Assembly: GCF_008042275.1 (NCBI RefSeq)
Contig: NZ_RDBK01000043.1
Coordinates: forward strand, 2,568,914 to 2,632,913
Direction of reading: 5' to 3'
Length of the DNA stretch: 64,000 bases
Source of the DNA: Streptomyces sp. OR43
Lineage (GTDB): Bacteria; Actinomycetota; Actinomycetes; Streptomycetales; Streptomycetaceae
Within the stretch, counting starts at the first letter, position 1. Each line of letters starts with the position of its first letter. The notes under the pieces are model-generated. The model had not been told where the DNA came from and did no database searches. It saw only the letters and a program-made list of their open reading frames with translations. A program made the translations under genes and the position numbers. Of the stretch, positions 1-64,000 are shown piece after piece.

Positions 1-145
1 CCCGTAGGCGCCGTAGCCGGTCGTGCCGAGCCCCGCCACGGCTGCGGCACCCCCCGCCCCCTCGCGCCGCCTCTTCGTCGCGCGGGCTGTCGGGGGTGCC
101 GCAGCCGTGGCGGGGCTCGGCACGACCGGCTACGGCGCCTACGGG
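1..145. repeat. 54-bp inverted repeat at window edge
   Basis: Bases 1-54 are the exact reverse complement of 92-145, separated by 37 bases. The right arm lies inside the metallophosphoesterase coding region, so the left arm is a folded-back copy of coding sequence rather than native upstream DNA. A perfect fold-back at the very edge suggests a chimeric read or contig end. A real hairpin is less likely. Confidence 0.85.
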
Positions 146-883
146 GTGCTCCGCGGCCCGCGCGTCAAGCGGGTCGCGGTCCCGCTGGCCCGGCTGCCCC
201 GGTCCGCCCACGGCTTCCGGATCGCCGTCGTGAGCGACATCCACCTGGGCCCCATCCTGGGCCGCGCGCACACCCGGCGGATCGTGGACGCGGTCAACCG
301 GACCCAGCCCGACCTGATCGCGGTCGTCGGGGACCTGGTCGACGGATCGGTCGAGAATCTGGGCCCGGCCGCCGAACCGCTCGCCGGGCTCCGCGCCCGG
401 CGCGGCGCGTTCTTCGTGACCGGTAATCACGAGTACTACTCGGGCGCCGCCGAATGGGTGGACCACGTAAGGGAATTGGGCCTTCATCCGCTGGAGAACG
501 CCCGGGTCGAGATCGACGGCTTCGATCTCGCCGGGGTCAATGACATCGCGGGCGAGAGCGAAGGACAGGGCCCGGATTTCGGCCGGGCGCTCGGCGACCG
601 GGACCGTACCCGCGCCGCCGTTCTCATGGCCCATCAGCCCGTCGTCATCGACGAGGCCGTGGAGCACGGCGTGGACCTCCAGCTCTCCGGGCACACCCAC
701 GGCGGCCAGCTCTGGCCGGGCAACTACATCGCGGAGCTGTCCAATCCCACGGTCGCGGGGCTCGAACGCTACGGCGACACCCAGCTGTACGTCACGCGCG
801 GCGCCGGCGCCTGGGGTCCGCCCGTGCGGGTCGGCGCCCCCTCCGACATCACCGTCGTCGAGCTCGCGTCCCGTCAGGCGTAA
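23..883 (+). CDS. metallophosphoesterase, YaeI-like, 5' end disturbed
   Basis: Calcineurin-like metallophosphoesterase. The di-metal motifs are in order: SDIHLGP near residue 71 (Asp72, His74), GDLVDG near 103, GNHEYY near 136 and GHTHGGQLWP near 225. An RR-containing hydrophobic stretch at residues 14-38 could be a Tat-like signal or the last of several membrane segments that family members often carry before the enzyme domain. Family knowledge suggests membrane-associated hydrolysis of phosphoesters; the substrate cannot be read. The GTG at 23 lies inside the fold-back copy (1-54), so the first 10 or so codons are probably not native and the true start is likely lost to the left. The catalytic domain is complete. 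Confidence 0.8.
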   Translation: MPSPATAAAPPAPSRRLFVARAVGGAAAVAGLGTTGYGAYGVLRGPRVKRVAVPLARLPRSAHGFRIAVVSDIHLGPILGRAHTRRIVDAVNRTQPDLIAVVGDLVDGSVENLGPAAEPLAGLRARRGAFFVTGNHEYYSGAAEWVDHVRELGLHPLENARVEIDGFDLAGVNDIAGESEGQGPDFGRALGDRDRTRAAVLMAHQPVVIDEAVEHGVDLQLSGHTHGGQLWPGNYIAELSNPTVAGLERYGDTQLYVTRGAGAWGPPVRVGAPSDITVVELASRQA

Positions 884-1102
884 TCACCGTCCGACGGCCC
901 GGAATAGGCGATCGGGTGACCGGTCGTGAACCCTCTGTATTCGACGTATCGGCCCAAGGTTTCAACTAACGAACAAAAGCCTATGAGGCTCTGATTTCCT
1001 CTTCCAGATGTGAAAATCGTGTGATTGGCTGAGCGCGAACGTGCGGTGATCTGCGTATCTGAGCGCGACGCCGAGGTGGGGCTGGTAAGGGAGAGCACGG
1101 CA

Positions 1103-2656
1103 ATGCGGTCGATCCGGCTACGGATTCTCGCGATTTTCGCGGTTTTGGTCATCGCAGGCGTGGTCGCCTGGCAGTTGCTTCCCTCGGACGAGGGGAACAC
1201 TGATCCGATCACGGTCGGCACGACCGACGAGGTGACCTCACTGGACCCGGCGGGCGCGTACGACGCGGGTTCGTGGGCGATGTACAGCAACGTCTACCAG
1301 TCGCTCATGACGTTCAAGTCCGGGGCGATCGTCCCCGAGCCGGATGCCGCGGAGAGCTGCGGGTTCATCGGCGGGAAGCTGCAGACGTACCAGTGCAAGC
1401 TCCGTGACGACCTGACCTTCTCCGACGGCAAGGAGATCACCGCGGAGGACGTCAAGTACTCCTTCGACCGGATGATGGGGATCGCGACGGACGTCGGTCC
1501 GTCGGTCCTCTTCCCCAGCCTGAAGAACGTGGTGACCGAGGGCCGGACCATCACCTTCAACCTCTCCTCGCGTGACGCGACCTTCCCGCAGAAGCTCGCC
1601 ACCGGAGCGGGTTCCATCGTCGAGAAGGACGCCTACGCCGAGCACAAGCTCCGCAACGACGGGCGGGTGACCGGTTCGGGGCCGTACGTACTGAAGTCGT
1701 ACGAGGAGGGCGTCAGCGCCGAGCTCGTGCCGAACACGAAGTACAAGGGCGCGCTGAAGAACACCGGTGACCCGATCACCGTGCGCTACTACAAGCAGTC
1801 GGACGACCTGCTGGCGGCCTGGAAGTCCGGCCAGGTCGATGTCACGCACCGTCAGCTCCCGTCGTCCACGCTCGCCGAGCTGGACCCGGGCGCCGTCGAC
1901 CAGCACGTGACGGAGGCCGACAGCGCCGAGATCCGTAACCTGGTCTTCAACGTCCGCGACGGCTCGCCGCTCGCCGACAGGAAGATCCGCCAGGCCATCG
2001 CGGCGCTCATCGACCGCGCGCCGCTGGTGACCGACATCTACAAGGGCACCGTCGAACCGCTCTACTCGCTGATCCCGCAGGGCTACATCGGGCACAGCAC
2101 CCCCTTCTTCGACGCCTACCCGTCGCCGAGTGCCAAGCGGGCCAAGCAGCTGATGCAGGAGGCCGGCGTACAGCTGCCGCTGCCCGTCACCTTCGCCTAC
2201 CGCGACGACGACGAGTACAAGAAGGAGACGGCGGAGATCAGCCGCCAGCTGGAGGCGGACGGGCTGTTCAAGGTCACGGTGAAGGCCGTCGAGTGGCAGA
2301 CCTTCCAGAAGGAGTACGCGGCCGGTAAGTACGACATGTACACCGTCGGCTGGCTCCCCGACTACCCGGACCCCGACACCTTCAGCCAGCCGCTCGTCGG
2401 CCGCGAGAACAGCCTTCACAACGGCTACACCAGCAAGAAGATGGACCGGCTGATCAGCTCCACGCTGGAGTACAGCGACCGCAGCCGCACCTCGGCCGAC
2501 TTCAAGGAACTGCAGAAGCTGGTCGGCGAGGACGTTCCGCTGGTGCCGCTGTGGCAGAAGAAGGACTACGTCCTCGCCAAGCCCGACATCTCCGGATCGC
2601 AGTACCTCTCCGACGGCACCGGCATCTGGCGGCTGTGGGAACTGGGCTGGATCTGA
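1103..2656 (+). CDS. ABC transporter substrate-binding protein, family 5
   Basis: A 517-residue extracytoplasmic binding protein of the DppA/OppA family (SBP family 5), which captures peptides or similar solutes for an ABC importer. One hydrophobic segment at residues 5-22 has no lipobox cysteine, so it is anchored or secreted by an uncleaved or signal-peptidase-I type leader. The family signature around TVGTTDEVTSLDPAG and the YSFDRM segment are clear, and the C-terminal domain is complete. The ATG at 1103 was chosen because GGGAG precedes it and hydrophobicity begins there; an in-frame start at 1025 would add 26 unlikely residues. No permease or ATPase gene is adjacent, so the partner is elsewhere. 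Part of this gene (2231-2489) recurs inverted at 3523-3781. Confidence 0.88.
   Translation: MRSIRLRILAIFAVLVIAGVVAWQLLPSDEGNTDPITVGTTDEVTSLDPAGAYDAGSWAMYSNVYQSLMTFKSGAIVPEPDAAESCGFIGGKLQTYQCKLRDDLTFSDGKEITAEDVKYSFDRMMGIATDVGPSVLFPSLKNVVTEGRTITFNLSSRDATFPQKLATGAGSIVEKDAYAEHKLRNDGRVTGSGPYVLKSYEEGVSAELVPNTKYKGALKNTGDPITVRYYKQSDDLLAAWKSGQVDVTHRQLPSSTLAELDPGAVDQHVTEADSAEIRNLVFNVRDGSPLADRKIRQAIAALIDRAPLVTDIYKGTVEPLYSLIPQGYIGHSTPFFDAYPSPSAKRAKQLMQEAGVQLPLPVTFAYRDDDEYKKETAEISRQLEADGLFKVTVKAVEWQTFQKEYAAGKYDMYTVGWLPDYPDPDTFSQPLVGRENSLHNGYTSKKMDRLISSTLEYSDRSRTSADFKELQKLVGEDVPLVPLWQKKDYVLAKPDISGSQYLSDGTGIWRLWELGWI
2231..2489 (+). repeat. 259-bp segment, source copy of inverted duplicate
   Basis: This coding segment of the binding-protein gene is matched base for base, in reverse complement, by 3523-3781. 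Both arms are exactly 259 bases long by the boundaries I could place. Confidence 0.85.
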
Positions 2657-2698
2657 TCCGGCGTCACAGCGCGGGTGTCACCGCGCGACAACGACAAC

Positions 2699-2736
2699 GA
2701 GCGGCCGCCCCGGGAAGGATCCCGGGACGGCCGCTC
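2699..2736. terminator. bidirectional hairpin terminator
   Basis: Arms 2699-2714 and 2721-2736 pair over 16 positions with one mismatch and a 6-base loop. The hairpin sits between the convergent binding-protein and TetR genes and can serve both. Confidence 0.75.
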
Positions 2737-2749
2737 GGCCGTTCCCGCG

Positions 2750-3466
2750 CTACTTGGCCGGCGTCCGGCCCGTCGCTCCCGGCAGGAACTCCTCCAGCAC
2801 CTCGTAGACCTGGCGCACCAGCGGCCGCAGCACCCGGAACCGGGACAGGGCGATGGCCCGGGCGATGATCGGGGAGATGCGCTCGACGAGGCGGCGGCTG
2901 CGCTCGGCGTCGTCCGTGCGGTCGTACACCCAGTACAGCACCAGCCCCATCTGGTTCAGCCACATCAACTGAGGCAGCAGGTCGGCGAGTTCGGGGTCGA
3001 CCTTGGTGCCGGAGCCCGCCAGGCAGCGCTCGTGGATGGAGATCGCCGCCTCCCGCGCGGAGACCGAGTCAGGCGAGAAGGGGCTGAGCGGGCTCTCGGG
3101 GTCGGCGGCGTTCTTGAAGAACTGGGCGGCGAAGCGGTGGTAGGGCTCCGCCACGTCCAGCCAGCAGAGCAGGACCCCGCGGATACGTTCCGCGAGGTCC
3201 TTGTCGCCGGCCAGCACCGGCTGCACCGCCGCCTCGTGCTCGGCGGCGATCCGGTCGTAGAAGCCCTGGACCAGGTGTTCCTTGGACGAGAAGTAGTAGT
3301 ACGCGTTCCCTACGGAGACGCCGGCCTCCTGGGCGATGGCCCGCATCGTCGTCTTGTCGTATCCGCGTTCCTGGAAGAGCCGGAGCGCGGTCTCGAGGAT
3401 GAGTGTGCGGGTCTGCTCGCTCTTGGGAGCCTTGACTTCCTTCACGTCCTTCTCTTCCTTCACCAC
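2750..3466 (-). CDS. TetR-family transcriptional regulator
   Basis: About 238 residues. A lysine/glutamate-rich N-terminus is followed by a TetR helix-turn-helix (TMRAIAQEAGVSVGNAYYYF at roughly residues 35-60, ending in the usual YYYF-SKE) and a variable all-helical ligand domain. GTG codons at 3466 or 3463 are both possible starts; no strong ribosome site separates them. Ligand and targets are unknown. The palindromes at 4723-4736 and 4767-4780 are candidate operators if this regulator belongs with the genes to its right, but the sequence between (3523-3882) is made of inverted copies, so original linkage is not assured and its own promoter may be missing. Confidence 0.85.
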   Translation of the reverse strand: MVKEEKDVKEVKAPKSEQTRTLILETALRLFQERGYDKTTMRAIAQEAGVSVGNAYYYFSSKEHLVQGFYDRIAAEHEAAVQPVLAGDKDLAERIRGVLLCWLDVAEPYHRFAAQFFKNAADPESPLSPFSPDSVSAREAAISIHERCLAGSGTKVDPELADLLPQLMWLNQMGLVLYWVYDRTDDAERSRRLVERISPIIARAIALSRFRVLRPLVRQVYEVLEEFLPGATGRTPAK

Positions 3467-3522
3467 GGTCCCGAGGGTATCCGGACCGGCTACGTCGCCG
3501 GGCCGGGCCCCTGGACCCGGCA

Positions 3523-3781
3523 TGCGGCTGCGGTCGCTGTACTCCAGCGTGGAGCTGATCAGCCGGTCCATCTTCTTGCTGGTGTAGCCGTTGTGAAGGC
3601 TGTTCTCGCGGCCGACGAGCGGCTGGCTGAAGGTGTCGGGGTCCGGGTAGTCGGGGAGCCAGCCGACGGTGTACATGTCGTACTTACCGGCCGCGTACTC
3701 CTTCTGGAAGGTCTGCCACTCGACGGCCTTCACCGTGACCTTGAACAGCCCGTCCGCCTCCAGCTGGCGGCTGATCTCCGC
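3523..3781 (-). repeat. 259-bp inverted copy of binding-protein gene fragment
   Basis: Reverse-complement copy of 2231-2489, encoding on the minus strand the same protein fragment (KAVEWQTFQ to LEYSDRSR) without start or stop of its own. It directly abuts a second inverted copy beginning at 3782. Not a gene. Confidence 0.85.
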
Positions 3782-3882
3782 TCGGTGACCGGGGACAGGT
3801 CTACCGCTCCACCTCCGCGTGGATCGTCTGTCTCTGGGCGCTGGCCGAGCACCGGCCGAAGGCCCACTGGCTGACCACCCCG
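3782..3882 (+). repeat. 101-bp inverted copy of DCC-family gene fragment
   Basis: Exact reverse complement of 3963-4063, with an 80-base spacer between the arms. The arm replaces the 3' end of the DCC-family gene. Together with 3523-3781 it forms 360 bases of filler built only from inverted neighbouring sequence. Confidence 0.85.
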
Positions 3883-4274
3883 TCCGCCCGGCACGGCTCG
3901 GCCGTCAGCGAGCGGTACTTCGCGGCGGCGAGGACGGTCGCCCGGGCGAACGGCCGGCCGGCCGGGGTGGTCAGCCAGTGGGCCTTCGGCCGGTGCTCGG
4001 CCAGCGCCCAGAGACAGACGATCCACGCGGAGGTGGAGCGGTAGACCTGTCCCCGGTCACCGATCACCGTGATCTCCTCCAGGGTTCCGGCGTGGTCGAG
4101 ACCGGGGAAGCGGCGGTGTGCCTCGGCCGAGTCCGCCGGGACGAGGTCGAGCGGGACCAGCTGGCGCTGGTTCATCAGCCAGTGGCGCAGATGGACGCAG
4201 AGCGAGCACTGCGCGTCGTAGAGCACGGTGAGCCGTTCGACGGACCACCGCCCGCCATCCGTGCGCTGCCTCAT
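3801..4274 (-). pseudogene. DCC-family thiol-disulfide oxidoreductase (DUF393), 3' end replaced
   Basis: The first 130 or so residues are a normal DUF393/DCC protein: the LTVLYDAQCSLC segment (residues 16-27) carries the CxxC redox pair, followed by the expected helices. Members are thought to be thioredoxin-like oxidoreductases. From about position 3882 leftwards the reading frame runs into the inverted copy 3782-3882 and ends by chance at 3801, so the last 27 or so residues are antisense of the gene itself. The native C-terminus is missing. Nine bases separate it from the membrane-protein gene upstream, consistent with one operon. Whether the break is real or an assembly error cannot be told from the sequence. 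Confidence 0.75.
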
Positions 4275-4283
4275 GACCGGTCC

Positions 4284-4709
4284 TCACGCCCTGGGGGCGG
4301 GCGCGGCCCACGGGCCCGGTCCCGTCCAGCCCTGCGGCGCGACGGGCGGGGTCTGCTCGCGCTCCATCAGGCCCCGGCGACGGATCTTGTTGAGTACGTA
4401 GACGTTGCCGAGGTGCATGACCCCGAGGACGAGCAGGACGACGCCGACCTTGACCGACAGCGCCTCGAAGAGCTCCCGGGCGTCGGCGACACCGTCGGAG
4501 TTCTTCAGATAGAGCGTCACGAACCCGAGGTTGACCAGGTAGAAGCCCACGACCAGCAGGTGGTTGACCGCGTCGGCGAGCTTCTCGTTCCCGTGCAGCA
4601 CATCGGCGAGGAACACCTTGCCGTTGCGGCTCAGCGTGCGGGCGACCCAGACGGTGAGCGCCACGCTGATGAGCAGGTAGATGACGTACGCGACAACAGT
4701 GAGGTCCAT
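4284..4709 (-). CDS. small integral membrane protein
   Basis: A 141-residue protein with about three membrane helices (residues 5-22, 50-70 and 85-108) and a proline-rich, hydrophilic C-terminus. No enzyme motif is visible and the family is unknown to me. The ATG at 4709 has a good GGAGG seven bases upstream; the in-frame ATG at 4736 would place the start inside the operator palindrome. It is probably co-transcribed with the downstream DCC-family gene. Its promoter (TTGAAC, 17 bases, TACAGT) lies at 4752-4780 between two matching palindromes, so it should be tightly repressed. Confidence 0.75.
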   Translation of the reverse strand: MDLTVVAYVIYLLISVALTVWVARTLSRNGKVFLADVLHGNEKLADAVNHLLVVGFYLVNLGFVTLYLKNSDGVADARELFEALSVKVGVVLLVLGVMHLGNVYVLNKIRRRGLMEREQTPPVAPQGWTGPGPWAAPAPRA

Positions 4710-4722
4710 GCCCCACCCTCCC

Positions 4723-4736
4723 TTGAACGCGTTCAA
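4723..4736. promoter_or_regulatory. palindromic operator TTGAACGCGTTCAA
   Basis: Perfect 14-base palindrome of the form TTGAAC-NN-GTTCAA, 13 bases upstream of the membrane-protein ATG and downstream of the predicted transcription start. Its centre lies 44 bases from the second copy at 4767-4780. The shape suits a TetR-type dimer. Confidence 0.65.
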
Positions 4737-4751
4737 ATGCTGTTGTCATGG

Positions 4752-4780
4752 ACTGTAGACCCCTCTTTGAACATGTTCAA
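4752..4780 (-). promoter_or_regulatory. promoter with operator TTGAACATGTTCAA over the -35
   Basis: On the minus strand, TTGAAC (4780-4775) and TACAGT (4757-4752) are spaced by 17 bases. The -35 hexamer is one half of the perfect palindrome 4767-4780, which matches the downstream one except at the two central bases. The palindrome also contains the stop codon of the MFS gene. Confidence 0.65.
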
Positions 4781-6012
4781 GCCGGGGTTCCGGTGGTCCG
4801 CGTCACCGCCTCGGCGGGCGTGGCGGGCGTCTTGAAGCGCCGTACGCCCGGCACGGCCGCCGTGGCCAGACAGGCCGTGCCGACCAGCAATCCGGCGACG
4901 GCGAGCGGGACTTCGGGCCCCCACGCGGAAGCGGCGAGCGGGGCCAGTGCGTACCCGAGCGGCATCGCGCCGAGTGAGAGCAGCCAGTCGTACGAGGTCA
5001 CCCGGGCGAGCACGTGCGCGGGAACGGCGGACTGGACGGCGGTCTCCCAGACCGGGTTGAGGAAGCCCAGCCCGGCCATGGCGGTCCCGTACGCGACGAC
5101 GGCCACGCCGACGGGCGCGTGTGCGGCCAGCAGGCAGAGCGGGAGGGTGTACAGCGCGCCTCCCAGGTTGGCGGTCAGGACCGGGCGGCGGGGCAGGGCG
5201 CGGCCGGCCACCAGTGAGCCGATCAGCAGCCCCACGGCGCCGGTCTGGAGGAAGGCGAGCCAGACGCCCTGGCCGCCCAGGTGGCGGAGGAAGAGCGCCG
5301 GCCCCAGCGTCATCAGGACGGCGGCCGCCCCGTTCCAGGCGGCGTGGGCGATCAGGCTGGTCCAGTACCAGTCGCGGCTCCGGACCTCGCCCCAGCCCTC
5401 CCGGAGGTCGCCGATCAGGGAACGCCGCGGGATGGGGACGTGCCGTACCTCGATCGCGGCGAGCAGTGCTGCGCTCACCGCGAAGGTCGCGCCGTCCAGG
5501 ACGAAGGCCCAGCCGGGCCCGGCGGTGAACACCAGCACTCCGGCGACGGCGGGGCCGCCGATCCGGGCCGCGCTGCTGACGACGGCCATCAGGGCGTTGG
5601 CGCGCAGCAGTCCGGACTCGGCCACGGTGCCGCGGATCAGCGGCGAGACGGTCGGCATGGAGAAGGCGCCGGCGGCTCCGCCGATCGCCTCGGCCGCCGC
5701 GATCTGCCACAACGCCGGTGTGCCGGAGAGCAGTTCGGCGCCGACGAACAGCTGGGTGACGCACCGTACGAGATCGGTGGTCAGCGCCACCGTGCGGGCG
5801 TTGAAGCGGTCGCCGACCACGCCGCCGAGGGGCAGCAGGAGCAGCTTGGGCACCATCGCGCAGGCGAGCACCAGGGCGAGGGCGCCGGTCGAGTCGGTCG
5901 CCAGGTACACGGCGAGGGTGAGCGCGGCGGGGATCGCGGCGTCACCGAGCAGGGAGAGGCTGCGTCCGACGAAGAGCAGGCGGAAGGAACGGGTGCGTAA
6001 GGGGTGAGGCAT
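4777..6012 (-). CDS. MFS transporter, EntS-like
   Basis: A 411-residue major facilitator with about 12 membrane segments. The N-terminal FRLLFVGRSLSLLGDA stretch and the GDRFN loop after helix 2 (here GGVVGDRFNAR) are typical of the MFS_3/enterobactin-exporter group, so a drug or siderophore exporter is likely. It is divergent from a MarR gene, the usual arrangement for a regulator-controlled efflux pump. The start at 6012 is supported by a promoter reading TTGACG, 18 bases, TAGATT, whose -10 ends seven bases before the ATG, implying a leaderless mRNA. The stop codon lies inside the palindrome 4767-4780. Confidence 0.85.
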   Translation of the reverse strand: MPHPLRTRSFRLLFVGRSLSLLGDAAIPAALTLAVYLATDSTGALALVLACAMVPKLLLLPLGGVVGDRFNARTVALTTDLVRCVTQLFVGAELLSGTPALWQIAAAEAIGGAAGAFSMPTVSPLIRGTVAESGLLRANALMAVVSSAARIGGPAVAGVLVFTAGPGWAFVLDGATFAVSAALLAAIEVRHVPIPRRSLIGDLREGWGEVRSRDWYWTSLIAHAAWNGAAAVLMTLGPALFLRHLGGQGVWLAFLQTGAVGLLIGSLVAGRALPRRPVLTANLGGALYTLPLCLLAAHAPVGVAVVAYGTAMAGLGFLNPVWETAVQSAVPAHVLARVTSYDWLLSLGAMPLGYALAPLAASAWGPEVPLAVAGLLVGTACLATAAVPGVRRFKTPATPAEAVTRTTGTPA

Positions 6013-6019
6013 GGGCGGG

Positions 6020-6053
6020 AATCTATTTCGTCACCGAACTATTCGTCAACGAA
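6020..6053. promoter_or_regulatory. MarR operator pair over MFS promoter
   Basis: Two near-identical dyads, TTCGTCACCGAA (6027-6038) and the perfect TTCGTCAACGAA (6042-6053), are spaced 15 bases apart. The second covers the minus-strand -35 (TTGACG, 6049-6044) and the first lies in the spacer before the -10 (TAGATT, 6025-6020). Binding here would block the exporter promoter. Confidence 0.65.
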
Positions 6054-6099
6054 ATATATGCTTCCGAAGTATGTAGGTGCCCGGCGTAGGCTGTGGCCC

Positions 6100-6609
6100 A
6101 TGCAGCAACGCGACTGGACCGACGGCCACGTGGAGCGGTGGAAGCCGGTACTTCCCGAACTCGACCCCGATGTCGAGGGCGCGGTGACCCGGATGAAGAA
6201 GCTCGGGGTCCACCTGCGCCGGGTACGGGAGCAGTCCCTGGTCGACTTCGACCTGGACCGGCAGGAGTTCGACACCCTGCACAAACTGGCCGGCCGCGGC
6301 GGCAAGGCGGCCCCCTCGGAGCTCGCCGCCGACCTCGACCTCGCGCCCGCCTCGGTCACCGGTCGGCTGGACGCGCTGGAGCGCCGCGGGTTCGTCCGCC
6401 GCAGGACCTCCACCACCGACCGGCGGCGCGTCGACGTGGAGCTGACCGAGGAGGGCCGCTCGACCTGGACCGGCGCGATGGAGTTCCTCGGTCACGAGGA
6501 GGAACGCCTGCTGGGCGTCCTGGCCAAGGACGAGCGCGCCCTGCTCAACGACATGCTGCGACGCATCATGGTGGTCGCGGAGCACAAGGGCGGCGCGGGC
6601 TGGGACTGA
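6100..6609 (+). CDS. MarR-family transcriptional regulator
   Basis: A 169-residue winged-helix regulator. The DNA-binding core is recognisable: APSELAADLDLAPASVTGRLDALERRGFVRR, followed by the wing with DRRRVDVELTEEG. It probably represses the divergent MFS exporter through the paired dyads at 6027-6053 and releases on binding a transported compound (family knowledge). The ATG at 6100 was chosen because the -10-like TAGGCT at 6087-6092 ends seven bases upstream, the spacing of a leaderless transcript; upstream in-frame starts lie inside the operator region. Confidence 0.87.
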   Translation: MQQRDWTDGHVERWKPVLPELDPDVEGAVTRMKKLGVHLRRVREQSLVDFDLDRQEFDTLHKLAGRGGKAAPSELAADLDLAPASVTGRLDALERRGFVRRRTSTTDRRRVDVELTEEGRSTWTGAMEFLGHEEERLLGVLAKDERALLNDMLRRIMVVAEHKGGAGWD

Positions 6610-6627
6610 ACCGCCCCGGGTACGGCA

Positions 6628-6672
6628 AGAGGCCCCGCCTCCCGCGGTGTTCCCGCGGGGGACGGGGCCTCT
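6628..6672. terminator. hairpin terminator between MarR and sdhB genes
   Basis: Outer arms AGAGGCCCCG (6628-6637) and CGGGGCCTCT (6663-6672) are perfect and the inner CCTCCCGCG also pairs largely. The hairpin lies between convergent genes. Confidence 0.75.
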
Positions 6673-6695
6673 GGCGCGTTCGGGAGATCCCGGGG

Positions 6696-7472
6696 TCAGA
6701 AGCGACGCGTGATCAGCGCGCGCTTGACCTCCTGGATCGCCTTCGTGACCTCGATGCCACGCGGGCAGGCGTCCGTGCAGTTGAACGTGGTGCGGCAACG
6801 CCACACACCGTCACGGTCGTTGAGGATCTCCAGGCGCTGCTCGCCGCCCTCGTCGCGCGAGTCGAAGATGAAGCGGTGCGCGTTGACGATCGCCGCCGGG
6901 CCGAAGTACTGGCCGTCGTTCCAGAACACCGGGCACGAGGACGTGCACGCGGCGCACAGGATGCACTTGGTGGTGTCGTCGAAGCGCTCGCGGTCCTCGG
7001 GGGACTGCAGACGCTCGCGGGTCGGCTCGTTCCCCTTGGTGATGAGGAAGGGCATGACGTCGCGGTAGGCCTGGAAGAACGGGTCCATGTCGACCACGAG
7101 GTCCTTGAGGACCGTGAGGCCCTTGATGGCCTCGATCGTGATCGGCTTCTCCGGGCTCAGGTCCTTGATCAGCGTCTTGCAGGCGAGCCGGTTCTTGCCG
7201 TTGATCCGCATCGCGTCGGAACCGCAGATGCCGTGCGCGCACGAGCGGCGGAACGTCAGCGTGCCGTCGGTCTCCCACTTGATCTTGTGAAGGGCGTCGA
7301 GGACACGCTCCTTCGGGTCGATCTCGATCTGGAAGTCCTGCCACTGGGCCTCGTCGGAGACCTCGGGGTTGAACCGGCGGATCCGGAAGGTCGCCGTGAT
7401 GTACGGCGAGTCGGCGAAACCGGCCTCGGGCTCGGGAGCCTTGTCGGCCTTTTCCAAGGTGGGGGTAGCCAT
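6696..7472 (-). CDS. sdhB: succinate dehydrogenase iron-sulfur subunit
   Basis: A 258-residue SdhB, the electron-transfer subunit of complex II, carrying electrons from the flavin in SdhA to quinone. The 2Fe-2S ligands are in CAHGICGSD with a later CK (near residues 79-100). The two downstream cluster motifs are CILCAACTSSCP and CRTTFNCTDACPRGI, as expected for the 4Fe-4S and 3Fe-4S sites. Its ATG overlaps the sdhA stop by one base (TGATG), so translation is coupled. It is the last gene of sdhCDAB, and a hairpin follows its stop. Confidence 0.96.
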   Translation of the reverse strand: MATPTLEKADKAPEPEAGFADSPYITATFRIRRFNPEVSDEAQWQDFQIEIDPKERVLDALHKIKWETDGTLTFRRSCAHGICGSDAMRINGKNRLACKTLIKDLSPEKPITIEAIKGLTVLKDLVVDMDPFFQAYRDVMPFLITKGNEPTRERLQSPEDRERFDDTTKCILCAACTSSCPVFWNDGQYFGPAAIVNAHRFIFDSRDEGGEQRLEILNDRDGVWRCRTTFNCTDACPRGIEVTKAIQEVKRALITRRF

Positions 7473-9226
7473 CAGTACTTACGCTCCATCGGCTGGTAGC
7501 GGGTCTGGACGACCGGCTTGTAGTCCAGCCGGATCGACTCGGTGCCGTCGTCGGCGACCTCGCGGTACGCCATGGTGTGGCGCATGAAGTTGACGTCGTC
7601 GCGGGTCGGGTAGTCCTCGCGGTAGTGACCGCCGCGGGACTCCTTGCGCGCCAGCGCCGAAGTCGCCATGACCTCGGCGAGGTCGAGCAGGTTGCCCAGC
7701 TCGATGGCCTCCAGCAGGTCCGTGTTGAACCGCTTGCCCTTGTCCTGGATCGACACGTCGAGGTAGCGCTTGCGCAGCTCGGCGATCTTGTCGACCGCGG
7801 TCTTGATCGTCTGCTCGGTGCGGAACACCATCACGTTGGCGTCCATGCACTCCTGCAGCTCCAGGCGGATCGCCGAGACGCGCTCGGTGCCCGCGGAGTT
7901 GCGCAGCCGCTCGACCTGGTCGATGACCATCTGCGCCGGGTTCTCGGGAAGCTCGACGAGGTCGTTCTTCGCGGCGTACTCGGCGGCTGCGATGCCCGAC
8001 CGGCGTCCGAAGACGTTGATGTCGAGCAGCGAGTTCGTACCGAGGCGGTTGGCGCCGTGCACGGAGACACACGCGACCTCGCCGGCGGCGTACAGGCCCG
8101 GGACGACGGTGGTGTTGTCGGCCAGCACCTCGCCCTCGACGTTGGTCGGGATGCCGCCCATGGCGTAGTGCGCGGTCGGCTGGATCGGGATCGGGTCCGT
8201 GTAGGGCTCGATGCCGAGGTACGTACGCGCGAACTCCGTGATGTCCGGGAGCTTGGCGTCCAGCTGCTCCGGCGGCAGGTGCGTGAGGTCGAGGTAGACG
8301 TGGTCGCCGGCCGGACCGCAGCCGCGGCCCTCGCGGATCTCCGTGTAGATGGAGCGCGAGACGACGTCGCGCGAGGCGAGGTCCTTCATGACGGGCGCGT
8401 ACTTCTCCATGAAGCGCTCGCCGTCCTTGTTGCGGAGGATGCCGCCCTCACCGCGGGCGCCCTCCGTCAGCAGGATGCCCATGCGCCAGATGCCGGTCGG
8501 GTGGAACTGGAAGAACTCCATGTCCTCCAGCGGCAGACCCCGGCGGTAGCAGGCGGCCTGGCCGTCACCGGTCAGGGTGTGCGCGTTCGACGTGACCTTG
8601 AAGAACTTGCCGGTGCCGCCCGAGGCGTAGATGACCGACTTCGCCCGGAAGACGTGGATCTCGCCGGTGGCCAGCTCGTAGGCGACGACGCCGGCGGACT
8701 TCTTGACGCCGTCCTCCTCGACGACCAGCTGGTCGAGAACGTAGAACTCGTTGAAGAACTCCACGCCCTCCTTGACGCAGTTCTGGTACAGCGTCTGGAG
8801 GATCATGTGGCCGGTGCGGTCGCCCGAGTAGCAGGCGCGACGGACCGGGGCCTCACCGTGGTTGCGGGAGTGACCGCCGAAGCGGCGCTGGTCGATCTTG
8901 CCCTCGGGGGTACGGCCGAACGGCAGGCCCATCTTCTCGAGGTCGAGAACGGCGTCGATGGCCTCCTTCGCCAGGATCTCGGCGGCGTCCTGGTCGACCA
9001 GGTAGTCGCCGCCCTTGATCGTGTCGAAGGTGTGCCACTCCCAGTTGTCCTCCTCCACGTTGGCGAGCGCGGCGGCCATGCCGCCCTGCGCGGCGCCCGT
9101 GTGGGAGCGGGTGGGGTAGAGCTTGGTCAGCACGGCGGTGCGGCTGCGCTTGGTCGACTCGATGGCCGCGCGCATGCCGGCGCCGCCGGCGCCGACGATG
9201 ACGGTGTCGTACGTGTGGATCTGCAT
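7472..9226 (-). CDS. sdhA: succinate dehydrogenase flavoprotein subunit
   Basis: A 584-residue SdhA, the catalytic flavoprotein that oxidises succinate to fumarate on the cytoplasmic face of the membrane. The N-terminal VIVGAGGAGMRAAIE dinucleotide fold is followed by the PTRSHTGAAQGG segment holding the histidine for covalent FAD. HPTGIW, the REGRG region and the substrate-site GGIPTNVEGE are present. Length is normal. It starts at ATG 9226, 30 bases after sdhD. All four subunits are intact, so this looks like the main aerobic complex II. Confidence 0.96.
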   Translation of the reverse strand: MQIHTYDTVIVGAGGAGMRAAIESTKRSRTAVLTKLYPTRSHTGAAQGGMAAALANVEEDNWEWHTFDTIKGGDYLVDQDAAEILAKEAIDAVLDLEKMGLPFGRTPEGKIDQRRFGGHSRNHGEAPVRRACYSGDRTGHMILQTLYQNCVKEGVEFFNEFYVLDQLVVEEDGVKKSAGVVAYELATGEIHVFRAKSVIYASGGTGKFFKVTSNAHTLTGDGQAACYRRGLPLEDMEFFQFHPTGIWRMGILLTEGARGEGGILRNKDGERFMEKYAPVMKDLASRDVVSRSIYTEIREGRGCGPAGDHVYLDLTHLPPEQLDAKLPDITEFARTYLGIEPYTDPIPIQPTAHYAMGGIPTNVEGEVLADNTTVVPGLYAAGEVACVSVHGANRLGTNSLLDINVFGRRSGIAAAEYAAKNDLVELPENPAQMVIDQVERLRNSAGTERVSAIRLELQECMDANVMVFRTEQTIKTAVDKIAELRKRYLDVSIQDKGKRFNTDLLEAIELGNLLDLAEVMATSALARKESRGGHYREDYPTRDDVNFMRHTMAYREVADDGTESIRLDYKPVVQTRYQPMERKY

Positions 9227-9256
9227 GGTTTACCTCTGGTCCTTCGGGCCCGGCGC

Positions 9257-9730
9257 CTAGCGGATGTTCGGGTCGAAGGTGAAGATCACCAGCGTGCCCA
9301 GCAGGACGGTGAACACCGTGGCGGTGTACAGCAGCATCTTCAGCCAGAAGCGGGTGTTGTCCCGTTCGGCGTAGTCGTTGATGACCGTACGGAGTCCGTT
9401 GGCGCCGTGCAGCATGGCGAGCCACAGCATGGCCAGGTCCCACACCTGCCAGAACGGCGAGGCCCAGCGGCCCGCCACGAAGGCGAAGCCGATCTTGGAG
9501 ACGCCGCCGTCCAGTACCAGCTGGATCAGCAGGTGGCCCAGGACCAGGACGACCAGCACGATGCCCGACAGGCGCATGAAGAGCCAGGCGTACATCTCGA
9601 AGTTGGTGCGCGAACCCTTGGGGGTCTTGCCGGTCCGCTTGCGCGGCGGCTCGATCACGGGCGCGGGGTTGTCGACGTCGTAGAGGGCCGCGCCCTCGAC
9701 GTCGCCGATCGCGGAAGTCTCGGTGGACAT
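9257..9730 (-). CDS. sdhD: succinate dehydrogenase membrane anchor subunit
   Basis: A 157-residue membrane anchor with a charged, proline-rich cytoplasmic N-terminus (about 50 residues) and three helices. The segment LMRLSGIVLVVLVLGHLLIQ supplies the likely haem-ligand histidine, and LHGANGLRTVINDY is typical of SdhD. With SdhC it anchors SdhAB and forms the quinone site. The start ATG at 9730 lies five bases after the sdhC stop. Confidence 0.92.
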   Translation of the reverse strand: MSTETSAIGDVEGAALYDVDNPAPVIEPPRKRTGKTPKGSRTNFEMYAWLFMRLSGIVLVVLVLGHLLIQLVLDGGVSKIGFAFVAGRWASPFWQVWDLAMLWLAMLHGANGLRTVINDYAERDNTRFWLKMLLYTATVFTVLLGTLVIFTFDPNIR

Positions 9731-9735
9731 TGGCC

Positions 9736-10116
9736 TCAGCTCCCGAATACTTCGCGTACGGCGTGGCCGAGGACGGGGTACAGGGCCCCGACCATCAGCA
9801 CGATCCAGATACCCAGCACGGCCCAGAGCATCTGCTTCTGAACGCGCGGGCCCTTGGCCCAGAAGTCCACGGCGACGATGCGCAGACCGTTCAGCGCGTG
9901 GAAGAGAATCGCGGCCACCAGGCCGTATTCGAGGAGCGCGACGATCGGCGTCTTGTACGTGGACACGACGTCGTCGTATGCCTCGGGGGAGACGCGGACG
10001 AGGGCGGTGTCCAGGACATGTACGAACAGGAAGAAGAAAATGAGGACACCGGTGACTCGATGAGCCACCCAGGACCACATGCCTTCCCGGCCGCGGTACA
10101 GCGTTCCAGCCGGCAC
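9736..10116 (-). CDS. sdhC: succinate dehydrogenase cytochrome b556 subunit
   Basis: A 126-residue cytochrome b subunit with three helices. YRGREGMWSWVAHRVTGV is the conserved SdhC opening, and LFHALNGLRIVAVD holds the candidate haem ligand. The GTG at 10116 was chosen because GGAGGG lies seven bases upstream and the protein then has the usual actinobacterial length; an upstream GTG at 10191 would add 25 residues not expected in the family. It is the first gene of the sdhCDAB operon, so the operon promoter should lie in 10117-10290. Confidence 0.92.
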   Translation of the reverse strand: MPAGTLYRGREGMWSWVAHRVTGVLIFFFLFVHVLDTALVRVSPEAYDDVVSTYKTPIVALLEYGLVAAILFHALNGLRIVAVDFWAKGPRVQKQMLWAVLGIWIVLMVGALYPVLGHAVREVFGS

Positions 10117-10293
10117 GGAAGAACCCTCCGGGAGCGGGGATTGGGGTCGGCCGGCTTGACTGTCGGTCTGACCCGGCCGGGTACGGTCCACCGGCCCCGG
10201 CCATCGTAGCGACGGTTTGTCGGTTCGATCGCGCGGGGGCCTCTGGTGTGATCAAAGTGGCAACGAATCAGGCACGGACGGCCTAGGTCGCGC

Positions 10294-10321
10294 CACAGGT
10301 GGGCCTGTTTGCCCGCCTGTG
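10294..10321 (-). terminator. hairpin upstream of sdh operon
   Basis: CACAGGTGGGC (10294-10304) pairs with GCCCGCCTGTG (10311-10321) through one G-U pair and a 6-base loop. It probably ends the OHCU-like gene transcript and insulates sdhC. Confidence 0.55.
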
Positions 10322-10358
10322 AGAGGGAATCCGCCCCTCTCGGCCCGCCGTCAACCCG

Positions 10359-10862
10359 TTACTGACTCGATACCAGCTCGATGATGCGGCCCCGGGCGAG
10401 TCGCCGCATCTCGTCCGCCGCGACCACTCGCTCCTGCTCGGGGTCGTGCCCCAGCCGGGCCCGGATGCCGGCCAGCACCTGATCGGGGTGCTCGGCGGGT
10501 CCGAAGTCGTCCAGGCAGATCACGAACACATGGCCGAACCTGCATTCGTACGCGGCGTGCGCGGCGGCCAGCGCGAGATGGGCGGTGCGCGGCGCGTCCG
10601 GGTGCAGTCCGGGGGCGACCTCGGCGGCCAGCGCCTCGGCGCGGTCGGTGGGGGAGAGGTCGTAGCAGGCCTCGTCGGCGGCGGCGAGCAGCGCGTCCAG
10701 ATCCGGGTAGGGGCGGTGGTCCGCCAGCCGCTTGGCCCAGCGGCGGCTGCCGAAACACTCCAGCAGCGCGGCCTCGGCCGCGGCGGCTGACGCGGCGTTG
10801 AACCCCGCCAGGCCGCAGGGCCCGGACGGGACCCGGCCGGGCGCGGATCCGCAGCTCTGCAC
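10359..10862 (-). CDS. OHCU decarboxylase-like protein
   Basis: A 167-residue protein with the fold signature of 2-oxo-4-hydroxy-4-carboxy-5-ureidoimidazoline decarboxylase, which forms (S)-allantoin in purine breakdown. Recognisable landmarks are GLAGFNAAS, RPYPDLDALL, the YECRFGHVFVICLDD segment and the C-terminal DEMRRLARGRIIEL. The HPRIG segment that normally supplies the catalytic histidine is absent; EVAPGLHPDAPRT stands in its place, and the SxxEQ motif is not seen. It may be inactive or act on something else. The GTG at 10862 is the likeliest start but is not certain. It is transcribed toward sdhC. Confidence 0.65.
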   Translation of the reverse strand: MQSCGSAPGRVPSGPCGLAGFNAASAAAAEAALLECFGSRRWAKRLADHRPYPDLDALLAAADEACYDLSPTDRAEALAAEVAPGLHPDAPRTAHLALAAAHAAYECRFGHVFVICLDDFGPAEHPDQVLAGIRARLGHDPEQERVVAADEMRRLARGRIIELVSSQ

Positions 10863-11213
10863 GGGTACGGCGGTCCGCCGGGCGGACGGGGGCGGCTGCG
10901 CGGGGAGGCCGGCGTGGGACTCGCTGGACCTGGACAGCGTGGACTCCTGGAATCAACGGCATCTGTGAACCTGGAGTGGGGAGGGACCGGAGAGACCAGG
11001 TGGATGCAGGGTGAAGGGAGAGACGAATGTGCCTCAAAGCTAGCGACGCGGGGCAACGGCCGTCCGACGGATGCGCGAATTTCACCCGGACGGGAGAGTT
11101 TCACGATGCCTGAGGGACGAATGAGCGAGGAGAATGCCCGGCTATCTCACCCATCTGCCACCTTTTCTCTCCCTTCTGCTCTCTTTCCCCCCGAAACCGG
11201 AGGTTTCTGAACG
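10863..11213. other. 351-bp intergenic region, divergent promoters
   Basis: No convincing gene here. It should carry the promoters of the OHCU-like gene (minus) and the hexosaminidase gene (plus). A pyrimidine-rich run at 11150-11192 precedes GAAACC-GGA-GGTTTC (11193-11207), a small dyad that sequesters the hexosaminidase GGAGG ribosome site and could modulate translation. Confidence 0.5.
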
Positions 11214-12818
11214 ATGGCACCCTCACGCGGCGCCCTCATGGCCGTGACGGCGGTGGCGGCCGCGAGCATCACCGTCGCCGCCTGCGACAGCTCCGGCACC
11301 GAACAGCAGAACGGCTCCGCCACGTCCCCCTCCTCGTCGTCGCCGTCCGCGTCCTCCCCCACACCCTCCCCGACCCGGAGCTACCCGCTCTCGAAGACGC
11401 CCCGCACGATCCCCGCCGTACGGGAGCACACCCCGGCCCGCGGTCCCGGCTGGCGGCCGGGCAAGAGCAGCGGCGTGGTGATCGACCAGGGCGACAAGGG
11501 GCTGGCCGACGAAGGAAGGCTGCTCGCCGGTGAGCTGAGGATCCGCTACCGGGGCGAGGTCCCGGCCCGTGCGGGCGATGTGGAACTGGCCCTGGACCCG
11601 AAGGCCGGCGACGGGCCCGAGTCGTACACCCTGCGGACCCACGACGGACGCGTCACGATCAGCGGTCCCGCGCAGGCGGGGGTCTTCTACGGGACCCGCA
11701 CCCTCAAGCAGTCCGTGCGCGCCGACGGCACCATGCCCGAGGGCGAGGTGCGCGACCGCCCCGACCGCCCGCAGCGCGGCCTCAACCTGGACATCGCGCG
11801 CAAGCACTACAGCGCCGGCTGGATCGAGGACCGGCTGCGCGACATGGCCGACCTCAAGCTCAACCAGCTCGGCCTGCACTTCTCCGACGACCAGGCCTTC
11901 CGCATCGAGTCCGACACCCACCCCGAGGTGGTGTCGCCCGAGCACCTGACCAAGGCCGAGGTGCGGCGCATCGTCGCCCTCGCCCGCGGTCTGCACATCG
12001 AGGTCGTCCCCGAGATCGACTCCCCGGGCCACCTCGGCGCGGTCCTGGCCGCCCACCCCGGCCTCCAGCTGCTCAACGTCTCGGGCGTGCCGTCGAAGGG
12101 ATCGCTCGACATCTCGAAGCCGGGCGCGGCGAAGCTCGTCGACGAGCTCCTCGGCGAGTACACCGAACTGTTCGGCGGCGCCTATTGGCACCTGGGCGCC
12201 GACGAGTACCAGGCGCTCACGGTCAGCAGTCCCGCCGCCTCGTACCCGCAGCTCCAGCGCGCGGCCGTGAAGAAGTACGGGGCGCAGGCCGGCATCGAGG
12301 ACCTCGCCACCGGCTGGCTCAACGACCGCGCTGCGGTGGTCCGGCCGCACGGCATGAAGCCCAAGGCGTGGAACGACGGCCTCTTCCGCGACAGCACCGT
12401 CAGGGCCGACAAGGACATCGAGATCGAGTACTGGACGGGCAAGGAGTACGGCGCCCGGCCGCCGGAGCAGTACCTCCGTGAGGGGTACAAGATGCTGAAC
12501 CTCAACGACGAGTACCTCTATTACGTGCTCGGCCAGCCCAACGCCTTCGTCTACCCCACGGGCAAGCGCATCTACGAACAGTGGACGCCGCTCGTGCTGC
12601 GCGGCACGAGCCCCGTCCCGGCGACGTACTCGGACCAGATCCTCGGGGGCCGGTTCGCGGTCTGGGGCGACTTCCCGAACGCCCAGACCGCGGCGCAGGT
12701 GGCCGAGGGCATCCGGATGCCGCTGCGGGCCACCTCCCAGAAGCTCTGGGATCCGGGCAAACCGGAACTGAGCTGGGACGGGTTCAAGGCGCTGGCGAAG
12801 GAGATCGACCAGGGCTGA
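11214..12818 (+). CDS. secreted beta-N-acetylhexosaminidase, GH20 lipoprotein
   Basis: A 534-residue exported glycosidase. A short leader with lipobox-like ITVAACDSS (Cys24) is followed by a serine/threonine/proline linker (residues 25-60), a GH20 N-terminal beta domain and the catalytic barrel. RGLNLDIARKHY opens the barrel, and the catalytic Asp-Glu pair is in HLGADEYQ near residue 328. Members remove terminal GlcNAc or GalNAc from chitin-derived sugars or wall glycans. The ATG at 11214 follows GGAGG by ten bases. The neighbours do not reveal the substrate. Confidence 0.9.
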   Translation: MAPSRGALMAVTAVAAASITVAACDSSGTEQQNGSATSPSSSSPSASSPTPSPTRSYPLSKTPRTIPAVREHTPARGPGWRPGKSSGVVIDQGDKGLADEGRLLAGELRIRYRGEVPARAGDVELALDPKAGDGPESYTLRTHDGRVTISGPAQAGVFYGTRTLKQSVRADGTMPEGEVRDRPDRPQRGLNLDIARKHYSAGWIEDRLRDMADLKLNQLGLHFSDDQAFRIESDTHPEVVSPEHLTKAEVRRIVALARGLHIEVVPEIDSPGHLGAVLAAHPGLQLLNVSGVPSKGSLDISKPGAAKLVDELLGEYTELFGGAYWHLGADEYQALTVSSPAASYPQLQRAAVKKYGAQAGIEDLATGWLNDRAAVVRPHGMKPKAWNDGLFRDSTVRADKDIEIEYWTGKEYGARPPEQYLREGYKMLNLNDEYLYYVLGQPNAFVYPTGKRIYEQWTPLVLRGTSPVPATYSDQILGGRFAVWGDFPNAQTAAQVAEGIRMPLRATSQKLWDPGKPELSWDGFKALAKEIDQG

Positions 12819-12943
12819 GGGCCTGACCTGCCAAAACCGTGGACAGTGAGGCAAGCGGGGGGCTACGTTCCGCTGGCCGCGTGGTCCGGGGAGGGACGCG
12901 CGCTCCATGCGTAGACGTCCGAATCCTGGGGGGTTCCCTTTCC

Positions 12944-13765
12944 ATGCTCTGCTCACTCTGCGGTACGAGACCTGCCCACACGGCCGACGGGCGGTGCACG
13001 GTGTGCGCCGCCTTCCGCCGTTCCCGGGCGGGCGGACTGATGCCGACGCCGGAGGGGCCGGCAACCGGGAGGTCACTGCGGTCGCCGGTCGGGCTCGGCA
13101 AGGCGGTGTGCGTGCTGCTCGGGGCGGTGGCCGTGGCCGACCTGCTGGCGCTCGGCGCCGGCGCTTACGCGCGTCAGGTGTACGGCGACGGGATGGCCGA
13201 CGACTTCCTGAGATTCGACGAGGCGCTCGCGGACCGCGCCGACACGCTGTACCAGGCCTCCGGATCACTGCAGGTGCTGACCTTCCTGGCCACCGCGGTC
13301 GTCTTCCTCGTCTGGTTCCGCAGGGTGCGGCTCAACGCGGAGGTGTTCGACGCGTACGCCCACTCGATGCGGCCCGGCTGGGCGATCGGCGGCTGGTTCG
13401 TCCCCGTCGGCAACCTCTGGCTGCCCCACCGCGTCGCGAGCGGCGTGTGGACCGCGAGCTCCCCGGGCGGCAGCAACCGCGCCCCGGCCCCGCGCGGGCT
13501 GCTGCACGCGTGGTGGGCGGTGCTGGTCTGTTCGGAACTCGTCTCCCGGTTCACCGGGTCCGCCGCGGACGCCGAGGAGGCGGACGAGGTCCTGCACGCC
13601 TTCGACCTGGGCATGGCCACCGACGCACTCGACATCGTCTCCGCCGTGCTCGCGATCCTGTTCGTGCGCCGGCTGACCGCGATGCAGGGCGAACGGGCGG
13701 CGGAGCGGGCCGCCACGGTCCCGCCGCTCACCCCGGAGCGCGCGGACCGGGGCCGGTCGCACTGA
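12944..13765 (+). CDS. DUF4328 membrane protein with zinc ribbon
   Basis: A 273-residue protein. Residues 1-20 hold two CxxC pairs (CSLCG and CTVC), a small zinc ribbon. Then come about four membrane segments with the DUF4328 hallmark VWFRRVRLNAEVF and GWFVPVGNLWLPHRVA. Function is unknown; the family is frequent in Streptomyces. The ATG at 12944 begins just before the zinc ribbon; a longer in-frame start at 12839 lacks coding-like sequence. The C-terminal 25 residues are charged and variable. Confidence 0.75.
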   Translation: MLCSLCGTRPAHTADGRCTVCAAFRRSRAGGLMPTPEGPATGRSLRSPVGLGKAVCVLLGAVAVADLLALGAGAYARQVYGDGMADDFLRFDEALADRADTLYQASGSLQVLTFLATAVVFLVWFRRVRLNAEVFDAYAHSMRPGWAIGGWFVPVGNLWLPHRVASGVWTASSPGGSNRAPAPRGLLHAWWAVLVCSELVSRFTGSAADAEEADEVLHAFDLGMATDALDIVSAVLAILFVRRLTAMQGERAAERAATVPPLTPERADRGRSH

Positions 13766-13901
13766 GGCGTCGGGTGCGGAGCGGCGGTATTCAGACGACA
13801 TGAGTGACGCTTTTCGGCCATTCGGCGCTGTACGCGATAAGACGACGCGCTACGTCCCCGTGCGTCCGATCCGGGTACGGGGAGGCCGACGGGAGACGCC
13901 G

Positions 13902-14471
13902 ATGAGCCTGCTCGAACTGATCGCCGCCGCTGACGCCCGAGGGCTCGCCGCGAGCGGGACCGCCTGCCTCGACCGGTGCCTGCCGCAGCCCGCCGGGGCG
14001 GCCGACCCGGATCCGCTGCGGCCGCTCTGGGCGGGCTGCGCCGACCCGCACGACTGGCCGGACCGGCTGGCCGAGGCGCGCACGGCGCTGGACGCCCTGC
14101 CCGATCCGCCGGAGAGCGTCCGGCGCATCGCGAAGCTCCTCGGCGAGGCCCCCGCGGACCGGACGGGCGAGGCGCTGCGCACCTGGGCGGACGCCTGCTC
14201 GGTGCTGGCCCTGGACCTCCACCGCGGGCACGACGCCGCCCGCGCCGACGCCACGGAGCTGGTGGCGCGCTGCCGGGCCGGCGACCCGGCCGGAGCGGGA
14301 CCGCTGCTGTCGGGGGAGGCCGCCCGGCAGGCCCGGATCCTGGAGATGCTCGCGGAGATCGGCGACGGCGCCCCCACGGGAGCCGGGCTGCGCCAGGTGA
14401 TGGACGTCTCGACGGAGGGCCAGCGGGTCCTGAGGGCGGCGGCCTCACGACGGGCCCGGGTGCGGGGCTGA
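13902..14471 (+). CDS. hypothetical protein
   Basis: About 189 residues, soluble, mostly helical by composition and rich in Ala, Leu, Asp and Arg, with no signal peptide or membrane segment. I do not recognise the family. The start at ATG 13902 is supported by GGGAG ten bases upstream. It lies upstream of the ECF sigma operon but is separated from it by 430 bases including a strong hairpin, so it is probably transcribed separately. Confidence 0.6.
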   Translation: MSLLELIAAADARGLAASGTACLDRCLPQPAGAADPDPLRPLWAGCADPHDWPDRLAEARTALDALPDPPESVRRIAKLLGEAPADRTGEALRTWADACSVLALDLHRGHDAARADATELVARCRAGDPAGAGPLLSGEAARQARILEMLAEIGDGAPTGAGLRQVMDVSTEGQRVLRAAASRRARVRG

Positions 14472-14727
14472 CCCGGCGCGATCCCGGGCCCCGAGCTCCG
14501 ACCGCCGCCGCACGGACACACGGCTGGGCGCACGGCGGCGACAACCCCGCCGAGCCGTAACGACGGCCGGCGGAGAGCTGAGAAGAGGTTCGAGCGCCCC
14601 CGCATCGGGCGGCGCGCCGCCCTGATCCGAGCCGGATCAGGTGGACGGGGGGACGCGTGGGCCACGCGGTGGCCGCGTAACGGGCCCGCGAGCCGCGTTT
14701 TCCCGGGCCGGAGCGGGGCGATGGAAC

Positions 14728-14771
14728 GACGACCGGGGCCGCCACCCCCCACAGGAGAGGCCCCGGTCGTC
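14728..14771. terminator. hairpin, 13-bp perfect stem
   Basis: GACGACCGGGGCC (14728-14740) pairs perfectly with GGCCCCGGTCGTC (14759-14771) around an 18-base loop. It is the likely end of the transcript from the hypothetical gene. Confidence 0.6.
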
Positions 14772-14831
14772 TTCCGCGGGGTCGCAGGACGACCCCGTAC
14801 TCATCTCTGCGCCGCGACTGCGTTTTCTGTC

Positions 14832-14845
14832 ACACCGCGCGGTGT
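14832..14845. promoter_or_regulatory. palindrome ACACCGCGCGGTGT
   Basis: Perfect 14-base dyad 57 bases upstream of the sigma factor start. The position suits an operator, but no regulator can be assigned. Confidence 0.4.
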
Positions 14846-14902
14846 CCGAAGAATGTTGCGGGTTGTACAAGTCATGGACGCGACGCCCGGAGAGGACGTA
14901 GC

Positions 14903-15862
14903 GTGCTGAGTCGCGCAGGGTGGCGCGGCAGTGGTGACCAGCTGCGATTCGGGACAGCAGGGCAGGTTGAGGGAGTGCTGGGGGACGACGCGGGGCTTAC
15001 TGCCGCGGTGCTCGCGGCGCAGGACGGGGACGAGGACGCCTTCCGTACTGTGTACCGCGCTGTGCAGCCGCGGCTGCTGGGCTACATACGGACGCTCGTG
15101 GGGGACGCGGACGCCGAGGACGTGGCGTCCGAGGCGTGGCTGCAGATAGCCAGGGACCTCGACCGATTCAGCGGTGACGCCGACCGCTTCCGGGGCTGGG
15201 CGGCGCGGATAGCGCGCAACCGGGCCCTGGACCATCTGCGGATGCGGGGCAGGCGGCCCGCCATCGGCGGCGACGAGACGGAGCTGTCGGGGAAGCCGGC
15301 CGGGTCCGACACGGCCGACGAGGCGATCGAGGCGCTGGCCACCGGCCGCACCATGTCGCTCATCGCCCAGCTGCCGCAGGACCAGGCCGAGGCCGTGGTG
15401 CTGCGGGTGGTGGTCGGTCTCGACGCCAAGAGCGCGGCGCAGACGCTGGGCAAGCGGCCCGGCGCGGTCCGCACCGCCGCGCACCGCGGGCTGAAGCGGC
15501 TCGCCGAACTGCTGCGGGCGGACGACGCGGACCGCGCGGGCGGAGCGGGGCCTTCCAGCGGTGGGGCGGTCGGCGCGCCGGCCGCGTCACCGCCGGCGGA
15601 AGCGCACCCGGGCGGCGAAGGCCGTTCGCCTGCGGCCGGTCCTGCGGAGGGAAGCCGTCCGCGTGGCGACGGGGCGGCCGGCACGGTCGGCGCGCCCAGG
15701 GGGCCGGGCGGTGGCACGAACCCCGCGCAGTCCTCGCAGAACAACGGGGCGGGCCGGACGGTGGAACTCGGCGCCGTCCCCGCGCAGCGCCCCTCCCGCA
15801 CCGGCCTGGTGGCGCCCGCCGGTGTGACGCATTCGCGTCTGTGGACGCAGAAGGACATGTGA
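14903..15862 (+). CDS. ECF RNA polymerase sigma factor with long C-terminal tail
   Basis: A 319-residue ECF-type sigma-70 factor. Region 2 runs from FRTVYRAVQPRLLGYIRTLVGDADAEDVASEAWLQIA to RIARNRALDHLRMRGRR (near residues 48-120). Region 4 is SLIAQLPQDQAEAVVLRVVVGLD to TLGKRPGAVRTAAHRGLKRL (150-205). After it comes an unusual Gly/Pro/Ala-rich tail of about 105 residues with no domain. The GTG at 14903 has GGAGAGGA upstream; a GTG at 14975 (VLGDDAG) is an alternative. The TGATG overlap with the next gene (15860-15864) means coupled translation, typical of a sigma and its membrane anti-sigma. Confidence 0.87.
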   Translation: MLSRAGWRGSGDQLRFGTAGQVEGVLGDDAGLTAAVLAAQDGDEDAFRTVYRAVQPRLLGYIRTLVGDADAEDVASEAWLQIARDLDRFSGDADRFRGWAARIARNRALDHLRMRGRRPAIGGDETELSGKPAGSDTADEAIEALATGRTMSLIAQLPQDQAEAVVLRVVVGLDAKSAAQTLGKRPGAVRTAAHRGLKRLAELLRADDADRAGGAGPSSGGAVGAPAASPPAEAHPGGEGRSPAAGPAEGSRPRGDGAAGTVGAPRGPGGGTNPAQSSQNNGAGRTVELGAVPAQRPSRTGLVAPAGVTHSRLWTQKDM

Positions 15863-17016
15863 TGGCCGACGAGCAGCACGAATGGCTTGACAAGGAAGCG
15901 GCGGAGAAGATGCTCCGCCGCGCACCGGTCGACCCTTCCGACGGCCCGCCCCGGAACGAGGCCGAGAGGCTCGCGGCCGTCCTGGACGCCGTGGCCCGCA
16001 CCGCCCGCCCCGCCACCGGTGAGCTGCCCGGCGAGGCCGCGGCCCTGACCGCCTTCCGCGCCGTCCGCCGTACCGCCGCCCGTACCTCGGGCGTCACCGC
16101 ACCGGCGGATCCGGCCCGGACCGCGGGCGCGGACGACTCCGCCGAGTCCGGCATGCTCGCCCCCGTACACATACGCCCGGCCGGTTCCGGTACGGCGTCG
16201 GGGGCCGCGGGAATCCGTGGCCCCCGCCCCATGCGCTGGAGCCGGCCCATCCGGTTCGGTCTGGTCGCCTCCCTCGCGTGCTGCGCGATCGGCGGGGTGG
16301 CCGTGGCCGCCGGAACCGGGATGCTGCCCGGTCCCTTCGGCCGGCACGCGCCGACACCGGCCACCTCGGTGTCGGCCGCGGCGTCCCCCGAGGAACTGGG
16401 CTCCGACCTCACCACCGACGACGAGACATCGGCACCGCCGCCCGGATCGCCGGGCGAGGAAGCCGCGTCACCGGACGCGTCCACGACCGGCGGGCCCGAG
16501 AGCGGCCGCCCCGACGGTGGCGACCGCACCGCCGGCCCGGGCCGGGAGACCGACGGCGGCGACGGCGGCGGTGAAAGCCGGTCCGGCGGAGCCGGGAACA
16601 AGCCGTCGGGCGGCAGCGGCCCGACGCCGAGCCCCGGCGGCAAGGACGGTGACGGGGCCTCCGGCGACAGCGGCGACGAGGCGTCCTGGTACGCGAAGAC
16701 GGTGAAGGCCTGCCGCGACTACCGCGGCGGCAAGCTCGAGGAGGAGCAGCGAAAGCGCCTCGAAGCGCTGGCCAAGGGGGCCCGTAATCTCGACCGGTTC
16801 TGCGACCGGATGCTCGACCAGACCGACGGCAAGAACGACGACGGTGCGGGTCAGGGCGACAACGGCGACGACGAACCGGCCGGGAGCGACGGCTCGTCCG
16901 GCGGCTCGGGCACCCTGCCGTCGATCGGCTTCTCCACCGCGTCCCCGGACCCCTCGACCACCGCCGAGTCCTCCGGCTCCGCGCGCTCCTCGTCGCCCTC
17001 GCCCGCGGCGCGCTGA
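15862..17016 (+). CDS. single-pass membrane protein, candidate anti-sigma factor
   Basis: A 384-residue protein. The N-terminal 130 residues (opening EWLDKEAAEKMLRRAPVD) are predicted cytoplasmic. One membrane helix follows at about 133-155, then a long extracytoplasmic Ser/Thr/Gly/Pro/Asp-rich stretch and a short charged segment with two cysteines (KACRDYRGGKLEEEQRKRLEALAKGARNLDRFCDRML). No classical ZAS zinc motif is seen, so the anti-sigma role is inferred from overlap with the sigma gene and from topology. The outer cysteine pair (about 60 bases apart in coding distance) could form a disulfide or sensor element. Confidence 0.7.
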   Translation: MADEQHEWLDKEAAEKMLRRAPVDPSDGPPRNEAERLAAVLDAVARTARPATGELPGEAAALTAFRAVRRTAARTSGVTAPADPARTAGADDSAESGMLAPVHIRPAGSGTASGAAGIRGPRPMRWSRPIRFGLVASLACCAIGGVAVAAGTGMLPGPFGRHAPTPATSVSAAASPEELGSDLTTDDETSAPPPGSPGEEAASPDASTTGGPESGRPDGGDRTAGPGRETDGGDGGGESRSGGAGNKPSGGSGPTPSPGGKDGDGASGDSGDEASWYAKTVKACRDYRGGKLEEEQRKRLEALAKGARNLDRFCDRMLDQTDGKNDDGAGQGDNGDDEPAGSDGSSGGSGTLPSIGFSTASPDPSTTAESSGSARSSSPSPAAR

Positions 17017-17154
17017 GTCCACTCCGCCCGCCCCGGCACCACCGGGTGTGACGTTTTCCGGCCGATGGGCGCAGTAACAAGTGAGCCGACTGGTCATCGG
17101 CAGCGCCCGCAGCCGGGGTTCCCCCCGTACCTACGGCTCGGCGCAATGGCGCGG

Positions 17155-17188
17155 GCGGGACCGGGGGAACGTGTCTCCCCCGTCCCGC
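17155..17188. terminator. hairpin terminator after L,D-transpeptidase
   Basis: Arms 17155-17168 and 17176-17188 pair as GCGGGAC/CGGGGGA against TCCCCC/GTCCCGC with one bulge and a 7-base loop, between convergent genes. Confidence 0.65.
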
Positions 17189-17194
17189 TCCGCC

Positions 17195-18130
17195 TCACTT
17201 GTAGACGACGACCTTGTCGCCGTTGCGGACCTGGGCGAACAGCGAGGCGATCTTCCCCTCGTCCCGGACGTTGACGCAGCCGTGCGAGGCGCCGTTGTAG
17301 CCGCGGGCCGCGAAGTCCGAGGAGTAGTGGACCGCCTGGCCGCCGCTGAAGAACATCGCGTACGGCATGGCCGTGTGGTAGATCGACGACACGTGGTGCC
17401 GGGACTTCCAGTAGACGGAGAAGGTGCCTTCGCGGGTCGGCGTGTACTGCGAGCCGAACCGCACGTCCATCGACGAGACGATCCTGCCGTCGATCATCCA
17501 GGAGAGCGACCGGCTGTTCTTGCTGATGCAGATGACCCGGCCCGTCAGACAGCGCTTGTCCGGTTTCGCGGCCGGCCGGGTGGTCGGCGGGGTCAGCTCC
17601 GCGGCCGTCGGCGCGTGCGTCATGCCGAGCAGCTTCCGCCAGGTGACGGTGTCCGTCCTCCCCGTGCGGGACAGTCCGCGCTTGCCCTGGAACGACTGCA
17701 CGGCGGTGACCGTGACGGAGCCGTAGTAGCCCGTGGGGCTGCGGTCGAAGTGGCCGATCTGACGCAGCCGGGCCTGGAGCTCACGGACCTGCTTGCCCTG
17801 CGAGCCGGTCGCCATCAGCACCTCGGCCTGCGGATCGGCCGACGGCGTGGCTTCGGGGGTGGACTTCGGCGTGGCCTTGGGCTTCGCGCTCGGCTTCGCG
17901 CTCGTGGACGGCGTCGTCGACTCCGTCCCGTCCGTGCCGGGCTTGGCGTCCTCGGTGGGTGAGCTGCTCGCCGGCGGCGCCGACGGAGTGGCCGGCGCGC
18001 TGCCGGCGGGCTCGGCCTTGCACCCGGAGGTCACGGCGACCAGCGCCAGTACGGCGACGGCGGACGCCGCGCCCGCCCCCCGGCGTCCTTTGTGCGCGTG
18101 GCCGCGCCCGGTCCTGCTGCTGCGTATCAT
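17195..18130 (-). CDS. L,D-transpeptidase lipoprotein
   Basis: A 311-residue exported enzyme that would form 3-3 cross-links in peptidoglycan or attach proteins. The leader ends in lipobox LVAVTSGC (Cys37 region). A long Ser/Pro/Lys linker follows, then a peptidoglycan-binding-like domain ([18 protein letters not shown] to [13 protein letters not shown]) and a YkuD domain with catalytic SHGCVNVRD near the C-terminus. The ATG at 18130 follows GGGGG. It resembles the second enzyme at 50393-51118 in the HHVSSIYH region, so the two are paralogues of different export type. Confidence 0.9.
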
Positions 18131-18357
18131 CCCGACCCCCTGAATCTGCGGTATCTCATGGGACGGATTCCCGCTCTGCCCGGTTGCCGAATCCTGCGCA
18201 TGATGGGGAAAGCGGCATCGAGGACCGGAGGATGTCAGGCATCGGGGCTGTGAGCAAGGTCCCGGCCCGGCCCCCTCCACCGCTTCAGGACCCGCCGCTA
18301 CAGTCCGTCCCGAAAGCCATGGGTACCAGTGAGCAGCATCAGCGGGAGGCACAGCAG

Positions 18358-19938
<1,581 letters not shown>

Positions 19939-20176
19939 GACGCGTGGCGAGGTGGGGGCGGAGGGCAGCAACGCGCCTCCCCGTACCAACAGTTGTGAGG
20001 TGAGGACGCGGATGCCTGTCACGTGTCTGTGACACGGAACGGATGGGTCCGCTGTACGGCACACCTAGATTCGTTGATGCAGCCCGCCCCACCTCACGGC
20101 CCCACACTTCGAGGAAGCGGCATGCGACTCTCCCAGCCTTCCGAGCCCGCAAGGGCCATTCCTCACGGAGTCGATC

Positions 20177-21340
20177 ATGTCTTTCCGTCCCTCGTACCGC
20201 CGTGTCTCCCTCCGCACCGCCGTCGCCGCGGCCGCACTGGGAGGCGCCGTCCTCGTCCCGGCCACCGCGGCCTTCGCCGACACCGTCCCGGCCACGCCGG
20301 CCGGTCAGGGACAGCAGGCCACCGACGACGGCACGCCGGTCCACACCGACGAGCTCGAGGGCGGACTGACCGCCAAGGTGTACAAGCACGGTGATCAGCA
20401 CGTCTATTACACGGCTGAGGTGCTCGACGGTGCGAAGGTGCTGGGGGTTCTGACCGCGGGTGGCGGTTACGCCCCGGAGGAGAGCAGGGTCTTCGGTAAC
20501 GGGATCAAGGTGACGCTGGACTTCACGGGTGCGGTGACGTCCGTCGTGGACGCGGGCAGCGACGGCCAGGGCCCCGTCACCCCGGCGGGCGTGCTGGTCC
20601 ACACCGACGAGCTCGAGGGCGGTCTCACCGCCAAGGTGTACAAGCACGGTGATCAGCACGTCTATTACACGGCTGAGGTGCTCGACGGTGGGAAGGTGCT
20701 GGGGGTTCTGACCGCGGGTGGCGGTTACGCCCCGGAGGAGAGCAGGGTCTTCGGTAATGGGATCAAGGTGACGCTGGACTTCACGGGTGCGGTGACGTCC
20801 GTCGTGGACGCGGGCAGCGACGGCCAGGGCCCCGTCACCCCCGTCGAGTGCGTCGCCACGGTGACGAAGAGCATCGGGGCCGGCACCCTGGCCGAGTTGA
20901 GCATCAGCCCGTCGGGCCCGTCCGTCGTCTTCCAGGGCGACGACGGCAAGGTCCTCGGCCAGCTCTCCCGGCTCCACCCCGAGCTTCCGGCGAGTGCCGG
21001 CTTCCTCGGCGAGATCATCAACCCGAGCAGCGCCGCGCCGCAGCTGCGCACCAACATGGAGGGCGGCGGCCACCCGGCGTCCGTCACGGACTTCCCGAAG
21101 CTGCCCGAGGGGTGCAGCTTCATCTACGCCACGACCTCGGGCAACAGCACCTCGGGCACCGGCACCCAGACGCAGACCACGCAGACGTCCGTCGTCCCGA
21201 AGGGCAGCGTCGCCGCCGGTGCCGAGTTCGAGCAGAACGGCAGTCCGGTACTGATCGCCGTTGGCGGTGCGGCAGCGGTGGGCGCGGCGGGCCTCGGTTT
21301 CGTCCTCCTGCGGCGCCGCGCGGCGGTGTCCGGCCGCTGA
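20177..21340 (+). CDS. cell-wall-anchored repeat protein, class F sortase substrate
   Basis: A 387-residue exported protein. Signal peptide residues 1-35 end in AFA. Two near-identical 86-residue repeats follow (residues 55-140 and 141-224, opening VHTDELEGGLTAKVYKHG), then a unique domain (VECVATVTKSIGAG to EGCSFIYATT, two Cys). The C-terminus has a VVPKGSVAAG motif, a hydrophobic helix and an RRR tail, the layout of a sortase sorting signal. The function of the repeats is unknown. A class F sortase gene lies 94 bases downstream, so it is the probable anchoring enzyme. RBS CGGAG precedes the ATG at 20177. Confidence 0.82.
   Translation: MSFRPSYRRVSLRTAVAAAALGGAVLVPATAAFADTVPATPAGQGQQATDDGTPVHTDELEGGLTAKVYKHGDQHVYYTAEVLDGAKVLGVLTAGGGYAPEESRVFGNGIKVTLDFTGAVTSVVDAGSDGQGPVTPAGVLVHTDELEGGLTAKVYKHGDQHVYYTAEVLDGGKVLGVLTAGGGYAPEESRVFGNGIKVTLDFTGAVTSVVDAGSDGQGPVTPVECVATVTKSIGAGTLAELSISPSGPSVVFQGDDGKVLGQLSRLHPELPASAGFLGEIINPSSAAPQLRTNMEGGGHPASVTDFPKLPEGCSFIYATTSGNSTSGTGTQTQTTQTSVVPKGSVAAGAEFEQNGSPVLIAVGGAAAVGAAGLGFVLLRRRAAVSGR
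20339..20844 (+). repeat. two tandem 258-bp repeats in wall-protein gene
   Basis: Units begin at 20339 and 20597. Over about 248 bases I count only four to five differences (for example ACTGAC/TCTCAC, GCG/GGG, AAC/AAT), including at synonymous sites, so the duplication is recent or kept identical by recombination. Confidence 0.85.
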
Positions 21341-21375
21341 CCGGCCGGGCCGCTCGTCCCGTCGTCCCACGTCAG

Positions 21376-21410
21376 GGGAGGGGCCGTCGCACCGTGCGGC
21401 GGCCCCTCCC
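21376..21410 (+). terminator. hairpin between wall protein and sortase genes
   Basis: GGGAGGGGCCG (21376-21386) pairs perfectly with CGGCCCCTCCC (21400-21410). It may attenuate read-through from the abundant substrate gene into the sortase gene. Confidence 0.65.
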
Positions 21411-21434
21411 GGTTCCGCCTGCCGGGAGTCCCGT

Positions 21435-22076
21435 ATGCGCATCCCCCTCGCCCGTCGCCTGCTGGCGGGCCCGCTCGTCGCCCTCCTCTCCGCCGCCGCA
21501 CTGACCGGCTGCGCCTCGGGCGACGGTGCCCCTGCCACCCCGCCCGCGCACATCGCGGCCCCGCCCGGCGCGCCGGCCACACCCGCGCCGGCCACACCCG
21601 CGCCGGCCACGTCCGCCGCCCCGCTGCCCGCCTCCGAGCCGGTCCGGGTCCGTATCCCGTCGGCGGGCATCGACACCGGCCCCGTCCTGAAGCTGGGTCT
21701 GGCGTCCGACGGCACCGTCGAGGTCCCGTCCGTGGCGCAGGCGGACCGGATCGGCTGGTACACCAAGGGCGTCACCCCCGGAGAGACCGGGCCCGCCGTC
21801 CTCATCGGGCACTTCGACACCTCCGAGGGTCCCGCCGTCCTGAAGAACGTCTCGAAGATCGTCGCCGGTGACCGCATCACCGTCACCAGGGCGGACGGGT
21901 CCGATGCGGTGTTCGCCGTGCGACGGCTCCAGCAGGTCGACAAGGGCGCCTTCCCGACCGACGAGGTCTACGGCGACACCACCGGCCCCGAGCTGCGGCT
22001 GATCACCTGCGGCGGCGAGCTGAGAGGCGGCCACCGGCCGGACAACATCATCGTCTTCGCGGAGCTGGTGAGCTGA
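21435..22076 (+). CDS. class F sortase
   Basis: A 213-residue sortase. The leader ends in lipobox-like AALTGCASG, followed by a Pro/Ala/Thr linker with three copies of a PATPA unit, then a sortase barrel beginning VRVRIPSAGIDTG. The catalytic His is in VLIGHFDTSEGPAVL, the Cys in LITCGGEL and the Arg downstream in the GGHRPDNIIVF segment. Class F sortases of actinobacteria anchor proteins to the wall; the repeat protein just upstream is the likely substrate. The ATG at 21435 starts right before the leader. It lies 94 bases from the upstream gene with a hairpin between. Confidence 0.88.
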   Translation: MRIPLARRLLAGPLVALLSAAALTGCASGDGAPATPPAHIAAPPGAPATPAPATPAPATSAAPLPASEPVRVRIPSAGIDTGPVLKLGLASDGTVEVPSVAQADRIGWYTKGVTPGETGPAVLIGHFDTSEGPAVLKNVSKIVAGDRITVTRADGSDAVFAVRRLQQVDKGAFPTDEVYGDTTGPELRLITCGGELRGGHRPDNIIVFAELVS

Positions 22077-22147
22077 GACCCCGGGGCCCCGCGGCAAGCG
22101 GAACCCCCGCCTCCCGAGTGTCGTACGGCCGTGCGAGACTCCGTCCC

Positions 22148-22816
22148 ATGCTGGGTGTCACCGACCTTCCGACCTATCTCGTCGGCCTCGTGCTCATCGT
22201 TCTGCTGCCGGGGCCGAATTCGCTGTACGTCCTGTCCGTCGCCGCCCGGCGCGGGGTACGGACCGGTTACGTGGCCGCGGCCGGGGTGTGGACCGGGGAC
22301 ACGGTACTGATGACGCTGTCCGCGCTCGGGGCGTCGTCCCTGTTGCAGACGACGCCCGTGCTCTTCACCCTCGTGAAATTCGCCGGTGCGGGCTATCTGA
22401 CCTGGCTCGCGATCGGGATGCTGCGGGCCGCGGTGTCGATGTGGCGCGAGCGGCATCGCCGGGTGGCCGAGCTCACGGGCGAGGGCGGGGAGGAGGCCGG
22501 GGCGCCGGCCACGATGGAGCGGCCGTACCGGCGGGCGCTGGTGGTCAGCCTCTTCAACCCGAAGGCGATCCTGTTCCTGATCTCCTTCTTCGTGCAGTTC
22601 GTCGACCCGGGCTACGCCTATCCGGCGCTCTCCTTCCTGGTGCTGGGCACCCTGCTCCAGATCGCCAGCTTCCTGTACCTGTCGATGCTGATATTCGGCG
22701 GCACCCGGCTGTCCGCCGCGTTCCGCCGCCGCAAGCGGCTGTCGGCGGGGGCCACCTCGGCGGCGGGCGTGCTGTTCCTCGGCTTCGCGGCGAAGCTCTC
22801 GCTCAGCAGCGTCTGA
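22148..22816 (+). CDS. LysE-family amino-acid exporter, LeuE-like
   Basis: A 222-residue membrane protein of the LysE/RhtB superfamily with six helices. The opening LVLIVLLPGPNSLYVLSVAARRGVRTGYVAAAG is the family signature, and the middle loop with LFNPKAILFFISF-like sequence (LFNPKAILFLISFFVQF) is typical. It probably exports leucine or another amino acid. The ATG at 22148 places the first helix directly at the N-terminus. Only three bases separate its stop from the convergent monooxygenase remnant. Confidence 0.87.
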   Translation: MLGVTDLPTYLVGLVLIVLLPGPNSLYVLSVAARRGVRTGYVAAAGVWTGDTVLMTLSALGASSLLQTTPVLFTLVKFAGAGYLTWLAIGMLRAAVSMWRERHRRVAELTGEGGEEAGAPATMERPYRRALVVSLFNPKAILFLISFFVQFVDPGYAYPALSFLVLGTLLQIASFLYLSMLIFGGTRLSAAFRRRKRLSAGATSAAGVLFLGFAAKLSLSSV

Positions 22817-22819
22817 CCT

Positions 22820-23348
22820 TCAGCCGGCCTCGAGGGCGAGGCCCAGCCGTGCGGCGTAGGCGGCGAGCCCGGCCGTGTCCTCGCCCGCCCAGCCGACGTA
22901 GCCGTCCGGCCGCACCAGGAACAGCCCCTTGCCGTACGCCTCGTAGGCGTCCATGCGGTGCACCCTGACCTGTGAGCCGGCGAACTCCGGCAGTTCCGCG
23001 TCGGTGCCGACCGCCAGCAGCGTGAAGTGCGGGCCCCGGAAGACGTCGAACAGCCGGCGCTCGCCCGTCGGCCCGTCGGGGGCACGGTCGCCCGCCTCCA
23101 GCACGCCCGCGCGGCCCACCGACAGCGGCCCCTCCCGGTAGCCGAGGCCCAGCTGCTGCGCGGCCGCGCCCCGTTCCTGCTCACCGCGGTGGATCCGGGT
23201 GGACAGGCCGAGCATCTCCGCGGCGACCGGGCGACGCTCCTCCTCGTAGCTGTCGAGCAGGGCTGCGGGCGCCCCGTGGCCCAGCACCTGGCCGAGCTTC
23301 CAGCCCAGGTTGTACGCGTCCTGCACGCTGGTGTTGAGCCCCTGGCCG
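22820..23348 (-). pseudogene. FAD-dependent monooxygenase, C-terminal part only
   Basis: About 175 residues from the C-terminal third of a PHBH-type aromatic hydroxylase. GGQGLNTSVQDAYNLGWKLG, the third FAD motif, is intact, followed by SYEEERRPVA and a thioredoxin-like C-terminal domain with VRPDGYVGW. The FAD-binding N-terminus and start codon are absent. Upstream of about 23348 the frame runs into antisense of a TetR gene fragment. Such enzymes commonly sit divergent from their TetR repressor, so roughly 300 residues here plus the promoter region appear deleted. The break is either a real deletion or an assembly collapse at the GC-rich junction. Confidence 0.8.
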
Positions 23349-23593
23349 CCCGGGCGGGCACCACCGCGTACTCCTACACGATGGGCTTCGTCAGCGAGGA
23401 ACAGGGCGCCCGCCCGATGCCGGACCAGCAGCGCGAAGGCTTCGACATCGGTGAACGCGCGGAACGCGTGGCCCGCTACCCGCTGGCCGCCGCGGCCGGT
23501 GCGGAGATCTTCGCCCACTACGACGAACGGTTCGAGGACGGCCTGCGGCTCATCATCGCGGGCATCGAGTCGCGGTACGGGGGACGGGCGTGA
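23349..23593 (+). pseudogene. TetR regulator, C-terminal fragment
   Basis: About 79 residues matching the end of a tetracycline-repressor-like C-terminal domain: AYSYTMGFVSEEQ, where the EEQ follows the ligand-pocket helix, then a helix and DERFEDGLRLIIAGIESRYGG. The helix-turn-helix N-terminus (about 130 residues) and start codon are missing. It is fused head-to-head to the monooxygenase remnant, which supports one deletion that removed both N-termini and the shared promoter. Confidence 0.72.
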
Positions 23594-23647
23594 CGGGGCG
23601 GGTGTGAACGCGGAGGCGTGAGAGGGCAGTCGCGAAGGGGCGGAACC

Positions 23648-24574
23648 TCACTCCGCCCGCAGGTACGCCGACGTCGAGACCCGCCCCAGCATCCGCAGCC
23701 GCGATGAGCCGTCCGCCAGGTGCTTGTCCAGGGCCTCCTGGACGCCCGGCCACGACGCGTCGCCGTAGTCGTCCAGCACCACGACGCCGCCCGGGGCGAC
23801 GATCTCCTCGACCCACTCCAGGTCGGCGGCCACCCCCTCCATGGAGTGGTCGCCGTCCACGACGATCACCCCGTACTCCCGGTCGGCGACCTCGGTGCGC
23901 ACCTCCGGATCGGACGAGAAGCCCTGCCGGATGCGGGGGTGATGCGTCGAACCCGCCCCGGTCAGCGCCAGGTTGGCCCGTACGACGTCCTCGCGCACGG
24001 GCGTCCCCGTCGGGTCGGCGGGCTGGGACGTGCCCGGCTGGAGCTGCGACCCGGCCAGCGGGTCGACGATGGTCAGGTCCGGCTGGATGCCCGCCCGGTG
24101 CACCATCCGGGTCAGCGCGGCGGCGAACAGCCCGTACAGCGTGCCGATTTCGAGAATGGCGCCGTTCGGCGGAGCGAGCAGCGGCACCGTCGCCAGCTTG
24201 CCGCACACATTGGACGTGGAACCGGCCAGCCGCCCCACACCGAGAGACTCCAGCGCCACCACGGTCCGGTAGGCGGTGACGACGCTGCGCCGGGCCGCTC
24301 CCTCGTCCCCGTTCAACGCGCCGATCTGGCAGACCAGTTGGTCGATCTCCCGGGCGGGCGGGATCCGGTGCGCGCCCCTCCCCGTACCGTCGAGCAGCAG
24401 TCCCAGCGCGTACTGGCCCCGCCGCATCTCCTCGGCCTCCTGCCGTAGTGCGGCGAGCTCGCTGCGCAGCGGTTCGGCGGCACGTTCCGTCCGCAGCCGG
24501 ATGCGGCGGTCGACCAGGGTGAGGGCGGGGCGCAGGGCGCGTTTCGTCAGACGGTTCTTCAGGAGGGAGGGCAT
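23648..24574 (-). CDS. SAM-dependent methyltransferase, Methyltransf_24 type
   Basis: A 308-residue class I methyltransferase. A basic, coiled N-terminal region (residues 1-60, RTERAAEPLRSELAALRQEAEEM) precedes the Rossmann core: motif I AILEIGTLYGLFAAALTRM, acidic VDPLAG, then IVVDGDHSMEGVAADLEWVEEIVAPGGVVVLDDYGD. Members modify sugars or small metabolites. It begins the minus-strand arm of the wall-polymer locus, so methylation of a polymer sugar is a reasonable inference. The start at ATG 24574 is the only good one. Confidence 0.82.
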   Translation of the reverse strand: MPSLLKNRLTKRALRPALTLVDRRIRLRTERAAEPLRSELAALRQEAEEMRRGQYALGLLLDGTGRGAHRIPPAREIDQLVCQIGALNGDEGAARRSVVTAYRTVVALESLGVGRLAGSTSNVCGKLATVPLLAPPNGAILEIGTLYGLFAAALTRMVHRAGIQPDLTIVDPLAGSQLQPGTSQPADPTGTPVREDVVRANLALTGAGSTHHPRIRQGFSSDPEVRTEVADREYGVIVVDGDHSMEGVAADLEWVEEIVAPGGVVVLDDYGDASWPGVQEALDKHLADGSSRLRMLGRVSTSAYLRAE

Positions 24575-24644
24575 GGGTGGGAACGTACGCGCGCGGAGTG
24601 GCTCCTTCCCACCACGCGCAGATGAAGTCTCGGTGTCGTCGCGG

Positions 24645-27152
24645 CTACCGGGGCAACCGAACGGCCCGCCCGCGCATCCGCGCCCGGGGGACCAGGACCG
24701 TCGCCAGCAGCGCCACCAGGGCTCCCGCCCCGGCGAGGCTCCCGGCCCGCAGCCCCGGCGGCCGGAACGTGCAGTCCACCGTCGTCCGGTCGCCGTTCAC
24801 CGGCACGGCGACCAGGCCGAGGTATGAGCCGGCCGGACGCCCGTCGCAGCTCCAGCCCGCGATCCGCGGCGCGGCCAGGACGGCCAACCCGCGAGCCTTC
24901 CGCGGGAGTTCGGCCCGCACCCCGCTGCCGGTGACATCGACGCGCGTCGCGCCGGTCCGCTTCAGCCCGGCCACGGCGGCGTCCAGGCGCCCCCGGTCCA
25001 GGCAGCCGAGCGCCTCGTGCGGAACGGTTCCGGCCCTGGCCACCCGCAGCGGGACCGCGAGCCGGCCGCCGCCCGTTCCCAGCATCCGCATCCCGGCCCG
25101 GCGTCCCGGCAACTCACCCCGGAAGTCGGTCTGTTCGCCCGAAATCCCGAGCCGGGCCCGGCCGAACAGGTCCGGGGCCCACAGATACACCTCGCTGTTG
25201 GCGGGACAGCTCGCGGTCAGGCTGTACGCACCCGGCCGTACCCGGTAGTCGTACGCACCCTCATCCGTGGCGGGCCTGCCGTCCGCGGCGCGCAGCGTGG
25301 TCGCGGGCACCGTGTACACGGACGCGCCCAGCAGCTTCTCCTGGTTGCGGAACGGTGAACGGCCCAGCCGCGCACCGGCGTCGGCGGCCGGGCGCAGTGT
25401 CACCAGCGGGGGAGCGTCCTGCCGGGTGACGGTGACCGGGCGGCCGTCCGGGCGGTTCCAGCCCTGGTGCGGATCGCGTGGCATGCGGACCCGGGCGCCG
25501 ACCGAGAACACCGCGTCGGTCACCGGGTTGTCCAGGCTGTGCAGGGCGCGGCCGTTCGACGTCCAGCCGGCGCCCAGCGCGAGGAACGTGCGGGTCAGCA
25601 CATCCGGTGTGTGACTGCTGTAGTAGGCACCGCCCTGCCCGCCGACCAGCAGCGGGTCGTTGGCGGTGGACTGCTCCAGTCCCGGGTCGGTGCGGTAACG
25701 CGGCCAGCCGTCGGCGCCGGCCACCGCGGCGGCCTGGAGGCTCTGGCGCTCACCCCAGGGGGCGTAGTCGTCGAGCCGGTTCAGCCGCTGCCGGTCGGCG
25801 TACGCGGTCGTCGCGGCGGCCTGACCGGCCTGCGCCCCGATGAGCAGCAGGGCCGCGAACACGGCGAACCTGCCGCTGCGCGCCAGGGCGAGCGCCCCGG
25901 TCACGGCCAGCAGGCCCGCCGCGAACAGCGGATACGTCCAGCCGGTGATCAGGGCGCTGGACGCGGCGCCGGCCGCGATCAGCACCAGGACCGCCGCGCC
26001 GCCCAGCAGGGTCCGCCGGTCCGGCCAGGCGGTGGCGACCGCGAACCAGGCGGCGATCACGACGAGCCCGGACAGGACGAACGTCTGCCGGAACGGGCTC
26101 CCGTTCGGTGTCGCGAAGGCATGCCACAGCAGATGCGTGGGCTCCCACTGCAACGACAGCGCGACCGCGGCCACCAGCCCCGCCCACACGAAGCGTTCGG
26201 TACGCGGCACGGCACGGTGGAAGGCCAGCGCACAGGCCAGCAGCAGGGCGCCGGTCCCGAGGAACAGCGCAGGGCTGAAGAAGCTGTACGTGGCCGGCAG
26301 CAGCCTCGCGGCGACATCGGGCCAGGCGGCCGGGGCGAACGCGCGGTTCCAGCCCGGGTAGGCGTGCCGGGTGCCGAGGAACACCGGCACCAGGACCGGT
26401 GCGGCCAGTCCGATGCCGATGAGCACCGTGCGCACCGCCCGCACCAGGCCCCGGACCCGTTCCCGCGACGTCCCGTCCTCCAGCAGCAGCCGCACCACCA
26501 GCACCAGGGCGGCCCCGAGCGTGGCCATGTAAGCGGTGTAGAAGTTCGACACCCAGGCCAGCGTCACCAGCAGCGTGCCGAGCACCGGACGCCGCCCGGT
26601 CCGCGCCCACTCACCGGCCAGGCACAGCAGCGGGAACGCGATCAGCCCGTCCAGCCACATCGGGTTGTAGGCGGCCTCCACGACCGACCAGCCGCACAGG
26701 GCGTACGAGGCGCCGAGCACGGCCGCCGCCCACTCCCGGCCGCGGCCCCGGCGCAACGCGGTGAGCAGCCAGGTCATGGCCGCCGCCGCCACGCCCGTCT
26801 TCACCAGCGTGACCGCGTACACCGCCAGGTCGATCCGGTCCCGAGGGAAGACCCCGACAAGCAGGGCGAACGGGCTGCTCAGATACGTACCGAAGTCCGG
26901 CAGGAAGCTGCTTCCGAAGCCGGACTGCCAGTTCAGCAGCAGCCCGCCGTCCGCCCGCCCGTGCAGCAGGTCCCAGAGCCGGGTGTGGAACGGGACGAAC
27001 TGATTGCCCAGGTCGTTCACGCTGCGGGTGTGCGGGCCGAACGGGTAGCTGCGGGCCACCGCGTCCCCGGCACAGACGGTCGCGACGGTGAGCAGGGCGG
27101 CCAGGGCGGCGCCCCGGCCGCGCGGCGATCGGATAATCGACGGAGTCCTCAT
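24645..27152 (-). CDS. YfhO-family membrane protein
   Basis: An 835-residue protein of the YfhO family. About 12-13 membrane helices span residues 10-470, followed by a large extracytoplasmic domain and a final helix near residue 810. Early landmarks are the GNQFVPFHTRLWDLLHG and NWQSGFGSSFLPDFGTYLSSPFALL loops, characteristic of YfhO. Family members are involved in glycosylation of cell-envelope polymers. Its place in the wall-polymer locus fits transfer of a sugar to the polymer outside the membrane. Start at ATG 27152. Confidence 0.85.
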   Translation of the reverse strand: MRTPSIIRSPRGRGAALAALLTVATVCAGDAVARSYPFGPHTRSVNDLGNQFVPFHTRLWDLLHGRADGGLLLNWQSGFGSSFLPDFGTYLSSPFALLVGVFPRDRIDLAVYAVTLVKTGVAAAAMTWLLTALRRGRGREWAAAVLGASYALCGWSVVEAAYNPMWLDGLIAFPLLCLAGEWARTGRRPVLGTLLVTLAWVSNFYTAYMATLGAALVLVVRLLLEDGTSRERVRGLVRAVRTVLIGIGLAAPVLVPVFLGTRHAYPGWNRAFAPAAWPDVAARLLPATYSFFSPALFLGTGALLLACALAFHRAVPRTERFVWAGLVAAVALSLQWEPTHLLWHAFATPNGSPFRQTFVLSGLVVIAAWFAVATAWPDRRTLLGGAAVLVLIAAGAASSALITGWTYPLFAAGLLAVTGALALARSGRFAVFAALLLIGAQAGQAAATTAYADRQRLNRLDDYAPWGERQSLQAAAVAGADGWPRYRTDPGLEQSTANDPLLVGGQGGAYYSSHTPDVLTRTFLALGAGWTSNGRALHSLDNPVTDAVFSVGARVRMPRDPHQGWNRPDGRPVTVTRQDAPPLVTLRPAADAGARLGRSPFRNQEKLLGASVYTVPATTLRAADGRPATDEGAYDYRVRPGAYSLTASCPANSEVYLWAPDLFGRARLGISGEQTDFRGELPGRRAGMRMLGTGGGRLAVPLRVARAGTVPHEALGCLDRGRLDAAVAGLKRTGATRVDVTGSGVRAELPRKARGLAVLAAPRIAGWSCDGRPAGSYLGLVAVPVNGDRTTVDCTFRPPGLRAGSLAGAGALVALLATVLVPRARMRGRAVRLPR

Positions 27153-27287
27153 GATGAGTCGAATATGTCATCGAACATCGTGAAATCCCGGGCGGAGAAA
27201 GGCGGTTCACCTGATGGACGGCCAGGCTTCACGCAGTCGTCCCCGACCGGACCAGCGCCGCCCCGGACGAGCGCCGCCCCGGACGGG

Positions 27288-28673
27288 TCAGCCCGCCGCC
27301 GCCCGCTTCAGGGTGCGGGCCTTGCGGGCGAGGCGGCGGACCGTCGCGTTGCGCGGGATGAACGCCAGCTGTGCGGGGACGGCCCCCGGCAGCCCGAGCG
27401 CGGTCAGCCGGCGCCGTTTGAAGTACCGCCAGAGGGTGTCGCGGTGCCGGTCCAGGTAGCGCTCGGCCTCGGGGCGCAGCGCGGCCTGGATCTGCGGCTG
27501 CATCGCGTATCCGACCGCGGCGAGCAGGCCGGTCGGCTCGCCCCGGACCTGCTCGGCGGAGGGCAGCGACCAGCCGGTGACCGCGGACGGGTCCTCCAGA
27601 TCGGGCAGCAGCGCGTCGACGATCGTCAGAGGGACCCGGTTGCTGTTCTGGTACGGGGTGAGCTGTTCCAGCAGGGGACCGGTGCCGACGCGGGCGACCG
27701 GGAGCCCGTAGAACGAGGCGGCGGTCAGCAGCGCGGTGGAGAAGCAGCCGACGACCAGGGCGGGACGCATCGTGTCGAACAGCGTCTCCGCGAGGACCGG
27801 GCTGTCGAGCACGGTGAGGTCCGCGCCGAGCCGCTCCGCCTCCTGCTCCAGCGCGCGGGCCCAGTGGGCCGGGGCGCTGGGGTGCGGCTTGAAGACGATC
27901 CGGGTGTGGCCGAGCGCGACGGCACCGCGGAGCATCCGGGCGTGCTGCTCCTCCTCCTGCTGGGGCGTGAGGATGCCCAGAGTGGCGAGGTACTGACCGA
28001 GCAGCAGCGCCGGGCCGGGGCCCCCGTCGTCGTCGGGCAGGTCGGCAGGGCCCGGCAGTTCGCCCAGCACCTTCAGGAAGACGTCCGTCGGCACGATCTC
28101 CGGCTCCACGCCGAACTCGGTGAGCAGCAGCGGCCGCAGGCCCGGCACCAGGTCGAGGTGGAGCAGCCGGCGGATGCGGGTGCCGACCAGCTGGTCGAGT
28201 CTGCTGCGGGTCGGGCCGTAGCTCATCAGCCCGTCGGCGTAGATGTGCACCGGACTGTCGCCGAAGATCACGGTGAGGGCCTGGGCCGGATTGGCCTGGA
28301 TGGACTCGCAGGCGATCTCGACCGGACCGTCGCCGATGTCCCAGGCCGCCCGCACGGCCCGTTCCCACAGCGAGGCGTCCTGGTCCCTGGGCGACCAGCC
28401 CGCCGGATGGAACGGCCGGATGAAGTCGTTCCAGGACCGCACGGCGTCGAACTCGACCGCCAGCGCCTCGAATCCGGGCCGCTGATGAAGCGGCGTACCG
28501 AGCTCGGGGGAGGGTGAGGTGTCGCTCACGACGAGGATGCGCCGGTGCTCGGAGCGCGGGCCGAACTGGCCCGCGCGCAGGGCGGCGACCAGGGTGGCGG
28601 CGGCGTACTGCGTGCACGCCGAGAAGATCTGGGTGGTGGACCGGCCGACCGGCGCGGTGTACGTGCCGGGCAT
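27288..28673 (-). CDS. polysialyltransferase-like glycosyltransferase
   Basis: A 461-residue protein of the bacterial alpha-2,8-polysialyltransferase-like family. Two nucleotide-sugar motifs are visible: the HP motif in IVFKPHPSAP and the S/S-type motif in VVGCFSTALLTAASFYG. These bind CMP-nonulosonates in characterised members. The ATG at 28673 overlaps the stop of the GT2 gene (TGATG), so the two are co-translated. With the NeuA- and NeuB-type genes nearby, it probably polymerises a nonulosonic acid. Confidence 0.8.
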   Translation of the reverse strand: MPGTYTAPVGRSTTQIFSACTQYAAATLVAALRAGQFGPRSEHRRILVVSDTSPSPELGTPLHQRPGFEALAVEFDAVRSWNDFIRPFHPAGWSPRDQDASLWERAVRAAWDIGDGPVEIACESIQANPAQALTVIFGDSPVHIYADGLMSYGPTRSRLDQLVGTRIRRLLHLDLVPGLRPLLLTEFGVEPEIVPTDVFLKVLGELPGPADLPDDDGGPGPALLLGQYLATLGILTPQQEEEQHARMLRGAVALGHTRIVFKPHPSAPAHWARALEQEAERLGADLTVLDSPVLAETLFDTMRPALVVGCFSTALLTAASFYGLPVARVGTGPLLEQLTPYQNSNRVPLTIVDALLPDLEDPSAVTGWSLPSAEQVRGEPTGLLAAVGYAMQPQIQAALRPEAERYLDRHRDTLWRYFKRRRLTALGLPGAVPAQLAFIPRNATVRRLARKARTLKRAAAG

Positions 28674-29650
28674 CAGGCCGCGACCTCCCGGGAGACGGAG
28701 CGGCGGCGGACCCGTCGCAGCTGGCCCGCCCGGCGGTCGCCCAGCGAATTCAGTGTTTCGGCGAGAACTTCCTGAGGCATGCGCCGCAGGGAAGCCGCGC
28801 TCATGGAGCGCAATTTCCTTGCCACTGCCGGTTCGAACCTTTCGATGGATTCCAGATGATGCGCCATGACCGCGCAATAGGTACGCACGGCCTTCGGCAG
28901 GAGCCGGTCCGCCTCCGGATCCCGGGACGTTTCCTCGAGAACCTGATCGAAGGCCCGGATGAAGTCGAGTTGGCGTACATCACCGATCTGGGTGAGCGAG
29001 GAAGCGACTCCGCGCCGGTAGAAGACGCCCGGCAGCCCGACCACCGCGAACGACTCCGCCTCACGGTGCAGCCGCCAGATCCAGGGCCGGTCCTCGGCGG
29101 TGCGCAGCCCGTCCCGGAACCGGAGCAGCCCCGAGTCCGCGAGCCGCCGGTGATAGGCGCCGGCCCAGGCATACGCGTAGTCCACCGGCGTCGACCGGTC
29201 GGAGGGCAGGATCACGTCGCGCGGACGCAGGACGGTGTCGCGCAGACCGTGCGGGACCCGGTGCACGGTGCGCACCCGGTCCGTGAACTGCACATGGTCC
29301 GTACGGACGAAGTCGCACCCCAGCCCCGAGATGGCGGCCAGCAGCCGCTCGTAGTGGCCGGGGACGACCCAGTCGTCGCCGTCGAGGAACGTGAGGTACT
29401 CGCCGCGCGCCGCGTCGATACCCGTGTTGCGTGCGGTGGCCAGGCCCCCGTTCTTCTCGTGCTCGACCAGGACGGCACCCGGGATCTCGCGCTCGGCGCG
29501 CCGGAGGATCTCCAGAGTCCCATCGGTCGAACAGTCGTCGACGAAAATGAATTCGAAATCGTCACGGGCATTGGCCCGGAGACTTCGCAAGGTATCGGGG
29601 GCATAGGCCCGTACGTTGTAGAACGGCACGATGACGGAGAGCTTAACCAC
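28673..29650 (-). CDS. GT2 family glycosyltransferase
   Basis: A 325-residue GT-A fold glycosyltransferase. LSVIVPFYNVRAYAPDTLRSL begins it, FIFVDDCSTDGT binds the nucleotide, LDGDDWV is the DxD-type metal site, and RTAEDRPWIWRL holds the ED catalytic base motif. It adds a sugar from a nucleotide donor, presumably in assembly of the wall polymer. It is the first gene of the minus-strand arm and divergent from 29860-31203, with 209 bases of shared promoter space between. Confidence 0.87.
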   Translation of the reverse strand: MVKLSVIVPFYNVRAYAPDTLRSLRANARDDFEFIFVDDCSTDGTLEILRRAEREIPGAVLVEHEKNGGLATARNTGIDAARGEYLTFLDGDDWVVPGHYERLLAAISGLGCDFVRTDHVQFTDRVRTVHRVPHGLRDTVLRPRDVILPSDRSTPVDYAYAWAGAYHRRLADSGLLRFRDGLRTAEDRPWIWRLHREAESFAVVGLPGVFYRRGVASSLTQIGDVRQLDFIRAFDQVLEETSRDPEADRLLPKAVRTYCAVMAHHLESIERFEPAVARKLRSMSAASLRRMPQEVLAETLNSLGDRRAGQLRRVRRRSVSREVAA

Positions 29651-29846
29651 GCGTCACACGCTAGGCGGAGGTCCGGCATTTACCCTGGCCCTGATGGGGA
29701 CAGTAGGTGAACGACGAATGTCGAAGTGATGAACCAGGTCCATTCATCGCCATGCGTGGGGCATTTGTGAGGGTGATTCGCCAAGCGTCGGCAGGCTGTT
29801 AACCCGCTGTTGCCGCCACGTTGGGCTGCGAATCGAAATGCCTTCC

Positions 29847-29862
29847 TAAGTTTTGGGACGTG
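29847..29862 (+). promoter_or_regulatory. -10 box for leaderless mRNA
   Basis: TAAGTT (29847-29852) ends seven bases before the GTG at 29860, so transcription would begin at the start codon. No ribosome site precedes it. Confidence 0.5.
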
Positions 29863-31203
29863 CCCCCACGTACCGAAAAGACGAGCGCCCTCCGGGTCGC
29901 CGTCCTCGCCGACTCCGACACCCGATGGAAGTGGGGCGCGCTCACCGCGCGCCGGCTGACCACGGGTGACGAAGGCGCGCCCACGCCCCCCGCGCAGATC
30001 AGCGGACTGCTGCTCCGCGGCCGGGCGACGCCGACACCCCGCCAGCTCGCCGAGGTCGGCGACGTCGGCATCGACACCGACCGGGTGCGCGAGGTGACGG
30101 CCGTCGAGTTCCTGCACACCGTGCGCGACGAGGGATACGACCTCGTCGTCCTCGCCCTCGTCGGCGGCGCGGTCCAGGCGATGCTGCACGGCCTCGCCGC
30201 GCTCAGGGCCCGGCCCGTCGTCGTCACCGGCTACGTCGGCGTCGTCTACGAGAAGCTCGCCGACGGGCTGCTCCTGCGGCACGGCGCCGATGTCGTCCTC
30301 GCCAACTCCCGCCACGACGCGGAGCGTTTCCGCGCGGTGTACGAAGGAGTGGGCGCCGATGCCTCGGCCGTCACGGAGGCCGCCCTGCCGTTCCTCGGCG
30401 GCGCCCCGTACGCCCCCGAACAGGGCCGCGACACCGTCGTGTTCGCCGCGCAGCCCTCCGTACCGGACTCCCGAGCCGACCGTACGTACCTGCTGCGCCG
30501 GCTCGTCGAGCACGCCAGGCTGCACCCGCGGCGCGAGGTCCTCCTCAAGCTGCGCTCCAGGCCCGGCGAGCACACCACGCACATCGAGGAACTCCCGTAC
30601 CAGCGCCTCGCCGAGAGGCTGCCCGGCGGACTCCCGCCCAACTTCCGTCTGGTGTACGGGCACATGGGCGAGGTCCTGGACCGCACCGACCTGCTGGTCA
30701 CGGTCTCCTCGACCGCCGCCCTGGAGTCCCTGCACCGGCGCATCCCCACCGCCGTCCTCACCGACCTCGGGGTCCGCGAGACGCTCGGCAACCACCACTT
30801 CATCGGCTCCGGCCTGCTCACCTCCTGGGACCACCTCGACGGCGGCGCCCACCCGGAGCCCGACGAGGAGTGGCTGGCCGGCCAGGGCGTCGCCGCCGAC
30901 GGCACCTACGCCACGGCCTACGACACCGCCCGGGCCAGGGTCACCGCCCTGCTCGCGCAGGACCGGCTGCCGGACCTCGCGCCCTACTACACCCCCGCCA
31001 CCGCACCCGGCTACCTCCCCGGCATCCTCGCCCGCCACCACCTCGCCCCCGACGGCCACCCGCTCCCGGGCGCCGCCGAACCCCGGGAGACCGGCCGGGT
31101 CAGGGGAGCGGTGCGCGAGGCGGTCCGCGACGCGGCCCGGGGCGCGTACCGCCACGGCGTCCAGCGGGTCGCCCCCGTCATCCGGCGGATGGGCGAGCTG
31201 TGA
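29860..31203 (+). CDS. DUF6716-like putative glycosyltransferase
   Basis: A 447-residue protein that looks like a GT-B glycosyltransferase of the polysialyltransferase-related group. It opens with LRVAVLADSDTRWKWGALTARRL; the middle has VVFAAQPSVPDSRADRTYLLRRLVEHA and LLKLRSRPGEHTTH (HP-like), and LLVTVSSTAALESLHRRIP is the S/S-like motif. It heads the plus-strand arm with the nonulosonate synthesis genes. The GTG at 29860 was chosen over the TTG at 29821 because of the adjacent -10 box. It ends 32 bases before the cytidylyltransferase ATG. Confidence 0.75.
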   Translation: MPPRTEKTSALRVAVLADSDTRWKWGALTARRLTTGDEGAPTPPAQISGLLLRGRATPTPRQLAEVGDVGIDTDRVREVTAVEFLHTVRDEGYDLVVLALVGGAVQAMLHGLAALRARPVVVTGYVGVVYEKLADGLLLRHGADVVLANSRHDAERFRAVYEGVGADASAVTEAALPFLGGAPYAPEQGRDTVVFAAQPSVPDSRADRTYLLRRLVEHARLHPRREVLLKLRSRPGEHTTHIEELPYQRLAERLPGGLPPNFRLVYGHMGEVLDRTDLLVTVSSTAALESLHRRIPTAVLTDLGVRETLGNHHFIGSGLLTSWDHLDGGAHPEPDEEWLAGQGVAADGTYATAYDTARARVTALLAQDRLPDLAPYYTPATAPGYLPGILARHHLAPDGHPLPGAAEPRETGRVRGAVREAVRDAARGAYRHGVQRVAPVIRRMGEL

Positions 31204-31235
31204 ACACCACCACCAAGTCACTCACTGGAGCAGCG

Positions 31236-32459
31236 ATGACGCAGCCCACCGTGCTCGCCGTGATCCCCGCCCGCGGCGGATCCAAGGGCGTACCCGCCAA
31301 GAACCTCGCCCAGGTCGGCGGCGTCCCGCTCGTCGTCCGCGCGGTCCGCGCCTGCCTCGCGTCGAGCGAGGTGACGGCGGTCGTCGTGACGACCGACGCA
31401 CCCGCCGTCGCCGAAGCCGCCCGGGCCGCCGGTGACTCCCTCGGCGCATCGGCCCGGCTGCACTGCGTCCAGCGCCCCGAAGCCATCGCCGGCGACACCG
31501 CGACCAGCGAGGCCGCCGTCCTGCACGCCCTGGACACGTACGAGGCGGAGCACGGCAAGGCCGTGGACGTGGTGCTGCTCGTCCAGTGCACCAGCCCCTT
31601 CGTCGCCCGCGAGGACATCGACGGCGTCGCCGCCGCGGTCGCCCGGGAAGGCGCCGACACGGCCGTCACCGTCGCCCCGTTCCACGGCTTCCTCTGGCGC
31701 GACGGCAGCGCGGTCGAGGACCACAACTACGGCGTCAACCACGACAAGAAGGTCCGCCCCCGCCGCCAGGACCGCCCCGAGGACCTCCTCGAGACGGGCG
31801 CCGCCTACGCGATGGACGCGGCCGGATTCCGTACCCACCGCCACCGCTTCTTCGGCCACACCGCGCTGGTGCGCACCGACCCCGCCCGCGTCCTGGAGAT
31901 CGACGACCCGCACGACCTGGCCCGCGCCCGCGCGCTCGCCCCGCTCCTGGACCCGGCCCCGCTGCCCACCCGCGACGACGTCGACGCGGTCGTCCTCGAC
32001 TTCGACGGCACCCAGACCGACGACCGGGTCCTCATCGACGCCGACGGCCGCGAGACCGTCGCCGTCCACCGTGGCGACGGACTCGGCATCGCCGCCCTGC
32101 GCAAGGCCGGACTGCCGCTGCTGATCCTCTCCACGGAACAGAACCCGGTCGTCGCCGCCCGCGCCCACAAGCTCCGCGTCCCCGTCCTGCACGGCATCGA
32201 CCGCAAGGACCTCGCGCTCAAGCAGTGGTGCGACGAGCAGGCCATCGCCCCCGAACGCGTCCTGTACGTCGGCAACGACGTCAACGACCTCCCCTGCTTC
32301 GCACTCGCCGGCTGGCCCGTGGCCGTCGCGAGCGCGCACGACTCGGTACGCGCCGCGGCGCGCGCCGTGACGACCACCCCCGGCGGCTTCGGCGCCATCC
32401 GCGAGATCGCGGCCTGGCTCCTCGGCCCCACCCTCACCACCTCAGTCCCCACCAAGTAA
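31236..32459 (+). CDS. CMP-nonulosonate cytidylyltransferase fused to HAD phosphatase
   Basis: A 407-residue two-domain protein. Residues 1-240 are a NeuA-type cytidylyltransferase (VIPARGGSKGVPAKNL, the CTP loop, then LLVQCTSPFV and TGAAYAMD). Residues 245-407 are a KdsC-type HAD phosphatase with motif I VVLDFDGTQTDD, motif II ILSTE, Lys in DRKDLALKQW and motif IV YVGNDVND. All HAD catalytic residues are present, so it may both dephosphorylate and activate a nonulosonic acid. By analogy with the Streptomyces teichulosonic acid this is probably Kdn. The ATG at 31236 follows GGAGC. Confidence 0.87.
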   Translation: MTQPTVLAVIPARGGSKGVPAKNLAQVGGVPLVVRAVRACLASSEVTAVVVTTDAPAVAEAARAAGDSLGASARLHCVQRPEAIAGDTATSEAAVLHALDTYEAEHGKAVDVVLLVQCTSPFVAREDIDGVAAAVAREGADTAVTVAPFHGFLWRDGSAVEDHNYGVNHDKKVRPRRQDRPEDLLETGAAYAMDAAGFRTHRHRFFGHTALVRTDPARVLEIDDPHDLARARALAPLLDPAPLPTRDDVDAVVLDFDGTQTDDRVLIDADGRETVAVHRGDGLGIAALRKAGLPLLILSTEQNPVVAARAHKLRVPVLHGIDRKDLALKQWCDEQAIAPERVLYVGNDVNDLPCFALAGWPVAVASAHDSVRAAARAVTTTPGGFGAIREIAAWLLGPTLTTSVPTK

Positions 32460-32470
32460 GGAACACCCTC

Positions 32471-33406
32471 ATGAGCACCTCCCGACTGCGCACCCTCGGC
32501 AACCGCACCGCGGGCCCCGGCCACCCCGTCTACGTCACCGGCGAGATCGGCATCAACCACAACGGCGACCTCGACAACGCCCTCAAGCTCATCGACGTGG
32601 CCGCCGAAGCCGGCTGCGACGCCGTCAAGTTCCAGAAGCGCACCCCGGAGATCTGCACCCCGCGCGACCAGTGGGACATCGAGCGCGACACCCCCTGGGG
32701 CCGCATGACGTACATCGACTACCGCCACCGCGTCGAGTTCGGCGAGACCGAGTACCGGGCCATCTCCGAGCACTGCGCCGAGCGCGGCATCGACTGGTTC
32801 GCCTCCCCGTGGGACACCGAGGCCGTCGCCTTCCTGGAGAAGTTCGACGTCCCCGCCCACAAGGTCGCCTCCGCCTCCCTCACCGACGACGAGCTGCTGC
32901 GCTCCCTGCGCGCCACCGGCCGCACGGTGATCCTCTCCACCGGCATGTCGACCCCGCGCCAGATCCGCCACGCGGTCGAGGTACTCGGCTCGGACAACAT
33001 CCTGCTCTGCCACGCCACGTCGACGTACCCGGCGAAGGCCGAGGAGCTGAACCTCCGCGTCATCAACACCCTCCAGCAGGAGTACCCCAACGTCCCGATC
33101 GGCTACAGCGGCCACGAGACCGGGCTCCAGACCACCCTCGCCGCCGTCGCGCTCGGCGCCGCGTTCGTCGAGCGCCACATCACCCTCGACCGCGCCATGT
33201 GGGGCTCCGACCAGGCCGCGTCCGTCGAGCCGCAGGGCCTGACCCGCCTGGTCCGCGACATCCGCACCATCGAGGCGTCCCTCGGTGACGGCGTCAAGAA
33301 GGTGTACGAGTCGGAGCTCGGCCCGATGAAGAAGCTCCGCCGGGTCCCGGGCGTCGTGGCGGAGAGCGGCGAGACGGCCCAGGCCGCCGAGCCGGTCGCG
33401 GTCTGA
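32471..33406 (+). CDS. NeuB-type nonulosonate synthase lacking SAF domain
   Basis: A 311-residue sialic-acid-synthase-like enzyme that condenses phosphoenolpyruvate with a hexose or its phosphate. The barrel motifs are GEIGINHNGDLDNALKLIDVA, DAVKFQKRTPE, WFASPWDTEAVAFLE, STGMSTPRQI, LCHATSTYP and GYSGHETGLQTTLAAVALGA. It ends just after KKVYESELGPMKKLRRV, where usual NeuB proteins continue into a 60-70 residue antifreeze-like (SAF) domain; only a short acidic tail is present. Ten bases separate it from the cytidylyltransferase gene. A Kdn-9-phosphate synthase is the favoured reading. Confidence 0.88.
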   Translation: MSTSRLRTLGNRTAGPGHPVYVTGEIGINHNGDLDNALKLIDVAAEAGCDAVKFQKRTPEICTPRDQWDIERDTPWGRMTYIDYRHRVEFGETEYRAISEHCAERGIDWFASPWDTEAVAFLEKFDVPAHKVASASLTDDELLRSLRATGRTVILSTGMSTPRQIRHAVEVLGSDNILLCHATSTYPAKAEELNLRVINTLQQEYPNVPIGYSGHETGLQTTLAAVALGAAFVERHITLDRAMWGSDQAASVEPQGLTRLVRDIRTIEASLGDGVKKVYESELGPMKKLRRVPGVVAESGETAQAAEPVAV

Positions 33407-33417
33407 CGGGCAGACCG

Positions 33418-34476
33418 GTGAACCTCGCCTTCGTCGAGAGCCCGGTCCAGCTCCTGAACGTCCTGGAGTGGGCCTACACAGAGGGAGGCGGCGGACGGGT
33501 CGTCGCGGACGTCACCGTCGTCGTCCTCCCTCCGGTCGACCCGATGTCGCGCGGTCAGCTGCGCCGGATGGCGGAGCTGGCCCGCGACGAGGGCATCACC
33601 GTGCGCTGGCAGGAGGCGCGCGGCGACTCGGGGACGCCCCTGAAGTCGCTGCGCGCCCTGACCCGCCTCGTACGCAACGCCGACCACATCGTCATCGGGG
33701 ACCCGTTCTCCCGCTACGTCCAGCTCCTGCTCTCCCTGGTCCGGCCCCGCCGGCTCACCGTGGTCGACGACGGCACCGCCACCATGGAGTTCGTCGCCCT
33801 GCTGACCCGCGGCGAGCGCCTGGTGCGCTGGCACCGCCGCGGCGGCTCCGGCCCGCGCGACCTGGCCCTGGCCCCGGTCTCCGCGACCGCCCGCCGCCGG
33901 TTCACCCCGTCCGCCGTGCGCGAGGTCGAGCTCTTCACCGCGATGCCGGTGATCCCGCCGCCCGGCATCACCCTCATCCCCAACACCTTCTCCTGGACCC
34001 GCTCCCGCTTCGGGCCGCCGCTGCTCACCAAGGGCGCGGACCTGGTCGGCACCTCCCTGGTCGAGACCGGCGTGGTGGACCGCGAACCGTACCTGGAGGC
34101 GGTCGCGGCCCTGGCCCGTACGCACGGCGCCACCCGCTACTTCGCCCACCGCCGCGAGTCCACCGAGAAGCTCCACGCCCTGGAGGCGGTCACCGGCCTG
34201 GAGATCGTCCGCCCCGACCTCCCCCTGGAACTCATCGCCCGCCGCGGCCCCATCGGCCGCACGGTCCTGAGCTTCCCCTCCACGGTGGTCCACACCCTCC
34301 CGCTGGCCCTGGCCGGCACCGAGGTGAAGGTCGCGGTCTGCGACATCGCGCCGGAATGGCTCCGCGAAACGGCGTCCCCGAGGGCGCAGGGCTTCCTGGC
34401 CGGGGTCACGGAGACGGCCCGGGACGTCCAGCGGCTGGCGCCCTGGCGGGCTACGGCGGTGACTTCGGAGGCGTGA
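33418..34476 (+). CDS. polysialyltransferase-like glycosyltransferase
   Basis: A 352-residue protein beginning NLAFVESPVQLLNVLEWAY, the opening of the GT52/polysialyltransferase-related group. YFAHRRESTEKL is an HP-type motif, and VLSFPSTVVHTLPLALAGTEV carries the serine pair that binds CMP. It probably transfers the nonulosonic acid made by the two upstream genes. The GTG at 33418 lies 11 bases after the NeuB stop, so the three form one operon. Confidence 0.8.
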   Translation: MNLAFVESPVQLLNVLEWAYTEGGGGRVVADVTVVVLPPVDPMSRGQLRRMAELARDEGITVRWQEARGDSGTPLKSLRALTRLVRNADHIVIGDPFSRYVQLLLSLVRPRRLTVVDDGTATMEFVALLTRGERLVRWHRRGGSGPRDLALAPVSATARRRFTPSAVREVELFTAMPVIPPPGITLIPNTFSWTRSRFGPPLLTKGADLVGTSLVETGVVDREPYLEAVAALARTHGATRYFAHRRESTEKLHALEAVTGLEIVRPDLPLELIARRGPIGRTVLSFPSTVVHTLPLALAGTEVKVAVCDIAPEWLRETASPRAQGFLAGVTETARDVQRLAPWRATAVTSEA

Positions 34477-34500
34477 ACCGGCCGGGGAGGCCCGTCACGG

Positions 34501-34875
34501 TCAGACGGGCATGACCTGCACGTCGTAGGAGGGAATCCACTTGTCCCGGGTCAGGACGGTCATCCCCTCGGTCTGGGCCTGAGCGATCAGTATCCGGTCG
34601 AAGGGATCCCGGTGGTGCCCGGGAAGCCGACCCGCGCGTACGCCGTGTCCGGCGGTGATGGGCAGCGAGAGGAACTGGCTGTCCCGTACCCGTTCCGCCA
34701 GGTCAGCCGGCCCTTCCAGCTTTCCGAGGGACTGCTTGATCGCGATCTCCCAAGGTGTCACCGCGCTGACGAAGACCGACGGTTCCGTGTCCAGCAGGTG
34801 TTTGACCTCGTCGTTGAGCTCGGTGGAGTCGTCGAGCCACCACAGGACGACGTGGGTGTCGAGCAGTAGCTTCAT
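34501..34875 (-). CDS. vapC: PIN-domain toxin, VapC family
   Basis: A 124-residue PIN ribonuclease. Acidic residues are in place: LLLDTHVVLWWL (Asp6), TPWEIAIKQSLGK (Glu), RDPFDRILIAQAQ (two Asp) and LTRDKWI. The GxLxxP/AQA pattern suits the Sll0205-like subgroup. It probably cleaves RNA when freed from its antitoxin. Its ATG overlaps the antitoxin stop (TGATG at 34873-34877), so the two are co-translated. Confidence 0.87.
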   Translation of the reverse strand: MKLLLDTHVVLWWLDDSTELNDEVKHLLDTEPSVFVSAVTPWEIAIKQSLGKLEGPADLAERVRDSQFLSLPITAGHGVRAGRLPGHHRDPFDRILIAQAQTEGMTVLTRDKWIPSYDVQVMPV

Positions 34876-35117
34876 CAGCGCATCCCGAAGGCGTCGGCGA
34901 TGTCGTCCGGCAGTTCGTCGAAGTCATCGTTGATGCGGATCTGCCCCTGCAGCGAGCCGCGCCCGGTCCGCTTCACGCGGGCGCGCAGCGGCACTACCTT
35001 GGCCACCGGCTCTCCTGCCTTGGAGATCACTACCTCCTCACCGGTGGCCACCTGCTCCAGGATGCGCGAGAGGTGGGTCTTGGCCTCATGCACGTTGTAC
35101 TGACGAGCTGCTTCCAC
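34875..35117 (-). CDS. Phd/YefM-type antitoxin
   Basis: An 80-residue antitoxin. The N-terminal QYNVHEAKTHLSRILEQVATGEEVVISKAGEPVAKVVPL is the Phd/YefM DNA-binding fold, and the acidic C-terminus (INDDFDELPDDIADAFGMR) binds the toxin. It starts at GTG 35117 with GAGG upstream. It should repress its own operon through the repeats at 35146-35166. Confidence 0.87.
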   Translation of the reverse strand: MEAARQYNVHEAKTHLSRILEQVATGEEVVISKAGEPVAKVVPLRARVKRTGRGSLQGQIRINDDFDELPDDIADAFGMR

Positions 35118-35145
35118 GGCTGCCTCACAGGGAGCGGGTACGGGA

Positions 35146-35166
35146 GTGGACTAACCACTGGACTAA
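35146..35166. promoter_or_regulatory. toxin-antitoxin operator candidates
   Basis: Direct repeats TGGACTAA (35147-35154 and 35159-35166) are spaced 12 bases apart, and GTGG-N5-CCAC (35146-35158) forms a dyad over the first. They lie 28 bases upstream of the antitoxin start. Confidence 0.5.
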
Positions 35167-35352
35167 GCGTACTCCGCGACTCGCCGCCCCGCTCGACTCC
35201 CACGTCAGCGGCTGGTGCGGACACCGCCGGAGGGGCAGCCGCACCCTGGCAGGTCTCCCCTTCCGCCCCCGGGTTTCGCGGGGGCCGCGTCAGGGATGCC
35301 CCAGGGGCATCCCCGATAGCCGCCGATGGCGTCGGGAATCGATCATCGAGGC

Positions 35353-36039
35353 ATGCAGACACGGGAATTGACCAAGAATCAGCACAGCACCTCCGCCACG
35401 ACGGCGTTCCTCGCGGGCCCGGCCCTGATGGCCGGATACGGCGTGGTGCGGCTGATCGGACGGGCGGCCGGTGACTACGGGCCCGGGGTGTGGTGGTCGT
35501 TGGCGCACGTGCTGTTCCTGGCCGGAGTGCTCGCCTTCGTTCCGGTGTTCCTGAGCCTGCGGACGCCGGCCGGGGTGCGGGGCGGCAGACGGGCCGGCGT
35601 CCGGCTGGCCGCGGGAGCCGGACTGCTGGGGGCGGCCGCGGTGGCGGTGCAGGCGGTGATCGACCTGGTGGTCGGGTTCCTCGCGGCGGACGAGGACGCC
35701 ATGAGTGACCTGTTCGAGAAGGTGCAGGACGTGCCCGGTGTGATGCCCGCCGTCTACACGGTGGTGCCGATGCTGTTCTGGGTCGGGCTGCTGGCCCTCG
35801 TCACGCTGCTCGCGCTGTTCCGCCGGGGTCGGGTCCCGGGCTGGTCCCCGCTGCTGGTGCTCTCAGGGACCGTCATGATGGCCATGAGCCTGGACCTGCT
35901 GGCGGCCGGAGCCGTGTGCGTCGGGCTGGCGCTGTACCCGATGCGCCGGGGCTGGGGAGCTGACGGAACGGTGGAGCTTACCCACCGTGTCACAGCCTCA
36001 CACGCCGTGACCCAGTCATTTATTCGTCTATGTGGCTGA
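35353..36039 (+). CDS. membrane protein, unknown function
   Basis: A 228-residue protein with about six membrane helices (starting near residues 22, 46, 83, 140, 180 and 190) and a hydrophilic N-terminus rich in Thr, Gln and Ser. No motif was recognised. The ATG at 35353 follows CGAGG. The last 20 residues extend into an AT-richer region upstream of the amidohydrolase gene, so the end overlaps that gene's promoter area. Probably a stand-alone gene. Confidence 0.65.
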   Translation: MQTRELTKNQHSTSATTAFLAGPALMAGYGVVRLIGRAAGDYGPGVWWSLAHVLFLAGVLAFVPVFLSLRTPAGVRGGRRAGVRLAAGAGLLGAAAVAVQAVIDLVVGFLAADEDAMSDLFEKVQDVPGVMPAVYTVVPMLFWVGLLALVTLLALFRRGRVPGWSPLLVLSGTVMMAMSLDLLAAGAVCVGLALYPMRRGWGADGTVELTHRVTASHAVTQSFIRLCG

Positions 36040-36091
36040 ACTTTTCTTGTTTCATGGTCAGTTGGAGAGGGAAGGGCCTTACCCTTCACCA

Positions 36092-37330
36092 GTGAACCAC
36101 TCGACGCCCCGCGATTGTGAAGCCCGGCCGCTCACGGCAGAGGCCCTGCCCGGCACGCTGCCCGAAGCGCTGCGCGCCGAGCTCGTCGCCTTCCGCCGCG
36201 ATCTGCACATGCACCCCGAGCTCGGCAACCAGGAGTTCCGCACCACCGCGGCCATCAAGGCCCGGCTGGAGCAGGCGGGCCTCCGGCCGCAGGTGCTCGC
36301 CTCCGGGACGGGCCTCCTGTGCGACGTCGGGACGCGGAGCGAGGCGACGCGGCCCATGCTGGCGCTGCGGGCCGACATCGACGGGCTGCCGATCCCGGAC
36401 ACCAAGGCGGGCGTCCCGTACCGCTCCACCGTGCCCGACCGGGCGCACGCCTGCGGGCACGACGTGCACACCACCACCGTCCTCGGCGCCGGACTCGTGC
36501 TCGCCGAGCTCGACCGGCAGGGGCTGCTGCCCAACCCGGTGCGGCTGATCTTCCAGCCGGCCGAGGAGGTGCTGCCCGGCGGAGCGCCCGACGCGATCGA
36601 GTCGGGCGTGCTGGAGGGCGTCGGCCGGATCATCGGGGTGCACTGCGACCCGAAGGTCGACGTGGGCCGGATCGGGCTGCGGGTCGGGGCCATCACCTCC
36701 GCCTGCGACCGCCTGGAGCTGTCCCTGGACGGCCCCGGCGGCCACACCGCCCGCCCGCACCTGACCACGGACCTGGTCACCGCCGCCGCCAAGGTCGCCA
36801 CCGAGGTGCCCGCGCTGCTGGCCCGCCGGGCCGACGCCCGGGCCGGGCTCGCCGTGACCTGGGGACGGCTGGAGACCGGTCACGCGTGCAACGTGATCCC
36901 GCAACACGCCGAGATGTCCGGCACGGTTCGCTGCCTGGACCTGGCGGCCTGGCGCGACGCACCGGACCTGGTGCACGCGGCCATCGACGAGGTGGCCGGA
37001 ATGTACGGCGCCAAGACGGTGATCAACTACATCCGGGGCGTCCCGCCCGTGGTCAACGACGCGGCCGCGATCGATCTGCTCGGCAGCGCGATGACCGCCC
37101 GCCGCGGTTCGTATGCAATCGAGGACACCGAACAGAGCCTGGGCGGGGAGGACTTCTCCTGGTACCTGGAACACGTCCCGGGAGCGATGGCGCGCCTCGG
37201 AGTGCGTACGCCCGGCGACACGCGCGGGCTCGACCTGCACCGGGGCAACTTCGACGCGGACGAGGAGGCGATCACCGTCGGGGTGGAGCTCTTCACCGCT
37301 TCGGCGCTGCTCCACGGCAACCATCCGTAG
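36092..37330 (+). CDS. M20 family amidohydrolase
   Basis: A 412-residue M20D metallopeptidase/amidohydrolase. Metal and catalytic motifs are FRRDLHMHPELGNQEFRT, LALRADIDGLPI, AHACGHDVHTTTVLGA, IFQPAEEVLPGGA and, at the end, LGGEDFSWYLEHVPGA. Members remove acyl or amino acids from amides such as hippurate or N-acyl amino acids; the substrate is not readable. The GTG at 36092 was taken because TACCCT ends six bases upstream and no ribosome site is close, so a leaderless mRNA is likely. It precedes the nucleoside-uptake operon but has no evident link. Confidence 0.87.
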   Translation: MNHSTPRDCEARPLTAEALPGTLPEALRAELVAFRRDLHMHPELGNQEFRTTAAIKARLEQAGLRPQVLASGTGLLCDVGTRSEATRPMLALRADIDGLPIPDTKAGVPYRSTVPDRAHACGHDVHTTTVLGAGLVLAELDRQGLLPNPVRLIFQPAEEVLPGGAPDAIESGVLEGVGRIIGVHCDPKVDVGRIGLRVGAITSACDRLELSLDGPGGHTARPHLTTDLVTAAAKVATEVPALLARRADARAGLAVTWGRLETGHACNVIPQHAEMSGTVRCLDLAAWRDAPDLVHAAIDEVAGMYGAKTVINYIRGVPPVVNDAAAIDLLGSAMTARRGSYAIEDTEQSLGGEDFSWYLEHVPGAMARLGVRTPGDTRGLDLHRGNFDADEEAITVGVELFTASALLHGNHP

Positions 37331-37395
37331 CCGTACAGGCCGCCCCCGGTTCACGACGATCCGATAACGGCTGCCGTACAGGTCATTATCTGACA

Positions 37396-37409
37396 TCTAC
37401 GCGCGTTAC
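37396..37409. promoter_or_regulatory. regulon palindrome upstream of BMP gene
   Basis: TCTACGCGCGTTAC matches the first 11 of 14 bases of TCTACGCGCGTAGA, 59 bases before the lipoprotein start, and overlaps a possible -10 (TACGAT, 37407-37412). Confidence 0.5.
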
Positions 37410-37468
37410 GATCGCGGCGAAACCAGCGCCGGAAGAGGCGCTTCGGTCAGGTTTGAAGGAGCCTTCCC

Positions 37469-38521
37469 TTGCGCCGGATCACTAGGATTGCCGCTGTGGG
37501 CGTCATGTCCGCGGCACTCGCACTCAGCGTTACCGCGTGTGGTGACTCGTCCTCCTCGTCGGGCAGCGGCTCGGACTCGAAGGACAAGAAGACCGCCCTC
37601 GCGTACGACATCGGCGGCCGCGGCGACCAGTCGTTCAACGACGCCGCGTACGCGGGTCTGGCCAAGGCGGAGAAGGACCTCGGGGTCAAGGGCACCGAGG
37701 CCGAGCCCTCCGACGGCGAGTCGGACGCGGACAAGGTCCAGCGCCTCACGTCCCTGGCCCGTGCCGGGAACAACCCGGTCATCGGTGTCGGCTTCGCCTA
37801 CGCGCCCGCCATCAAGAAGGTCGCGCCGAAGTTCCCGAAGGTCACCTTCGGCATCATCGACGACGCCTCGGTGACCGGCCCCAACATCGCCAACATCGTC
37901 TTCAACGAGGAGCAGGGCTCCTACCTCGCGGGTGTCGCCGCCGCCAAGGTCACCAAGACCAAGACGGTCGGCTTCATCGGTGGTGTCGAGACCCCGCTGA
38001 TCAAGAAGTTCGAGGCCGGCTTCACCCAGGGCGTCAAGGACACCAACTCCGCGGTCAAGGTGATCCCCCAGTACCTGACCCAGCCCCCGAACTTCGACGG
38101 CTTCTCCAAGCCCGACCTCGGCAAGGCCGCGGCCCAGGGCCAGCTCGACAAGGGCGCCGACGTGGTCTACTCGGCGGCCGGTCTGGCCGGTTCCGGTGCG
38201 ATCGAGGCCGTCTCCAAGGCCGGCAAGTGGAACATCGGCGTCGACTCCGACCAGTACAACCAGAAGGGTCTCGCCGCCTACAAGGAGTCCATCCTGACCT
38301 CGGTCACGAAGGACGTCGAGGACTCGGTCTTCAACCTGATCAAGTCCGTCGTGGACGGCAAGCCCGAGACCGGTGAGATCCGCTACGGCCTCGACAAGGA
38401 CGGCGTCGGCCTGGCCATGTCGAACCCGAAGTTCACCGCGATGACCGACGTCATCGCCGCCGTGGACAAGGCCAAGAAGGAAATCATCGACGGCAAGATC
38501 ACCGTCAAGACCGCCCCGTAA
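37469..38521 (+). CDS. BMP-family nucleoside-binding lipoprotein
   Basis: A 350-residue solute-binding lipoprotein of the BMP (PnrA/YufN) family, which captures nucleosides for the ABC importer encoded downstream. Lipobox LSVTACGDS (Cys24) is followed by a Ser/Lys linker and the BMP domain: ALAYDIGGRGDQSFNDAAYAG, NPVIGVGFAYAPAIKKVA, FNEEQGSYLAGVAAA and VGFIGGVETPLIKKFEAGF. The TTG start at 37469 is supported by AAGGAG eight bases upstream. A strong hairpin right after its stop explains how the binding protein can be made in excess over the transporter. Confidence 0.92.
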   Translation: MRRITRIAAVGVMSAALALSVTACGDSSSSSGSGSDSKDKKTALAYDIGGRGDQSFNDAAYAGLAKAEKDLGVKGTEAEPSDGESDADKVQRLTSLARAGNNPVIGVGFAYAPAIKKVAPKFPKVTFGIIDDASVTGPNIANIVFNEEQGSYLAGVAAAKVTKTKTVGFIGGVETPLIKKFEAGFTQGVKDTNSAVKVIPQYLTQPPNFDGFSKPDLGKAAAQGQLDKGADVVYSAAGLAGSGAIEAVSKAGKWNIGVDSDQYNQKGLAAYKESILTSVTKDVEDSVFNLIKSVVDGKPETGEIRYGLDKDGVGLAMSNPKFTAMTDVIAAVDKAKKEIIDGKITVKTAP

Positions 38522-38545
38522 CGACCCCGGTCGTACGGCTGGATT

Positions 38546-38590
38546 CCCGTGGGCCCGGAGCACGCAGCATCGCTGCTCCGGGCCCACGGG
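38546..38590 (+). terminator. strong hairpin, 17-bp perfect stem
   Basis: Arms 38546-38562 and 38574-38590 pair perfectly around an 11-base loop, 24 bases after the BMP stop. It either ends the transcript or limits read-through into the ABC genes. Confidence 0.8.
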
Positions 38591-38630
38591 GTACTCCCCG
38601 AAGTGGTTCCGCCCGTTGCAGTGCTCTCCC

Positions 38631-38651
38631 GGACAGGCCCAGGGCCTGTCC
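38631..38651. repeat. 21-base palindrome
   Basis: GGACAGGCCC and GGGCCTGTCC flank a single A. It could be an operator or a second short hairpin; nothing assigns it. Confidence 0.4.
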
Positions 38652-38689
38652 CGGAACTCCGGCGTTCCGGCCGCGCTGCGCGCATGCGT

Positions 38690-38721
38690 TTGACGATTCG
38701 GCAACGCTACGCGTGTAGACA
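38690..38721 (+). promoter_or_regulatory. promoter with regulon palindrome before ABC genes
   Basis: GCTACGCGTGTAGA (38706-38719) matches TCTACGCGCGTAGA at 12 of 14 positions. TTGACG (38690-38695) lies 18 bases before TGTAGA (38714-38719), so the palindrome would sit between -35 and -10 of a separate promoter for the ATPase and permease genes. Confidence 0.55.
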
Positions 38722-38865
38722 GCCCTCAGGCGCGATAACTTCACCCCGCCCCCCAGGGGCTGTCCGACCATCCCGCGTGGGCGACCGCCCACTGGTCCAC
38801 GTGGAACAGTCAGTCATCCCCTGCCCCTCCGCCTCCCGCTCCTGTCCGGCCAAGGAGAGTGCGTC

Positions 38866-40425
38866 ATCAACGCGTCCAGCAGCCCCCCTGCCGTAGAACT
38901 GCACGGCATCACCAAGCGTTTCCCCGGCGTCGTCGCCAACCACGACATCGGCATCACCGTCCGCAAGGGCACGGTCCACGCCCTCGTCGGCGAGAACGGT
39001 GCCGGCAAGTCCACCCTGATGAAGATCCTCTACGGCATGCAGAAGCCGGACGAGGGCACCATCGCGGTGGACGGCGAGCAGGTCTCGTTCGGCAATCCAG
39101 GTGACGCCATCGCGCGCGGCATCGGCATGGTGCACCAGCACTTCATGCTCGCCGACAACTTCACCGTCCTGGAGAACGTCGTCCTCGGCGGCGAGAAGCT
39201 GCACGGCATCGGCTCCGCCGCACGCAGGAAGATCCAGGAGATCTCCGACGCGTACGGTCTGGGAGTCCGGCCCGACGCGCTCGTCGAGAACCTCGGGGTC
39301 GCCGACCGGCAGCGTGTGGAGATCCTCAAGGTCCTCTACCGCGGCGCCCGCATCCTCATCCTGGACGAGCCGACGGCGGTGCTCGTCCCGCAGGAGGTGG
39401 ACGCGCTCTTCGCGAACCTCCGCGAGCTCAAGGCCGAGGGCCTCACCGTCATCTTCATCTCGCACAAGCTCGGCGAGGTCCTGTCGGTCGCCGACGACAT
39501 CACGGTGATCCGGCGCGGTACGACGGTGGGCACCGCCGACCCGGCCCACACCACGACCAAGCAGCTCGCCGAGCTCATGGTCGGCAGCGAACTGCCGTCG
39601 CCCGAGACCCGCGAGTCCACGGTGACGGACGAGCCGATGCTGCGCGTCGAGGGGCTGTCCCTCACCATGACGGACCCGGACGGAGTCGTCCGCGACGTCC
39701 TGTCCGACGTCGGCTTCACCATCCACAAGGGCGAGATCCTCGGCATCGCGGGTGTCGAGGGCAACGGCCAGACCGAGCTGATCGACGCGCTGATCGGGAT
39801 GAAGTCCGCGGACAGCGGAGTGATCACCCTGGGCGACGAGGACATCTCCCGCGTGCCCACCCGCAAGCGGCGCGAGAGCGGCATCGGCTACATCCCGGAG
39901 GACCGGCACCGGCACGGAGTCCTGCTGGACGCCCCGCTCTGGGAGAACCGCATCCTCGGCCACGTCACCGAGAAGCCCAACAGCCGCGGCTTCCTGCTGG
40001 ACCCGAAGGCGGCCCGCCAGGACACCGTGCGGATCGTGCGCGAGTACGACGTCCGCACCCCCGGCATCGAGGTCACGGCCGCCTCCCTCTCCGGCGGCAA
40101 CCAGCAGAAGCTGATCGTCGGCCGCGAGATGAGCCACGCGCCGAAGCTCCTGATCGCCGCCCACCCCACCCGCGGCGTGGACGTCGGCGCGCAGGCGCAG
40201 ATCTGGGACCAGATCCGCGACGCCCGCCGCGAAGGACTCGCCGTCCTGCTCATCTCGGCGGACCTGGACGAGCTCATCGGGCTCTCCGACACCCTGCGCG
40301 TCATGTACCGCGGACAGCTCGTCGCGGACGCCGACCCCGCGACCATCACCCCCGAGGAACTGGGCTCGGCCATGACCGGTGCCGCCGCAGGTCACCTCGA
40401 AGCAGCACCGGAGGACGAGGCCTGA
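38866..40425 (+). CDS. ABC transporter ATPase for nucleosides, probable ATC start
   Basis: A 519-residue fusion of two ABC cassettes (RbsA/YufO type). Cassette 1 has GENGAGKS (residues 42-49), MVHQHFMLADNFTVLENV and ILILDEPTAVL. Cassette 2 has GVEGNGQTEL, LSGGNQQKLIVGRE and LLIAAHPTRGVD. Homology to the family begins at about residue 10 (VELHGITKRFPGVVANHDI), but no ATG, GTG or TTG lies in frame until the internal ATG at 39019. AAGGAG at 38852-38857 points to ATC at 38866, an unusual start; a sequencing error is the alternative. It overlaps the next gene by TGATG. Confidence 0.88.
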   Translation: MNASSSPPAVELHGITKRFPGVVANHDIGITVRKGTVHALVGENGAGKSTLMKILYGMQKPDEGTIAVDGEQVSFGNPGDAIARGIGMVHQHFMLADNFTVLENVVLGGEKLHGIGSAARRKIQEISDAYGLGVRPDALVENLGVADRQRVEILKVLYRGARILILDEPTAVLVPQEVDALFANLRELKAEGLTVIFISHKLGEVLSVADDITVIRRGTTVGTADPAHTTTKQLAELMVGSELPSPETRESTVTDEPMLRVEGLSLTMTDPDGVVRDVLSDVGFTIHKGEILGIAGVEGNGQTELIDALIGMKSADSGVITLGDEDISRVPTRKRRESGIGYIPEDRHRHGVLLDAPLWENRILGHVTEKPNSRGFLLDPKAARQDTVRIVREYDVRTPGIEVTAASLSGGNQQKLIVGREMSHAPKLLIAAHPTRGVDVGAQAQIWDQIRDARREGLAVLLISADLDELIGLSDTLRVMYRGQLVADADPATITPEELGSAMTGAAAGHLEAAPEDEA

Positions 40426-41543
40426 TGAAGAAACTCGACAAGGACCGGCTGATCCTCGGCTTCGCCGGGCCGGCACTCGCCCTGGTCGTCGCCTTCGCGC
40501 TCAGCACCCTGGTGCTGTTCGTGTCGAACCGCGACCCCTTCGAGCTGTACCGGCTGCTGTTCGAGCAGGCGTCGTACTCCGACGTACAGGTACTGATCAT
40601 CAACCAGGCCGGTACGTACTACCTCGCCGCTCTCGCGGTCGCGGTCGGCTTCCGGATGAACCTCTTCAACATCGGCGTGGACGGCCAGTACCGCCTCGCG
40701 GCGATGATGGCCGCCCTCGTCGGCGCGAGCGTCGACCTTCCCGGACCGTTCCAGATCGCCCTGATCGTCATCGTGGCGATGCTGGTGGGCGCGTTCTGGG
40801 CAGGCATCGCGGGCATCCTCAAGACGACCCGGGGAGTGAGCGAGGTCGTCTCGACGATCATGCTCAACTCCATCGCGACCTCCCTGATCGCCTGGCTGAT
40901 CCTGCCGAAGAACTTCGGCGACCAGGCTGCGGGATCCAACAACCTCACGACGGGCGACATCGCCGAGTCCGGCTGGTTCCCGGGACTGTCGCTCGGCCCC
41001 GAGTCCGGAGAGATCTACGGCTTCACCTTCGTCGCCGCCGGCTGCGGCCTCGTGTACTGGTTCGTCCTCAACCGCACCCGCTTCGGCTTCGACCTGCGGG
41101 CCACCGGCGCCAGCGAGAGCGCCGCCCAGGCCTCCGGTGTGGACGCCAAGAAGATGATCCTCACCTCCATGCTGATCTCCGGCGCGGTCGCCGGTCTGGC
41201 GGGCATGCCGACGCTGCTCGGCGACACCCACACGTACAGCCTCGACTTCCCGGTCGGCATCGGCTTCACCGGCATCACCATCGCCCTGCTCGGCCGCAAC
41301 CACCCCGTGGGCATCGCGCTCAGCGCCCTGCTGATCGCGTTCCTCGACAAGGCGTCCTCCCCGCTCGACCAGTTCGGGTTCGAGAAGGAGATCGCCACGA
41401 TCATGCAGGGCCTGATCGTGATCTCCGTCGTCATCAGCTACGAGCTGGTCCGTCGTTACGGGACCCGCCGTCAGCAGCAGAAGGTCGGCGAAGAGCTCGC
41501 CGCCGGCCACGCCCTCACGACCGAGAAGGAGGCGGCCCTGTGA
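40425..41543 (+). CDS. nucleoside ABC transporter permease (YufP-like)
   Basis: A 372-residue permease of the branched-chain/ribose transporter superfamily, as used by BMP-linked importers. About eight to ten helices; landmarks are AVAVGFRMNLFNIGVDGQYRLAAMMA, LKTTRGVSEVVSTIMLN, and the coupling loop with GFDLRATGASESAAQASGVDAKKMI. The charged C-terminus (RRYGTRRQQQKVGEEL) is cytoplasmic. The ATG at 40425 overlaps the ATPase stop, and its own stop overlaps the next permease start. Confidence 0.92.
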   Translation: MKKLDKDRLILGFAGPALALVVAFALSTLVLFVSNRDPFELYRLLFEQASYSDVQVLIINQAGTYYLAALAVAVGFRMNLFNIGVDGQYRLAAMMAALVGASVDLPGPFQIALIVIVAMLVGAFWAGIAGILKTTRGVSEVVSTIMLNSIATSLIAWLILPKNFGDQAAGSNNLTTGDIAESGWFPGLSLGPESGEIYGFTFVAAGCGLVYWFVLNRTRFGFDLRATGASESAAQASGVDAKKMILTSMLISGAVAGLAGMPTLLGDTHTYSLDFPVGIGFTGITIALLGRNHPVGIALSALLIAFLDKASSPLDQFGFEKEIATIMQGLIVISVVISYELVRRYGTRRQQQKVGEELAAGHALTTEKEAAL

Positions 41544-42802
41544 GCACCAGCAAAGTCTCCGCCGCACGCGTGGCCCCCAAGAAGGGCGGCGGCCGCAAGC
41601 TCTCCCTGCCCGTCGTCCTGCTGATCATCGCCGGCGCGCTCGCCCTGGTCTCGCTGGTCCGCCTCATCAGCGGCGCCAACGACATCACCTCCGTGGGCCA
41701 GGTCGCCGGCGCCCTCGAACTGGCCGTGCCCATCGGCCTCGCCGGTCTCGGCGGTCTGTGGGCCGAGCGGGCCGGCGTCGTCAACATCGGGCTCGAGGGC
41801 ATGATGATCCTCGGCACCTGGTTCGGCGCCTGGGCCGGCTTCCAGTGGGGCCCCTGGGTGGGCGTCCTGTTCGGCATCATCGGCGGCGCGCTCGGCGGTC
41901 TGCTGCACGCGGTCATGACGGTCACCTTCGGCGTGAACCACATCGTCTCCGGTGTGGCGATCAACATCCTCGCCGTCGGCGTCACCCGCTACCTCTCCAA
42001 CTTCACCTTCGCCGACGAGCCGGGCGGCTCCTCCAAGCAGTCACCCCGCCTGGAGGAGATCGACAAGATCACCATCCCAGGGCTCTCCGACTGGCTGCAG
42101 GACCTCCAGCAACACCACTGGTTCTTCGTCTCCGACCTCGCCGGCATCATCGGCGGGCTCGTGACCGGACTGTCCCTGCTGACCGTCGTCGCCCTGCTGC
42201 TGATCCCCGTCACCTGGTGGGTGCTGTGGCGCACGGCCTTCGGCCTGCGGCTCCGCTCCTGCGGCGAGAGCCCGGTGGCCGCCGAGACCCTCGGCGTCAA
42301 CGTCTACAAGTACAAGTACATCGCCGTCGCCATCTCCGGCGGACTGGCCGGACTCGGCGGCGCGTTCCTCTCCATCGTCGCCACCAGCATCTACCAGGAG
42401 GGCCAGACCGGCGGCCGCGGCTACATCGGTCTCGCCGCGATGATCTTCGGTAACTGGATGCCCGGCGGGATGGCCCTGGGTGCCGGACTCTTCGGCTTCA
42501 CCGACAGCCTCAAGCTGCGCGGCGGTGCGGAGAACGTGCACGCGATGCTGCTGCTCCTGGCGATCCTGCTGGTGATCGCCGCCTTCTGGCAGCTGTACCG
42601 CAAGAAGTACGTGGCCGCGGTGATCTCGGCCGCCTGCTCCGCGCTGCTGTTCACCTGGTACGCGCTGGTGGATCAGGTCCCGAGCCAGTTCGTCGACGCC
42701 GCCCCGTACGTCACCACGCTGCTGGTGCTCGCCCTGTCGTCCCAGCGGCTGCGGATGCCCAAGGCGGACGGCGTGCCCTACCGCAAGGGCGAGGGCAAGT
42801 GA
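41540..42802 (+). CDS. nucleoside ABC transporter permease (YufQ-like)
   Basis: A 420-residue second permease. Landmarks are GGLWAERAGVVNIGLEGMMILGTWFGAWAG, the periplasmic loop with LEEIDKITIPGLSDWLQDLQQH, and the cytoplasmic coupling loop FGLRLRSCGESPVAAETLGVNVYKYKY. About ten helices. With the upstream permease it forms the channel for nucleosides delivered by the BMP lipoprotein. The GTG at 41540 overlaps the previous stop (GTGA), and the stop overlaps the cytidine deaminase start in the same way. Confidence 0.92.
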   Translation: MSTSKVSAARVAPKKGGGRKLSLPVVLLIIAGALALVSLVRLISGANDITSVGQVAGALELAVPIGLAGLGGLWAERAGVVNIGLEGMMILGTWFGAWAGFQWGPWVGVLFGIIGGALGGLLHAVMTVTFGVNHIVSGVAINILAVGVTRYLSNFTFADEPGGSSKQSPRLEEIDKITIPGLSDWLQDLQQHHWFFVSDLAGIIGGLVTGLSLLTVVALLLIPVTWWVLWRTAFGLRLRSCGESPVAAETLGVNVYKYKYIAVAISGGLAGLGGAFLSIVATSIYQEGQTGGRGYIGLAAMIFGNWMPGGMALGAGLFGFTDSLKLRGGAENVHAMLLLLAILLVIAAFWQLYRKKYVAAVISAACSALLFTWYALVDQVPSQFVDAAPYVTTLLVLALSSQRLRMPKADGVPYRKGEGK

Positions 42803-43203
42803 CCACCGGCGTCATGACTCCGGCCGGCTGGGAAGCCCTGCGTACGGCCGCCCGGGACGCGATGTCCCGGGCGTACGCCCCGTATTCGGGCTACCCGGTC
42901 GGCGTCGCCGCCCGGGTCGACGACGGCCGCACCATCGTCGGCTGCAACGTCGAGAACGCCTCGTACGGGATCGGGCTGTGCGCCGAGTGCGGACTGGTCT
43001 CCCAGCTGCACGCCACCGGCGGCGGCCGGCTGACCCACTTCACCTGCGTGGACGGCTCGGGCGAGATCCTGGTGCCGTGCGGCAGGTGCCGGCAGCTGCT
43101 GTACGAGTTCGGCGGACCGGAACTCGTCCTGGAGACCCCCGACGGCCTCCGCACGCTCGACGAGATGCTGCCGCAGGCGTTCGGCCCCGCGCACCTCGGC
43201 TAG
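42799..43203 (+). CDS. cdd: cytidine deaminase
   Basis: A 134-residue enzyme that converts cytidine and deoxycytidine to uridine and deoxyuridine. YAPYSGYPVGVAARVDDGR and GCNVENASYG bind the substrate; the zinc site and catalytic Glu are in LCAECGLVSQL, with the other cysteines in PCGRCRQLLYEF. Length is normal for the tetrameric form. The GTG start overlaps the permease stop by GTGA, so imported cytidine is deaminated by a co-translated enzyme. A strong hairpin ends the operon. Confidence 0.94.
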   Translation: MTTGVMTPAGWEALRTAARDAMSRAYAPYSGYPVGVAARVDDGRTIVGCNVENASYGIGLCAECGLVSQLHATGGGRLTHFTCVDGSGEILVPCGRCRQLLYEFGGPELVLETPDGLRTLDEMLPQAFGPAHLG

Positions 43204-43210
43204 CGAATCC

Positions 43211-43245
43211 GCCGGACGGGCCCGCCACGTGCGGGCCCGTCCGGC
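43211..43245 (+). terminator. hairpin terminator after cdd
   Basis: A 15-bp perfect stem (43211-43225 with 43231-43245) and 5-base loop, followed by a pyrimidine run. Confidence 0.8.
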
Positions 43246-43258
43246 CTCTCTCTTCTCC

Positions 43259-43274
43259 TCTATGCGCGTAGAGT
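43259..43274 (+). promoter_or_regulatory. regulon palindrome over deoA -10
   Basis: TCTATGCGCGTAGA (43259-43272) matches the shared palindrome at 13 of 14 positions. TAGAGT (43269-43274), a good streptomycete -10, overlaps its right half, so binding would block the deoA promoter. Confidence 0.65.
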
Positions 43275-43324
43275 CAACGGGACTCATGCGTACGCACACG
43301 TACCGGCCGGAAGGACTCCAGACC

Positions 43325-44602
43325 ATGGACGCCATCTCCGTCATCCGCACCAAGCGGGACCGAGGCGAGCTGACCCCCGAGCAGATCGACTGGGTCATCG
43401 ACGCGTACACCCGCGGCGAGGTCGCCGACGAGCAGATGTCCGCACTGGCCATGGCGATCCTCCTGAACGGCATGAACCGCACGGAGATCGCCCGCTGGAC
43501 CGCCGCCATGATCGCCTCCGGCGAGCGGATGAACTTCGACGCGCTCTCCCGCCCCACCACCGACAAGCACTCCACCGGCGGCGTCGGCGACAAGATCACC
43601 CTGCCGCTCGCCCCGCTGGTCGCCGCCTGCGGCGCCGCCGTTCCGCAGCTCAGCGGCCGCGGCCTCGGCCACACCGGCGGCACGCTCGACAAGCTGGAGT
43701 CCATCCCCGGCTGGCGCGCCCACCTCTCGAACGCCGAGATGCTGAACGTCCTCGACACCACGGGCGCCGTCATCTGTGCGGCGGGCGACGGACTCGCCCC
43801 CGCCGACAAGAAGTTGTACGCGCTCCGCGACGTCACCGGCACCGTCGAAGCGATCCCGCTCATCGCCAGCTCGATCATGTCCAAGAAGATCGCCGAAGGC
43901 ACCGGCGCACTCGTCCTGGACGTCAAGGTCGGCTCCGGCGCCTTCATGAAGACCATCGAGGACGCGCGCGAACTGGCCTCCACCATGGTCGCGCTGGGCA
44001 CCGACAGCGGAGTGCGCACGGTCGCCCTCCTCACCGACATGTCCACCCCCCTCGGCCTCACCGCGGGCAACGCCCTGGAGGTCCGCGAATCGGTGGACGT
44101 CCTGGCCGGCGGCGGCCCGCAGGACGTCATCGACCTCACCCTGGCCCTCGCCCGCGAGATGCTGGACGCGGCCGGACTCAAGGACGCCGACCCGGAGAAG
44201 GCCCTCGCGGACGGCTCCGCGATGGACGTCTGGCGCCGGATGATCTCCGCCCAGGGCGGCGACCCGGACGCCGCGCTCCCGGTCGCCCGCGAACAGCACG
44301 TCGTCAGGGCCCTGTCCTCCGGCATCCTGACCCGCCTCGACGCCTACGACATCGGCGTCGCCGCATGGCGCCTCGGAGCGGGCCGCGCCCGCAAGGAGGA
44401 CCCGGTCCAGGCCGGCGCCGGCATCGAACTGCACGCCAAGCCGGGCGACGAGGTGACGGCCGGACAGCCGCTGCTGACGCTGCACACGGACACCCCGGAG
44501 AAGTTCGAGTACGCGCTGAAGGCGCTGCCGGACTCGTACGACATCGCCCCGGTGGGCACGCCGTTCGCCGCCACCCCGGTGGTGCGGGAACGTATCGCCT
44601 GA
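43325..44602 (+). CDS. deoA: thymidine phosphorylase
   Basis: A 425-residue pyrimidine-nucleoside phosphorylase that splits thymidine and related nucleosides with phosphate. The opening MDAISVIRTKRDRGELTPEQIDWVID is typical, and the active-site signatures KHSTGGVGDKITLPLAPLVAACG and SGRGLGHTGGTLDKLESIPG are intact, with LVLDVKVGSGAFM later. The ATG at 43325 has GGAAGGA upstream; an in-frame ATG at 43286 is possible. It is controlled by its own promoter under the shared palindrome and separated from cdd by a terminator. Confidence 0.94.
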   Translation: MDAISVIRTKRDRGELTPEQIDWVIDAYTRGEVADEQMSALAMAILLNGMNRTEIARWTAAMIASGERMNFDALSRPTTDKHSTGGVGDKITLPLAPLVAACGAAVPQLSGRGLGHTGGTLDKLESIPGWRAHLSNAEMLNVLDTTGAVICAAGDGLAPADKKLYALRDVTGTVEAIPLIASSIMSKKIAEGTGALVLDVKVGSGAFMKTIEDARELASTMVALGTDSGVRTVALLTDMSTPLGLTAGNALEVRESVDVLAGGGPQDVIDLTLALAREMLDAAGLKDADPEKALADGSAMDVWRRMISAQGGDPDAALPVAREQHVVRALSSGILTRLDAYDIGVAAWRLGAGRARKEDPVQAGAGIELHAKPGDEVTAGQPLLTLHTDTPEKFEYALKALPDSYDIAPVGTPFAATPVVRERIA

Positions 44603-44636
44603 CCTGCGGCTTTCCGTGCGGCTTCCGCGTACGGGT

Positions 44637-44670
44637 GAACGGGACCGGTGGACTGCCGCCGGTCCCGTTC
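44637..44670 (+). terminator. hairpin terminator after deoA
   Basis: GAACGGGACCGG (44637-44648) pairs perfectly with CCGGTCCCGTTC (44659-44670), 34 bases after the stop. Confidence 0.75.
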
Positions 44671-44739
44671 GGCATGCTGGACTCGGTGACGCACCGATAG
44701 GGCGACGTATCGCGCGACCCTGTGCGCCCCGGCACGAAC

Positions 44740-44775
44740 GGCCCGCCGGAACGGTGAGAACCGTCCTGACGGGCC
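44740..44775 (-). terminator. imperfect hairpin after protease gene
   Basis: GGCCCGCCGGAACGGT pairs with the facing ACCGTCCTGACGGGCC apart from three weak positions. It lies downstream of the minus-strand protease stop. Confidence 0.5.
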
Positions 44776-44829
44776 GCTGCCGTGCGGGGCCGGTGCGGGC
44801 CGCCTTCGGCCTGTCACCGGCTGCCCGGG

Positions 44830-47800
44830 CTACTTGCCGAAGTAGGCGTTGTAGATCGCCACCGACGACTTGTTGCCCTTCTTGTCCGTGACACCGGCCT
44901 TGAAGGAGACCGACTTCTTCCTGGCCGGGTTCTTCACCGAGATCCTGCCCTTCTTGACCGCGGTCTTCTTCCAGGTCTTCCCGGTGTCATAACTGACGTA
45001 CACCGTGAGTGACTTGAGGTTCTTCCCGGCAGCCGCTCCCAGCACCGTCACCGGCACGGACACGGACTTCCCGGCCTTCGCGGTACCGTCCAGCGCGACC
45101 GCGGGTGCGAAGCGCACCATGGAGACCGGCAGCGCGACGAGATCCTTGGTCCGGCCGGACCGGAAGGTCCAGCTCGCGTCGACCCGGGTCGAGACCGAAG
45201 CGACGTCGGCGGCGCGCCGCACCGACGTGGTCAGCCGGTAGTCGGCGGCCGCGGCGGGCACGGTGATGGGTGTCCCGCCCGCCAGCGGGTCGGCGTTCCT
45301 GGTGAAGACCTTGCCGTTGCGGTAGAGCACGGTCTTCACCGAGCTGTACACGGAACCGCCGATGTTCCGGTTGCCGTCGGCGACCAGCGGCAGCGCCCCG
45401 ATCAGCGCGTCGCCCTCGCGGAAGACCCCGAATTCGGCGTTGACGTAAGGCCCGAACACCGCGGTGTTCACGGTCTTCGTGTATGCCTTGCCCGCCTTGA
45501 GGACCTGCGGGTCACCGAGGGAGTACGAGGCCTCGGTCTGCGGGAAGCCGTCCTCGTCGGGCGCACCGTTCTGGCCGAAGTCGAAGCCCCACCGCACCTT
45601 GTCGGCGGTGGAGACAAAGGCGGTGGTGGCGGACGGAAGCTTCTGGGTGGTTGCGATCGACCAGCCGCCGTACGCGCCGGGCAGCTCGCTCCACGCGGAG
45701 ATGTCGCCGGTCTTGCCCGTGACGGACGAACCGGCGCGGACCGTGACCCTGGCCAGCTGCCCGCTGCCGAACGCGCGGTGGTAGCCGGTCGCCACCCGGC
45801 TCACCGGGCCGCCGACCGCGATGTCGTACCGGGTCTTCGCCCCCTTGGTCCAGGTGCCGTACCAGTGCTGGGAGAGCTGGACGCCGGTCGCCTTCGGGCC
45901 GATGTGCGCGGTGCGCAGCTGCTTGTACGAGTCGAGCAGCAGGCCGGAGGAGATGCCGGTGTCCTCGTTCTCGACCTGGAGGTCGGGGGAGGCGAGCACG
46001 GGCTTCAAGCCGGTGGCCGGAAGCGTGATGTCCACCGGCTTGGCCAGGCGCGCGTCGAAGGTCACCGTGGTGTTCCTGGTGAGGCTCAGCGAGGGCTGAG
46101 CGATCCAGTCGACGCCCTTCCTCGCGTCCTCCGGGTCGACGAACACGGTCGAGTTGAGCACGTACCCGCCCTTGGGGACGCGGAGCTTCGCCGTGCCGTT
46201 GACGACCTCGGGGGACTCCCACACGCCGTTCGCGGCGCCGCTCATGCCGTAGACGTCGCCCGTGGTGTACCGGGCCGGCTTGCCGTCGCGCCCGATGGTC
46301 TTGAGCGTGAGATCGTACGACTCGCGCTCGCGATCGACCGCGGCCGCGGTGCGGACGGTCTGCCCGGCGCCGCTGGCGACGACGTAGGCGGAGTAGCCGC
46401 CGTCGGCCGTGCCGCCGAGCTTGGTGTTCACGGTCAGCGGCACCTCGGCGGTGCCGCCCGCCGGGACGGTCACACCGGTGGCGCCGAGCGTGAAGAATCC
46501 GGCTGGGGCGGGCTTGCCCGTCGGACCGGTGCCCTGGACGGTGAGCGCGAGCGTGACATCGCTCGTGCCGAGGTTGCGGTACGACACCTTCTTGGTGACC
46601 GGCACGTCATCGGTGTGCGGCCACTGCTGGACGCCGAAGCTCATCGAGACCGGCTCGGCGACGACGGACTGGGTGATCGCCCGGTCGACGGCGATCCGGC
46701 CGGAGCCCTGCTGGAAGGGGGTGTACTTCCCCGGTTTCGTGGAGGCCGTGAGCGCACCCTTGAGCTCGGTGTACTTCCACGTGGGGTGCTGTTGCTTGAG
46801 GAGTGCCGCGGCGCCCGCCACATGCGGGGTCGCCATCGACGTGCCGGAGATCGTCAGATAGCCCGCCGGGCTCTGACCGACCTCCTTGTCGATGACGGAG
46901 CCGGGCGATGCGGCTGCCGTGATGTCCACGCCGGGAGCGGTGACATCGGGCTTGATCGCGCCGTCGCCGACCCGGGGACCCCGGCTGGAGAAGTCCGCCA
47001 GCACGTCCTTGTCGTCGACCGCGCCGACGGTCAGCGCGGAGTCCGCGCTGCCGGGGGAGCCGACGGTGCCTGCCCCGTCGCCCTCGTTGCCCGCCGCGAT
47101 GGCGAAGAGCACGCCGCTGTCGGCGGAGAGTTTGTCGACCGCCGCCTCCAGCGGGTCGATCCCCGGGGTGTCGGTGCCGCCGAGGCTCAGGTTGATGACG
47201 TCGGCGCCCTGCGCGACCGCCCACTCCATGCCGGCCAGGATGCCGGAGTCGTCGCCGAAGCCGTTGTCGTCGAGCACCTTGCCCTCAAGGAGCTTGGCGT
47301 CCGGGGCCACGCCCTTGAACTTCCCGCCCGACTTCGCGCCCGTACCGGCCGCGATCGAGGAGACATGGGTGCCGTGGCCGAAGTGGTCCTTCGTGTCGGG
47401 TGACCCGGAGAAGTCCTTCGATGCGAGGATCTGGCCCTTGAGGTCCGGGTGGGTGGCGTCCGCACCGGTGTCCAGGACGGCGATCTTGACGCCCTTGCCG
47501 GTGTAGCCGGCCTTCCAGGCGGTCGGGGCGCCGATCTGCGGGACGCTCTTGTCGAGGCTCGCCCGGCGCACGCCGTCCAGCCACACCCGGTCGATGCCGG
47601 CGGCCGTGGTCCGCTGGGCGCTGCCCGACGGCTTACGGGTGAGCGCCTGCCAGACGGACCGGGCGTCTTCCTGCGGGGTTGCCACGGCCTGGGCGTTCAG
47701 CGACCTCAGCACGGGTCCGACTCGGGTGGCACCCGCGTCGCGTACCTCGGCCCTGGCGGCCGTGGCCGCGGCGCCCCGGTACGAGACGATCAGCTTCAGG

Positions 47801-48168
47801 GCCGACTTCTGCGCCCTGCGGTTCTCCTCCCGGCTCAGCTCCGTGACGTCGAACAGCCGGCGGTCCAGCTTTCCGGAACTGATCAGCCGGTGAGCGTCGG
47901 CCGGGACGAGCAGGGTGTGCCCGTTCGACGTCTGGCGCTGCACGGGTATGTGCTCGCGCCCCGCCGCGGGACGGAAGCCCACGACCCGGCCCTTGGCGTC
48001 CACCGTGACGCGGTCGCCGGTGATGAGCGTCAGCTGATGCCGTGCGCCGGACGAGCTGTCGGCCGGCTGCGACGGGCTGGTGTCGCGGGCCATGGCCGGG
48101 GTGGTCAACCCGGCTGCGAGCGCCACGGCCGCCGCTGTGGCGACGGTTGAAACACACGCTCTTCTCAC
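44830..48168 (-). CDS. secreted subtilisin-family serine protease
   Basis: An exported S8 protease of about 1112 residues. Signal peptide (about residues 1-28, ending in AMA), a propeptide-like region, then the catalytic domain: VKIAVLDTGADATHPDL (Asp), DHFGHGTHVSSIAAG (His), AIAAGNEGDG (oxyanion Asn) and ISGTSMATPHVAGAAALLKQ (Ser). The C-terminal 600 residues are beta-rich Ig-like modules, ending in a basic VYVSYDTGKTWKKTAVKKG segment seen in large actinobacterial subtilases. The GTG at 48168 fits the signal peptide and follows GGGGGAGAG by 12 bases; a start a few codons away is possible. No adjacent substrate or inhibitor gene. Confidence 0.9.
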   Translation of the reverse strand: MRRACVSTVATAAAVALAAGLTTPAMARDTSPSQPADSSSGARHQLTLITGDRVTVDAKGRVVGFRPAAGREHIPVQRQTSNGHTLLVPADAHRLISSGKLDRRLFDVTELSREENRRAQKSALKLIVSYRGAAATAARAEVRDAGATRVGPVLRSLNAQAVATPQEDARSVWQALTRKPSGSAQRTTAAGIDRVWLDGVRRASLDKSVPQIGAPTAWKAGYTGKGVKIAVLDTGADATHPDLKGQILASKDFSGSPDTKDHFGHGTHVSSIAAGTGAKSGGKFKGVAPDAKLLEGKVLDDNGFGDDSGILAGMEWAVAQGADVINLSLGGTDTPGIDPLEAAVDKLSADSGVLFAIAAGNEGDGAGTVGSPGSADSALTVGAVDDKDVLADFSSRGPRVGDGAIKPDVTAPGVDITAAASPGSVIDKEVGQSPAGYLTISGTSMATPHVAGAAALLKQQHPTWKYTELKGALTASTKPGKYTPFQQGSGRIAVDRAITQSVVAEPVSMSFGVQQWPHTDDVPVTKKVSYRNLGTSDVTLALTVQGTGPTGKPAPAGFFTLGATGVTVPAGGTAEVPLTVNTKLGGTADGGYSAYVVASGAGQTVRTAAAVDRERESYDLTLKTIGRDGKPARYTTGDVYGMSGAANGVWESPEVVNGTAKLRVPKGGYVLNSTVFVDPEDARKGVDWIAQPSLSLTRNTTVTFDARLAKPVDITLPATGLKPVLASPDLQVENEDTGISSGLLLDSYKQLRTAHIGPKATGVQLSQHWYGTWTKGAKTRYDIAVGGPVSRVATGYHRAFGSGQLARVTVRAGSSVTGKTGDISAWSELPGAYGGWSIATTQKLPSATTAFVSTADKVRWGFDFGQNGAPDEDGFPQTEASYSLGDPQVLKAGKAYTKTVNTAVFGPYVNAEFGVFREGDALIGALPLVADGNRNIGGSVYSSVKTVLYRNGKVFTRNADPLAGGTPITVPAAAADYRLTTSVRRAADVASVSTRVDASWTFRSGRTKDLVALPVSMVRFAPAVALDGTAKAGKSVSVPVTVLGAAAGKNLKSLTVYVSYDTGKTWKKTAVKKGRISVKNPARKKSVSFKAGVTDKKGNKSSVAIYNAYFGK

Positions 48169-48506
48169 GTGTCTGCGCAACTCTCCCCCTGGAGAATCAG
48201 GCGGCCCCCGAGGGGGCCGGCAGGCGGTCGGCGCCGATGCGTGCACCGGCGCGGCCGTTTCACCTGTCTAGAGAGGGATTTGATCGAATGGGTTCACAGC
48301 AGGCACATAGATGGCCGGAGTTGGCGGATCGCCATCGGCTGTCGGTCGGCTGCGATTCGTCCGGCGGCCGGTCCTGCGCGACGGGGGAGCGGCCCGCTAC
48401 GAAGGCGGCCGGAGAGGCCCATGGGCAGCTCGTGGGCGCGGGGCACCCCCCGACGGGCCGGACATGAGAGCACGCGCGTCGGCAGGAGGCGGGGAGCGGC
48501 GGGGCG
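48169..48506. other. 338-bp intergenic region
   Basis: It separates the divergent protease and STAS genes. It is slightly less GC-rich around 48255-48310. I see no gene, strong palindrome or recognisable RNA; promoters for both genes must lie here. Confidence 0.5.
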
Positions 48507-48875
48507 ATGAGTTTCGGCCGTAGGACCGGTCTCCCTGGTATGGATCCCCTGTCGCCAGCCGTACTCGTCCTCTCCGGACGTGTCACCCGGGCCGGTACGC
48601 CCCGCCTCTGCGCGGACCTTGAGGCGATACTGGCCACGTCGGACGCTGCCGTGGTGGACTGCGACGTGGGCGGCATCGTCGAGCCGGGCCTGGCCTCCGT
48701 CGAGGCGATCGCCCGTCTGTCCGTGGTCGCGCGCAGGGCGGGCGGCAGGCGGCTGCGGCTGCTCCATGTGCCGTCGGAGCTGGGGAGCCTGATCGACTTC
48801 GTGGGCCTGACCGACGTGGTGGGACTGGACGACGGGGCGCCGGCCGAGGCGCCGGGCCGGGCGTCCGGCCCCTGA
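48507..48875 (+). CDS. STAS-domain protein
   Basis: A 122-residue single STAS domain of the anti-sigma-antagonist or transporter-tail fold. AVLVLSGRVTRAGTPRLCADLEAIL begins the fold, and DAAVVDCDVGGIVEPGLASVEAIARLSVVARRAGGRRLRLLHV follows. The serine that anti-sigma kinases usually phosphorylate (in DxS-type loops) is replaced here by the IVEPG segment, so partner switching by phosphorylation is doubtful. The ATG at 48507 follows GGGAG; the ATG at 48540 is an alternative. Confidence 0.75.
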   Translation: MSFGRRTGLPGMDPLSPAVLVLSGRVTRAGTPRLCADLEAILATSDAAVVDCDVGGIVEPGLASVEAIARLSVVARRAGGRRLRLLHVPSELGSLIDFVGLTDVVGLDDGAPAEAPGRASGP

Positions 48876-48896
48876 CGGGGCGGGCGCCGCGGCGCC

Positions 48897-49295
48897 TCAC
48901 GGGCTCTCGTACACCGCGTAGTCGCAGAGCACCGAAGTCACACGGGTCTGCACGCCGTCTCTCCCGATCGGGCCTTTCGTCGGCGCGCCGGTGGCCGACG
49001 GCTCGGGCGAGGCCGGGATCGGCACCGGGCGCGCCCCAGGAGCCGATGACGGGTGGCCCGGCGCCGTGGCCGCCGGCTCCGGCATCCCGTCCCGCGACCG
49101 ATCCGCACCCCGCGCGGCCGCTGCCGCGCAGTCGGACTCCGGCTGCGGGCCCGGCTCCGCGCCGGAGGCCGGCGGGACGACGCGGGCCGGCCCCGACGTC
49201 GCCGCCGGCTCACCGGCCCAACGCGTGAGCCCCCATCCCGCGACGGCCAGCACCACCCACCCGGCCACCAGCCCCCGCACCAGCCGCGGCCTCAC
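48897..49295 (-). CDS. small membrane-anchored or secreted protein coupled to sigma gene
   Basis: A 132-residue protein with one hydrophobic segment (residues 8-22, GLVAGWVVLAVAGWGLTRW), then a long Pro/Ala/Ser-rich external stretch and a C-terminal VTSVLCDYAVYESP. No known domain. The GTG at 49295 overlaps the sigma factor stop (GTGA), so it is co-translated with it; it may be a regulator, but its sequence gives no anti-sigma signature. Confidence 0.6.
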   Translation of the reverse strand: MRPRLVRGLVAGWVVLAVAGWGLTRWAGEPAATSGPARVVPPASGAEPGPQPESDCAAAAARGADRSRDGMPEPAATAPGHPSSAPGARPVPIPASPEPSATGAPTKGPIGRDGVQTRVTSVLCDYAVYESP

Positions 49296-50293
49296 GCGGC
49301 ATCGGCCTCCAGGTGATCCGGCAGCCCGAACAGCGGGAACCAGCGCGGGGTGTCGAGGAAGCAGTGCATGCCCGTGATCGCCCCGTCCTGGATGTCGATG
49401 ACCTGCACGGCCCACGGCACGAACCCGGGACCGTCCGGGTTCGGCTTGTAGTGCGCGAACGCCGGGGTGCCGTTCGCCGACGTGGCGACCAGCCGGGAGC
49501 CCTCGCAGGACGCGCCGATCGACGTCATGAACCCCGCGATGTCGTCGTGCCCCTGCAGCCAGAGGTCGAACGGCGGCATCGTCATCACGGCGTCTTCGTG
49601 GAGGAGCGCGGTCAGGGCCTTCATGTCGTAGCCCTCGAAGGCCGCGACATACCGCTCCAGGAGCTTGCGCTGCTCCTCGTCGAGCGGGTCCGCCGCATCA
49701 GCCGTGGCGGCGTCGCCCTGGTGGTCGGTGAGCGTGGCCCGCGCCCGCTGGAGGGCGCTGTTGACCGAGGCGACCGTGGTGTCGAGCAGCTCGGCGACCT
49801 CGCTGGCCTTCCACGCGAGCACCTCGCGCAGGATCAGCACCGCCCGCTGCTTCGGCGGCAGGTGCTGGAGCGCGGCGACGAACGCGAGACGTACCGACTC
49901 CCGCGCGACGGCGGCCTCCGCCGGATCCGCGACCGTCGGCAGGATCCGCCCGTCCGGCATCGGCTCCAGCCAGGTGTTCTCCGGCAGCGGATTGAGCGCC
50001 GCCTGCGCGAGCGGCGTCGGGCCGGACAGATCGACGGGCCTGGCCCGCTTGTTGCCCGCGTTCAGCATGTCGAGGCACACGTTCGTCGCGATGCGGTAGA
50101 GCCAGGACCGCAGCGAGGACCGGCCCTCGAACTTCTCGATGTTGCGCCACGCGCGCACCAGCGTGTCCTGGACCGCGTCCTCCGCCTCGAAGGCCGAGCC
50201 GAGCATCCGGTAGCAGTACCCGGTCAGCTCGACCCGGTGTCCCTCCAGACGACTGTCGATGTCGGTCGTCGTCGTCGCCGTCAGATCAGTCAT
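49292..50293 (-). CDS. ECF sigma factor with C-terminal SnoaL-like domain
   Basis: A 333-residue ECF sigma factor. Region 2 is GYCYRMLGSAFEAEDAVQDTLVRAWRNIEKFEGRSSLRSWLYRIATNVCLDML (about residues 25-80). Region 4 is LPPKQRAVLILREVLAWKASEVAELLDTTVASVNSALQRARATL. A SnoaL-like domain (about residues 215-325, ERYVAAFEGYDMKALTALLHEDAVMTMPPFDLW) replaces a separate anti-sigma, as in the SigG/ECF56 and ECF41-type groups, where it controls activity in cis. The linker WLEPMPDGRIL fits the SigG-like group. Start at ATG 50293. The next gene overlaps its stop. Confidence 0.88.
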   Translation of the reverse strand: MTDLTATTTTDIDSRLEGHRVELTGYCYRMLGSAFEAEDAVQDTLVRAWRNIEKFEGRSSLRSWLYRIATNVCLDMLNAGNKRARPVDLSGPTPLAQAALNPLPENTWLEPMPDGRILPTVADPAEAAVARESVRLAFVAALQHLPPKQRAVLILREVLAWKASEVAELLDTTVASVNSALQRARATLTDHQGDAATADAADPLDEEQRKLLERYVAAFEGYDMKALTALLHEDAVMTMPPFDLWLQGHDDIAGFMTSIGASCEGSRLVATSANGTPAFAHYKPNPDGPGFVPWAVQVIDIQDGAITGMHCFLDTPRWFPLFGLPDHLEADAA

Positions 50294-50392
50294 CGCTTTC
50301 GCTCACCCCTGTTGCGCTGTGACACCGCTCACTTCAGCACTTCGGAAGCTACCGCAGGGCACTGACAACGGGGGCGGGAAGAGCAGAAGCGG

Positions 50393-51118
50393 TCACGTTC
50401 CGGGCTTGCGCCCGTACACGTACACGTCGTCGCCGTTCTTCAACAGGTTCCAGTATGACTTCGCGTCGGCGGTGCGCATGTTGACGCAGCCGTGCGACCC
50501 CGGCGGGTTCCACATCTTCACGCCGACCGCGTGGAACGCCTGCCCGCCGTCGAAGAACTGCGAGTACGGCATCGAGACGTGGTAGATCGACGAGACGTGG
50601 TTCTTGTGCTTCCAGTAGATCTTCTTCGCGCCGGTCCGGGTCTCGTACCCGTCCCGCCCGGTCCGCACCGGCACCGGCCCGAACTTCAGCTTGCTGCCGT
50701 CCTGGATCCAGGTGATCTGCCGGGTCAGGTCCACGCACGCGATGCGCCCCTTGTTCGTGGGGCACTTCTTGGCCTTGTTCGGGGTCTTCCCGGCCGCCTT
50801 CTGGGCGGCGAGCGTCTGCATGGTGCGCCAGGTGACGGGCCCCGCGTAACCGATCGTCGGCGTGACCCCGTACGTGCTCTGGAACGACCGGATCGCCTTG
50901 CAGTCGGCGGCCGACTGCTTGCCGTCCACCTTCAGGTGCAGGTACTTCTCGACCTGCTTCTGGTACGGCCCCCGGGACGTCGTGCACGACGCCGCCTGGG
51001 CCGTGCCGCCGGTACCGAGCACGAACGCCGGTACGGCGGTCAGCGCCGCGACGGCCAGCGCGACCCCGCGCCGCGTCCGTACGCCCTTTATGTTCCGTAT
51101 TTTCCCTGCGACTCCCAT
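50393..51118 (-). CDS. secreted L,D-transpeptidase
   Basis: A 241-residue exported enzyme for 3-3 peptidoglycan cross-links. A signal peptide (about residues 1-42, ending TAQA) has no lipobox. A peptidoglycan-binding-like domain (QKQVEKYLHLKVDGKQSAADCKAIRSFQSTYGV) precedes the YkuD domain, with HVSSIYHVSMPYSQFF and the catalytic PGSHGCVNMRT. The ATG at 51118 has AAGGGGAG ten bases upstream. It resembles the lipoprotein paralogue at 17195-18130. Confidence 0.9.
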   Translation of the reverse strand: MGVAGKIRNIKGVRTRRGVALAVAALTAVPAFVLGTGGTAQAASCTTSRGPYQKQVEKYLHLKVDGKQSAADCKAIRSFQSTYGVTPTIGYAGPVTWRTMQTLAAQKAAGKTPNKAKKCPTNKGRIACVDLTRQITWIQDGSKLKFGPVPVRTGRDGYETRTGAKKIYWKHKNHVSSIYHVSMPYSQFFDGGQAFHAVGVKMWNPPGSHGCVNMRTADAKSYWNLLKNGDDVYVYGRKPGT

Positions 51119-51203
51119 AACCGCCAACTCCCCTTCGCGCACAGTGCGGTGATTCCGCCTGCTAGACGCGCGTCGGGGAGTGGATGGTTGTGCGCCGAAT
51201 GTC

Positions 51204-52514
51204 TCAGTTCTGTACGGACACGAGCGCGGCCGGCCGCATCCGCTCGGCGCGCGCCGCCCGCGTCCCGTACAGCGTGATCGAGACGACCCCGAGCACCGCG
51301 GCCAGTCCCAGCCCGACCGTGCCCGCCCAGCCCGCGGCGTGGAAGGCGACCGCGCCGAGCGTGCCGCCCGCGCTGGAGCCCAGGTAGTACGCGGACTGGT
51401 ACAGCGCCGACGCCTGGGCGCGGCCCGTGGTGGCCGTGCGGCTCACCGAGGACGAGGCGACCGCGTGCCCGGCGAAGAAGCCGGCCGTGATCAGGACCAG
51501 GCCGAGGAGTACGGCGGCCAGCTGGTCGGCCAGCGACAGCAGCAGACCGGCGGCCGTGGTGGAGACGGCCAGGTAGAGCGCGCCCCGGCGCCCCAGCCGG
51601 GCGACCAGCTTCCCCGCGGCCGCGGAGGAGACCGTACCGACCAGATAGACGAGGAAGATCGACCCGACCACACCCTGCGGCAGGCTGAACGGCGCCTCGA
51701 CGAGCCGGTAACCGATCACCGTGTAGACCGCGCCGAACACCGTCATGAACAGCGCGCCGATCGCGTACAGCCGGCGCAGCAGCGGATCGGCGAGGTGCCC
51801 GCCGACGGTCTTGGCCAGTGCCTTCGGGTTCAGTGAACCAGGGGTGAAGTGCCGGGCCTTGGGGATCATGAAGTGGAAGACGACGGCGCAGGCCATGGCC
51901 AGCAGCCCGACCGCGCCGAGCGCCGCCCGCCAGCCCCACGCCTGGGCGACCCAGCCCGTGAGGATCCGGCCGCTCATCCCGCCGATGCTGTTGCCGGCCA
52001 CGAACAGCCCGATCGCGGCGACGAGCGCCTTCGGCCGGACCTCCTCCGCCAGATACGCCATCGCGGAAGCGGGCAGACCGGCGAGCGCGGCGCCCTGCAC
52101 GGCACGCAGCGCGATCAGCCAGCCCAGCGAGGGCGCGAACGGCACGAACAGCCCCACGGTCACGGCGACCACCAGCGAGGCCGTCATCATCTGCCGCCGC
52201 CCGAACCGCTCGGACAGCGCGCTCATCGGCAGCACACACAGCGCCAGCGCGCCCGTCGCGGCGGACACCGTCCAGCTCGCCTGCCCGGCCGTGGCGCCGA
52301 AGGACGCGGAGACGGCGGGCAGGAGGGCCTGGGTGGAGTAGAGGAGCGCGAAGGTCGCGACACCGGCGGCGAAGAGCGCGAAGCTCATCCGGCGATAGCC
52401 GGGACGACCGGGCTCGAGCCGCTCCGGAGCGACGGGAACGGTTGCGGCGACGGGGGACGACTGGGTCGAGGCGGCCACGATGAGGGTGGACGCCCCGGTA
52501 CTGGCAGGAGGCAT
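51204..52514 (-). CDS. MFS transporter, YnfM-like
   Basis: A 436-residue 12-helix MFS exporter. After a 40-residue cytoplasmic tail comes FALFAAGVATFALLYSTQALLPAVSASFGATAGQASW, then the motif-A loop ALSERFGRRQMM, and FVAGNSIGGMSGRILTGW. This set is typical of the YnfM/arabinose-efflux-like group. It is divergent from a LysR regulator. A promoter TTGGAC, 18 bases, TACGTT ends six bases before the ATG at 52514, implying a leaderless mRNA; its -35 lies in the palindrome 52542-52554. Confidence 0.87.
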   Translation of the reverse strand: MPPASTGASTLIVAASTQSSPVAATVPVAPERLEPGRPGYRRMSFALFAAGVATFALLYSTQALLPAVSASFGATAGQASWTVSAATGALALCVLPMSALSERFGRRQMMTASLVVAVTVGLFVPFAPSLGWLIALRAVQGAALAGLPASAMAYLAEEVRPKALVAAIGLFVAGNSIGGMSGRILTGWVAQAWGWRAALGAVGLLAMACAVVFHFMIPKARHFTPGSLNPKALAKTVGGHLADPLLRRLYAIGALFMTVFGAVYTVIGYRLVEAPFSLPQGVVGSIFLVYLVGTVSSAAAGKLVARLGRRGALYLAVSTTAAGLLLSLADQLAAVLLGLVLITAGFFAGHAVASSSVSRTATTGRAQASALYQSAYYLGSSAGGTLGAVAFHAAGWAGTVGLGLAAVLGVVSITLYGTRAARAERMRPAALVSVQN

Positions 52515-52541
52515 GCCACGAACGTATGCCGCCGCCTTTCA

Positions 52542-52554
52542 TGCGTCCAATGCA
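52542..52554. promoter_or_regulatory. LysR-type operator between MFS and LysR genes
   Basis: TGCGTCCAATGCA has TGC/GCA arms in the T-N11-A layout of LysR sites. It contains the -35 of the MFS promoter (TTGGAC on the minus strand). Confidence 0.55.
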
Positions 52555-52576
52555 CAAACACGCGATAATCAATCCC

Positions 52577-53530
52577 ATGGCGCATCAGCACAGCTCACAG
52601 CCTCGGCTGTCACCAAGCAGTTACGAAGAAGACATCCGCGCAGTCCTCGCCCCGCGCCTGGCGTACTTCGAGGCCGTGGCCCGCCACGAGCACGTGACCC
52701 GCGCCGCGCACGAACTCGGAGTCCCGCAGTCCACGCTCTCGCGGGCCATGGTCCGTCTGGAACAGGACCTGGGCGTGGCCCTGTTCGCCCGCAAGGGCCG
52801 CACGGTCTCCCTGACCCCCGCGGGCCGCACCTTCCTCGGCTCGGCGGAACGGGCACTCGCGGAGGTGGAGAAGGCCGCCGACTCCGTACGCGCCGACGCC
52901 GACCCCACCGCCGGCAAGGTCGCCTTCGGCTTCCTCCACACGATGGGCTCGGAAACCGTCCCCGCCCTGATCCGCGCCTTCCGCGTCGACCATCCCCGGG
53001 TCCGCTTCCAGCTCGTCCAGAACTACGGCGAAGCCATGCTCGAACGCCTCCGCGCGGGCGGCCTCGACCTCTGCCTCACCTCACCCGTCCCGGACGCCCC
53101 GGACCTCGTGGCCCGCCGCCTGGACGAACAGCGCCTGCGCCTGGTCGTCCCCGAGGACCACCGCCTGGCCACCCGCCGCCGCGTCCGCCTGGCGGAGGCC
53201 GCCGACGAAACCTTCGTCACCCTGGAACCCGGCTACGGCCTGCGGCGCATCACGGACGACCTCTGCACGGAGGCGGGCTTCGTCCCGCGCGTCGCGTTCG
53301 AGGGCGAGGAGGCGGAAACCCTGCGCGGCCTGGTCGCGGCCGGCCTGGGCGTGGCGCTGCTCCCGCCCCCGGCGGTGGCCCGCCCGGGGGTCGTGGAACT
53401 GACGGTGACGGCACCGCGGGCCGCCCGGGAGATCGGCGTGGCCTGGCTGGACGGTCACCCGGACACCCCGCCGGTGGCGGCGTTCAAGAAGTTCCTGCTG
53501 TCGCGACGGGGGAATTTGTTGCCGGACTGA
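52577..53530 (+). CDS. LysR-family transcriptional regulator
   Basis: A 317-residue LysR regulator. The winged helix is at about residues 30-85 (YFEAVARHEHVTRAAHELGVPQSTLSRAMVRLEQDLGVALFARKGRTVSLTPAG), followed by a periplasmic-binding-like effector domain. It most likely controls the divergent MFS gene through 52542-52554. GATAAT at 52564-52569 ends seven bases before the ATG at 52577, so its own mRNA is probably leaderless. The effector is unknown. Confidence 0.88.
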   Translation: MAHQHSSQPRLSPSSYEEDIRAVLAPRLAYFEAVARHEHVTRAAHELGVPQSTLSRAMVRLEQDLGVALFARKGRTVSLTPAGRTFLGSAERALAEVEKAADSVRADADPTAGKVAFGFLHTMGSETVPALIRAFRVDHPRVRFQLVQNYGEAMLERLRAGGLDLCLTSPVPDAPDLVARRLDEQRLRLVVPEDHRLATRRRVRLAEAADETFVTLEPGYGLRRITDDLCTEAGFVPRVAFEGEEAETLRGLVAAGLGVALLPPPAVARPGVVELTVTAPRAAREIGVAWLDGHPDTPPVAAFKKFLLSRRGNLLPD

Positions 53531-53569
53531 GGGAGCGCGGCAGTCGGCGGTGTCGTCCGCCGCACGTGC

Positions 53570-54127
53570 TCAGTAAGGAGCCATCACGAGGTCGCCGATC
53601 ACCTGCAGTCCCACCTGCGCGGCCAGCCAGGGAGCGCGTTCGGCCTCGATCTGCTTCACGTGGACGAAGACGGTGTGATCGGTGGCGGGCTCTTCGAGGT
53701 CGAGGTCGCGGACGTTGACGCACAGGGTCACGAAGGCGCCCCTTGTGCCTCCGCAGTCCAAGCCGACCTCGGGGGCGGCGGGCCAGCCCCGGAAATCCCA
53801 CCGCACCGTGGCCGGCGTGTCATGCAGAGCTTCGAGGAACGCCGGCACGGTCTCCGGCTCTGCCGCCCAGGCCCTGAAGCGAAGGGGTAGATGCGCCGAC
53901 GGATCGTCACCGGCCTTTGACGGCGCGTCCCCGTCGCCTTCGGTGTACCAACCCGCATGCGGCAACAAATCAAACAGGGGCGTCAGGGTTCGTGTGGAGG
54001 AGACATGAGCCGCGTAGTCGATTTCGAGCTCACGAAGGTCAGCGATCGCAAGCAACCGCTCGACAACACGCAGCCCTTCGGAGAGATCGGTCGTTCTGAG
54101 AATGGGTTGCGCATACGAGTTGGACAT
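53570..54127 (-). CDS. hypothetical protein
   Basis: A 185-residue soluble protein with moderate composition and few low-complexity stretches. It has conserved-looking WDFRGWPAAPEVGLDCGG and VFVHVKQIEAERAPWL segments, but I recognise no domain or catalytic motif. Codon use is slightly less GC-rich near the start. It is convergent to the LysR gene and upstream of nothing obvious. Possibly accessory. Confidence 0.6.
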   Translation of the reverse strand: MSNSYAQPILRTTDLSEGLRVVERLLAIADLRELEIDYAAHVSSTRTLTPLFDLLPHAGWYTEGDGDAPSKAGDDPSAHLPLRFRAWAAEPETVPAFLEALHDTPATVRWDFRGWPAAPEVGLDCGGTRGAFVTLCVNVRDLDLEEPATDHTVFVHVKQIEAERAPWLAAQVGLQVIGDLVMAPY

Positions 54128-54200
54128 GCGCGGTGATTCTGCCGAGCTGACTGGGGCGGCGCGACCGAGTTTCGAACGCTGAACGACTGCTCGGCCCCGA

Positions 54201-54389
54201 TCAGGACGCGACGGTGGACGCGTACGCGGTGAAGTCCGACCACGCCGTCGTGGAGACGGTGAACGGGCGGCGGGCGGTGTCCTTGGAGTCGCGGACGTGG
54301 ACGGCGTGGGGGCGCAGGGCTACCTCTACGCAGTTGTCGCCGCCGCTGCCGCTGTAACTGCTCTTGAACCAGGCCAGTTCGGTACTCAT
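54201..54389 (-). CDS. DUF397 small protein
   Basis: A 62-residue DUF397 protein. The hallmark WFKSSYSGSGGDNCVEVAL and VRDSKD are both present, with a DFTAYA end. In streptomycetes DUF397 proteins pair with a DUF5753-type HTH regulator, as in the WhiJ group. Its ATG overlaps the regulator stop (ATGA), so they are co-translated. Confidence 0.9.
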   Translation of the reverse strand: MSTELAWFKSSYSGSGGDNCVEVALRPHAVHVRDSKDTARRPFTVSTTAWSDFTAYASTVAS

Positions 54390-55234
54390 AGCGCTCCTAG
54401 CATCTGCTTCAGCAGGGCCGCCGAGGCCTCGTGGCTCAGCGCCTGTGAGCGCATCTTGCCATAGCGCTGGAGCATGGCACTGACCACTTTCGGGTCAGTG
54501 AGGAGGGTGCTGCTGTCATGGCCTTCGACGTAACCGAACCAGCTGTGCGAGGGAGTCTCGGCGAGGTACATCTGCCCGTCGATGCCGGAGTGATCCGGCT
54601 GCCTGAGAGGCGTGACGAGCACCTCCACATTGCGGCGCCCGCCCTGCGTCAGAAGGTTCTCGATGAGCGTGGACGTCACCTGTGTACCCCCTAACCGGCG
54701 CTCAAGGACGGCCTGTTCGATGAGGAAAGAGAACGATGTGTTGGGGCGTCCGGGCAGAAGGTCCTGCCGCGCCAGACGCGCGGCCACCTGTTGCTGGAAC
54801 GCGTCCTCCGCGAGCGGCGGGAGGCGCCGGTCGAAGACCGCCCGGATGTATCCCTCGGTCTGGAGCAGTCCAGGTACACCCCGGCACTCGTACGCGTACA
54901 GCGCGACCGCTTCCTCCTCGATCCCCGCCCACTGCTGGAACCAGGAGGCGAGCCCGGCCCTCCTGCGCAGACTCCGCGCGGCGGCTCCGAGGACCTTCCC
55001 CGCCACGGCCCCCAGGGCATCCGCCGCCCGCTCCGGCAGGTTCTCCGGAGGGAACCGCTTGCCCTGCTCGATCTTGGCGACGTAGGCGGGCGAGTACTGC
55101 ACGTGGGGCGCGAATTCCTCCTGCGTGAGGCCGGCGGCCTCACGCAGGGCCTTCAGTACGGCCCCGAACGTCCGCAGGCTGTCCGACAGTTCGGGCTCGC
55201 CGCCCGACGCGGTGCCTTCGTGATCTGTAGCCAT
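54386..55234 (-). CDS. HTH regulator with DUF5753-type domain, WhiJ-like
   Basis: A 282-residue DNA-binding protein. An XRE-type helix-turn-helix is at about residues 20-75 (LKALREAAGLTQEEFAPHVQYSPAYVAKIEQGKRFPP), followed by a DUF5753-like C-terminal domain (WFQQWAGIEEEAVALYAYECRGVPGLLQTEGYIRAVF and NVEVLVTPLRQPDHSGIDGQMYLAETP). With the downstream DUF397 gene and the divergent ATPase gene it forms the WhiJ/AbaA-type set that is repeated across streptomycete genomes and affects development or antibiotic production. The inverted repeat 55310-55333 is a likely operator. ATG at 55234. Confidence 0.87.
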   Translation of the reverse strand: MATDHEGTASGGEPELSDSLRTFGAVLKALREAAGLTQEEFAPHVQYSPAYVAKIEQGKRFPPENLPERAADALGAVAGKVLGAAARSLRRRAGLASWFQQWAGIEEEAVALYAYECRGVPGLLQTEGYIRAVFDRRLPPLAEDAFQQQVAARLARQDLLPGRPNTSFSFLIEQAVLERRLGGTQVTSTLIENLLTQGGRRNVEVLVTPLRQPDHSGIDGQMYLAETPSHSWFGYVEGHDSSTLLTDPKVVSAMLQRYGKMRSQALSHEASAALLKQMLGAL

Positions 55235-55309
55235 CGCCGCCCTGTCTTCCACGCGTGGATCAACGCGGCAATGATCACGGACGGTGACCCACCCCGTCCA
55301 GAGCGTCAA

Positions 55310-55333
55310 CCCATACAGGTGGAACTGTATGGG
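55310..55333. promoter_or_regulatory. inverted repeat CCCATACAG-N6-CTGTATGGG
   Basis: Nine-base perfect arms around six bases, between the divergent HTH (start 55234) and ATPase (start 55379) genes. It is AT-richer than the surroundings. Its position and symmetry suit an operator for the HTH regulator. Confidence 0.65.
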
Positions 55334-55378
55334 CGTCGTTCCTGCTGGAAGCAAGGGGCGAGGCGGAACGCTTGGCGC

Positions 55379-55825
55379 ATGACAGCACTGCAAGCCCAAC
55401 CGCACGTAACCGTAAGCGTGTTCGTCCAACGCTGCTCCGCCACCCGTCTGGGCGCCACGCTCGCGCGCCGCCTGGCCGTCTGGAAACTCGACGTCTGGGG
55501 AATCCCGTACGGCACGCAACTCTCCGACACCGTGGCCCTGCTCGTCGCCGAGCTCGCGGCGAACTCGGTCCTGCACGGGCGCGTACCGGGGCGCGACTTC
55601 GAACTACGGCTCGCGTACGCACACGGGACCGGCGTCGTACGGGTCGAGATCTCCGACACCCACGAGGCCCGCCCCGACCCCGCCGCCGTGCCCACGGCCG
55701 ACCCGGAGGCCGACGGGGGCAGGGGCCTCCTCATCGTGGAGGCCCTCGCCGCCCGCTGGGGCGTGAGTGACCGGCTCGGACCGGGCAAGACCGTGTGGGC
55801 GGAGGCGGGGCCGGCTGCCCGGTGA
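55379..55825 (+). CDS. ATP-binding protein, RsbW-like HATPase fold
   Basis: A 148-residue GHKL-type ATPase domain as in anti-sigma kinases. The N box is LLVAELAANSVLHGRV, the G1 box VRVEISDTHEARP and the G2 box GGRGLLIVEALAARWGV. Streptomycete members often have lost kinase function and occur beside DUF397/HTH pairs. The ATG at 55379 follows GAGGCGGAA. It is divergent from the HTH gene across the inverted repeat, which suggests joint regulation. Confidence 0.85.
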   Translation: MTALQAQPHVTVSVFVQRCSATRLGATLARRLAVWKLDVWGIPYGTQLSDTVALLVAELAANSVLHGRVPGRDFELRLAYAHGTGVVRVEISDTHEARPDPAAVPTADPEADGGRGLLIVEALAARWGVSDRLGPGKTVWAEAGPAAR

Positions 55826-55849
55826 GGGCCGAACGCGGGCCGGGGTCCG

Positions 55850-56170
55850 TCAGAAGGAGAGCGGCTCGTGGTTGGCCCAGACGACCTTGTACGGGTAGCG
55901 GGACTGCCAGCGCGTGATGACGTCCTCAAGGCCCGGGGCCGCGAACGAGCCGTTGAGCGCTTCGAGGTCGGCCAGGGAGATCTGCACGATCGCGGTGGCC
56001 TTGGGCGCGGGGCTGTGGTCCTCGGCGGGTACACGGACGTGGCGTGCGGTGGCGAACGTCTGGATCTGCCCCGAGTCGCGCATCACCTGTTCGATGTCCT
56101 TGAGGAACTGATCCAGCTCGGCATCAGGAAGGGATTCGGCGAAGGAGACGATCATTGTGTGGTGAATCAT
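55850..56170 (-). CDS. small protein, possible Dabb-like fold
   Basis: A 106-residue protein with a ferredoxin-like pattern: an IHHTMIVSF strand, a helix (DAELDQFLKDIEQVMRD), ATARHVRV, ATAIVQISLADLEALNGSFAAPGLEDVI and the end KVVWANHEPLSF. It resembles Dabb or antibiotic-monooxygenase-like small folds, but the match is loose. It is divergent from the LysR gene 56240-57136 and may be its target. ATG at 56170, or 56155. Confidence 0.6.
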   Translation of the reverse strand: MIHHTMIVSFAESLPDAELDQFLKDIEQVMRDSGQIQTFATARHVRVPAEDHSPAPKATAIVQISLADLEALNGSFAAPGLEDVITRWQSRYPYKVVWANHEPLSF

Positions 56171-56218
56171 GGCTCAATCGAACCGCGCCCCACGAGCGAA
56201 GTCCAAGACCGATCGGAT

Positions 56219-56237
56219 CTCCATTGATAACCTGGAG
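56219..56237. promoter_or_regulatory. inverted repeat CTCCA-N9-TGGAG before LysR gene
   Basis: A LysR-type dyad just before the start of the LysR gene, overlapping its ribosome site and close to the divergent small gene. It may be autoregulatory. Confidence 0.4.
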
Positions 56238-56239
56238 GC

Positions 56240-57136
56240 ATGGTTGAACTGGAGACGCGTGAGCTCGAGTACTTCGTCGCAGTCGCCGAGGAACTGCACT
56301 TCGGGCATGCCGCCGCGCGTCTCGCCATCGCTCAGCCGGCGCTGTCGAAGGCGATCCAGCGGGTCGAATCCCGGCTCGGCGTTCAGCTGCTCGTACGCTC
56401 CAGCCGCCGCGTCTCGCTGACGCCGGCCGGGGAGGCGCTGCTGCACCACGGCCGCCACGCGCTCAACGCGGTGAGCGCTGCGGCCCAAAGCGCGCGCCGG
56501 GCCGGCGATGTCCAGGCGCAACTGCGGCTGGTGATCAAGCCCGGTGGCGATGCCAACTTGCTGTCCGGGATCCTCGCCGCGTATGCCGGGCAGCCCGATG
56601 CGCGCAGGGTGGACGTCCTGTTCGGCGGCGCCACCGACCGCGCCGACTACCTGCGGGACGGCCGGGCCGATGTGGCACTGCTGTACGCGCCGTTCGACGA
56701 CCTCACCGGACTGGAGTCCGAGACGCTGTACGTCGAAGGGCGCGTGGCGATCCTGCCGCGTGACCACCGGCTCGCCTCGCGCGGCGAACTGCGCATGGCC
56801 GACCTGGAGCACGAGACGCTGCCGCGCTGGAAGGGCGTGCCGGACGGCGGAACCGGTCCGGAGATCGTGGACGTGGCACAGATGACCCAGATGATCATGC
56901 TCGGCCGGACGATCGCGATCCTGCCGCGCTCGTCCGTCGAACCGGTCCACCCGGGGCTGGTCTACAAGCCGGTGGCCGACGCCCCGCCCAGCCGCCTGGT
57001 CGTCGCGTGGTCGCGACTCGACGACCGGCCCCTCGTCGCCTCGTTCGTCGCCGCAGCGGTCGCCGCGAGCCGGTCGCAGCCGGAGTCGGCGCCGAGTCAG
57101 GGGTCGAGCGTTTCCCCGGAAGGTGAGGTCGGATAG
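56240..57136 (+). CDS. LysR-family transcriptional regulator
   Basis: A 298-residue LysR regulator. The winged helix is ELEYFVAVAEELHFGHAAARLAIAQPALSKAIQRVESRLGVQLLVRSSRRVSLTPAG. The effector domain has RADVALLYAPFDDLTGLESETLYVEGRVAILPRDHRLAS, the usual recognition-helix spacing. The GTG/ATG choice is clear: ATG at 56240 with GGAGG eight bases upstream. The target is probably the divergent small gene, and the C-terminal 25 residues are variable and charged. Confidence 0.88.
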   Translation: MVELETRELEYFVAVAEELHFGHAAARLAIAQPALSKAIQRVESRLGVQLLVRSSRRVSLTPAGEALLHHGRHALNAVSAAAQSARRAGDVQAQLRLVIKPGGDANLLSGILAAYAGQPDARRVDVLFGGATDRADYLRDGRADVALLYAPFDDLTGLESETLYVEGRVAILPRDHRLASRGELRMADLEHETLPRWKGVPDGGTGPEIVDVAQMTQMIMLGRTIAILPRSSVEPVHPGLVYKPVADAPPSRLVVAWSRLDDRPLVASFVAAAVAASRSQPESAPSQGSSVSPEGEVG

Positions 57137-57156
57137 GCGCCGGGACCGCGGGTGCA

Positions 57157-57195
57157 GGCCCCCGCCCCGTTGCGGCCGGAACGGGGCGGGGGGCC
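57157..57195. terminator. bidirectional hairpin terminator
   Basis: GGCCCCCGCCCCGTT (57157-57171) pairs with the facing arm 57180-57195, which has one extra G, between convergent genes. Confidence 0.75.
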
Positions 57196-57197
57196 GG

Positions 57198-57605
57198 TCA
57201 GAGCCGCCGCTGGACTCCCCCCGGTGACCGGGCGGAGCGCAGGCGTGCCGTGCGGGCGACGCGGAAGTCGAGGTAGGCCAGCGCCATGACGATGACGGGA
57301 GCGAGGGTGCACATCAGCACGAGTCGCAGCTGTCCGTCGGTCAGGGTGGCGATCAGGACGATCGCGACCGCACCTCCGAAGAAGCCGAAGAGCTGCCGGT
57401 AGGAGCGAAAGGCCCCGAATGCCGCTGAGACCTTCGGCTCTTCCGGTTCCTCATCGGTGAAGGCGGAGCGGACGGGGTGTTCGGCACCTTCGTCGCGTGC
57501 CTGGCGCCAGGCCAGGACCAGGCGGGTGAGCGCGTAGACGGAGAACGCGCCGAGGTAGATCCACCACTCGGTCGCGCTGTCGGGTAAGGAGCGGGCCAGG
57601 GTCAT
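57198..57605 (-). CDS. membrane protein, unknown function
   Basis: A 135-residue protein with three or so helices (residues 14-28, 70-90 and 95-115) and acidic (EEPEEPK) and basic (TARLRSARSPGGVQRR) ends. I recognise no family. The ATG at 57605 lacks a strong ribosome site nearby, so the start is uncertain. It lies at the 3' side of the LysR terminator. Confidence 0.55.
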   Translation of the reverse strand: MTLARSLPDSATEWWIYLGAFSVYALTRLVLAWRQARDEGAEHPVRSAFTDEEPEEPKVSAAFGAFRSYRQLFGFFGGAVAIVLIATLTDGQLRLVLMCTLAPVIVMALAYLDFRVARTARLRSARSPGGVQRRL

Positions 57606-57949
57606 GACGCATCGCGTACCCCGGCTCCGTGAGAACAGGCGGTGCCGCACGTCCGACGCGCCCCAGGCATCGCCGGCGGCCCGTCGTCGGACCTGCCTGG
57701 ATCCTGGGTCCTGTGACACGCGAGAGCCGAGTCCAACGGCCACGAGCCGCGGGTGGCCGTGGCGGAGCCGGTGACGCCGGCCGACGGGAACCGCTGCACC
57801 GGCTGGGCGCGCCCAGCGGCACCGGGTGATCTCCGGCGAGGCTCGGCAGGAACCTCCCGAGCCGAGTGGACGGGGAGCCCGAGGTGGGTATCCTGCTGCG
57901 GCAGTTGAGTGGTCAGGGCACGTACACGCGGTGGCAATCGGGGGACGAC
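57606..57949. other. 344-bp intergenic region
   Basis: It lies between two divergent genes. I see no gene with coding-like composition, and no tRNA or clear operator. Both promoters must lie here. Confidence 0.5.
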
Positions 57950-58342
57950 ATGGTGCGCTTGGTCAGGACGCTCGTTCCGGTGCTCGCTCTGGTCGCCGTG
58001 ACAGCCGGGTGTTCCTCCGACGACGGCAAGAGCGAAGCGCGGCTGACCGAGCAGCGCGAGAGCTACTGCACGCAGCTCGGGGCGTGGCAGGACGCGCGGG
58101 CGGAGGAGGCGGACACCGAGAGGGAGGGCGCGGAAGCGGATGGGGCGTCGGGGTACGACATGGTCGGGGCCGTCGCCGATGATGTCTTCCTCGCGATGGA
58201 CCCGCTCCGGGACGAGGCCCTCGACGGCGGGCGCACCCTGGCCGAGGCCACGGCGGCGGCGCTGAAGAGCAATGATCGCGGGGCGGGTGAGCTCATTGTG
58301 CGGTACTGCCAGGACAACGGCTTCGAGACCCAGGTCGGTTGA
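57950..58342 (+). CDS. small lipoprotein, unknown function
   Basis: A 130-residue exported protein. Leader [21 protein letters not shown] ends in a lipobox (Cys20 or so). The mature part is acidic and helical (ARLTEQRESYCTQLGAWQDARAEEAD) with cysteines at two further places that could pair. No family recognised. ATG at 57950. Confidence 0.65.
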   Translation: MVRLVRTLVPVLALVAVTAGCSSDDGKSEARLTEQRESYCTQLGAWQDARAEEADTEREGAEADGASGYDMVGAVADDVFLAMDPLRDEALDGGRTLAEATAAALKSNDRGAGELIVRYCQDNGFETQVG

Positions 58343-58647
58343 GCCGCTGACGACCTGAGGCGGCGTGCCGCGCTGTCACGGAACCGGTCCGACGCGCAGC
58401 ACAGCCGGAGCCGAAGTCCCCCGGAACGAACCGCCCTTGGAGACTCCGCCTGAGCCTGCATGGCAGGCGGCTCCTCTTCGGACGCCCGGGTCGCCCGCCG
58501 GTACTCACGGCATGGCGCGGTATATGCCCGATGGCCCAGGTCGGCGAAGGAGCCGCGCGATGAGGCGCATGCCGGGAATCCCCGGCCAGGGGCATCCGGC
58601 GGATTACGCCCTGGACCGGGAGATCGGCCTGCGGCTAGGGTCCGCTG
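58343..58647. other. 305-bp intergenic region
   Basis: Between the lipoprotein and acetyltransferase genes on the same strand. No gene, hairpin of note or RNA was seen; it should hold the promoter of the acetyltransferase gene. Confidence 0.45.
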
Positions 58648-59586
58648 ATGCCTTCGACAGCCCCGTCATTGCCTCCCGGCTACCGCTGGCGGCCTGTGAA
58701 CGCCCACGACATACCGGCGATCCACGCGCTGGTCGCGGCCTGCGAACGGGAGGTGCACGGATGGGTGCAGAGCGACGCCGGTGCCATCGCCGCCGATCTC
58801 TCGCGTCCGGGTCTGGTGCTGGAGTCGGACACCGTGCTCGTCCTCGACCAGGCCGGGAGTCCGGCCGCCTGGGCCTGGGTGGACCGGCGCTCCGAGGTCG
58901 ACGTCCACCCCGGGCACCGAGACCGAGGGCTGGGCGCGGCGCTCCTCGGCTGGGTGGAGTCGCGGGCGCGGGAGACCGGCAGCGACGGCATCGTGCAGAC
59001 CGTGCCGGAAGCGGATACCGCTGCCGTCGCGCTGCTGCGCTCCCGCGGGTACAGGCCGCTGGCGACGGCCTGGCAGCTGGAGTTCCCCATGCCGGTCGAA
59101 CCCGCGGTACCCGAGCCGCCGACGGGCGTGACAGTGCGGCCGTTTCGCGTCGGCGACGGCCCTGCCGCACACGCCCTCGTGCAGGACGCGTTCGATGAGT
59201 GGCAGCAGCGGCGACAGGCGTACGAGGAGTGGGCCACCCACACCGTCGACCGGCCCGCGTTCGCCCCGACGCAATCGACCCTGGCCTTCTCCGGTGGCCA
59301 ACTGGTGGGTGCCGCACTGGCTTTGGATGTGCCTGGATCGGGTGAGGGCTACGTCGAGCAGGTCGCCGTGCGCATCGATCACCGACGCCGCGGCCTCGCC
59401 AGGTTGCTGCTGTGCCACACGTTTCGCGCCTTCCACCGGGCGAGCCGAAGCTCCTGCGTCCTGTGGACCCACTCGGACACCGGCGCGCTCGACTTGTATC
59501 TGCGGGTGGGCATGACGGTCCGGCAAAGTTCGATGGTCCTCCGGAGAGATCTCCATGCCCGGAGCGGCCGAGGACATGCGCGATGA
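58648..59586 (+). CDS. tandem GNAT acetyltransferase
   Basis: A 312-residue protein with two GNAT domains, residues 10-150 and 160-305. Acetyl-CoA loops are VHPGHRDRGLGAALLGW in the first and VRIDHRRRGLARLLLCH in the second, so the second still has the R/Q-x-x-G-x-A pattern. The layout resembles mycothiol synthase, but the flanking sequence differs and the assignment is not made. It could acetylate amines or antibiotics. ATG at 58648; no operon partner. Confidence 0.82.
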   Translation: MPSTAPSLPPGYRWRPVNAHDIPAIHALVAACEREVHGWVQSDAGAIAADLSRPGLVLESDTVLVLDQAGSPAAWAWVDRRSEVDVHPGHRDRGLGAALLGWVESRARETGSDGIVQTVPEADTAAVALLRSRGYRPLATAWQLEFPMPVEPAVPEPPTGVTVRPFRVGDGPAAHALVQDAFDEWQQRRQAYEEWATHTVDRPAFAPTQSTLAFSGGQLVGAALALDVPGSGEGYVEQVAVRIDHRRRGLARLLLCHTFRAFHRASRSSCVLWTHSDTGALDLYLRVGMTVRQSSMVLRRDLHARSGRGHAR

Positions 59587-59676
59587 GGCGTGAGGGCCCG
59601 GGAGTGGTGATCAACCCCAAGGGTGTGGAGGGGAATTGAGTCGCCGCAGCGGGCAAAGGACCGTACCCTCGCGCGC

Positions 59677-60327
59677 ATGAAGCTGCTCTCCGTCAATGTC
59701 GGCAAGCCCCGGCCCAACCCATGGAAGGGCCTCAGCGCGACAGGAATCGACAAGCGGCCCGTTGCCGGGCCGGTCGCCGTGATCGCTCCTGGCCCGAAGG
59801 GCACCGGTGAGGTCGGTCTGGTGGGTGACCGCGTCTACGACGTGAAGCATCACGGCGGCACCGACCAGGCCGTCTACGCCTATGCCCGCGAGGATCTCGA
59901 CGGGTGGGAGGCCGAGCTGGGCGGGCCACTTGCCAACGGTGTCTTCGGGGAGAACCTCACGACGCTCGGCCTCGACGTCAACGGCGCCTTCATCGGGGAG
60001 CGTTGGCGCGTCGGTCCGGACGTGGTCCTGGAGGTGTCGTGCGCGCGGATCCCCTGCGCGACCTTCCAGGGATGGCTGGAGCGAGAGGGCTGGATCAAGC
60101 GGTTCACCCAGGCAGCGGTGCCCGGCGCCTATCTGCGCGTGATCGAGCCGGGAGACATCCGGGTCTCCGACCCGGTCGAGATCGTGCACCGGCCCGACCA
60201 CGACGTGACCGTCGCGCTCGCCTTCCGGGCGATGACGCTCGAACCGGACCTGCTGCCACGGCTGCTGGCCGCTGACGCGCTGCCGCAGGAGGACAGGGAG
60301 CGGGTCGGTCGGCGCATGACCGCGTAG
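59677..60327 (+). CDS. MOSC-domain protein
   Basis: A 216-residue MOSC protein of the YiiM type, related to molybdenum-cofactor sulfurase C-termini. VYDVKHHGGTDQAVYAYAREDLDGW is the conserved core, GVFGENLTTLGLDV follows, and the probable sulfur-carrier cysteine is in CARIPCATFQGW. It may handle metal-sulfur transfer or reduce hydroxylated purine analogues; the substrate is not readable. TACCCT ends seven bases before the ATG at 59677, suggesting a leaderless mRNA. Confidence 0.82.
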   Translation: MKLLSVNVGKPRPNPWKGLSATGIDKRPVAGPVAVIAPGPKGTGEVGLVGDRVYDVKHHGGTDQAVYAYAREDLDGWEAELGGPLANGVFGENLTTLGLDVNGAFIGERWRVGPDVVLEVSCARIPCATFQGWLEREGWIKRFTQAAVPGAYLRVIEPGDIRVSDPVEIVHRPDHDVTVALAFRAMTLEPDLLPRLLAADALPQEDRERVGRRMTA

Positions 60328-60533
60328 ACGGGCGACAGGCACGCCGTACGGAGTGCGGGCCAGGTGCATCACCGGCACAACGACCACGCCGGCCGGCCGG
60401 TCATGAGAGCGGTGTCGTGGGCCGGACCTCTCCTGCGCGCCGAGGTGCGGTCGCGGAGCCGCAACGACATGGCCCTCCTGTCACGGTTGCCGATGCTCCA
60501 CCGGGTGAGCCGGTCCGGGCCCACCCCTCCGTC

Positions 60534-61295
60534 TCACCCCCGCAACGACTTCCCGAACCCGGCAGCCAGCGGCATCCGCAGCCCCAGCGGCGGCGGAGCC
60601 GCCAGGGCGTCCGCGACCGGGCGGGCGTAGCTGCGGCCGAAGAGGGAGCCGCGGACGAAGTCGGCGGCCAGGGCGGCGACTTCGGTGTGGTGCTGGCGCA
60701 GTGCGTGGCCGTCCGAGTGGACCTCGAAGCGGCAGGTGTCGCGGTTGGACTTCTTCGCGCGCTCGGCCAGGCGGAACGAGAGCTCCGGGTCCGAGCGGGC
60801 GTCGTTCGTGCCGTGGACCAGCAGGACCTGACGGCCGACCAGGTGCTTGACCGGCTCCGGTTCGGCGTCCGGGTCGCCCGGGAGCCAGGGGGCCATGGAG
60901 AGGACCGAGGTGACGGCCGGGTGGCCGCCCGCGCGGAGGGCCGCGCGGCCGCCCATGCCGTGGCCGGCCAGGCAGACCGGGATGTCTCCGTAGCGGCGTA
61001 CGACTTCGTCCACCGCCCATACGGCGTCCGCCGCGAGGTGGGCCTCCGTCGTGTTCCAGCCGCGGCAGCGGTAGTGGACGACGTGGGCGGCGAGGCCGTC
61101 GGTGCCGCCCGCGCGGGCCAGGGACCGGGCCAGGGGGAGCTGGAGGGCGTACGTGAGAGGGGAGGGGCGGCGGTGCGAGTAGGGCTCGCCGTCCGGGAGC
61201 AGCAGGACCACGCCGCTGACCGTGGTGGATTCTCCGGCCGTCCTGACGGCCCGTCCCAGCCTTGCAGCAGGCAGGGGGAGTGCGCGCTGTGCCAT
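60534..61295 (-). CDS. alpha/beta hydrolase
   Basis: A 253-residue hydrolase. The nucleophile elbow is LAGHGMGGRAAL, where Met follows Gly as GHGMGG (the serine of the usual GxSxG is absent in this elbow). The acid and histidine may be in LLVHGTNDARSDPELS and VHSDGHALRQHH. Without the nucleophilic serine its catalysis is unclear. It is divergent from the adenosine deaminase gene and shares its promoter region. Confidence 0.7.
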   Translation of the reverse strand: MAQRALPLPAARLGRAVRTAGESTTVSGVVLLLPDGEPYSHRRPSPLTYALQLPLARSLARAGGTDGLAAHVVHYRCRGWNTTEAHLAADAVWAVDEVVRRYGDIPVCLAGHGMGGRAALRAGGHPAVTSVLSMAPWLPGDPDAEPEPVKHLVGRQVLLVHGTNDARSDPELSFRLAERAKKSNRDTCRFEVHSDGHALRQHHTEVAALAADFVRGSLFGRSYARPVADALAAPPPLGLRMPLAAGFGKSLRG

Positions 61296-61379
61296 GACGT
61301 AACAGTGTCAGAAGGGCAGGTGTACGCCACCCGTATTCGCGGTCTCTGTTACGTATCGGCGAGCGCCGTCCAGCGGCGC

Positions 61380-61402
61380 TCTACGCGCGTAGGCGCTAGA
61401 GT
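61380..61402 (+). promoter_or_regulatory. add promoter with regulon palindrome and leaderless start
   Basis: TCTACGCGCGTAGG (61380-61393) matches the shared palindrome at 13 of 14 positions. TAGAGT (61397-61402), a consensus -10, ends six bases before the ATG at 61409. The palindrome lies directly upstream of the -10. Confidence 0.65.
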
Positions 61403-61408
61403 GCGTGG

Positions 61409-62563
61409 ATGATGAGCCCGACCCTCCATGTGCCCGGCCAGGATCAGATCCGGCGTGCCCCCAAGGTCCTTCTCCACGACCACCTCGACGGCGGACTGCG
61501 CCCCGGGACGATCGTCGAACTCGCGGCGGTCAACGGCTACGAAGGCCTCCCGGAGACCGATGCCGACAAGCTCGGCATCTGGTTCCGGGAAGCCGCCGAC
61601 TCCGGTTCGCTGGAGCGCTATCTGGAGACGTTCGCCCATACGTGCGCCGTCATGCAGACCCGTGAGGCGCTGGTCAGGGTCGCCGCCGAGTGTGCGGAGG
61701 ACCTGGCCGCCGACGGTGTCGTCTACGCCGAGGTGCGGTACGCCCCCGAGCAGCACCTGGAAGCCGGTCTGAGCCTCGAAGAGGTCGTCGAGGCCGTCAA
61801 CGAGGGCTTCCGCGAGGGAGAGCGCCGGGCGCGGCAGGACGGGAACCGGATCAGGGTGGGCGCGCTGCTCACCGCGATGCGGCACGCCGCACGCTCGCTG
61901 GAGATCGCGGAGCTCGCCAACCGCTACCGCGAGCAGGGCGTCGTTGGCTTCGACATCGCCGGCGCCGAGGCGGGCTTCCCGCCCACCCGGCACCTCGACG
62001 CCTTCGAGTACCTCAAGCGCGAGAACAACCACTTCACCATCCACGCCGGCGAGGCCTTCGGCCTGCCGTCGATCTGGCAGGCCATCCAGTGGTGCGGCGC
62101 CGACCGGCTCGGCCACGGTGTCCGCATCATCGACGACATCGAGGTCGCCGAGGACGGCAGTGTGAAGCTCGGCCGCCTCGCCTCGTACGTACGCGACAAG
62201 CGCATCCCGCTGGAGCTCTGCCCGACCTCCAACCTGCAGACCGGTGCCGCGGCCTCGTACGCCGAGCACCCCATCGGGCTGCTGCGCCGGCTCCACTTCC
62301 GGGCCACCGTGAACACGGACAACCGGCTGATGAGCGGGACGAGCATGAGCCGGGAATTCGAGAAGCTGACCGAGACCTTCGGATACACGCTCGATGACAT
62401 GCAGTGGTTCACCGTCAATGCGATGAAATCAGCATTCATTCCTTTCGATGAACGTCTGGCGATGATCAGTGACGTCATCAAGCCCGGTTATGCCGAGCTG
62501 AAGTCCGAATGGCTCTTCGAGCAGACCGCTGCGACCAGCGTGTCTACCTCGGTCGCCGGCTGA
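61409..62563 (+). CDS. add: adenosine deaminase
   Basis: A 384-residue zinc enzyme that deaminates adenosine and deoxyadenosine to inosine forms. [18 protein letters not shown] holds the first zinc histidines; [18 protein letters not shown] (catalytic Glu), [21 protein letters not shown] and VNTDN (zinc Asp) complete the site. Length is normal. ATG at 61409 with no ribosome site, consistent with a leaderless mRNA. It shares the nucleoside-salvage palindrome with genes 17-24 kb to the left. Confidence 0.95.
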
Positions 62564-62580
62564 ACGGACAGCTTGCGGGG

Positions 62581-62609
62581 AACGGCCGGGGGTCATTTTC
62601 CCGGCCGTT
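62581..62609 (+). terminator. hairpin terminator after add
   Basis: AACGGCCGGG (62581-62590) pairs with CCCGGCCGTT (62600-62609) and a T-rich run follows. Confidence 0.8.
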
Positions 62610-62697
62610 TTCCGTGTTTTTGATGTTTGCGGGACGGGCCGAGGGCTGACTAGGTTGCAGAGCCGCTCACATCCCCTTCCCCAAGGATGAATTTCAC

Positions 62698-63012
62698 ATG
62701 AAGCAGTCTGCTGCCAGGACTCTCGGCGTCGCCGCTCTCGGTGCCGCTTTCGCCGCTGCCGCCGCCGGTACGGCGTCCGCCTCCGCGCTGCCGCTGGAGA
62801 CCGCCACCAGCGCCCTGCCCGTCGCCGGCGCACTGGCGAACGCCACGTCGGCCCTGCCGGTCCAGGACACCGCCACCGAGCTCCTCGGCACCAGCCAGAC
62901 GAAGGTCCTGGGCGACGTCGCCGCCCCGGCCAAGGGTCTCCTCGGCGGCATGCCCGCCGGTGGTCTGACGACCAGCGGTCTGTCGGCCAACGGGCTGCCC
63001 CTCGGCCGCTGA
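62698..63012 (+). CDS. small secreted protein
   Basis: A 104-residue exported protein. Signal peptide residues 1-28 end in TASA. The mature part is Ala/Leu/Thr-rich with repeated SALP units (SALPLE, SALPVA, SALPVQ) and no cysteine, ending GLTTSGLSANGLPLGR. No domain recognised; small secreted proteins of this type are common in streptomycetes. The start is the ATG at 62698. A 24-bp-stem hairpin follows. Confidence 0.75.
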   Translation: MKQSAARTLGVAALGAAFAAAAAGTASASALPLETATSALPVAGALANATSALPVQDTATELLGTSQTKVLGDVAAPAKGLLGGMPAGGLTTSGLSANGLPLGR

Positions 63013-63021
63013 GGAACGTGG

Positions 63022-63073
63022 CACACGCCTGTGGGCGGGCACCCGGCCTCGGGTGCCCGCCCACAGGCGTGTG
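63022..63073. terminator. long bidirectional hairpin, 24-bp stem
   Basis: Arms 63022-63045 and 63050-63073 pair perfectly around a 4-base loop, between the convergent secreted-protein and PspC genes. Confidence 0.85.
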
Positions 63074-63081
63074 TACGGGGA

Positions 63082-63288
63082 CTACCAGGCGGTCGCGGCG
63101 GACGAAGGCCGCTCCTGGGGGAGCAGCAGCCACAGCGCCAGGTAGAGCAGGAACTGCGGGCCCGGCAGCAGGCACGAGACGACGAAGATGATGCGCATGG
63201 TCCTCGCGGAGGTGCCGAAGCGCCGTGCCAGCGCTGCGCACACTCCGCCGAGCATGCGTCCGTCACGGGGGCGGGCAAGTGCGGCCAT
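63082..63288 (-). CDS. PspC-domain protein
   Basis: A 68-residue PspC-like membrane protein. ALARPRDGRMLGGVCAALARRFGTSARTMRIIFVVSCLLPGPQFLLYLALWLLLPQE is the entire PspC domain with one to two helices. Alone it may sense membrane stress. RBS AAGGAG precedes the ATG at 63288. Confidence 0.88.
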   Translation of the reverse strand: MAALARPRDGRMLGGVCAALARRFGTSARTMRIIFVVSCLLPGPQFLLYLALWLLLPQERPSSAATAW

Positions 63289-63390
63289 GGTGGGCTCCTT
63301 CGCGAACCGTTGCTGAATCCGAGGAGGGAGCGGTTCGTCGCGCTCCCGGTGTATCCAGGATGGCTCGGGCGACGGGGGCAAAGCGTCGCT

Positions 63391-63969
63391 CTACGGGGCG
63401 ATACCGACCCTGGAAATCGTCGGGGTCGACCCCTGAGAGGCCGACAGCGACGAGGACTGGGCCACGCGCGCGGCCCGGGGCAGCAGGCGGCCCCGCTCCT
63501 CCTCGCGGCGGCGCAGCCGCGCGCGCCAGGCCGGGACGATCAGGAGGTGGGCCAGTCCGACGCCGACGGTGTTCAGGAACAGCGAGTCGACGTCGACGAC
63601 CTGGCCGGGCACCCCGGTCTGCCCCAGTTCGATGGCCAGCGAGATCAGCGCCCCGGCCGCGACCGTACGGGTCAGCGAGGCCCACGGGGAGACGAGGAGC
63701 CGGCCTCCGGCCAGCGGCAGCAGCACGCCCAGTGGGGCCAGCAGCAGCAGTTCCTTGCCGATACGGCGGGCGGCGGCGACCGGGCCCAGGGACAGATCGG
63801 CCTTGATGCCGGCGAACGGCTGGAGGTTGGCGGCGGTCATCCACGGCACGTCCAGCGGGCGCAGAGTCAGCCACCCGACGAGCAGCAGATGCGCGAGGAG
63901 CAGTGACACTCCGACCACGCGGAAGCGGATGACGGCTTGGCCGCCCGAACCTTGACGCACGCCAGCCAA
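63391..63969 (-). CDS. VanZ-like membrane protein
   Basis: A 192-residue VanZ-like protein with about four to five helices. The start AHLLLVGWLTLRPL and LNLQPFAG-like NLQPFAGIKADL, then ELLLLAPLGVLLPL and ELGQTGVPGQVVDVDSLFLNTVGVGLAHL are hallmarks. Function unknown outside glycopeptide resistance. The TTG at 63969 or the GTG at 63960 may be the start; the window ends 31 bases beyond. Confidence 0.8.
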   Translation of the reverse strand: MAGVRQGSGGQAVIRFRVVGVSLLLAHLLLVGWLTLRPLDVPWMTAANLQPFAGIKADLSLGPVAAARRIGKELLLLAPLGVLLPLAGGRLLVSPWASLTRTVAAGALISLAIELGQTGVPGQVVDVDSLFLNTVGVGLAHLLIVPAWRARLRRREEERGRLLPRAARVAQSSSLSASQGSTPTISRVGIAP

Positions 63970-64000
63970 GACGCGGGCGGCGGCAGGATCGGTTCCGCTC

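Follow-up and report, generated by a model that had tools for sequence, protein, structure and literature searches.

The role of class F sortases is called unknown in the available text of two studies (PMC13251363, PMC6998099), and the closest described systems differ in how their substrates are marked. The class F sortase of Cutibacterium (Propionibacterium) acnes, which belongs by name to the same class as the enzyme described here, was reported to read LPXTG in the part of PMC13257024 that was available, so that not every class F sortase need use the signal discussed below. The class E system of Streptomyces (SrtE1, SrtE2 and the chaplins) is likewise actinobacterial, with a non-LPxTG signal in a three-part tail (available text of PMC5148588), but that signal is L-A-x-T-G and is unlike the substrate presented here. 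In Actinoplanes missouriensis, AMIS_11010 and AMIS_36440, encoded beside srtF1 and srtF4, were suggested as possible substrates and, like ours, combine a signal peptide, a C-terminal helix and a basic tail with a neighbouring class F sortase. The same 2026 study searched six patterns, reported no pentapeptide in either protein and set both aside, and its quadruple class F deletion gave no phenotypic change (PMC13251363). Searches built on LPXTG-type signals miss likely class F substrates, as these two Actinoplanes proteins illustrate.

A signal of another kind has already been modelled in NCBIfam as NF058571, GVDTG_CTERM (GVDTG sorting domain), with a description line that makes no mention of class F; the link to class F drawn here rests on gene order. 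Our literature search, whose coverage left out most subscription papers, returned no paper linking this signal to class F sortases, and none of the papers containing 'GVDTG' was about sortases by title. The signal has a database model but seems scarcely known in the literature, and it may already be in print elsewhere.

A class F sortase gene and its upstream partner

The window, a stretch of 64,000 nt from a 9.1 Mb genome of the genus Streptomyces, carries on its forward strand a gene for a C-terminally anchored repeat protein, followed by a hairpin and a class F sortase gene, in the arrangement that an earlier note on this DNA had described. We think it very likely that the two genes form a dedicated class F sortase–substrate pair with a divergent GVDTG-type signal. 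The features of the pair are:

20177..21340, + strand: substrate gene, 387 aa, secreted and C-terminally anchored repeat protein (open reading frame; 17 further orthologues aligned)
20177..20278, + strand: probable Sec signal peptide, residues 1-34, with AFA at its end (read from the sequence)
20330..20583, + strand: repeat 1, a beta module (model strands within residues 56-124)
20588..20841, + strand: repeat 2, a beta module, DNA 97% identical to repeat 1 (model strands within residues 139-210)
20855..21091, + strand: third beta module, residues 227-305 (high-confidence model)
21182..21226, + strand: conserved sorting-signal block QTSVVPKGSVAAGAE, residues 336-350 (invariant positions in 18 orthologues)
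21197-21220, + strand: core PKGSVAAG of the sorting-signal block (predicted cut A347/G348; register suggested by APxTG forms)
21248..21319, + strand: C-terminal hydrophobic helix and RRR (sequence; model helix 366-385)
21376..21410, + strand: intergenic hairpin in the substrate/sortase gap, possible attenuator (hairpin search; counterparts at orthologous loci)
21435..22076, + strand: class F sortase gene, 213 aa (NF033748; predicted sortase fold)
21501..21512, + strand: lipobox LTGC of the sortase, residues 23-26 (sequence)
21810..22046, + strand: active-site span with H126 (21810-21812), C192 (22008-22010) and N204 (22044-22046) (conservation)

The substrate starts with a probable signal peptide, continues through the two repeats and the third beta module into a low-complexity stretch, and closes with the block QTSVVPKGSVAAGAE, a hydrophobic helix and RRR; its C-terminal sequence reads ...QTSVVPKGSVAAGAEFEQNGSPVLIAVGGAAAVGAAGLGFVLLRRRAAVSGR; the tail VVPKGSVAAG, helix and RRR given in the earlier note are thus all present. 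Within the signal peptide, R9, R13, G23, P28 and A34 are invariant in the 18 orthologues, some of which have hand-chosen start codons. The two direct repeats of 254 nt, at a spacing of 258 nt, are 97% identical and encode 82-aa stretches that differ at a single residue, indicating either recent duplication or repeats that are kept alike; the closest orthologous protein (62% identity) aligns with the beginning of one repeat only. Three beta modules were predicted in the structure (mean pLDDT 69.6), with the sorting motif in a low-confidence stretch just ahead of the helix. The third module might have been a further, diverged copy of the repeats, but its similarity to them is not significant, as 78 of 1000 shuffles scored as high. 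The substrate had no match above any cut-off in Pfam and NCBIfam and a best E of 0.76 against PDB sequences, and for the ectodomain all 50 Foldseek matches listed had TM-scores of 0.17 or below and no VIA-align 2 match reached a Z of 8. Neither LPxTG nor LAxTG occurs in the sequence, whose ending the earlier note had called unlike such signals: the LPXTG anchor family PF00746 scored 14.2 bits against a cut-off of 20, TIGR01167 (LPXTG anchor) returned no match at E up to 1, and the LAXTG ahead of the helix that marks class E substrates is absent.

The product of the downstream gene scored 190.9 bits against the class F model NF033748 (E = 1e-56; cut-off 166), and about 21 bits against class D and E models, far under their cut-offs (20.9 against 160 for NF033747, class E). 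Its predicted structure (mean pLDDT 86.0) has a sortase fold and, together with conserved His and Cys residues, fits membership of class F; Foldseek gave 118 matches at E <=0.001, the 50 best of which were all sortases, with class C sortases heading the matches listed at a moderate similarity (TM about 0.5). H126, C192 and N204 are invariant across 56 aligned class F sortases (55 of 68 references plus the sortase of the window), and in a wider alignment of 73 they are retained in 72, 72 and 69 sequences, respectively. N204 would be the position equivalent to the catalytic Arg, in agreement with the available text of PMC6998099, according to which Asn replaces this Arg in actinobacterial class F sortases. 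All 19 sortases that cluster with this enzyme at 70% identity show a lipobox pattern, as do 35 of 163 in the whole collection, and the enzyme is probably lipid-anchored through Cys26. Class F matches above the cut-off occur in 290 of 295 Streptomyces genomes, and the enzyme of the window, with a predicted transpeptidase activity, probably attaches proteins to the cell surface.

In the gap between the genes, the strong hairpin has 17-nt arms that are 94% complementary, and the region 21335-21440 folded as RNA gave z = -2.26. It lacks a T run, and a terminator scan yielded no site. Stems of at least 11 pairs were present at 15 of 18 orthologous loci, compared with 10 of 1800 shuffles, and the hairpin sequences differ between loci. 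It is plausible that the hairpin is an attenuator keeping the enzyme scarce relative to its substrate.

Taken as a pair, the two genes suggest the following mechanism. The signal peptide would export the substrate, and the C-terminal helix and RRR would hold it in the membrane, where the class F sortase, outside the membrane and probably tethered by a lipid at Cys26, would recognise P-K-G-S-V-A-A-G. By analogy with LPxTG sorting, Cys192 would cut between A347 and G348 and hand the protein to a cell-wall precursor, and the beta modules would thereby be displayed at the surface, with the hairpin probably allowing more substrate than enzyme to be made.

Conservation of the proposed signal among orthologues

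Within the sortase cluster at 70% identity, 18 of 19 loci have a C-anchored gene upstream. The 18 orthologous substrates, picked by their sortase and not by their motif, have a mean column identity of 28%, yet Q-T-x-V-x-P-x-G-x-V-A-A-G-x-E is invariant among them (Q336, T337, V339, P341, G343, V345, A346, A347, G348 and E350). A search of 101 Streptomyces genomes found 19 close sortase orthologues (E up to 1e-60) in 17 genomes, and a match to the orthologue tail profile lay 45 to 258 nt upstream of the sortase match in 16 of the 19, some of these genomes probably overlapping the rows from which the profile was made. The other three (in genomes G039, G048 and G012) had no adjacent tail match, and the sortase frame of G039 contains a stop. 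Tails in this search mostly carry VAAG, with VKAG or VDAG in three (L255, L257 and L263). Similar tails also occur without a sortase in the fetched flanks, such as VVPKGGVKAG in L258 to L262, suggesting that some sortases may serve several substrates.

The genome of the window itself encodes further tails of this kind, PSGGVHTGGG (L214, G000:C79:2865894-2866028, adjoining a masked stretch) and PNGPVDAGDG (L219, G000:C79:2351087-2351269), neither of them close to a class F sortase listed for this genome.

Compared with GVDTG_CTERM, the substrate tail shares the layout of P-x-G-G-V-x-T-G, a helix and a basic tail, and PKGSVAAG followed by the helix and RRR fits the looser form P-x-G-x-V-x-[TA]-G; it departs from the model in reading S-V-A-A-G-A-E with no subsequent G-G, and it scores 14.7 bits, below the cut-off of 29. 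The model weakly matches 10 of the 18 orthologous substrates (E up to 0.05), that of the window not being among them. It also matches 28 of 47 partners of class F sortases, which were chosen for bearing the motif, the model itself having been made independently; in controls it matches at most 1 of 40, in a family scan showing 25 of 175 families.

The proposed signal across class F loci

Most of the 163 class F loci in our collection belong to Streptomyces or to other taxa of the same class, and the collection is biased to high-scoring sortases; it was reduced from 169 sortase-matching loci (of 172 searched) by removing L002 (33.6 bits), L124 (88.6 bits) and the duplicates L005-L008. A C-anchored protein with helix and basic tail is encoded upstream on the same strand at 127 of these loci and divergently at 15 more. 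When points were drawn at random from comparable genomes, 450 of 10,000 (4.5%) had a same-strand C-anchored protein. At the remaining 21 loci our filter found no such neighbour; some of these are contig edges or hold the motif in a form that the filter missed, and others show none.

The earlier note had proposed aligning the C-termini of proteins encoded beside class F sortases, and had named the absence of a conserved C-terminal motif among them as the outcome that would refute its reading; the comparison did not give that outcome. Among the 142 neighbours, 109 match the strict pattern P-x-G-x-[VPAMI]-x-[TASG]-G, as against 0 of 40 control C-anchored reading frames, a rough set in which some frames are transporter-like and others unlikely to be real. 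For a weaker motif that omits the proline, the counts are 119 among the 142 neighbours and 5 among the 40 controls. No neighbour has LPxTG and a single one has LAxTG (controls: 0/40 and 1/40). With each sortase cluster at 70% identity counted once, 57 out of 72 had a C-anchored neighbour, and 38 of these 57 showed the strict motif, an excess over the 40 controls with a Fisher p of 5e-13. Of 57 neighbours from outside the genus, 42 carry it. Because the strict pattern was composed after the tails of both groups had been viewed, a blind motif finder was run to answer this bias. Trained at a width of eight on 23 genus neighbours taken without regard to any motif, it arrived at P-x-G-x-V-x-[A/T]-G. 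Beyond the genus, this learned motif gave 20 of 34 neighbours a higher score than any of the 40 controls reached (Mann-Whitney p 1e-10). Words unlike the motif came from 3 to 5 tails of the training set of 23 and from some of the outside tails.

Counts from six whole Streptomyces genomes were lower: of their 40 class F sortases, 17 have a neighbour with a strict match, 14 one with only a loose core, two a motif-less neighbour, and seven no neighbour that we could find. Among these seven, L116 has the tail PSGAPDTG downstream, L083 has the motif without a helix, and L060 lies at the edge of its stretch. The loose core, [VPAMIQ]x[TASG]GxG, devised for variants such as VRAGGGG, was set aside as evidence, as it matches 8 of 40 controls and falls at an unlikely position in L067 and L068. 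In the genome of the window, two further class F sortases (L118 and L119) had no C-anchored neighbour that our search could find. The blind test and the whole-genome counts pull in opposite directions on the dedicated-pair reading and leave our confidence in it where it was.

From these tails, the wider signal reads P-x-G-x-[V/P/A/M]-x-[T/A]-G, in many cases with x-G-G after it, and many of the class F sortases examined seem to use it in place of LPxTG. The suggestion in the earlier note that this pair could define a class F sorting motif is supported, with corrections. The wider motif recurs beside class F sortases, with strict matches beside fewer than half of the sortases in the six whole genomes, and VVPKGSVAAG itself is limited to one orthologue group; as the general signal is already modelled as GVDTG_CTERM, the pair is not the first to define it. 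The signal might fill the pentapeptide gap of the Actinoplanes neighbours. Now that a signal, a cut site and gene pairs can be proposed, the substrates of class F sortases are open to direct test, and class F sortases could supply ligation enzymes of new specificity.

Register of the predicted cut and competing explanations

Several partners carry A-P-x-T-G, one change away from L-P-x-T-G: PAGAPKTGGGG (L141), PTGAPATGLGG (L149) and PAGAPQTGAGG (L129). Aligned with PKGSVAAG, these forms make S-V-A-A-G the counterpart of L-P-x-T-G, and the enzyme would then cut between A347 and G348. Another register, in which the enzyme reads V-P-K-G-S, with V-P-x-G taken like L-P-x-T, and cuts after G343 instead of before G348, would account for the resemblance of V-P-K-G-S to L-P-x-T-G around the proline and for the invariance of P341 and G343 in the 18 orthologues. 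We judge this register unlikely, since across 47 partner tails both the residue preceding the proline and the one after the first glycine vary (the latter being S, A, G, H, P or others), the final glycine is the sole invariant column among these rows chosen for having the motif, and the A-P-K-T-G and A-P-A-T-G forms have their proline and threonine where LPxTG has them. The two partner alignments of 47 rows (A1 and A2) were drawn from 57 cluster representatives by selection for the motif and are no test of it: seven rows were removed manually, one for its masked motif and six in which no motif was clear, and four by script, at least three of these visibly motif-bearing, after which the substrate of the window was added.

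Two further explanations dispense with wall sorting by this signal or alter its product. The substrate could be a plain C-tail-anchored membrane protein whose motif is a structural linker, with the sortase acting on other, LPxTG or LAxTG, proteins; the motif does lie in a low-confidence model stretch directly ahead of the helix, and class E type signals (LAETG) are found elsewhere in the same genome, for example at L172 and L205. A linker would not be expected to be better conserved than all the rest of such divergent proteins, nor to be so enriched beside class F sortases by both the strict pattern and the blind finder, where LPxTG and LAxTG are no commoner than in controls; moreover, the motif ends the protein with no helix at all at two or more loci (L025 and L158), and we hold this explanation to be very unlikely. 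Class C sortases polymerise pilins, and the near-identical repeats of the substrate, with class C sortases at the top of the fold-match list, could suggest that the enzyme likewise polymerises the repeat protein instead of attaching monomers to the wall. Its family is class F, however, and the likeness in fold to class C is moderate, making polymerisation very unlikely in our estimate. A dedicated class F sortase attaching its adjacent substrate thus remains our preferred reading.

Variants of the signal and of its bearers

As a tentative extension, doubtful at present, actinomycete class F sortases as a group might be built on their own signal, P-x-G-x-[V/P/A/M]-x-[T/A]-G with the cut before the last glycine, usually with a private adjacent substrate and clade-specific codes (here VAAG together with a lipid-anchored sortase), and with a subset in which the signal stands at or near the C-terminus of a helix-less protein. 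The motif without a following helix was found within the last 30 residues of L025:3630-4919 (Lolliginicoccus levis), L158:3123-4532, L083:2117-3139 and L154:2-241, with tails such as ...MPAGGVETGAGGAVK and ...LPQGGVATGGGGLVR; L025 and L158 are clearly helix-less signal proteins, L083 and L154 (a short frame at a contig edge) less surely so. In L025, the first 13 positions of GVDTG_CTERM land on MPAGGVETGAGGA, below the cut-off. All four neighbouring sortases bear a lipobox by pattern, and the L158 protein has a lipobox-like N-terminus itself, which could allow a single sorted protein to span membrane and wall.

At L061, L067, L068 and L101, a divergent neighbour on the opposite strand has a tail like [RN]GA[LQ]GG[LI]GGS without P-x-G, possibly another variant of the code. 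The ectodomains of the partners are very diverse (L164 and others), with CHRD domains in 5 of 47, DUF4397 in 2 of 47 and an ice-binding domain in 1 of 47.
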